Shown here in pieces: positions 1 to 27,669 of a DNA stretch of 27,669 nucleotides. The translations under genes and the position numbers were made by a program. How positions within the stretch are numbered: position 1 is the first letter of the stretch; every line of letters starts with the position of its first letter. Source of the DNA: a virus. The stretch covers positions 1-27,669 of the IMG/VR virus record IMGVR_UViG_3300037264_004953; one strand, given 5' to 3'. The notes under the pieces were generated by a model. The model was not told the origin of the DNA. It saw only the letters and a program-made list of their open reading frames with translations, and ran no database searches.

Positions 1-1936
1 CCAGCTCTGCGCGGACGGCGTCCTTGTTGCCCTCGTACCTCCGCAGGCCATCTACCGTGGACTCGTAGCGCTTGCGCTGGGCGTCCAGTAGAAGGGCCGT
101 CTGGGTGGCTGACGCTGCCGTGGCCATGGCCGTCAGGCGGCCCACGCTGCTGTTGACGGCGTTCTCGACGCCACTGGCGATGGAGCGCGCTACACCTAGC
201 TTAGTAATGATGCCGTACGGGTTGCGGAGCGACCCGGCCACAATCGACCCGGGCAGCCCGGCGGCGGCGTATCCAAGGAAGCCGAGGGCGTGGTCGTAGT
301 CGCGGCTGTATTTCCGAAGCTCTTGGAAGTCCCCGTAGAGCTGCTCATTCTCCTGAATCTGGCGCAGCTTCTTCCCGGTACTGGCCACATCGGCGCCCAT
401 GGTGGAGATGGGACCCTCGGCCGCGCGCCACTTGGTGACCTCGTCGGCGAAGCTGTTGCCGTCGTCCAGGTAGCGGGACAGGTGTTCCAAGAACTGCTTC
501 TTGTCACCACCGTCCAGCCCGGAGAGGGCGCGGAAGACCTTGTCACGCTGGAACGCAGAGGCGGTCTCGCCCTTGTCCCCGGCGTACTCGCGGCGCATCA
601 GCTTACCGACGTTGGTCTCCTTGGCGGTCTCGATGAACTGCTTCCACTTGGGGTTGACCGCGGCCTGCATATCTGCTGCCGCGCCCCAGAGCGCCTTGTT
701 CTCCAGCAGCGGTCGGAGGCCCTGCTCGTACAGGCGGTCCAGGCGTTCGTACGACATCCTACCAGACGGCGCCGTTACGTCCGACCCTATGCGGTTGTAG
801 GCCAGGTCGCCTACTGTGCGCTTCATGTTGTCCAGGGCCATGAACACGCCAGGGTCGTCGGAGTTCTTGATGGCTACCCTGGTGGCGTTCACGTCGCGCT
901 GCAGCGCCTTGAGGCCGGCGTTGTCTACGATGTCCGGGAAGGTGCGCATGATGCCGATCACGTCGTCGGCGTGCGACATCATCTCATGCGCCGCTGTGCG
1001 TCTGCCCACGTTGTCGTTGGCTGGCAACAGCTCAGTTACAGCCTCGCGCTTCAGCTGTCCTGTTCCTAGGCGCTCCGCTTGGGCTAGGCCCTCGTTGATG
1101 CGCTCCAGGTCGTCTGCTGCGCCACTGCGCAGGTCCAGTATAGACTGCGGCGCAGCCTTGGCCCTGGTGAGCGTTGCCTCGTCAGCGAACTTGGCGATGA
1201 GCTTTTCGTCTGTGCCGCTGAGTTTGGCCATAACGTAGGCTGCTGGTCCTGGCTCGCCGCTTGCTGTGCGCAGTGAGCGCGTGATGAGGTTGGCGGTGCC
1301 GCGACCGGCCTTGCCCAGTAGCGTGGCGCCGCCACCCAGGACCAGGCCCCCTGCTCCGCCCAGGGCCGCGCCCTTGAAGGCGCCGGCCGCCAGCATCTCG
1401 CCGGTCAGCTCGTGGTCGTAGATGGACGCCTCTGAGACTGTGCTGCCGATGCCGAGGGCGGCGCCCTCTACCGCTGCCCCGGTCATTAGGCCGCGGACGC
1501 CGCCGCCCACGGCGCCAGAGGCTGCCTCTCCGGCACGGAAGGCGGCGCGGGCCGGGGCGCCCAGGAGACGGCCACCGCGCGCCAGGAGGCTTGTAGCGCC
1601 GCCCGGTATGAGCAGCGGGGCGATGCCGCCACCGACCTGGCCGATGATGTTGGCTGGCGCCTGGTACTGCCGCAGTCCCTGTAGATACTCGGCGCCGCCT
1701 GGCACCAGCTCGGCGATGGCGATATCTGAGCCGGTGAGGGTTGCGCCGCTCAGGGCGCCAAGTCCGAATGACGCAGCAGCCTGACCGATGCCGCCGAACT
1801 TCTCCTGCAGCTTGACCTGCTCCTGTAGCTCAGGAGAGGCGACACTCATACCGTAGCGGTCTACGTACTCCTGTACCTGCTCCTCGGGCACCGTAAGCGG
1901 GCGGCCCTCGCTGGTCTTGAGGACAACATCGGCCAT
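1..1936 (-). CDS. Ejection-type internal virion protein, incomplete (C-terminus beyond window)
   Basis: This is an open frame of 645 complete codons that runs off the left edge, so the C-terminus is missing. The ATG at 1936 shares its A with the TAA stop of the upstream gene (TAATG), which fixes the start. The first 45 or so residues are charged. Residues about 45-215 are very rich in Gly and Ala with hydrophobic runs such as GGGIAPLLIPGGA and GGAGGLVLGGGATLLG, and the remainder looks helical and charged. Large proteins of this kind, last in a podovirus virion operon behind the nozzle gene, are usually ejected with the DNA and build a channel across the host envelope. That role is inferred from position and composition. 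I see no lysozyme or transglycosylase motif in the visible part. A plain structural or membrane-active protein is the alternative. Confidence 0.72.
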   Translation of the reverse strand, partial: MADVVLKTSEGRPLTVPEEQVQEYVDRYGMSVASPELQEQVKLQEKFGGIGQAAASFGLGALSGATLTGSDIAIAELVPGGAEYLQGLRQYQAPANIIGQVGGGIAPLLIPGGATSLLARGGRLLGAPARAAFRAGEAASGAVGGGVRGLMTGAAVEGAALGIGSTVSEASIYDHELTGEMLAAGAFKGAALGGAGGLVLGGGATLLGKAGRGTANLITRSLRTASGEPGPAAYVMAKLSGTDEKLIAKFADEATLTRAKAAPQSILDLRSGAADDLERINEGLAQAERLGTGQLKREAVTELLPANDNVGRRTAAHEMMSHADDVIGIMRTFPDIVDNAGLKALQRDVNATRVAIKNSDDPGVFMALDNMKRTVGDLAYNRIGSDVTAPSGRMSYERLDRLYEQGLRPLLENKALWGAAADMQAAVNPKWKQFIETAKETNVGKLMRREYAGDKGETASAFQRDKVFRALSGLDGGDKKQFLEHLSRYLDDGNSFADEVTKWRAAEGPISTMGADVASTGKKLRQIQENEQLYGDFQELRKYSRDYDHALGFLGYAAAGLPGSIVAGSLRNPYGIITKLGVARSIASGVENAVNSSVGRLTAMATAASATQTALLLDAQRKRYESTVDGLRRYEGNKDAVRAEL

Positions 1937-4053
1937 TACTGACCCCGCCGCTGCAGCGCCCTCTGTATGCGCTCTTGGATGATGTCCTCGGTATGCGGCA
2001 CGATGGCGTGGTACACCTCGCCGTCCGCCGGTGACGTGTACTGGTAGCCAGGCGTCAGGCCGCTCTTAAAGCGGTTGCGCGTCAGCGTCTCGGTCCACTG
2101 CAGCTGGTTGTCGGCCACAGCCTCTGCGTCCGCTAGCGATATCTCGGGGCCGGTTGGCATAGAGGCCACGGCCGGCGCCTGCTCGCCTACCATGAGTACG
2201 CCCTGCATCTGAATCTGCTCGTTGTTCTTGAGCAGCTTCATGCGCGTATCCGCGGCGATGGCGCGCTTGGTGAAGTCCAGCTCGTCCATGCCGCTGCGCT
2301 TTGCCTCCTGCGCGATGGACTTCAGCTTGATGGCCAGCTCTCGGCCATTGGCGATGAGGTAGTCTGCCTTGAGCATCTCGTCGTAGGTCTTCTTGTCGCT
2401 GGCGAAGCCGCCCTGGCCGGAGAGGTAGAACGGGCGCTCGCCCTTCTTCTCCTTGACGACAAACCCCTGCGTCTGGAGGCGCTGAGCGGTCTGTTGGGCG
2501 CTGGCGTTGGCGTACACCGCGGCGGCGTGGCGCTTACGGCGCTCCTCTTCATTCTTGTCCCAGGCGCTCTTTTGCTTGTCCAGAATCTCAGCGCGCATGC
2601 GCTCGACACCGATGGCGAACTCGGCGCGCAGTGCCTGTCCCTTGACGCCGGCGCGGGCGGCAACGCCAGCGAGGCGGCCCTGCTCCAGCTCTGACTGCAG
2701 GTTCTCAGCCAGGGCCAGCCTGGCGAAGTCGTAGGCCATGCGGTCGTCCTTGAGCCGGGCGCGCATCTGGTTGACGATGTTGACCTTGTGGCCGGCGTAG
2801 ACACGCTTCTGCTCGATGGCCAGCTCTTGGGCGCGCACCTCTGCGTCCAGGCCCTTGAAGATAATCTCCATGGCAGGATTGCCAGAGACGCCCTTGGTCA
2901 TCACCTGAGCGGCGGCGCCAAGGGCCATTGCGATACCGGCCAGCACCATGCCGCCTGGCCGCTTGGAGAGGTAGCTCTCCATGGTCGCAGGCTTGGCCTT
3001 GCGGAAGTCGTCGAGGGCTTCGCTGTACTGCTGCAGCTGGGCGTCGATGTCCGCCTCGCGCCGCTGGGTGCGGTCGACGTGCTCAGCGTAGAGCTTCTGC
3101 TGCTGTTGGCGGGCGGTCTCCGTGAGAGCTGCACCGCGGGTAGCTTCGACGCGGCCGGCGTCGGTCTCGCCAATCTGCCCGAGCGCACGCGCCTGTTCCT
3201 CACCGCCCCGGAGCTGGCCAATCTGAGCCTCCCGCAGCGACGGGTCGGAGAGGATAATCTGCTCCCTGGCCAGGTCTAGGCTCCGGAGGTCAGCCTCTAG
3301 GTGCTCGTCAGATACGGCCTTGAGCTGCTCGTCGTAGAACCCGGGGGCAGTCACCATGCCACGGGACGACTTGTCGGCGGCGTCCTTGGCGATTAGCTCA
3401 TGGACTGTGTTCTTCTTGTCCTGGTGGCGTTTGACAGCAGCCTGCTTGGCGACAGCGAACTTCTGGTCTATCGTCTCCAGGTCGATGAACGGCGACGGCT
3501 GATACCGAGGGATGCCACCGCCGCCACCGGGCTGTGCCGCGGGCTGCGTGGACTGTGCTGCGGGTTGCCCTGGCGCAGCGGGCTGTGCAGCGGGCGCACC
3601 CTGCGCATAGTCCGGCACACCCTCGTACGGCTGCTCGCTGCGGCCAGCCCCGTAGGGACCCGGCACGGTGGTTTGCTCTAGTCGCTGCGCCTGTGGGCCG
3701 AAGCGTCCCATGCCCTTCTGCGTGACAGGAATGCCGCTTGGAAGGATGGGCTCCCCGGCGGTCTGCGCCACACCAATGTCCGGGGGGCTGAGCCCTGGCT
3801 CGATTCTAGGAGACTCGCCCCGCGCCCTGGCGCCGGCGGAAGTGCCGCTGTCATCGACCGGGCGCAGCTCACGGAACCGCAGCGGAGGCTCCTCGGACAG
3901 GCGCCGGTCCACCTCGGCCTGGACGGCGTCCTGAAACGCCATCTCATCCTGCTCCTGGTACACGCGCGCTTGGAACGGGTCGCCTGGAGGACCGTACACC
4001 TCACCCTGCTGAGCGCGCTGACGCAGGCGCTCGATCTCTTCAGGCGACGCCAT
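1936..4053 (-). CDS. Coiled-coil internal virion / ejection-type protein (705 aa)
   Basis: The start ATG overlaps the preceding stop as TAATG, and the gene ends in TAATG with the next one. The first 190 residues are low complexity, with Pro, Gln and Ala repeats (AAQPAAPGQPAAQSTQPAAQ) and a GGGGG run near residue 175. From about residue 185 to 520 the protein is long, charged and helix-rich (Glu, Gln, Arg, Ala), as in coiled coils. A short hydrophobic Ala/Gly/Met segment (GGMVLAGIAMALGAAAQVM) interrupts it at about residue 360 and could insert in a membrane. It lies second in a set of three large proteins behind the nozzle-like gene, which is the usual place of podovirus internal core or ejection proteins. 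No enzymatic motif was recognised. The assignment rests on position and composition, not on a named family. Confidence 0.7.
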   Translation of the reverse strand: MASPEEIERLRQRAQQGEVYGPPGDPFQARVYQEQDEMAFQDAVQAEVDRRLSEEPPLRFRELRPVDDSGTSAGARARGESPRIEPGLSPPDIGVAQTAGEPILPSGIPVTQKGMGRFGPQAQRLEQTTVPGPYGAGRSEQPYEGVPDYAQGAPAAQPAAPGQPAAQSTQPAAQPGGGGGIPRYQPSPFIDLETIDQKFAVAKQAAVKRHQDKKNTVHELIAKDAADKSSRGMVTAPGFYDEQLKAVSDEHLEADLRSLDLAREQIILSDPSLREAQIGQLRGGEEQARALGQIGETDAGRVEATRGAALTETARQQQQKLYAEHVDRTQRREADIDAQLQQYSEALDDFRKAKPATMESYLSKRPGGMVLAGIAMALGAAAQVMTKGVSGNPAMEIIFKGLDAEVRAQELAIEQKRVYAGHKVNIVNQMRARLKDDRMAYDFARLALAENLQSELEQGRLAGVAARAGVKGQALRAEFAIGVERMRAEILDKQKSAWDKNEEERRKRHAAAVYANASAQQTAQRLQTQGFVVKEKKGERPFYLSGQGGFASDKKTYDEMLKADYLIANGRELAIKLKSIAQEAKRSGMDELDFTKRAIAADTRMKLLKNNEQIQMQGVLMVGEQAPAVASMPTGPEISLADAEAVADNQLQWTETLTRNRFKSGLTPGYQYTSPADGEVYHAIVPHTEDIIQERIQRALQRRGQ

Positions 4054-6194
4054 TACAGGTAGGTGCCCTCGCCGCGCCAGTAATCTTCCGGCAGAGGTCC
4101 GTATGACTCGGGGCGCATCTCACCCTGTCGGAACACTCGGCCCTTCATGTACTCTTCGCCAAACAGGCGGTCTAGCTCCTGGTAGTTTGGCCGCTGTTCT
4201 CCCTCGCGCTGCATGCCGTAAGGACCCTGACTCGGGGTAATCCGCGGGTCTGTCCCGGTCGGTCCCTCCCGATACGCTGAGCCCATCGTGGCACCACGCG
4301 GCTTGTTCTTGACAGGCGGCGGCGGGGGGGGCCTCACCGGGTGTGGTTGGTACGCGCCCTCGTGCCTGGGCTGTTCCTTCAGTTGCCGGGCAGCTCGTGC
4401 GGCGTCGAGGCCGGCGCTGTGTCCTGCGCCACCCATGCGGCCGAAGGCAATCGGAGCCTGGGCGCCGATGGCCTCTGCGATGCGCCTGCGCCCACTGCGC
4501 TGCCTGTCCATGGTGCCCTCGTACATGGCCAGCTTCTTGGAGAGCACCTTGATTGTATTCTTGCTCTCCTTGTCCGACTCCAGGGTGCCACCGAAGGCGC
4601 GGTGGCGGAACTCCCCGAGCGACGGGTCCTCGCGCTGGCCGGCGGAGCCAAACGTGTCCTGTAGTGGCTTCAGCTGAGGCGTACGGACGGTGTCGGACAC
4701 AACCAGGCGCCCCTGCTTGTCGTACAGGTTGCCGTGGCCTACCGTGCGGTCAGACTGCTCGTCGGAGCCGTCCGACACCTGCCTCCCCATCATGTCGTAC
4801 AGGGAGGAGCCGCCTGGCTCACGCATGGCATCCGCGTCCATGCCGTAGGTACCCTGCTCACGCAGCTCGCGCTCGCGGCCATGGCGGGTGCCGCGCAGGT
4901 ATCGCAGTTCTTCGTCCTGAGCATCCAGGCGCTCGGCCAGGCGGTTGACCGCTGCCAGGTTGTAAGACACGGCCGTCGGCATATCGATGGTTTTGCCCTG
5001 CGGCGTATCGCGCACCATGGCAGCAGTCAACGGGTGGCGCTCAGCGTCCTGTGCCATGATGCCGGCCCGCGTGTCCTGGTCCTGGCCGATGCGCGCCGCC
5101 ACCTCTGGCTTGTAGCGGTAGCTGTAGGCAGGGGTGCTGCGCATGGCGTCGTCCAGCGGGCTGTATTGACTGTCCTTTGGGCTGTACCGCTCTGACTCGT
5201 CGAAGCGCTCGTAGCCGCGTTTCTGGCTGCCCTCTGCGCCGTAGTCCCACTTGTCGTTGTAGTGGCGGATGGCAGCCTCTGCGCCCATGCGGAAGGCTTT
5301 CTCCTTGTCACCCCGGTCGCTGGAGTACCGGGTGACATTGTCCACGAAGCCGGAGGCCGGCGGCGGCTGCCGCTGTCCGCCCATACCAATTAGGCCCTGG
5401 CCTATCTGGCCGACGACGCCAGCGACACCTTGGGTCTTGGCCTTGGTATCGGCCGCGTCATCTTTGGCCATGTCGTCGCGGAGTCTGCGCCACTCCATGG
5501 CCTGCTCCTGGCCGCGGAGCGTGTTCTCTCGGCTCTGGCCGAGCATGTTGGCTGTATCCGTCTTGTACTCGCCATATGAGCCAAGAGGAGACACATCAGT
5601 CTTCGCCGACACGTCGCTAAAGGCCGCTAGACCAGCCAACGCTGCCATACCAATACCGGCGCCCTGCATAGCCATTCCGGCGCCTCCATCACCGGTGCCA
5701 CCGCGCTCCAGCTGCTCCTTCCCGAGCTTCCAGGCATCTCGACGACGGCGCTCCTCCAGGGCCATTCCTTGGGCGCCAAGGGTGCCCTGAATCTGCCCCA
5801 GCTCCATCTGCTGCTTGAGCTGCGCAGCCTGTGCGGACATGGCAGCTCCGGTCTGCGTGGACATGTTTGCGGCCTGTAGACCCATCTGGCCGCCGCCATA
5901 GATGGCTGCGCGCTGCGCCAGCGGGCTGGAGCCGCGGGACACGGCCTGACCCGCCATCTGACGACCGGCCTCTCCGACTCCTTGGCGCATCTGCGCCTGG
6001 GCGAGCCTCTGGCCATATGTCATGTACTGCTGGGCTCCGCCCGGACCTGTGAGCAGGTCGTCTACGCGGCCCTCGTGAAGCCGTTCACGCTCACGCTTAC
6101 GCGCAATAGCCAGCTCCTCGTAGGTGGGCGGCTTGGGCTCCTTGGGCTTCGGGCCGCCCCACAATTCCTGCTCGTGGAACTTCAACTCGTGCAT
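4053..6194 (-). CDS. Ejection-type virion protein with an internal peptidase S74 (intramolecular chaperone) module (713 aa)
   Basis: The start is coupled to the nozzle gene by TAATG. Residues 1-190 are Gln/Ala/Met-rich and helical, ending in a Gly/Ala/Met hydrophobic stretch. Residues 193-201 read SDVSAKTDV, matching the start of S74 chaperone domains, where Ser and a Lys five residues later (S193, K198) form the self-cleaving dyad. Residues 357-362 (YSYRYK) and 378-383 (GIMAQD), followed by a helical stretch rich in NRLAERLD, match the rest of that domain, with about 150 residues inserted between the halves. A second SDKESKNTI motif lies at 540-548 (S540, K545) without a recognisable following half. 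S74 domains normally end tail fibres and spikes, so an internal position with about 270 residues after it is unusual. Whether it cleaves is unknown. Confidence 0.72.
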   Translation of the reverse strand: MHELKFHEQELWGGPKPKEPKPPTYEELAIARKRERERLHEGRVDDLLTGPGGAQQYMTYGQRLAQAQMRQGVGEAGRQMAGQAVSRGSSPLAQRAAIYGGGQMGLQAANMSTQTGAAMSAQAAQLKQQMELGQIQGTLGAQGMALEERRRRDAWKLGKEQLERGGTGDGGAGMAMQGAGIGMAALAGLAAFSDVSAKTDVSPLGSYGEYKTDTANMLGQSRENTLRGQEQAMEWRRLRDDMAKDDAADTKAKTQGVAGVVGQIGQGLIGMGGQRQPPPASGFVDNVTRYSSDRGDKEKAFRMGAEAAIRHYNDKWDYGAEGSQKRGYERFDESERYSPKDSQYSPLDDAMRSTPAYSYRYKPEVAARIGQDQDTRAGIMAQDAERHPLTAAMVRDTPQGKTIDMPTAVSYNLAAVNRLAERLDAQDEELRYLRGTRHGRERELREQGTYGMDADAMREPGGSSLYDMMGRQVSDGSDEQSDRTVGHGNLYDKQGRLVVSDTVRTPQLKPLQDTFGSAGQREDPSLGEFRHRAFGGTLESDKESKNTIKVLSKKLAMYEGTMDRQRSGRRRIAEAIGAQAPIAFGRMGGAGHSAGLDAARAARQLKEQPRHEGAYQPHPVRPPPPPPVKNKPRGATMGSAYREGPTGTDPRITPSQGPYGMQREGEQRPNYQELDRLFGEEYMKGRVFRQGEMRPESYGPLPEDYWRGEGTYL

Positions 6195-9100
6195 TATGTT
6201 CTCTGCACTTCCTGCACACGGGCAGCCGTGGTGCGCGGGCGCACGTGCACTAGCACACCACTGATGGACAGGCCGCGCCCGGTCACCGCGGCGTCACCGC
6301 GCGTGGTCTCAAGCCGCAGTCGCATGGACTGACAATTCTGTCGGTGTGGACGAATCTCGATGGGCACTTTCACGCCCTCCATCTGGCTGATAGTATTAGC
6401 AGTGATGTTGCGCACCGGGTCTGTTACGCCGTCCCGCACCATGGTGGCGGTGATACCCACAGACTCACCCGGCTCCAACCGCTCGATAACAGGGACGAAG
6501 CGACTCAGGCGCTGCCAGCCGCCAGGCTCGCCACCGAATACGTCGGCGAACTCCACCGCGCTACGCACCCATTCGCCCTGGTCGTCCAGGTAGGCGTATA
6601 GGTCTGTGTCCAACGCCTGACGCCATACCAGTCCGCTAGCCTCTACCATGTGGTACTGGCCGTTGTGCATACATGCAGACACGGCAACGATTGGGTATCC
6701 TCCAATCTTCCGCGGCTGCCAGCGCAGCCAGGCGCTGGAGCCGTAGTCGAAGACCAGGACAATGCCGGAGGTGCGGTCCTTGCTGACACACGTGAACAGC
6801 ACAAGTTGGCTTGAGACATCATGAATGGCGCTCGTGATGACCGGATGTAAACTGGTGTCATCCTCCACGGCCTCGCCGATGAAGCTGACACTCAGCGAGC
6901 GGTCGAGTAGGTGTATGCCGGCGTCGCTGCCGAACATGACACCGCCAGGAGTCTCAACCGCGCTGCGGACGCTGGTACACCCCAGGCCGGAGTGAACCTT
7001 GGTCAGCTCGGAGAAGTCATTTTCTGTGCCGTTGTCCAGCGGACCGCGGCCGACCAACAGGAAAATGTCATCGGTCGTAAACAAAACCAGTTTGTCATCG
7101 AGCGAAGACATGGCCGAGATGTCCTGGTGGTCATTCAGGGTCGTGCTGAAGCCCTCATTGAACTCTGGGGCCACCTGCGTCTCAGTCGCGGTACCAGGGG
7201 GAAAGCGCTTACTAAACGCCACGCGGTTCCGGCGGTAGTTGCGACCAAGGAACACCCGGCCGTTGGCCACGGTGACGATGGCAGCGCCCTCTGGAATGAC
7301 CGCCTCTATGTCGCCGCCCTGCGTGTAGATTGGCTCCGAGCGGATGAAGCCGGTGTCCTGGAACACCTCCGTCTGGTAGGCTGAGTCCACGTTGCGAAGC
7401 ATGCGCTGAGGCAGGCTGACGCGCCCATAGGTGCCGTCATCCTCGCCGCGGAACACCTGAGCGGCAACCTGCGCCGCGGGTATCTGGAGCCGAGACGTCA
7501 CCGGCTGATTGCGGTATGTGCTGTCGGTGGCATTCGGCGCCCCGGTCACCAGCACCTCAAACGGAGGGGACGGGATAGAGCGGTGGAGGAACCCTGCAGC
7601 GTCGTGGAACGCCCAGTGCGCGATGTATTGATAGGTGCCGTCGGCCAGGGTGGCACCGGCCACGGTGGACTGTACGCATGTAAACGGCACCGGTGGGCAC
7701 AGGTGCCCAAGCTCGAAGGCGTCCTGCCCGTCGTACCACGAGATGACGCCACCAGAGATGGCCACGGCGCCGTCGCGGACATCGGTGTGAGTTGGCATCG
7801 CCGAGAAGTCCAGCTTCACCTCGTTGGTGTTCTGGACAATTGGCTCATTGAAGTGTAGCCTGGCCTGGTGCTCAGAGGCGTATCGCCACTGGTCGCTGAG
7901 CGTGGCGCCAGAGGGGTCGGCCGCGTAGTCTGGCATCCTAATGACATTGTTCCCGCGACCACGCGGCACGGCCCGGGTGCCAATGGTGGCCTGGCCCACG
8001 TCATGCACGCCGACCAGGTGCGGTTGACGGCTGCCAGTGGCCGTATCGGCAGACCGCAGGTCAACCGTAAACAGCGAGTCCCACGGCGCACCGGATGGCG
8101 CCACGCCGAATATCTGAAACCCTGGCGTGATATTGGTCAGCGTGTCAGGGCCCACGTTGGTGGCGCCGGTGACGAAGGCGCGTCCACCGTGAATCCACGG
8201 CTTGGTGACTAGACGAGCGTTGTAGCTGTACTCGGCTATATCAAGAGCGGTTAGGCCAGCGACAGACCCGTTGTGCGTTCTGTTCCCGATGACACTGTCG
8301 TTGACGTACGACCCGCCGGTCTCACACCCGGACCACGTGCACACCACAGCGGTGGCGCTGGCCCCGACTTCTCCGGCAGACACTCCCAGGTCATTGAAGG
8401 ACGCCCCTATCGACAACGTCCCCGTTGGCTGTGTGGATACAGTTACTGGCCCCGCATCTGGCGCGATGGAGATGGACTTGTTCATCCTGTACAGCCTAAG
8501 CGACCACACTGGGTCGATGGTGCCAGAGTCTGTCAGCAGGAAGAAGGTCAGCGGGTCTGATGGATTCTCACAGATTGCCACCCTGTTGTACGGCGTATTG
8601 AGAATCAGTGAGGCAGACGACTGAAGCGTGCCAGAGGCGTCGTAGCGCTGCTGAACGATGGCGTCAGTGGTTACCTGCGCGTAGCACAGTATGAAGCCGC
8701 CGGCAAACACGCCCGTCGTAATGGGCATCACGTCATATGACCGCTCGTCGCGCTGCAGGAACTTGACGTCGGTGGCCACCGTCACCGGTCCGGTGAATGA
8801 GTTTGGGTTGGAGGTGGGGAATCGCAGTCTGCCCAGGGTATTGGTTGGCCCTACCTCGCCCTGCTGGTAGTATGCCCACAGGTTGCCGAGCGAGCTGGAG
8901 GCACCAGCAGCGTGGTACTTGGAGACGGAAACATTGGTATCGGTGGTGAAGTTGGTGTCGACGACAACGCCGCCGCCCGAGTCTCTCACCTGGAACACGT
9001 TGCTGCGCGCGAAGGACGTGAGCCCGGCGCCGGCGTCAATCTGCCTGTCGCGCGTGCCAACGTGTAGCACGTACCCAGCGTGCTCTGCCAAGTCGCATCC

Positions 9101-9481
9101 GGTGTGGTTGTGTTCCCCGGGGAAGATTGGCGACTGTTTTCCAGAGAACGGCGAAACCGGCCCCTTCTTAATCCAATCGGTCTTCGTGGGACTCCACGTC
9201 CAGAGGAAGTTGTTGTCCAAGAGACACAGCTCGGGGCGACCGCCTCCGGATGGGAAGATGTGACGACCGGACGAGATGGGGGTTGTGCTGTTTTCCAGCT
9301 CAGAGAACGCCGACAGTGGCATGCGATGGAAGCCAAGCCGCGTCTCCGCACGACCAGACTTGGCCAGCACCACGTCCTCCAGCGCCACCGGCACGTCCAC
9401 TGGGCGAGCCGTGGCGTCGAGCTGCTGCTGCATGCCCTTGCCAATCGGTACCCACATCACTCGCTGGTCCTGCGGCGTCAT
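6194..9481 (-). CDS. Large tail nozzle / stabilisation-like protein (1095 aa)
   Basis: The start is fixed by an ATGA overlap with the gene before it. The protein is beta-rich throughout, with repeated strand-turn patterns. The N-terminal part (LAKSGRAETRLGF near residues 39-51) is followed by short aromatic strands of the sort LCLLDNNFLWTWSP. The C-terminal third contains VANGRVFLGRNYRRNRVAFSK, SSLDDKLVLFTTDDIFLL and PGGVMFGSDAGIHLL, which look like successive propeller blades. This resembles the P22 gp10 and T7 gp12 type of nozzle proteins, which close the tail tube below the connector. At 1095 residues it is larger than those relatives, so extra domains are likely. Its place between small structural genes and three ejection-type proteins supports the assignment. 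The family is inferred from pattern and synteny. Confidence 0.68.
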   Translation of the reverse strand: MTPQDQRVMWVPIGKGMQQQLDATARPVDVPVALEDVVLAKSGRAETRLGFHRMPLSAFSELENSTTPISSGRHIFPSGGGRPELCLLDNNFLWTWSPTKTDWIKKGPVSPFSGKQSPIFPGEHNHTGCDLAEHAGYVLHVGTRDRQIDAGAGLTSFARSNVFQVRDSGGGVVVDTNFTTDTNVSVSKYHAAGASSSLGNLWAYYQQGEVGPTNTLGRLRFPTSNPNSFTGPVTVATDVKFLQRDERSYDVMPITTGVFAGGFILCYAQVTTDAIVQQRYDASGTLQSSASLILNTPYNRVAICENPSDPLTFFLLTDSGTIDPVWSLRLYRMNKSISIAPDAGPVTVSTQPTGTLSIGASFNDLGVSAGEVGASATAVVCTWSGCETGGSYVNDSVIGNRTHNGSVAGLTALDIAEYSYNARLVTKPWIHGGRAFVTGATNVGPDTLTNITPGFQIFGVAPSGAPWDSLFTVDLRSADTATGSRQPHLVGVHDVGQATIGTRAVPRGRGNNVIRMPDYAADPSGATLSDQWRYASEHQARLHFNEPIVQNTNEVKLDFSAMPTHTDVRDGAVAISGGVISWYDGQDAFELGHLCPPVPFTCVQSTVAGATLADGTYQYIAHWAFHDAAGFLHRSIPSPPFEVLVTGAPNATDSTYRNQPVTSRLQIPAAQVAAQVFRGEDDGTYGRVSLPQRMLRNVDSAYQTEVFQDTGFIRSEPIYTQGGDIEAVIPEGAAIVTVANGRVFLGRNYRRNRVAFSKRFPPGTATETQVAPEFNEGFSTTLNDHQDISAMSSLDDKLVLFTTDDIFLLVGRGPLDNGTENDFSELTKVHSGLGCTSVRSAVETPGGVMFGSDAGIHLLDRSLSVSFIGEAVEDDTSLHPVITSAIHDVSSQLVLFTCVSKDRTSGIVLVFDYGSSAWLRWQPRKIGGYPIVAVSACMHNGQYHMVEASGLVWRQALDTDLYAYLDDQGEWVRSAVEFADVFGGEPGGWQRLSRFVPVIERLEPGESVGITATMVRDGVTDPVRNITANTISQMEGVKVPIEIRPHRQNCQSMRLRLETTRGDAAVTGRGLSISGVLVHVRPRTTAARVQEVQRT

Positions 9482-9975
9482 CGCGGATTGTGCTCCTCAA
9501 GGCGCACCGTGAATGTCATGGGGTCCAGGATGACCCCGGCTCCGCCCTTGGCGACGCTGACGAAGAGCGTGTGATCCTTTTCCACCGTGGCGACATCCAG
9601 CTCGAACGCGCGGGCGCGGCACAGAACAAGTCCCACGTCACTCGTGTTGAACGACGCGAGCGTGACGAGCTGCGTGGCCGGCGGAGTGAAGGTGTCGATG
9701 GTGTAGAGCGCGAATGCTGCGTAGTCCGCCGCGTTGGCGGTGACTCCGGCGGAGCACGTGACGCTAGCCGACACGATGCGCATGTTTCGGTCCGCCTGCA
9801 GCAGAATCGCGGCGCTCTCGTAGAGGAGGTTCGGGTCGATGTGACGATTCCACTCCGCGGTGACCGGGTCGGGGCGCGCTCTGTCCTGTCGGAGGTGCGC
9901 CTCGTTGGCTGCCTGAAGCTGCTGCGACTCGCGGCTCGGCTGAAGCGGCAGGGGGCTGCTTCGGATGGCCTTCAC
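9478..9975 (-). CDS. Small virion-associated protein of unknown function (165 aa)
   Basis: The frame is open upstream, but a GTG at 9975 overlaps the stop of the preceding gene as GTGA, and the product then begins MKAIRSSP, so I place the start there. No strong ribosome binding site precedes it, which fits coupled translation. The gene ends in ATGA with the nozzle gene. Residues 1-40 are polar with many Gln and Arg. The remainder alternates short hydrophobic strands (AFALYTIDTF, VGLVLCRARAFELDV, TFTVRLEEH) as in a beta sandwich. I recognise no family. Between the 482-residue structural protein and the nozzle gene, a minor head-tail or tail component is the most likely role. Confidence 0.6.
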   Translation of the reverse strand: MKAIRSSPLPLQPSRESQQLQAANEAHLRQDRARPDPVTAEWNRHIDPNLLYESAAILLQADRNMRIVSASVTCSAGVTANAADYAAFALYTIDTFTPPATQLVTLASFNTSDVGLVLCRARAFELDVATVEKDHTLFVSVAKGGAGVILDPMTFTVRLEEHNPR

Positions 9976-11420
9976 TTGAAGAACCCGTTTACGACCGCGG
10001 TCCCGCGGATAATCTGCGTCGCGGTGGCCGTGGCCGTCGGCATCTTGAGGATGATGGCGAAGAACCGCCCAGGCTGTACCACCTCGGTACCCTCCCATGT
10101 AACCGGCGTGTTGAACGACTGCCCAACGACGCCCCCTGTCGGGATGAACATCTGCCCGATGGCCTTGCGCATGTACGGATATGGCGCAGCGGTCGCGAGA
10201 GACACCGCCGACGAATTGAACCCGAGGCCCCAGTGCAGCGAGTGCGCGGTCGTCGCCACGGCGACAACCATGTTGAAGGCGTGGATGGTCACGCCCTTCA
10301 CGACGAGCGCGTACGGCGTCGGGACCTGGAAGCCGAAGAGGCAGTAGTCCGTCTCGGCGCCACCCACCGCGGCGAACTGCCACTGTCCACCGAGAGTCGT
10401 GTAGCCAGCCGCGGTGTTGCTCAGCGTTGCCGAGGCCGGCGCCGCGGTGTTGGCGTAGTTCGCGGTCTGCGTGTAGGCCGTCGGCGACGTGAGGCTGCCG
10501 TAGTTTTGCGCCGCCTGGATGACGTCGTAGGGAATCCCCGACAGCGAGTCGCCGGCGAACACGCTGGTGCCAGCGACGAGCATCTGAACCGCGGTGCCGG
10601 TGGCGCCGGTGTTGCAGATGTGGTGGACCGCTGCGAGATGCGTTGCCGCGAAGCCGATAATGGCCGGCGTGAACTCCAGCGTTTGCTCGTTCACCAGCGC
10701 GCCGCCCATCGTGTAGATGCGGAACGTCGCTCGCGTGTCTTCGAGGAACACCTCAAACCACGCGTAGTCCGTCGTCGGAACCGACGCGATGAACGTGGCG
10801 TTAGAGATGGGCGTCCCGAGCTGCTCACTGCCGTTCATCGAGACGACGGGAATGTACTGCCCCGTGCCATCTTTGCGCCAGAGCGCGCCGTTCAGGAATG
10901 CCACGGCAGTGACGGCCGTCGGCACGCCGAAGCCCATCTGAATCTGATTGTTCGCGAAGTGCGCAGTGTGTCGCGCCTTCGTGCGGTACGTCAGCGCAGA
11001 CCGCGGAACGTTCTGGAAGAGCCGATGCGAGACGTGCATCGCGCCGACGGTGGTCGCGAACGAGTTGCCGGCGTTGAAGGTGATGGCGCCGGTCGCCTGC
11101 GTCACCGTCATCGTGGTGAGCGTCTGCACCCACTTGTTCGAGTCGTAGGCGGCGCCCTCGACGCTGTCGTAGAGCATCAGCGTGTCGTCGCTCGTGCGAA
11201 GGGTGCCGTTGGACGAGACTCTCAGCAGGCGCGACACCTTGTAGTCGGCGCCGGAGAGCTGCAGGCCGGGCTGCGTCGTGGGAACGATCGCGGCCTTGTT
11301 GGCGGCGCTGATGACGTTGCCGGCAGCGTCGTAGAGCGTCCCGCGCGCAGCGTTGCTGGTCGCGTCGACCTTGGCGATGGTCGCGCCGTCCTGCCCTAGA
11401 TGCTGGAATTGGAAACTCAT
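9972..11420 (-). CDS. Beta-rich minor structural protein, possibly LamG/ConA-like (482 aa)
   Basis: The ATG at 11420 overlaps the stop of the collagen-like gene as ATGA. The protein is dominated by Thr, Ala, Val and Asn in alternating strand patterns. About residues 75-260 (YDSNKWVQ, ITFNAGNSFATTV, NQIQMGFGV, WFEVFLEDTRATFRIYT) look like a concanavalin/laminin-G sandwich, a fold common in phage proteins that touch sugars or surfaces. The C-terminal half (YCLFGFQVP, LVVKGVTIHAFNMVV, GRFFAIILKMP) is a second beta domain. There is no signal peptide or catalytic motif that I can see. Lying next to a collagen-like gene and before the nozzle gene, it could be a decoration, appendage or host-contact component. 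That role is inferred. Confidence 0.6.
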   Translation of the reverse strand: MSFQFQHLGQDGATIAKVDATSNAARGTLYDAAGNVISAANKAAIVPTTQPGLQLSGADYKVSRLLRVSSNGTLRTSDDTLMLYDSVEGAAYDSNKWVQTLTTMTVTQATGAITFNAGNSFATTVGAMHVSHRLFQNVPRSALTYRTKARHTAHFANNQIQMGFGVPTAVTAVAFLNGALWRKDGTGQYIPVVSMNGSEQLGTPISNATFIASVPTTDYAWFEVFLEDTRATFRIYTMGGALVNEQTLEFTPAIIGFAATHLAAVHHICNTGATGTAVQMLVAGTSVFAGDSLSGIPYDVIQAAQNYGSLTSPTAYTQTANYANTAAPASATLSNTAAGYTTLGGQWQFAAVGGAETDYCLFGFQVPTPYALVVKGVTIHAFNMVVAVATTAHSLHWGLGFNSSAVSLATAAPYPYMRKAIGQMFIPTGGVVGQSFNTPVTWEGTEVVQPGRFFAIILKMPTATATATQIIRGTAVVNGFFK

Positions 11421-11863
11421 ACGCTATGAAACCAGTGTACGGTGAAAACGCCCGTGGCGAGGCCTGTGCGCAGGTCGCAGTGGATGTTCATGCTGGTGGC
11501 CGAGACGAAAGCGCACGACAGATGCCCGGTGAGCGCGAGGAGTCGGTGGGCGTCGGCGTTGTTCGATGCGGTGGAATCGTCGGCCTGCACGTGGGCCTCC
11601 TTGTGGTCGGCGACGTCGAGGCCAGTGAGACCCGACACGAGCACGGTCGCCGAGCTGGATGGCGTCGCGCCGAAGTCGAGGGAGGCGGTCCCCACCACGC
11701 CACCGCCAGCACCCGGCGGTCCCTCGGGACCTGTGGCGCCCGTGGCGCCCGTCGCCCCCGTGGCTCCGGTGGCGCCCGTCGCTCCTGTCGCGCCGGCTGG
11801 GCCTGCGGGACCCGTCGGGCCAAACACCGCCGCGCCGAAGTCGATGTCGGTGATTTTCGCCAT
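11417..11863 (-). CDS. Collagen-like repeat virion protein (148 aa)
   Basis: The start shares its A with the TGA of the connector gene (TGATG), and the stop overlaps the next start (ATGA). Residues 15-53 form about 12 Gly-X-Y triplets: GPT, two GPA, seven GAT, GPE, GPP and GAG. A short globular N-terminus (MAKITDIDFGAAV) precedes them, and about 95 residues of beta-type sequence follow, ending in FTVHWFHSV. Gly-X-Y runs in phage proteins form triple helices that act as trimerising rods in fibres or head decorations. The low-complexity codons make a 9-bp repeat tract at 11701-11822. The gene is much shorter than typical receptor-binding fibres, so a decoration fibre or small trimeric appendage seems more likely than the main adhesin. 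Confidence 0.8.
   Translation of the reverse strand: MAKITDIDFGAAVFGPTGPAGPAGATGATGATGATGATGATGATGPEGPPGAGGGVVGTASLDFGATPSSSATVLVSGLTGLDVADHKEAHVQADDSTASNNADAHRLLALTGHLSCAFVSATSMNIHCDLRTGLATGVFTVHWFHSV
11701..11822 (-). repeat. Tandem 9-bp repeats encoding Gly-Ala-Thr collagen triplets
   Basis: The plus strand shows repeated variants of ggcgcccgt / ggctccggt, each the complement of a Gly-Ala-Thr or Gly-Pro-X codon set. The period is 9 bp with third-position drift. Such a tract can gain or lose units by slippage, changing the rod length without breaking the frame. Confidence 0.8.
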
Positions 11864-12567
11864 CAGTCATCGTCCCCCCAGCGCCACCAGTGGCGGCGGC
11901 GGGTGCGCTTAATCATGTTCGGTCGCCCGGCGTCTCTGCCGCTGGCGAGCTGCATGATATCCTTCTCCATCTCGGAGCGCTGCGCGTAGAGGCCAGACGG
12001 GTCGGTCTCCTCCTTGATACGCATGTCGATGGCTGCGCCGAGCGCCACCCATCGCTCCCAGCCATTGATGCCGTCGAAGGTCTGCTCCGGCTCTGTCAGT
12101 CGCTGCATGCTGGGGATGTAGTGCAGCGTGATGGTCAGCGCGTTCGACTCAGGCGCCGGACGGATGTCGATACCCTCTGCCCGCACCTGGCGGCGCAGCT
12201 GACAGACGTGGACGTAGCCGACGCTCTCCTGAATCTTAAGAAGATAAGGAAGGTCTGTATAGTCAAAGCTGCCAAGCTCGGCAAAGTCGTTGCCGTCGCT
12301 CACTATCAGCGAGACGAGGCGGTAGAAGTCGGGCGCGGCAAGCTCTGCCCAGGTGTACAGAGACTGTCCGGACACCGTAGCGGTGCCGCCGTTGCTCTTG
12401 GCGTAGTACATCGGCCCGTTGGCGATGATGAGTTTGTCGTACAGACGCTGACAATGCTCGTCGATGCGGTTGGTCAGCCACTCATCAGAGATGAAGGTGG
12501 ACTGCTCCATGTCGGCCAGCTCGCGTGCGGACTGCCGCATCTCTGCGAGTGTTCTGGTTGCCGCCAT
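11863..12567 (-). CDS. Head-tail connector / adaptor protein (234 aa)
   Basis: A strong Shine-Dalgarno (GGGAGGT) sits 5 nt before the ATG at 12567. The N-terminal helices (RTLAEMRQSARELADME, SDEWLTNRIDEHCQRLYDKLI) are followed by YYAKS, a short strand region (ATVSGQSLYTW), APDFYRLVSLIVSD, and a later NALTITLHYIPS strand with amphipathic helices. This order of helices, a middle segment with a conserved aspartate-phenylalanine-tyrosine before a loop, then strands, is typical of phage connector proteins that bind below the portal. Position after the capsid genes and before tail genes fits. The C-terminus ends in a basic stretch (KRTRRRHWWRW) followed by GDDD. The exact family (P22 gp4-like or T7 gp11-like) cannot be decided by eye. 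Confidence 0.62.
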   Translation of the reverse strand: MAATRTLAEMRQSARELADMEQSTFISDEWLTNRIDEHCQRLYDKLIIANGPMYYAKSNGGTATVSGQSLYTWAELAAPDFYRLVSLIVSDGNDFAELGSFDYTDLPYLLKIQESVGYVHVCQLRRQVRAEGIDIRPAPESNALTITLHYIPSMQRLTEPEQTFDGINGWERWVALGAAIDMRIKEETDPSGLYAQRSEMEKDIMQLASGRDAGRPNMIKRTRRRHWWRWGDDD

Positions 12568-12583
12568 GGGCTACCTCCCGGGG

Positions 12584-12766
12584 TTAGCTGTTGTCTTCGA
12601 GGGCGTCGATGTAGCGATTGAGCGCTGCGCGGGCTGCGCCGCGCTTCGGCTCGGGGATGCCCATGGCCGCAGCGAGGGCGGCAAAGGCCTCCTGGGCCTC
12701 TTTGTCGCCGCCATCCTTCTTGGACTTCTTGGCCTCGGCCTTGGCCAGCTGTTCAGCCAGCGGCAT
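12584..12766 (-). CDS. Small charged helical protein of the head operon (60 aa)
   Basis: The ATG at 12766 shares its A with the preceding TAA (TAATG), which places the start well inside a longer open frame. The product starts MPLAEQLAKAEAKKSKKDGG and is rich in Lys, Ala and Glu, so almost entirely helical, with no membrane segment. The same gap in other phages often holds a small head-completion or assembly helper, but no family is recognisable. Its reality rests on the exact coupling upstream and the strong ribosome binding site of the next gene immediately after its stop. Confidence 0.62.
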   Translation of the reverse strand: MPLAEQLAKAEAKKSKKDGGDKEAQEAFAALAAAMGIPEPKRGAARAALNRYIDALEDNS

Positions 12767-13152
12767 TAGGCCGTGTTCCTTCGCGCCAGGATGGTCACGT
12801 TGACCGTGGCCGCCGGGTCGTCCAGGACTGCGGTGGCGTCCGTGTCGAAGCACAGCACCCGAACCGTCTGCGGATTGGTGGACGTGTCGACAATTGCGTT
12901 GCCGCTGAACGTGCCAGCGGTGGTCTGGACGTTGACTCCGACCGGGTGCAGGTACGCCCAGCGCTCACGGAGAGAGTAGGTGTGGTCGCCGGCCCCGCCG
13001 TCGACATACGCCACCGTCTCGTCGATGACGCCGTCCATGTTGCCATTGGTGGCGACGGTAGGCGTCGCGGCGCCCGTGGTGCTGAACTGGAGCAGCACAT
13101 GCTCCCCGCGCGGGGTGCACACGGGTACTTTTCCGAATCCGATATCAGCCAT
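12766..13152 (-). CDS. Small beta-rich head protein, candidate decoration protein (128 aa)
   Basis: The ATG at 13152 is preceded by AGGGGTG, a usable ribosome binding site, 9 bp after the stop of the upstream gene. The protein alternates short strands and turns (EHVLLQFSTT, ETVAYVDGG, TVRVLCFDTD, TVNVTILARR) with no long helix, a pattern of a compact beta barrel. Two genes downstream of the major capsid protein, a small beta-rich product is commonly a capsid cement or decoration protein, or a head-completion stopper. I cannot choose between these from sequence alone. Confidence 0.6.
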   Translation of the reverse strand: MADIGFGKVPVCTPRGEHVLLQFSTTGAATPTVATNGNMDGVIDETVAYVDGGAGDHTYSLRERWAYLHPVGVNVQTTAGTFSGNAIVDTSTNPQTVRVLCFDTDATAVLDDPAATVNVTILARRNTA

Positions 13153-13161
13153 GGGTCACCC

Positions 13162-13791
13162 CTAGGTGAGCTTCTTCTTGTAGTTGATGTCCACGCGGCG
13201 GAGCAGCTTGGCGTCCGTCGCGTGCGCGGTGGGCGTGAGCTGGAAGCTCAGGAGACGCGGGGCGTCCGGAATGTCAGCCGCCGCCACCGTGGCCGTGATG
13301 TCTGCGTACGTCGCAGAGGCATTGCCGGTGGCAGTGTCAGTCACCAGTGCGCCAGAGTCCCAAGACGTAGACAGCGTAAAGCTGGCCGCGTCGGTGGTGC
13401 CACCGCTCGCGGTACGCAGGCCGAAGGTCACATCCTGTGAACCATCGAAGTCCGGAGGCAGAGACAGCTGGAACCCGACCACGTCGTTGTTGCTGGCGGC
13501 CCATGACAACTCAATGACACCAGAGGTGCCCCTGAGAACCGGGGTCGTATCGGAAGCGAGCACGCCGCCGATGGCAACGATGTTACCAACATCGCCGTCG
13601 GTAGACATCTCTCGCATGTCGAAGAGGCTCACGCTGACGCGGCCGTCTTGGAGAGCGTTGGCCAATACCCCTTTCATCGTCTCGGCAGAGACGTCGGTCC
13701 CGCTGCCCGGTCCGTGGGAACCGGCAGCAGGGTTACAAAGAAGGTCCAGGGCTCGCTTTTGCGTGGCTTGAAGGTCGTCGTAGGTAGGCAT
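13162..13791 (-). CDS. Virion-associated protein downstream of the capsid gene (209 aa)
   Basis: It begins 11 bp after the capsid gene stop with an AAGGGA ribosome binding site upstream. The first 60 residues are helical (PTYDDLQATQKRALDLLC, AETMKGVLANALQ) and the remainder is beta-type, with strands such as VIELSWAAS, VGFQLSLPPDF and SFTLSTSWDSG, ending in a basic RRVDINYKKKLT. A helical anchor followed by a beta sandwich is seen in head decoration and head-fibre proteins. No family is recognised, so the function is inferred only from the place directly behind the capsid gene. Confidence 0.58.
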   Translation of the reverse strand: MPTYDDLQATQKRALDLLCNPAAGSHGPGSGTDVSAETMKGVLANALQDGRVSVSLFDMREMSTDGDVGNIVAIGGVLASDTTPVLRGTSGVIELSWAASNNDVVGFQLSLPPDFDGSQDVTFGLRTASGGTTDAASFTLSTSWDSGALVTDTATGNASATYADITATVAAADIPDAPRLLSFQLTPTAHATDAKLLRRVDINYKKKLT

Positions 13792-13802
13792 GATTCAGTC
13801 CC

Positions 13803-15008
13803 TTACCACGTGATGAGCACGTTCTCCAGTGGGTTCTCGCACATCAGCTGGCAGTACGCCTTGAGCCGGAACTCATGGGCGTCGCTCGACGGCTCGCGGC
13901 TGAGCTTGTTGCCGTCCTTGGTGTCGAAGTGCGGCACGCCACTCTTTGTGTGGCCAAGCGTCCAGACGCCAGACGACTTGGTCATCAGACCTAAGGCATC
14001 CGGGCAGTACGGGTCGCGCATCACCTTGCAGTTGCCGACCTTGACCGCCTCGTACGACACCTTGGCGGTGCCGCTCATGTTGCCGCCGGTCATCTTCTCG
14101 TACGTGGCCTTGCCCTGCAGGCTCTTGAGCAGCGTCGCGTAGCGCCGCGGGCCCATGTAGAGGACGTCCAGCTCACCAGCGTTGTTTTCGAACGCTCGCG
14201 CCTGCGCGTCGATGATGGCCGACTCGATGTCCTGGTTGCTCGCGCTGTACTTGATGCCAGCCAGACGGGTCGGGTCCTCGGTGCGGGTCACGCCGAACAG
14301 CGCCGCGGGCGCGTCCGTGGGCGGCACCCAGGCCAGGACACCGGCAATCGAGTTGCCGAAGGTGCCCTCCTTGAAGATGTAGTCGTCCGGGCTGTCCGAG
14401 ATGGTCGGCACCTGGGTCGACCAGTTCGTGTCAGTGTCGAGGTAGCCGTTCTTTCGGTCTACCGCGGTCACCGTGCCGGTACCAGCTTTCACTGAGCCGG
14501 ACGTGCCGTCGGTGGCGCTGAACTCCAGCTCGTCACCGACGTTGAAGTTGACGTGGTCCGTCACCGTCGCCAGCGTGATGCGCGTGGTCGCCACGGTGCC
14601 AACGCGGCCGATGGAGCCGCCGGTGTTGTTCCAGACGGAGTAGCTCAGCGCGTGGCTGAACTCCTGCAGCTTCTGGTCGAGGATGGTCTTCAGGCCGGCC
14701 GCAACCGCGCCGCCGCCCGCCGAGCTGTCGTCGGTCTCGCCGTCGATGCTACCGAGCACGTACAGCTTGGAGCGGGTCACGCGGAACGCACGGGGCGTCG
14801 AGGCGTTCTTGCGCGCCTGGGCCACCGTGAAGCTCGGCGACGCGCCCTGGTGGGCGATGTTGATGACGAGGTCGCGACTCTTGCCCGGCATCAGCCGCTT
14901 GTCGCACATCGCAAGGAAGGGGCTTTCCTTGAGAACCGCCTGCTCGATGCCTTCTCGGTAGAGAATCTTGAGCGCGGCGTCAAAGTTCGCGTTGTTAAGA
15001 GCAGTCAT
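13803..15008 (-). CDS. Major capsid protein, HK97-like (401 aa)
   Basis: It follows the scaffold gene by 31 bp, with only a weak GGGA element before the ATG. Length and pattern fit HK97-fold capsid proteins: an N-terminal helix (NFDAALKILYREGIEQAVLKESPFL), a beta segment around RDLVINIAHQ, a long spine-type helix (LKTILDQKLQEFSHALSYSVWN), a glycine-rich loop region, and a C-terminal P-domain-like part with a long helix (IESAIIDAQARAFENN), VLYMGPRRYATLLKSL and FRLKAYCQLMCENPLENVLITW. A Thr/Gly/Asp-rich insert with KAGTGTVTAV at about residues 170-200 may be an extra surface domain. The place directly after portal and scaffold is the strongest evidence. Proteolytic processing is not evident. 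Confidence 0.8.
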   Translation of the reverse strand: MTALNNANFDAALKILYREGIEQAVLKESPFLAMCDKRLMPGKSRDLVINIAHQGASPSFTVAQARKNASTPRAFRVTRSKLYVLGSIDGETDDSSAGGGAVAAGLKTILDQKLQEFSHALSYSVWNNTGGSIGRVGTVATTRITLATVTDHVNFNVGDELEFSATDGTSGSVKAGTGTVTAVDRKNGYLDTDTNWSTQVPTISDSPDDYIFKEGTFGNSIAGVLAWVPPTDAPAALFGVTRTEDPTRLAGIKYSASNQDIESAIIDAQARAFENNAGELDVLYMGPRRYATLLKSLQGKATYEKMTGGNMSGTAKVSYEAVKVGNCKVMRDPYCPDALGLMTKSSGVWTLGHTKSGVPHFDTKDGNKLSREPSSDAHEFRLKAYCQLMCENPLENVLITW

Positions 15009-15039
15009 TGGTTACGTCCCGGGGGGCACGCAACCGCTG

Positions 15040-16065
15040 TCACTCAAACAGGCGAGCTACCTTTTCCAGTTGCTCCGCCACGGACAATACGCGAGTTGCA
15101 CCCCCGTGTGAGGTGTCTTCGTCGTCTAGGGTTGTCCGCTCGGGAGCGTCAGCTTGTTTCGCCGGAGGCGTGGCCAGCGTGGCCTCGGGTTTCGCCGCAG
15201 GGCTGGGAGTCCCGTTTCCCCTCATGGCTTGGTAGGCCTGGTACGTACTATCTAGCTCATCTTGGGCAAGAGCGTTTAGCGTCTTGACGAACTCGACCTT
15301 GTTGTTCAGAAGTTCCGGCCTGTTGCCGATGGCCCACTCGATGGACGAGACCAGCTCGCTCTGTAGGCGGCCGTCGCTCATGGCAGCCAGTGCAGGATAG
15401 TCCTTGGCCTTGGCCATGGACATGGTCTCTGCGAAGTAGCCCTGCCAGTAGTTGGCGCGCTGCTCCTGCTGCACCTCGGCCTGCTCGGCGCGGATGCGGC
15501 TGAGGATGGACTCCTCCAGCTGGCGCGCGTTCACCTGCTCGGCTGGCTTCTTCGCCTTGTCTGACTCGGCCAGGTCGCCGATGATGTCCAGCACCAGAGC
15601 GTTTGGGTCCTTGCCCATGATGCGCGCCAGTGCCTCCAGGCCGGCTCTGTGGTCTCCGTTCCGCAGGGCGCGGTACGCTTCGATGACAGGCGTTGCCTCG
15701 GTCAGCTCCTGGTCACGCTGGTTCAGCGCTGCCTCGCGCTCATTCAGGGCGGTGCGCTTTCGGCGCAGGGCATAGAAGCCGTTGGCCACGTTCTCGGGAG
15801 ACTCAACCTCCTCGGGTTTCTTCTCCTCTGGCTTGGCCTCGGCATCGGGCTTGGCGCCCTCGGGCTTAGGCGCCTCGTCTGGCGGCTTAGGTGGCGTTTC
15901 GCCGGTCAGTGCGCCTACCTTGGCGGCTACCTCTGCGTCCTTGACGGCGTCTGCATCGGCCATGGCCTTCCCGGCCTCGGCGAAGATGTCTACCGACTCA
16001 GCGTTGCCGCCCTCGGCCAGGGGCAAAGTCCCATCGTCCGCAGTCTCTGCGTCTTTGTCACTCAT
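15040..16065 (-). CDS. Capsid scaffolding protein (341 aa)
   Basis: A GAGGAAAC ribosome binding site stands just before the ATG, 14 bp after the portal stop. The N-terminal third is acidic, Ala-rich and disordered-looking, with a Pro/Lys/Glu tract (KPPDEAPKPEGAKPDAEAKPEEKKPEE) at about residues 59-87. The middle is a long charged helix (RRKRTALNEREAALNQRDQEL and onward) and the last 35 residues hold a DDEDTSHGGATRVL linker and a helix ending in VARLFE. This composition, the size, and the position between portal and major capsid protein are typical of scaffolds that drive procapsid assembly and later leave. A fused protease is not visible. Confidence 0.78.
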   Translation of the reverse strand: MSDKDAETADDGTLPLAEGGNAESVDIFAEAGKAMADADAVKDAEVAAKVGALTGETPPKPPDEAPKPEGAKPDAEAKPEEKKPEEVESPENVANGFYALRRKRTALNEREAALNQRDQELTEATPVIEAYRALRNGDHRAGLEALARIMGKDPNALVLDIIGDLAESDKAKKPAEQVNARQLEESILSRIRAEQAEVQQEQRANYWQGYFAETMSMAKAKDYPALAAMSDGRLQSELVSSIEWAIGNRPELLNNKVEFVKTLNALAQDELDSTYQAYQAMRGNGTPSPAAKPEATLATPPAKQADAPERTTLDDEDTSHGGATRVLSVAEQLEKVARLFE

Positions 16066-16079
16066 GTTTCCTCACGGTC

Positions 16080-18041
16080 TCACGCGGCCATGGGCATCTG
16101 CGGGGCCATCATCTCAGGCGGCATCCCGGGAGCGCCCATGGGCGGCCCAGGTGGCGCCAGCGGCATGCCGGTCATCGGGTCGACCGGTGGCGCCATCGGC
16201 ATACCCGTCATGGGGTCTGCCGGTGGCATGGCTGCTGCGTCCATTGGCATAGGTGGAGCCGCCGGCTGCATGGCAGCGGTGGCAATCTTAAGGTAACCGT
16301 TGGCCTTGTCAATCCAGGCCCTGATAAGGTCGAGTCTGTCGTCGGGGCAGCCATTCATCTTCTCGCGGAAGATGACGCTGTTGGCTATCTGAACACCGCG
16401 CTCCAGCGGGGCCGTCGGCCACGGCGCGACGTACTTGTTCTCGTCGAGCATGGTATCAATCTGGTAGCGGATGAAGTCGATGGGCGCCGTGAACTCGGCG
16501 ATGGCGCCCTCGGTGTCTGGCACGTCGAGCGCGAGCGAGTAGAAGGTCTCGTTGTCCAGCACGCCGTCGGCGCGCATGTCGTCAAGCGTCTGGATGCGGC
16601 CGGCTGGCTCTTGAGGCAGTGAGCTGGCGGGGAAGGTCTTGATGCGGAAGCGCTTGTCGTCTGGGTTGAGCTTGGACCACTCAATCTCCACTGGCACGCC
16701 GAAGCGCTTGTACAGCACCTTGACGCTGCGGTTGCCCTCCTGCAGCTGACGCATGCAGTGCACCGCCTCGTTCATGTATCGGGCATGGCTGCGCTCGCCG
16801 CAGCGCTTGAAGTCGATGAAGCGTCGGCTACCGGTGTCGGTCAGCACGCGCAGCGCCTTACCTGACTCCAGGTTAGCCGGGATGGTGCCCTGGCTCTGTA
16901 GCTCGTTAACAGCGAACTCCTCCAGAATGGCCTGGCGGAGGTGGTCGCGGTGCTCGTACGCCTGCGCCGGCATCGGCTCGGGCGCGAACGCGCGGATGCG
17001 CTCCGGGTTCGGATGCTCCGCGGTCGTGCCGGCCATGTTCGTCAAGTGGTCCTTGAACGTTCCGCCGGCAGGCGGGTAGATAATGACCATGCGCGCATGG
17101 TACTCCATCGCCTCGTCGATGCGCTTCATGATGTCGTTGAGCGCCACCTGGAGCGGCCCAGCGCGGCTCACGACGGAGATGCCCCACCAGCCCTTGGTGT
17201 TCTTTGTCGGCCGGAAGTCGACCACGGGGAACTTCTTGCGCTTATACGGCCGGTACAGCAGCGTGGAGCCGCCAATAACGATGGCGTAGACACCGTCGTC
17301 GCCGTCCTCTTTGCTGGGCAGGTGCCAGCACTCCCAGACCTCGATGAGGTCGTTGGTCTCACCGGCGTTCCCTGGCTCGGACAGCGCCCATATGCTCTCT
17401 GAGCTGTCCGGGGCGTACTCTATGGCCTCTTCCATGGCCTTGGACCAGCGGCCCATGTCCTTGGCCACGGAGGCAAGGTGGTGCCGGTCGATGAAGCCGC
17501 GGATGAACATCTGCCGCGGTGGATGGTCGCCACAGTTACGGTCGTCGATGAGCACGTTGCAGGGGAAGATGCGGCGCGTCTTCATCTCCTTCCCGAGGAC
17601 GTACGGCTGGAGAAAGCCACAGCCTGCGATGAGCCCGTCGCGGTAGAACTGGGCGCGCAGTTCCTCTAGGTCCTGCTCCTCGGAGACGTCGTCGCCCCAC
17701 GAGGTGAGCTTCCGGGCCGTGCGACGGTCGAACCACGTGCCGCCTCGGCTGATGAACATGGCCCTGGGCGGAGTCTGGAGCAGCTCAGAGACGATGGTGT
17801 CTACGCCGGTGGCGATGACGTTGCGCCGCAGCGCCGGGGTGGACACCGTCAGCGCGGAAGAGATGCCCCACGCCCCGAACTCGCCGTACAGGCAGTAGTT
17901 GTTCAGGATGGTCTGCGCTCGGTCGATGGTCGCGAACTCGATGCGCTTGGCCTCTGCGATGGCCTTGGATGAGAACTCGGCGCCTACCGCGTCGCCAGTG
18001 GGCGACTGGTACCACCAGAGGTCTTCTCGTTTACTGTGCAC
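16080..18041 (-). CDS. Portal protein (653 aa)
   Basis: The GTG at 18041 is the first start in the frame and has no clear Shine-Dalgarno. The product opens MHSKREDLWWYQSP. The region YCLYGEFGAWGISS, ALRRNVIATGVDTIVSELL, then AQFYRDGLIAGCGFLQPYVL and RIFPCNVLIDDRN follows the usual portal layout of wing and stem. A helical part around LQVALNDIMKRIDEAMEY gives the stem and crown. The size is in the podovirus range. The last 65 or so residues are unlike the rest: a Met/Pro/Ala tail with two copies of DPMTGMP, which is probably unstructured. It lies upstream of scaffold and capsid genes, as in most tailed phages. In the virion it forms the dodecameric DNA gate and binds terminase. Confidence 0.82.
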   Translation of the reverse strand: MHSKREDLWWYQSPTGDAVGAEFSSKAIAEAKRIEFATIDRAQTILNNYCLYGEFGAWGISSALTVSTPALRRNVIATGVDTIVSELLQTPPRAMFISRGGTWFDRRTARKLTSWGDDVSEEQDLEELRAQFYRDGLIAGCGFLQPYVLGKEMKTRRIFPCNVLIDDRNCGDHPPRQMFIRGFIDRHHLASVAKDMGRWSKAMEEAIEYAPDSSESIWALSEPGNAGETNDLIEVWECWHLPSKEDGDDGVYAIVIGGSTLLYRPYKRKKFPVVDFRPTKNTKGWWGISVVSRAGPLQVALNDIMKRIDEAMEYHARMVIIYPPAGGTFKDHLTNMAGTTAEHPNPERIRAFAPEPMPAQAYEHRDHLRQAILEEFAVNELQSQGTIPANLESGKALRVLTDTGSRRFIDFKRCGERSHARYMNEAVHCMRQLQEGNRSVKVLYKRFGVPVEIEWSKLNPDDKRFRIKTFPASSLPQEPAGRIQTLDDMRADGVLDNETFYSLALDVPDTEGAIAEFTAPIDFIRYQIDTMLDENKYVAPWPTAPLERGVQIANSVIFREKMNGCPDDRLDLIRAWIDKANGYLKIATAAMQPAAPPMPMDAAAMPPADPMTGMPMAPPVDPMTGMPLAPPGPPMGAPGMPPEMMAPQMPMAA

Positions 18042-18072
18042 TAGTTAAGGAGTCCCAAGGTAACTAAGAAGA

Positions 18073-18143
18073 AGCCCCCGCCGTAATCGAACCGGTCCTC
18101 CGGCAGCGCGCCGGTACCCTTCCCACTTGAGCTACTAGGGGCT
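18073..18143 (-). pseudogene. Degenerate tRNA-like element between RNA ligase and portal genes
   Basis: On the minus strand AGCCCCT (18143-18137) pairs with GGGGGCT (18079-18073) as a seven-base acceptor stem, including one G-U pair. A D-arm GCTC/GGGT with a nine-base GG-containing loop and a T-loop TTCGATT are present. It departs from a working tRNA in three ways: two extra bases (AG) follow the acceptor stem; the anticodon arm CCGGC/GCCGG closes only a five-base loop (or seven bases with no U33); and T-stem positions 53-61 are G-A. No CCA is encoded. It is 28 bp past the RNA ligase stop, in the same direction. It may be a decayed tRNA or a deliberate tRNA mimic. Confidence 0.6.
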
Positions 18144-18171
18144 ATGTGGTACGTCTAGCTGTCTAGAATCT

Positions 18172-19113
18172 TTAGCACGAAGGCTCGCACTCGAACTGCT
18201 CCTTCATGAGTAGGTCTTTGTACCACTCAGGGATACCGTGGCCCAGGCGGCGCACGAAGTCGGCCTTGGCCCACTGCCAAAGGTCCTCCTTGATAGCGTC
18301 GAGGCACTCGGTAAGGGTGTCTTCCTTGACCTCCTTCATCAGGAGGCCGATGTCGGACAGGGCGCCGGTGGCCTCGCCGCGTTCCTTTAGGTGCTGCAGC
18401 GCCTTGTGCCACCGGGCGTCGGAGCGGTACTTTGCCAGGAGGCGCTCCTTGATGTCGGAGCCGCTGGGGTGGCGGTCCTTCCAGTCGCCTTTGGCCACTT
18501 CGCGGAACTTGTCGGCCACGAACTTGCCGCAGAGAATCTTGCCGTCCTCGCCGAAGCGGTCGTAGTTCTTGATGACTACGCCCTCCATCAGGCCGCCCAG
18601 GAAGCTGGGAGTCTTCAGCAGCTCCTGGAACTGCTCGGCGTCGTCGATGCTGCCGGTGAAGAAGGCGGGAACGCACTCCAGCCCGAGTAGCTCGGCCTGT
18701 TTCCGCTTGTACTCTGGCGGGAGGAACTGCCCAGGACCGGTCTGGATGTCCCAGACGACCACGTTGCCCTCGGGCACTCGGTCGTAGGCGAGCACGTTGT
18801 GCTTCGGCTTGGACAGGTACTCGCCGCGGTAGGTCCAGCCGGCTACCATGTTCTCTGCGCAGGAGACGGCGGTGGTGACCGCCTTCTGGAACATGTCGCT
18901 GGCGTCCATCTCTGCGAGGACGAGACCCTTGTTGCGGCTGCGGCAGTGGACGACGCCGTCGGCGTCCTTACGGAAGGAGAACTGGCTGCCGTCTACCTTC
19001 TCTTCGACGTGGACCGTGCCCTTGAACAGGTCGGCGATGGCGCGGTGGCCGAGATTCCAGACCTTCGGGTACGACTCGATGATGTCTGTGGCAGCTACTA
19101 CGGAATCGGACAT
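18172..19113 (-). CDS. RNA ligase of the nucleotidyltransferase superfamily (313 aa)
   Basis: The enzyme joins RNA ends or nicks through a lysine-AMP intermediate. Motif I is EEKVDGSQF with the nucleophile K39 (KxDG). Motif III-like AGWTYRGEYL, motif IV MEGVVIKN and motif V-like GKFVADKFREV follow in the right order. The N-terminal YPKVWNLGHRAIADLF before motif I resembles Rnl2/DraRnl-type ligases more than DNA ligases. The 313-residue length leaves a C-terminal helical part (TECLDAIKEDLWQWAKADFV) after the core. GGAAAGG seven bases before the ATG is a good ribosome binding site, and the start overlaps the previous gene by 16 bp. Phage RNA ligases often repair tRNAs cut by host anticodon nucleases, and a tRNA-like element follows immediately. 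Which RNA it seals is not shown. Confidence 0.9.
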   Translation of the reverse strand: MSDSVVAATDIIESYPKVWNLGHRAIADLFKGTVHVEEKVDGSQFSFRKDADGVVHCRSRNKGLVLAEMDASDMFQKAVTTAVSCAENMVAGWTYRGEYLSKPKHNVLAYDRVPEGNVVVWDIQTGPGQFLPPEYKRKQAELLGLECVPAFFTGSIDDAEQFQELLKTPSFLGGLMEGVVIKNYDRFGEDGKILCGKFVADKFREVAKGDWKDRHPSGSDIKERLLAKYRSDARWHKALQHLKERGEATGALSDIGLLMKEVKEDTLTECLDAIKEDLWQWAKADFVRRLGHGIPEWYKDLLMKEQFECEPSC

Positions 19114-19358
19114 GCGTCAGCCTTTCCAGCGGCGTCCTTGGCGCTCTGCAGCGTGGTGAAGCGCTGCAAGACACCCTTCACGCGGTACATGTAGCCGTCG
19201 GTCGTCTCGGTGCCGACGCGATAGCGCAGCGTGTAGTGGCTGCCGTCGGCCCGGGCGATGACCAGCTCGCCATAGGTGCCCCTTCTTCGGTACTCATAGG
19301 TCGGTGCGCCGCCCTTGTCGGTGCCGGTCTCTGCCCTCTCCCAGCCGTCATTCGCCAT
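19098..19358 (-). CDS. Small conserved-looking protein upstream of RNA ligase (86 aa)
   Basis: AGGAGG six to seven bases before the ATG is one of the best ribosome binding sites in the window, and the gene overlaps both neighbours (11 bp upstream, 16 bp downstream). The product (start MANDGWERAETGTDKGG) has strands YEYRRRGTYGELVIARAD and YTLRYRVG, then a helix FTTLQSAKDAAGKAD. It looks like a compact alpha-beta domain, soluble, with one Cys near the C-terminus. No family recognised. Overlap with the RNA ligase gene suggests co-expression and perhaps a related role, which is only an inference. Confidence 0.6.
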   Translation of the reverse strand: MANDGWERAETGTDKGGAPTYEYRRRGTYGELVIARADGSHYTLRYRVGTETTDGYMYRVKGVLQRFTTLQSAKDAAGKADACPIP

Positions 19359-19677
19359 TGCCGGCCTCCTTCTGCTTCAAGAGCTTCTTCAGGTCTACTG
19401 CCACCTTGCCGCTGTGGGCTCCAAGGTTGGCGTTGATGCGCGCCCTGGCCTCGTCCAGCTCAGGGTCGATGCCGTCGTCCTCGCCGTTGTCGTCGTTCCA
19501 GCCGTCCGGCCGCCGCTGCTTGCGCGGCATGGGCAGCTCTGGGGCGAAGCGGACTTCCATATCACCGATTCGGATGTAGTGGGCGCCCATATCGCGAATC
19601 TCGCGAATCATCGTCACCGCTGCGTAGCCCGCGGTGTGCGGCTCACATTTCGTCTGGGTCAATTCCGTCGTCGTCAT
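19348..19677 (-). CDS. Unknown small protein (109 aa)
   Basis: Taking the ATG at 19677 the gene overlaps the upstream gene by 35 bp; a later in-frame ATG at residue 23 (MIREIRDMGAHYIRI) would remove that overlap, so the start is uncertain. The core GAHYIRIGDMEVRFAPELP is a short beta unit, followed by a basic KQRRPDGW stretch, an acidic run DDNGEDDGIDPELDE and a C-terminal helix with LKKLLKQKEAG. The DDGIDP string also ends the protein upstream. It is soluble and has no recognised domain. Four small overlapping genes of this type sit between large terminase and RNA ligase. Confidence 0.5.
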   Translation of the reverse strand: MTTTELTQTKCEPHTAGYAAVTMIREIRDMGAHYIRIGDMEVRFAPELPMPRKQRRPDGWNDDNGEDDGIDPELDEARARINANLGAHSGKVAVDLKKLLKQKEAGNGE

Positions 19678-19999
19678 TCAGGAAGCGCCTCCAGCGCTCG
19701 TTGGGGACGTCTGGCACCACGGTGGGTCTGCGCTTGCTGTTGTCGTTGGCCGGCGTCAGCTGCGGAAGCGCCGACGGCTTGGCTTTGAACAACGGGGCAA
19801 CTGGCTTCGCCTTCCGCGGGTCTGCCACCTCACGGCTGATGTCGCTCTCCCACACCCACTGCGGCAGCTCGTTTGGGTCGCCTGGGTCGTACATGAGCCA
19901 GTATGGCGCCGTCCTGCTCATGGGTGAGATGACCATGATGCGCCGCGGCTGGCTGCCGTATCCGGTCTCGACCCATGCTCCTGCTTTGTAGAGACTCAT
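19643..19999 (-). CDS. Unknown small protein (118 aa)
   Basis: The ATG at 19999 overlaps the upstream stop as ATGA, inside a longer open frame that I do not accept. The product begins MSLYKAGAWVETGYG and shows strands IMVISPMS, YWLMYDPGDP and WVWESDISREV, then a Lys/Pro/Ala-rich linker and an end reading NDDDGIDPDEM. The first 70 residues look like a small beta domain. No family recognised. The acidic tail shares DDGIDP with the next protein, so the two may have a common ancestor or the same partner. Confidence 0.55.
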   Translation of the reverse strand: MSLYKAGAWVETGYGSQPRRIMVISPMSRTAPYWLMYDPGDPNELPQWVWESDISREVADPRKAKPVAPLFKAKPSALPQLTPANDNSKRRPTVVPDVPNERWRRFLNDDDGIDPDEM

Positions 20000-20220
20000 T
20001 GCATGATTCCTGACCAGCGGGCGATGTAGGCGGCCCGCTTCTCCAGCTTCCGGCGGCGCTCCGGGGAGCAGTGCTTGCGGGCAGCCAGCATCACGCAGCG
20101 CTGCATCTGCTCTCGGTAGGCTATGGCCCACAGCTCTACCACCCGTTCCGGGCGTGGGGCGTACCGTACGCCGCCGCTGTGGTACTTCCAGTCGGGGCCG
20201 AGGTTGGGGTGGTTAATCAC
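19996..20220 (-). CDS. Small basic protein following large terminase (74 aa)
   Basis: I choose the GTG at 20220: GGAGGG precedes it by four bases and it forms a GTGA overlap with the terminase stop. An earlier GTG at 20241 is possible but lacks these signals. The product has an aromatic N-terminal part (MINHPNLGPDWKYHSGGVRY) and a basic helical part (EQMQRCVMLAARKHC, PERRRKLEKRAAYIARW). It is soluble, with two Cys and a Lys/Arg-rich face that could bind nucleic acid. No family recognised. Confidence 0.6.
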   Translation of the reverse strand: MINHPNLGPDWKYHSGGVRYAPRPERVVELWAIAYREQMQRCVMLAARKHCSPERRRKLEKRAAYIARWSGIMQ

Positions 20221-21824
20221 GCAGCCCTCCGGAACGTCCACTGCCCAGGGTCTGCGCCGTTCTCTGCGTCTTCCATGCGCTGCTCCTCACGGTCTGTGTC
20301 GGTGACCATGTCCTTGTCCGGCGACGGGTCGGCCTTGTGCATAGACGCCCACATCGCAATGGCAGGAGCGTAGTCACAGTGGCGGCCGTCCATGGTCTCC
20401 GGCAACTTAATGCTCACGCCGTCCTGTGTCAATACCCGCTTGACGCGCAGCAGGTCCTGCATGACCATGGGGGAGCCGTGCAGCTCCACCTTCCGCTCGC
20501 GCACGGCTACGCGCAGGGAGTCATAGGCGTTGACCTTGCTCTTGCGCTGCCATGGTTCGTCCACGATGGAGATGCCGGCCATGCGTCCTAGCTCGATAAT
20601 GGCGTCCGCGGACCACTGGTCTGTCCGTACGTACTCCACGCCATACTGGACGCAGCAGTCGCGCACGGCGTCCACGATGCTGCCGATGGACATGCCATCG
20701 GTACGGAGCCACTGTGTGGCCAGGTATACCGTGGGCTTACCTGTTGCCCGACGTATGCCGCCGATGACCAGGGTCCAAGCGTTGCCACGGGTGGCGGGGT
20801 CCATGGCCGCGTAGTAGTGCACGCCTGGCTCAGGGGGCAGCTGACAGTCCCTGAGGACCTCCCGCAGCTCGGTGTCGGTGAACATGGACTGCTCGGGTGT
20901 GCCCCACTCACCCAGGACGTCCATGCGGTAGGCATCTGGGTCGGTCAGGCGCATGGCCTCGCAGCGCGAGGGCGTCCAGTAGACCGGGTTCAGCGCGGGG
21001 GCTGGCGCGCGTAGGACAAGCACGTGGCCCGGCTTGCCCCAGAAGGACTCGACCATCGCATATACTGGCCCCATAGGAGCCCAAGGGGAACCGATGGCCC
21101 AGAGCTGCGCCCCGGGAAGGAGGCGGCCGAGCACTGCCTTGCGGCTGGCTGAGAAGTTAACCACACCTTCCTCTTCGCCAAGCATTCTTGGAGCTTCGTC
21201 GAAGACAACGCCGGCTGACCAGTAGGACACGAGCCCGCCGCCGGCGCGCTTGCCTGCCGCGACCCGTATCTCCACGATTGTTCCGGAAGGATGGCGTAGG
21301 TCAACACCATCGACACGCACCTCGCCGACGACGAGTTGCCTGACCTTGACGCTGTGTTCGACGGCGCCGTAGAGATGCATGAGTACAGCACGTGCTTTGT
21401 CCTTATCGAGGCTGAGGATGCTGAAGCGGCACTTCTCCCCAGGGCGGAGAGCGGAAACATCAACGGTTTGGGAGGCGTATACGGCCACGGCGGCGGCGAT
21501 GAGGCTCTTGCCGCAACGGATGCCGGCCAGGACGTACACCTCAGTTGGCTTGGTGGGTACAGGCTCTGCTTTGTTCAACATCCACGGCAGGTTACACCTG
21601 TCCGTAACATCTATGGAATATTCTGATTCCGTATGGAATAATGGGTCGCCTAAGGGCGCGTAACCCTGAGACATTCGGCACAGTGCGCGCTGCCCCGGGG
21701 AGGCCGTCTGCAGGCCGAACCACTCCGGCGACATCAGCACCTCTTCCAACGACGGCGGGGTAAGGGTGTGTCCTACCAGCCGTCGGGCCTCAAGGATGAG
21801 GCCGTCGTCTAGGATGCTGTTCAA
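20217..21824 (-). CDS. terL: Terminase large subunit (535 aa)
   Basis: This ATPase and nuclease pumps DNA into the procapsid and cuts it. The Walker A motif is GIRCGKS at residues 101-107, Walker B is GVVFDE ending at Glu210, and the coupling motif region GSPWAP lies near 246. The nuclease domain begins at YYAAMDPATRG (Asp342), with later acidic positions in VDEPW and CDYAPAIAMW. The length is typical. The TTG at 21824 overlaps the previous stop (TTGA), giving MNSILDDG. An alternative ATG at residue 31 has a better ribosome binding site (GGAAGAGG), so a shorter form is possible. The gene then overlaps the next one as GTGA. Confidence 0.88.
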   Translation of the reverse strand: MNSILDDGLILEARRLVGHTLTPPSLEEVLMSPEWFGLQTASPGQRALCRMSQGYAPLGDPLFHTESEYSIDVTDRCNLPWMLNKAEPVPTKPTEVYVLAGIRCGKSLIAAAVAVYASQTVDVSALRPGEKCRFSILSLDKDKARAVLMHLYGAVEHSVKVRQLVVGEVRVDGVDLRHPSGTIVEIRVAAGKRAGGGLVSYWSAGVVFDEAPRMLGEEEGVVNFSASRKAVLGRLLPGAQLWAIGSPWAPMGPVYAMVESFWGKPGHVLVLRAPAPALNPVYWTPSRCEAMRLTDPDAYRMDVLGEWGTPEQSMFTDTELREVLRDCQLPPEPGVHYYAAMDPATRGNAWTLVIGGIRRATGKPTVYLATQWLRTDGMSIGSIVDAVRDCCVQYGVEYVRTDQWSADAIIELGRMAGISIVDEPWQRKSKVNAYDSLRVAVRERKVELHGSPMVMQDLLRVKRVLTQDGVSIKLPETMDGRHCDYAPAIAMWASMHKADPSPDKDMVTDTDREEQRMEDAENGADPGQWTFRRAA

Positions 21825-22012
21825 CCGCGCCCTGGCTTAACGTGTCCCGGCGTCACGCGGCTTGGGTTTTCCCTCAGCGGCTGGTCCCTGCCAGGGACGA
21901 ACATGCTTCTCAGGTACAGGTCCTTTGCCTCTACCTGCTTGCCGCAGCCACTGCAGCCGCCATCATGGGAGCGGTCTGAGCCGCACCCCGTGCAACGGAA
22001 CCCGAGAACCAT
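21821..22012 (-). CDS. Zinc-ribbon miniprotein between terminase genes (63 aa)
   Basis: The ATG at 22012 is one base past the stop of the upstream gene. The first 24 residues hold two CxxC knuckles (C7, C10 and C20, C23), the pattern of a single zinc ribbon, and the rest is a flexible Pro/Arg-rich tail (PGRDQPLRENPSRV). The stop overlaps the TTG of the large terminase. The gene is too short to be a complete enzyme. Sitting between the two terminase genes it may help DNA binding or packaging, but that is guesswork from position. Confidence 0.62.
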   Translation of the reverse strand: MVLGFRCTGCGSDRSHDGGCSGCGKQVEAKDLYLRSMFVPGRDQPLRENPSRVTPGHVKPGRG

Positions 22013-22013
22013 G

Positions 22014-22355
22014 TCACTGCACCGAGTGGTCAGCTTGGACAGCCAGCGTCTCGTCGAGGCGGCGGAGAATCTCCAGCCGCTCCTGCAGAACCTGCCGCTT
22101 ACCCGCCGGGGTGAGCTTGTGCCACGCCTCGGGGAGGCCGGTGCTCTGCTCGGTCCACGTCGTCGGACGACCGAAGGCGAACTCAAACTGCAGCTTGATT
22201 AGCTGCGCTAGGTGGTCCGGCCGCGTACACGTCTCGATGGCATCCTCCAGGCGCGCGGCGGAGCGCATGCAGCCGTGCTGGAGCTTCTCCCGAACCTCCC
22301 GCAGCTCAATGGGAATCGGACGCGGACCCTTCGGACCTGGCTTAGACGACGACAT
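22014..22355 (-). CDS. Putative terminase small subunit (113 aa)
   Basis: The product starts MSSSKPGPKGPRPIPIELREV, with a basic N-terminus and two helical blocks: VREKLQHGCMRSAARLEDAIETC and DHLAQLIKLQFEFAFGRP. A last helix, KRQVLQERLEILRRLDETLA, could be the oligomerising coil. A small helical, DNA-binding protein directly ahead of large terminase is normally the subunit that recognises the packaging site. No exact family match can be claimed by eye, and the ribosome binding site is weak (GGTG). It is immediately downstream of the tRNA-Gly gene. Confidence 0.55.
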   Translation of the reverse strand: MSSSKPGPKGPRPIPIELREVREKLQHGCMRSAARLEDAIETCTRPDHLAQLIKLQFEFAFGRPTTWTEQSTGLPEAWHKLTPAGKRQVLQERLEILRRLDETLAVQADHSVQ

Positions 22356-22372
22356 GGGACACCATTAGCAGG

Positions 22373-22443
22373 AGCGCCACCGCGGATTCGAACCGCACCC
22401 GGAGGGCTGGCGACCCACCGTGCTACCGCTACACCAGAGGCGC
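22373..22443 (-). tRNA. tRNA-Gly(GCC)-like gene, non-canonical anticodon loop
   Basis: All four arms fold: acceptor GCGCCTC/GTGGCGC with one T-T mismatch, D-arm GTGT/GCAC with a seven-base loop containing GG, anticodon arm GTGGG/CCCTC with one T-T mismatch, a four-base variable loop, and T-arm TGCGG/CCGCG with loop TTCGAAT. The anticodon loop TCGCCAG places GCC at 34-36, reading glycine GGC/GGT codons. Position 33 is C rather than the near-universal U, and CCA is not encoded (CCT follows the discriminator). It is 17 bp before the putative small terminase gene, in the same direction. It could be a functional tRNA, a variant for a special use, or starting to decay. Confidence 0.75.
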
Positions 22444-22465
22444 ATACACAGTTCTGTTCATTGTT

Positions 22466-22493
22466 CCGAGCTTCGCTCGGCGTGCTTCGCACG
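22466..22493. repeat. Two adjacent perfect hairpins with TTC loops
   Basis: CCGAGC-TTC-GCTCGG (22466-22480) is followed without spacing by CGTGC-TTC-GCACG (22481-22493). Both have GC-TTC-GC tops. The pair sits 23 bp upstream of the tRNA-Gly start on its template side, so it would lie in the leader of a transcript entering the tRNA and terminase operon. Confidence 0.8.
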
Positions 22494-22531
22494 TCGTTGT
22501 CAATGACGGTATCGACCATCGGGAGATACCG

Positions 22532-22546
22532 CCCTGCGAAGCAGGG
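22532..22546. repeat. Perfect hairpin CCCTGC-GAA-GCAGGG
   Basis: Six-bp stem with a three-base loop. GAA on the plus strand is TTC on the minus strand, so it is the same loop type as the neighbouring pair, in the opposite orientation. Confidence 0.75.
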
Positions 22547-22594
22547 AACGTTCTACGAGCAGGGTAGGGTCAGTGGCGTCTACTGATCTGCTTT

Positions 22595-22619
22595 CCGCTG
22601 CTCCCGTTGGTCGCAGCGG
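22595..22619. repeat. Hairpin with 7-bp stem (CCGCTGC/GCAGCGG)
   Basis: Perfect stem with an 11-base loop. No T-run follows on either strand, so a simple Rho-independent terminator is not supported. Confidence 0.65.
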
Positions 22620-22692
22620 GGAGGTCGCGTACTTAGGCGCAGGCCACTGTCCTACTACTAGCAGAGAATTGTTTCCGGAATGTTTCGTACTT

Positions 22693-22708
22693 TCTGCCGG
22701 TCGGCAGA
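22693..22708. repeat. Near-continuous dyad TCTGCCG-GT-CGGCAGA
   Basis: Seven-bp arms with a two-base centre. The short centre suits a dimeric regulator binding site at least as well as an RNA hairpin. Confidence 0.65.
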
Positions 22709-22841
22709 CATGAACGATTCCGCGGTCTTCCGAGATAGAGTCACCATGACTTTATTCGGCCACGCGGCCGGTCATACCAGTGTAACCCGTGGCAGACACT
22801 AAGGAATACACTCGTGGCTGTGGACAAAAGCTGTCAAACGG

Positions 22842-22855
22842 GGTGTCAAAACACC
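22842..22855. repeat. Small hairpin GGTGT-CAAA-ACACC overlapping a TTGACA hexamer
   Basis: Five-bp stem. On the minus strand this segment includes TTGACA, followed seven bases later by a second TTGACA, a direct repeat that could be promoter -35 elements. I could not place a good -10 at the usual distance. Confidence 0.5.
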
Positions 22856-22888
22856 ATCGGCGCCACCAGGAAACGAGGACTTAGGTAC

Positions 22889-22916
22889 TAGTTGTTTACG
22901 ACTCCGTAAACAACTA
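22889..22916. repeat. Perfect 12-bp inverted repeat with 4-base centre
   Basis: TAGTTGTTTACG (22889-22900) and CGTAAACAACTA (22905-22916) flank ACTC. It is the longest perfect palindrome I saw in the window and is more AT-rich than its surroundings. It could be an operator, an origin-type site, or a bidirectional stem without a T-run. Confidence 0.8.
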
Positions 22917-23115
22917 TGGCAAAAGTGCGCGGGTTGAGGTCAGATGGGACCCGGAGTACCAGGAGGTGTGGGGATGTGTATGGACAAGTAGGAATATGGT
23001 ACCAGGTATAGGCCGGGGTGTCTGATGGTACCTGCTGCCCAGGGGCGGGCGGGCTACGCCCTTCCCCCTATGAACAGCTTTCTCTATGGGCACCCGCCGC
23101 CGCGCGGGGGTATTT

Positions 23116-23128
23116 CCGCCGCGGGCGG
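23116..23128. repeat. GC hairpin CCGCC-GCG-GGCGG
   Basis: Five-bp GC stem inside a very GC-rich tract (23040-23130) which also holds GGGCG-GGCTA-CGCCC near 23050. Confidence 0.5.
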
Positions 23129-23163
23129 CACGGCTCTTGCCTTGGCTGTACGGCTGAGCAGTG

Positions 23164-23194
23164 GTTCAGCCTGAGATGCTGAGCTTAGCTGAAC
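23164..23194 (-). terminator. Inverted repeat just past the 70-aa gene, possible terminator
   Basis: GTTCAGC (23164-23170) and GCTGAAC (23188-23194) enclose 17 bases, beginning seven bases after the stop of the gene at 23201. No T-run follows, so intrinsic termination is uncertain. Confidence 0.35.
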
Positions 23195-23200
23195 ACATGG

Positions 23201-23413
23201 TCAGCAACCTTCCCCGATGATGCGTCGGGCCTGGTCACGCAGGGCGCACATTCCGTAGTCGATGGCCAGGTCAGGGCGCGTGCTGAACTCTCGGGCGTCA
23301 GTGAGATAGTCCACGCCGCGTACGTTGGCGCGTACGACGTAGGTGTAGTGGCTGTGGCTTTGGTGGGTAATGTCGCATACGTGGAGCTTGGTGGCTTTGG
23401 TGGTGTGTGGCAT
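23201..23413 (-). CDS. Unknown small protein with its own leaderless-type promoter (70 aa)
   Basis: The ATG at 23413 begins MPHTTKATKLHVCDITHQSH. The product has strands YTYVVRANVRGVDYL and a C-terminal helix ALRDQARRIIGE, with three Cys and several His near the N-terminus. No family recognised. There is no ribosome binding site, but a promoter-like TTGCGC-17-TATGCT ends six bases before the ATG, so the mRNA would begin at or near the start codon. The same arrangement precedes the amidoligase gene. It is the last gene before the non-coding block. Confidence 0.6.
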   Translation of the reverse strand: MPHTTKATKLHVCDITHQSHSHYTYVVRANVRGVDYLTDAREFSTRPDLAIDYGMCALRDQARRIIGEGC

Positions 23414-23419
23414 CTTAGT

Positions 23420-23448
23420 AGCATAGGACCGTGGCGGCGGCGGCGCAA
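23420..23448 (-). promoter_or_regulatory. Promoter-like element, leaderless type (TTGCGC - 17 nt - TATGCT)
   Basis: The -35 box is at 23448-23443 and the -10 at 23425-23420, with a 17-base spacer. Only six bases separate the -10 from the ATG at 23413. The element TTGCGCCGC stands exactly 26 bases before the ATG, the same as for the amidoligase gene. Confidence 0.55.
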
Positions 23449-23490
23449 GGGCTGAGGCGCCTTATTCGCCCCAAGCCCCTGCTTTCATTA

Positions 23491-23506
23491 CTGACAGCCT
23501 TGTCAG
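23491..23506 (-). terminator. Hairpin spanning the DUF932 gene stop
   Basis: CTGACA and TGTCAG pair around GCCT; the TGA stop lies inside the stem. A T-run is absent, so it is at best a weak terminator before the next promoter. Confidence 0.3.
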
Positions 23507-24570
23507 CAGTCGTCCAAGATAGAGGCGAGGAGGGAGCTTCCTAGCTGGTCCCCTGGCACGCCCATGGCCGTCGCCTGGGGCACGCTGACGGCCTGGACAG
23601 TGCCATCGGCGAGTATGACCTCGACCAGGGCCATGACCTCGGCAACGCGCTCTGCGCGTCGGCCAAACAGGATGCTGTCCAGGCTGGTAGCTGAGCGCGT
23701 GGCACGGGCCGTGCCATCGGCTTCGCGGTCCACGAGGTAGGTTGCCGTGTTCCACAGCGTGGCCAGCGTGCCGGGAGTGTTGCCACGTCGGTTGATATCG
23801 GTCATGGCAGCGGCGCGTGCCTCATCGCGGGCGTTCTCCGCGGCCGTCTTAGCACGGGGGGAGGCATCATCGGCCGCGGGCGGGAACACGGCGTCAAACG
23901 CCGCTTTGGCCTGCACGGGCGTCAAGATGGCAGCCATGGCGCGGGCGTAGGTGTCGGCCACCTTGGCGCCCTCAGCGATGGCATCGGCGCACGCGCTGGC
24001 GAGTAGCGGCAGGCGCTGTGCGGCGCATGCGCTGTGCGGCACAGTAGCCCACCCGCCAGCGTCACGCTGCGACATGGCAAGCGTGTTGGCGCACACGACA
24101 TCAATGGTCGTACTGCCCAAGCTGGTGCGGGTCGACCCGTCGAACGAGTCAACCAGTAGCAGGTGTGTGTGCAGGTCGCCGTGGGCCGTCAGCTCGAACG
24201 TGGACAGCACCTGACGTCCTTGGCGGAGGGAGAAGATACCCGACGGCTGGGCGCCAGTGGCCACGATGTCAGTCACCAGCTGGCGATACTCGGCGGGCGT
24301 GTTGGCGCGGTAGCGCTCGCCATTGACCCCAACGACGCGGTCCGGGTGCTGAGCGTAGCTGGCCACCACGGCCCATGCGATGTCAGTGCCGATGCCGTCG
24401 GATGTATGCAGCGCCACCTTGTCTCGTATGGCCGTGGGCAGCGCCCCGGACCGCTCGCCTTTGGAGATGAGGTCAGCGGCGCTGACCATGTCGACCATGT
24501 CAGCGAACTGGTGCCAGCTGGACGCCTGCTTTTCTGCGGTGAACACGCCACGGTCCCATGCATGACTCAT
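23503..24570 (-). CDS. DUF932 / TIGR03299-type phage-plasmid protein (355 aa)
   Basis: This family is found in phages and plasmids and has no settled function; links with single-stranded DNA or replication have been suggested for some members. The pattern LLLVDSFDGSTRTS then IDVVCANTLAMS (VVCANTLA at residues 158-165) is its hallmark, and the N-terminal HQFADMVDMVSAADLI region and C-terminal NTATYLVDREADG region also fit. The ATG at 24570 has only a distant AAAGG upstream. The 96-bp gap before it holds palindromes that may regulate it. The length is normal for the family and nothing looks broken. Confidence 0.82.
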   Translation of the reverse strand: MSHAWDRGVFTAEKQASSWHQFADMVDMVSAADLISKGERSGALPTAIRDKVALHTSDGIGTDIAWAVVASYAQHPDRVVGVNGERYRANTPAEYRQLVTDIVATGAQPSGIFSLRQGRQVLSTFELTAHGDLHTHLLLVDSFDGSTRTSLGSTTIDVVCANTLAMSQRDAGGWATVPHSACAAQRLPLLASACADAIAEGAKVADTYARAMAAILTPVQAKAAFDAVFPPAADDASPRAKTAAENARDEARAAAMTDINRRGNTPGTLATLWNTATYLVDREADGTARATRSATSLDSILFGRRAERVAEVMALVEVILADGTVQAVSVPQATAMGVPGDQLGSSLLASILDDC

Positions 24571-24602
24571 GATGCTATCTGCCTTTCGCGGCGCACCTTG
24601 CG

Positions 24603-24644
24603 CCAGCTGGTAACGTGTGCATCGGACCAGCTGGTCGCAAGTGG
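24603..24644. promoter_or_regulatory. Paired CCAGCTGG palindromes and CCACTTGCGA upstream of DUF932 gene
   Basis: GACCAGCTGGTC (24625-24636) is a perfect 12-bp palindrome; a second CCAGCTGG lies at 24603-24610. On the minus strand CCACTTGCGA (24644-24635) matches nine of the first ten bases of the element before the amidoligase gene, but no good -10 box lies 17 bases on. A regulator site is the most likely reading of the 96-bp gap. Confidence 0.4.
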
Positions 24645-24666
24645 TCGCCAGACGAATTGCTAAACA

Positions 24667-24879
24667 TCACTCCAAGTCACGAGGTGCGCCGTTCAGTGGG
24701 TAGGACTGCGGCAGCGGGTCGTGGTCGTGGCTGTATACGCGGTTATCCACGTAGACAAGCTCGATACCGGGCGGCGCGTCGTCGTGGCATGGTTGCCGCG
24801 GCGCGGCCGGTTGCGGTGGTGGTGGCTGGGAAGCGCAGGCCGTAGCCAGCGCTGCGATTGCGATGATGATTAGTTTCAT
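24667..24879 (-). CDS. Small proline-rich lipoprotein (70 aa)
   Basis: The ATG overlaps the preceding stop (ATGA). The N-terminus MKLIIIAIAALATACAS is a short type II signal with a lipobox-like LATAC, giving a lipidated Cys15 (the -3 residue is Ala rather than Leu, slightly off consensus). A PPPPQPAAPRQP segment follows, then a hydrophilic tail with several His and Asp. It would sit on the outer face of the inner membrane or in the outer membrane. Small proline-rich lipoproteins in phages are often Rz1-type spanins, but there is no Rz-like partner next to it, so surface exclusion is an alternative role. Confidence 0.65.
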   Translation of the reverse strand: MKLIIIAIAALATACASQPPPPQPAAPRQPCHDDAPPGIELVYVDNRVYSHDHDPLPQSYPLNGAPRDLE

Positions 24880-25091
24880 GGTCTTCGCAGCCTAACCAGC
24901 GCGTCGGCACGCCGCAAGGGGCAAAAGACGGGCGGCGTTCGGTCGATACCGACCATGAGCCACAGGTCCTTACCCGTGCCATCGGGATGATTGCAGTAGG
25001 AATCGTCATAGTTCTGATGGTAGAACGGGCACACCCGGTGCTCACACCCATCTACCTCATGCACCACAACGGCCTGCTTAGTCCACGTCAT
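24876..25091 (-). CDS. Small Cys/His-rich, probably zinc-binding phage protein (71 aa)
   Basis: The ATG at 25091 overlaps the upstream stop as ATGA and follows a GGGGGCGAGGG tract. Cysteines and histidines are placed as C16, H18, C21, CPF, H25, C33-NHP and C57-PLR. The order CPF, then YCNHP, then a short strand and PPVFCPLR is a recurring pattern in small phage proteins of unknown function and implies one metal site. It is encoded between two other small genes in the operon led by the amidoligase. Confidence 0.66.
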   Translation of the reverse strand: MTWTKQAVVVHEVDGCEHRVCPFYHQNYDDSYCNHPDGTGKDLWLMVGIDRTPPVFCPLRRADALVRLRRP

Positions 25092-25324
25092 CCCTCGCCC
25101 CCCATTTCGCACTCATACCAGACACTTCCGTCATAGTCCTGTGACCAGACCATGCCGTCGGTATCCTCTACAGATACCGACACTGGCACACTGGACACTG
25201 GGCCGGATGGCACGCTTCGCAGCGTGACCGGCGCATCATCGCAGATTGCATCGATAGCGCCGTCAATCTCCGCCAAGAGAACGCGGCGCAAGCGGCCTAG
25301 AGCACGTCGAGCTATGATTGACAT
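25088..25324 (-). CDS. Unknown small protein (78 aa)
   Basis: It starts 18 bp after the glutamine amidotransferase stop. The N-terminus is a basic amphipathic helix (MSIIARRALGRLRRVLLAEI). The middle is a Ser/Val/Pro-rich strand segment (VPVSVSVEDTDG) and the end is acidic with aromatics (MVWSQDYDGSVWYECE). No family recognised. Linked to the next gene by ATGA. It contains a stray TTGCGCCGC sequence in its coding region, which I do not count as a promoter. Confidence 0.55.
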   Translation of the reverse strand: MSIIARRALGRLRRVLLAEIDGAIDAICDDAPVTLRSVPSGPVSSVPVSVSVEDTDGMVWSQDYDGSVWYECEMGGEG

Positions 25325-25342
25325 ACGACCACCGTAACCACG

Positions 25343-26068
25343 TCAACCGACCTTGCAATCCCAGTGCTCACTATCCCATGCCCATTGGTGCCTTTCCCCG
25401 GTTCCGATTGCCAGCTTGTCTGATGTCGAGAATAGACCATCGGACCTCACATCGTAGACCACGTGCTGCTCGGTGCGGTAGGACTTGTGCCGCACGCCCG
25501 CCGCTCTCATAGCAGCGTCTAGGTGCTGGCGCTCTGAGGACCACACGACACCGCGCGGCGTGCGCCCCTGGTCCCCCAGTATGGCAGCTACAGCAAGCTC
25601 GCCATTGCCTATGTTGCACAGCTTGACCGCGTCTAGGTCACCGTCAGCGACCCACGATACCGCCCCGTTTCCTGACAGGTCGTCCAAGCCGCGACCGTAC
25701 GCAACGCGCATGGCTATCAGCTGGCTATCCACCGCGACCTGCTCATACATCCCAGGGAACATGACACAGCCATTGTGCGACAGTAGCGTGTCCAAGTAGC
25801 GGAAGGGATGGGCGTTGCCTACCGTAACCGCGCCATGGGTAGCGAATCGAGTATGGGCCATGACCGTCTTACGCCTCGACAGTGACCGCCAAACGCGGTC
25901 GATGTCGCCAAGTCCGCGTTGCCGTGTCCAGCCCCCGCCGTCGCTACGCGGATGGGCGTAGCCCCAGGAATCGCCGCCGCGAGTGTCATTCAGTGGCGCC
26001 AGCCAGCGCGAAAGCGTGCGTCGCTCGTGGTTTCTCAGGTCACCAATCCAGCCGAATAGACCGCACAT
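25343..26068 (-). CDS. Class II glutamine amidotransferase (Ntn hydrolase, 241 aa)
   Basis: The start MCGLFGWIG exposes Cys2 as the N-terminal nucleophile after Met removal, the hallmark of class II glutamine amidotransferases, which release ammonia from glutamine. HTRFATHG and LSHNGCV match the conserved regions that shape the active site. The chain is a single domain with no synthase domain fused. It begins at the TAATG junction with the amidoligase gene, so the two are translated together, and the amidoligase is the likely acceptor of the ammonia, or the pair works on the same amide. Such pairs in phages and bacteria were predicted by genome comparison to modify peptides or cell wall. No substrate can be read from sequence. 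Confidence 0.87.
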   Translation of the reverse strand: MCGLFGWIGDLRNHERRTLSRWLAPLNDTRGGDSWGYAHPRSDGGGWTRQRGLGDIDRVWRSLSRRKTVMAHTRFATHGAVTVGNAHPFRYLDTLLSHNGCVMFPGMYEQVAVDSQLIAMRVAYGRGLDDLSGNGAVSWVADGDLDAVKLCNIGNGELAVAAILGDQGRTPRGVVWSSERQHLDAAMRAAGVRHKSYRTEQHVVYDVRSDGLFSTSDKLAIGTGERHQWAWDSEHWDCKVG

Positions 26069-27198
26069 TATGCTACCCTCAGGTTGTATTGACGGAACCG
26101 GTCGAATCTCAGCACGCGTTGCCTCACGTAGCGCGCCGTCTCTCGGGACACGAGAAGCGGGCTCAGGAACCCGTCCAGGGTATCCTGCGCCCCGGCCATG
26201 TCCGTGTCAATGATGCGAGTAAGAAGGTCGACCCAATACAGAATCTTGGGCGCGCTGACGGTGCCACTGTGGAGCCTGACCTCTAAGGTATTGTGCTCTT
26301 CCACCGATGAGGCGTTAACCGCGTAATAGCGCAGACCGAGCCGCGGCTCTTCGGGTGGCCATTCGCAAAACTCGTTGCCGACGCGGGAGACTGGCACCAT
26401 AGAAAACAGCCACGGCATTGCCGCGTAGAGTCTACGATAGCAGGTGCGCCAGTCACGGCGTCGCATGTCTAGGTGGACGTGTAGTCCGCAGGTTGTGTTG
26501 ACCACGCCGTCAGCGTCGGCAATGGCTTCGCACGTTCGACGCACCACGCGCTCAACATCGGACTGTCTTGCGCATATGCGTAGCTCGACTGGGGTATGGT
26601 CTTCTCCGAAGGAGAGGCTACCATCTTCGCCAACGGTTACGCGCGTGCACAGCTTGCGCGATTCCAGGCCGCTAATAAGCATGCTGGGCGACTCTACGCC
26701 ACACTCTATCTCGATGCCGACGTGGTGCTCGGGACCGATGGGGCCAAGGTCGCGCCGCAGTAGTATCTGGCGCCAGTGCGAGGGTCGCGATGCGAAGCTA
26801 AAGCCGTAGCGGCTAGGCCCCGTATCGTCGTCTAGGCGACGTCGCAGGGACCGGCCGCGGGCCACGTCCCGCCGTACCTCGTGCACCGCGGTCAGTGATG
26901 CTCGCCACGCCGGTGTGGACAGGGTAAAGCTAACCCTGCGCTCAATGCCGCTGATATGACGCGCGGTAACGGTGCCTACGCCTACGCTGCTGCTCCTGTT
27001 GGACCGGATTACGCGGATGCGGTCGGCATACCAGCAGCCCTGTGGATTGCCAGACTGGCATGTACTACACTTCTGGTGCACGGAGCGGTAGTATACCAGG
27101 TCGGCGTTCAGGGTGGCTAGCGAGCCGCTCTCGTGCTCTACCCGAATTGAGGATATGTCGGATAGCCTACCCCTGAGCCGTTTCGTCTTTGCTTTCAT
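26068..27198 (-). CDS. Amidoligase (GS-like COOH-NH2 ligase, 376 aa)
   Basis: The C-terminal two thirds match the amidoligase_2 pattern: HVGIEIECGVE at about residues 159-169, EDGS at 191, VELRI at 204-208, CGLHVHLD at 237-244 and TLEVRLHSGT at 304-313, supplying the acidic and His metal and ATP ligands of the glutamine-synthetase fold. The enzyme is expected to form amide bonds between a carboxylate and an amine. About 155 N-terminal residues precede it, with CSTC (44-47) and C55 that could bind a metal; I recognise no domain there. The ATG at 27198 is preferred over a TTG at 27222 because it lies 26 bases after the conserved TTGCGCCGC. The gene joins the amidotransferase by TAATG. Confidence 0.83.
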   Translation of the reverse strand: MKAKTKRLRGRLSDISSIRVEHESGSLATLNADLVYYRSVHQKCSTCQSGNPQGCWYADRIRVIRSNRSSSVGVGTVTARHISGIERRVSFTLSTPAWRASLTAVHEVRRDVARGRSLRRRLDDDTGPSRYGFSFASRPSHWRQILLRRDLGPIGPEHHVGIEIECGVESPSMLISGLESRKLCTRVTVGEDGSLSFGEDHTPVELRICARQSDVERVVRRTCEAIADADGVVNTTCGLHVHLDMRRRDWRTCYRRLYAAMPWLFSMVPVSRVGNEFCEWPPEEPRLGLRYYAVNASSVEEHNTLEVRLHSGTVSAPKILYWVDLLTRIIDTDMAGAQDTLDGFLSPLLVSRETARYVRQRVLRFDRFRQYNLRVA

Positions 27199-27204
27199 AC
27201 CAAC

Positions 27205-27233
27205 ACAATGTGACCGCCCCAAGCGCGGCGCAA
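27205..27233 (-). promoter_or_regulatory. Promoter-like element of amidoligase operon, leaderless type (TTGCGC - 17 nt - CATTGT)
   Basis: TTGCGC (27233-27228) and CATTGT (27210-27205) are 17 bases apart. The -10 keeps the key A and final T but is otherwise weak. Six bases separate it from the ATG at 27198. CCACTTGCGCCGC upstream is identical to the plus-strand copy at 27305-27317. Confidence 0.5.
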
Positions 27234-27317
27234 GTGGCCCACGGCAGAAAAGTTGCGCCGCTTTTCGCGCGTAGCAACGGCCATGCCGGAGAAAAACGAC
27301 CAGACCACTTGCGCCGC
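27225..27317. repeat. Three copies of GCGGCGCAA in the divergent intergenic region
   Basis: The copies are 27225-27233 (plus orientation), 27253-27261 (reverse) and 27305-27317 (reverse, as CCACTTGCGCCGC). The outer two share 13 bases and point away from each other towards the two divergent genes; the middle copy may be a second site for a regulator. Confidence 0.65.
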
Positions 27318-27337
27318 TCGGTTGCAGTGCCGATTTT
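27309..27337 (+). promoter_or_regulatory. Rightward promoter-like element (TTGCGC - 17 nt - GATTTT)
   Basis: The -35 is at 27309-27314 and the -10 at 27332-27337. Eight bases remain to the ATG at 27346. The following TTGTGTT...TATGA is shared with the leftward start region, supporting both starts. Confidence 0.48.
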
Positions 27338-27345
27338 GTGTTTCT

Positions 27346-27609
27346 ATGAGCAAACGAATTACAGCGGACCGAGCCGGCGTGTGGGTTTCCGCCCGGTACG
27401 GTCCTAGCAAGCTGCGCGCTGGTCTGGCCGACGCGCTACTGGTCTACACCGGCACCGAGCACAATGGTCTCATCCGAGCATTGCGCGGCACACCACCGCT
27501 GGACGGATGGGACGTAGCTGAGGCCCTGGCCGTTCTGAACAGTCTGTGTGCCAACGGCGTCACCGTTGCCATCGATGTCAGCGGTCTGGTCTGTGAGGCT
27601 GCGCCATGA
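27346..27609 (+). CDS. Unknown small protein of the divergent operon (87 aa)
   Basis: The frame is open back to a TTG at 27253 and has another ATG at 27283, but the ATG at 27346 is placed after the promoter-like element just as in the divergent gene, so I choose it. The product MSKRITADRAGVWVSARYG then has a helical part (PSKLRAGLADALL, WDVAEALAVLNSL) and a final strand VTVAIDVSGLVC. It is soluble and no family is recognised. It is the first gene of the rightward operon and overlaps the next start (ATGA). An early or regulatory role is only a guess from position. Confidence 0.55.
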   Translation: MSKRITADRAGVWVSARYGPSKLRAGLADALLVYTGTEHNGLIRALRGTPPLDGWDVAEALAVLNSLCANGVTVAIDVSGLVCEAAP

Positions 27610-27669
27610 CCCGCAGACAATACGAGTCTATCGAACGGCAGCGCGCACGCAACAGACTGCGCCACGTGG
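27606..27669 (+). CDS. Start of an unknown basic protein, cut by window end
   Basis: The ATG overlaps the preceding stop as ATGA and is preceded by TGAGG at a usable distance. Only 21 residues are visible (MTRRQYESIERQRARNRLRHV), Arg-rich and helical. Nothing more can be said. Confidence 0.5.
   Translation, partial: MTRRQYESIERQRARNRLRHV

Follow-up and report, generated by a model that had tools for sequence, protein, structure and literature searches.

The window (virus record IMGVR_UViG_3300037264_004953, 27,669 bases) encodes near its right end an amidoligase and a class II glutamine amidotransferase that form a real and ordinary pair, a minimal and divergent version of a phage module that is widespread and already described. 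Functional pairing of the two enzymes is supported by profile matches, conserved residues, two predicted folds and co-occurrence in phages. A version with only two genes is easier to approach by enzymology than the six-gene cassettes, and its substrate, if found, would show whether infecting phages alter wall precursors or label proteins. What the window contributes is a further divergent example and no new principle.

The two predicted enzymes

Both genes lie on the minus strand.

26068..27198 (-), amidoligase (GS-like carboxylate-amine/ammonia ligase), 376 aa, ATG at 27198; assigned by PF12224, residues and GS fold
25343..26068 (-), single-domain class II glutamine amidotransferase, 241 aa, Cys2 nucleophile; assigned by phrog_4736, residues and fold
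26066..26070 (-), TAATG junction, ligase stop and amidotransferase start with one base in common

The preliminary description had proposed this GS-like amidoligase and this single-domain amidotransferase, overlapping by TAATG. Coordinates and sequence agree on the overlap, with the ligase stop TAA at 26070-26068 and the amidotransferase start ATG at 26068-26066; a GAGG Shine-Dalgarno-like stretch lies 5' of that start, within the ligase gene. Structure prediction, which had been suggested as a check on both proteins, returned a GS fold for the first and a GlmS glutaminase fold for the second.

The amidoligase matches Amidoligase_2 (PF12224) with an E-value of 1.7e-11 and 44.9 bits, above the curated cut-off of 22, and phrog_2443 with an E-value of 2.1e-11. 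In an alignment of 36 sequences, the window protein and 35 phage ligases, the residues G161, E163, E165, E205, H240, H242, Y291, N295, E306 and R308 are invariant. Their order, ExE ... E ... HxH ... ExR, matches the order in which glutamine synthetase carries its metal- and ATP-binding residues, a likeness in order and not a residue-by-residue mapping. The catalytic domain of the model (~155-370) has pLDDT values mostly of 90-98, and its structure alignment with glutamine synthetases gives Z 13-14 across 170-210 residues and, with YbdK (1r8g), Z 13.6. A plain Foldseek search of the PDB placed PII-like and aspartate-kinase regulatory domains in its top rows (E > 0.001) and did not list GS; the GS likeness was recovered afterwards by a second aligner. 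The significant viral matches of the model in BFVD are mostly annotated phage amidoligases, with the ligase of Arthrobacter phage Salgado as one of the top structural matches (3.1e-13). Solved structures of the amidoligase, sought by sequence, and close relatives, sought by a single-protein scan of IMG/VR, gave no hits. A profile match, retained Glu/His ligands and a related fold were thus found where the preliminary description had named their lack as grounds for rejection. As judged from its sequence and its predicted model, the protein is an Amidoligase_2 member with a glutamine-synthetase catalytic fold, for which amide formation is predicted.

One BFVD entry, A0A2L1J0D3 of Mycobacterium phage Tesla, is named 'glutamine amidotransferase domain protein' and structurally matches the amidoligase model (E 1.3e-7); judged by that match, its name is possibly swapped.

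The amidotransferase matches phrog_4736 with an E-value of 8.6e-12. Other profiles also gave significant matches, whereas the Pfam GATase_6 match (E 6.9e-05, 23.3 bits) falls below its 27-bit cut-off. Among 42 sequences the residues C2, R30, G31, H72, R74, A76, T77, G79, N85, H87, P88, H98, N99, G100 and D114 are invariant, and the HTRxATHG and NAHPF segments of GlmS are found in the protein. Its model has pLDDT ~95 up to residue 205 and aligns with the GlmS glutaminase at Z 21 (209 residues, rmsd 3.6) and with EgtC at Z 18 (194 residues). The predicted fold and the residues are unambiguous and describe a complete Ntn glutaminase fold with an N-terminal Cys. A single-protein scan of IMG/VR returned no close relatives, and the amidotransferase loci in IMG/VR were gathered with an alignment query rather than a single-protein query.

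The glutaminase domain of GlmS and EgtC share both fold and glutamine-site residues with the window protein. GlmS is a glutaminase fused to a sugar isomerase, and EgtC hydrolyses a gamma-glutamyl compound and is not known to adjoin an amidoligase. The amidotransferase might instead be an EgtC-like gamma-glutamyl amidohydrolase whose step precedes or follows that of the ligase, for instance the removal of a gamma-glutamyl group attached by the ligase or another enzyme; this role is unlikely, yet several points favour it. EgtC is a relative that likewise has one domain and a comparable length, the EgtC profile TIGR03442 gives a weak match (23.3 bits; the curated cut-off of 218.65 is not reached), gamma-glutamyl cyclotransferase genes occur near many pairs, and the phage amidotransferase is classed as a degradation gene in PMC5498523. 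The protein is nevertheless nearer the GlmS glutaminase in its family match, its Z score and its two GlmS segments. The near-constant presence of a ligase, described below, fits a shared reaction, though it also fits sequential reactions.

Co-occurrence and organization in other phages

The sample consisted of the 80 viral loci most similar to the amidotransferase, with ligases ignored in the choice. Five of the 80 encode a protein of ~580-610 aa, the length of full GlmS. An amidoligase is present in the fetched stretch of 73 of the 75 loci of non-GlmS length; the contig of one of the two exceptions (L019) stops ~100 bases past the amidotransferase. In bacterial and archaeal genomes, by comparison, the stretches fetched around the 80 closest amidotransferase hits contain no amidoligase. 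Nearly all of these hits are full GlmS: the proteins at 76 of them exceed 540 aa and the other four lie at a contig end. Across 40 dereplicated loci, ligase and amidotransferase distances correlate with r 0.71, whereas 2000 shuffles gave at most 0.23; shared phage ancestry contributes in part to this correlation. Fused ligase-amidotransferase proteins were not found in the phage loci.

It is most improbable that the two genes are unrelated and chance neighbours in a mosaic phage genome. The flanking genes of the window are not common to other pairs, which marks the neighbourhood as a whole as mosaic, but the co-occurrence in phages and not in cellular genomes, the gene overlap and the correlated divergence all argue against chance. 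The description of the pair as an accessory phage module is correct, and is already in the literature.

The loci differ in the genes that accompany the pair. About 20 viral loci carry a larger set consisting of the amidotransferase, a COOH-NH2 ligase (PF14395, named 'Phage phiEco32-like'), an unnamed middle protein, the amidoligase and usually an ATP-grasp protein, often also with a gamma-glutamyl cyclotransferase. This larger set is listed for phage UFV-P2 (PMC3890496) and is called a peptidoglycan modification cassette or module (PMC5498523, PMC11945000). The LUZ24/phiEco32/RIO-1-type cassette has the same two families as the window, PF12224 and a class II amidotransferase (PMC5498523, PMC3890496), but its amidotransferases are longer, at ~450-490 aa, and it adds the COOH-NH2 ligase, middle protein, ATP-grasp protein and gamma-glutamyl cyclotransferase. 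None of these four was found in the window, a fragment that ends ~470 bases past the pair.

The remaining viral loci have the pair in either order or divergent. The order of ligase followed by amidotransferase is found in the window, in Salgado genes 98/99, and in L010, L011, L036, L058 and L073. Fourteen pairs are divergent and ~0.4-1.2 kb apart (L015, L018, L024, L027, L032, L038, L042, L043, L045, L078, L080, L081, L082 and L086), and no further cassette genes were found in these 14 loci.

The nearest pair overall, L010 (IMGVR_UViG_3300037307_000160), is a ligase followed by an amidotransferase, with 29% and 31% identity to the window proteins. Unlike the window, it has a 99-base gap between the genes, a ligase without an N-terminal extension and an amidotransferase of 316 aa. 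Genes 97-98-99 of Salgado (Laroyevirus) likewise resemble the window, with a minimal pair in which the class II amidotransferase comes after the amidoligase. They differ from it in the 118-base gap between the genes, where those of the window overlap, in an AIG2-like gamma-glutamyl cyclotransferase directly upstream, and in a ligase that lacks the CSTC region; identity is 19-25%. Salgado gene 99 (L008:6746-7633) is a class II glutamine amidotransferase with intact residues by both GenBank and alignment; gene 99 of the Salgado cluster is termed a 'GTPase domain protein' in PMC5513430.

No amidotransferase was detected near the amidoligases of L005, L006 and L007 (Porphyromonas and human gut phages); an amidotransferase may thus be dispensable to the ligase in some cases. 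In L005 and L006 the amidoligase lies among head genes, between portal/adaptor and neck genes.

Predicted reaction, amidoligase extension and candidate targets

The pair is probably a phage-borne, cytoplasmic two-component enzyme that forms amides. The amidotransferase would hydrolyse glutamine and hand the ammonia to the amidoligase, which would use ATP to activate a carboxylate to an acyl phosphate and turn this into an amide. MurT-GatD of Staphylococcus aureus (PMC3267633), likewise a ligase and an amidotransferase that form an amide, serves as a model for the wall chemistry supposed for the phage pair. The families are unrelated to those of the window: MurT is Mur-ligase-like and GatD belongs to the class I (CobB/CobQ-like) amidotransferases, in contrast with the GS-like and class II proteins of the phage pair.

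The substrate may be a cytoplasmic precursor of the host wall peptide, such that new wall would be altered during infection, as has been proposed for the larger phage cassettes (PMC5498523); this assignment is tentative. In favour of a wall target, the larger cassettes contain gamma-glutamyl-type ligases and cyclotransferases. The predicted cassette of Pseudoalteromonas phage HP1 is expressed immediately (PMC7082346), which is consistent with the prediction of action on wall precursors and against superinfection. That a wall change acts against superinfection is a prediction credited to Iyer et al. 2009 in passages of PMC10580990 and PMC11318856. These two papers, PMC5498523 and PMC11945000 contain the prediction only, and no experimental test of a change in host peptidoglycan. 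The suggestion in the preliminary description that the pair acts on the envelope to block a second infection restates this published prediction.

Alternative targets are best considered with the N-terminal part of the amidoligase, where the preliminary description had noted an extension of roughly 155 residues with a CSTC motif.

26734..27198 (-), N-terminal extension of the window amidoligase, residues 1-155, with H41-x2-C44-x2-C47-x8-C56; coding by codon usage
L028:7151-9181, L035:7124-9130, L011:4705-5997, L013:7379-8574 and L014:7123-7952, amidoligases with CxxC arrays
L036:3943-5994, amidoligase with pentapeptide repeats

The ~155 residues that precede the GIEIE strand are real coding sequence, and the claim stands: codon usage ranks this frame first among the six (0.004, against values no higher than -0.18 for the others and 0.028 for the ligase core). 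The extension has pLDDT mostly < 50 in the model, and no credible sequence relatives were found among 50,697 phage records or the fetched loci. In full cassettes an unnamed middle protein comes before the ligase; that the extension is this protein in fused form was suggested by eye but is not supported (hhalign probability 0.1, no HMM match). At the level of a guess, H41, C44, C47 and C56 might bind a metal, and the extension might, equally as a guess, serve as an adaptor for binding a substrate or partner.

Phage amidoligases commonly have N-terminal extensions of ~100-370 residues and of differing kinds. CxxC arrays are found in those of L028, L030, L035, L039, L044, L054, L011, L013 and L014, with up to nine CxxC pairs per amidoligase (L011), and pentapeptide repeats form the extension of L036; the amidoligases of L010, L017 and L016 have no extension. 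Because these N-terminal modules differ, a variable front piece is a recurrent trait of phage amidoligases, to which the window adds a further version.

Such variety is the argument for a reading in which the pair acts not on the wall but on a protein or other intracellular molecule, whether of the host or of the phage, and the extension picks the target. CxxC arrays (L011, L013, L014, L028, L035) and pentapeptide repeats (L036) are types of module for which binding to proteins or nucleic acids is common; the extension of the window has its H41/C44/C47/C56 set. Many family members lack an extension, however, as in L010, L017 and L016, and the gamma-glutamyl-type enzymes of the full cassettes suit small peptides; this reading is judged unlikely. 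In a broader form of the idea, phage amidoligases would be modular, combining a GS-like core and an amidotransferase with swappable N-terminal adaptors that direct them to varied intracellular targets and not, or not only, to the wall. This generalization is rather improbable, and it is just as doubtful that the CxxC arrays, the pentapeptide repeats and the unmatched H-C-C-C region of the window are its adaptors. Amide formation by the two proteins, with a wall-peptide precursor as the tentative substrate, remains the preferred reading.

Neighbouring genes and the phage fragment

Three small ORFs follow the pair on the same strand.

25088..25324 (-), 78-aa ORF downstream of the pair; no family above cut-off
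24876..25091 (-), Cys/His-rich miniprotein, ATG at 25091; described from its sequence
24667..24879 (-), proline-rich lipoprotein-like ORF, 70 aa, ...ALATAC; possibly Rz1-like

A small lipoprotein and a zinc-type miniprotein had been offered as a clue to an envelope target. Both ORFs are present, but among ORFs of at least 60 aa in the phage loci no relatives were found of the lipoprotein, the miniprotein, the 78-aa ORF or the DUF932 protein. Because none recur beside other pairs, the lipoprotein and the miniprotein are no argument for an envelope target, and membership of the small downstream ORFs in the module is not supported. The lipoprotein-like ORF has a weak match to phrog_812, an Rz-like spanin (E 0.0029), and possibly has a role in lysis if it is Rz-like.

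Promoter and terminator scans of the window gave counts equal to those of shuffled sequence. Two long ORFs of the window, 9478-10383 and 9972-11420 (-), share a strand and overlap by ~410 bases in different frames. Family searches with them gave no matches; one of the two is probably not a gene, or there is a frameshift or a late start.

The following phage hallmark genes identify the window as a phage fragment.

16080-18041 (-), P22/SU10-like portal
18172-19113 (-), RNA ligase
20217-21824 (-), terminase large subunit

The RNA ligase shares the phage with a tRNA-Gly(gcc) gene at 22371-22443 (-), and the two could work together in repairing tRNA as a counter to host nucleases.
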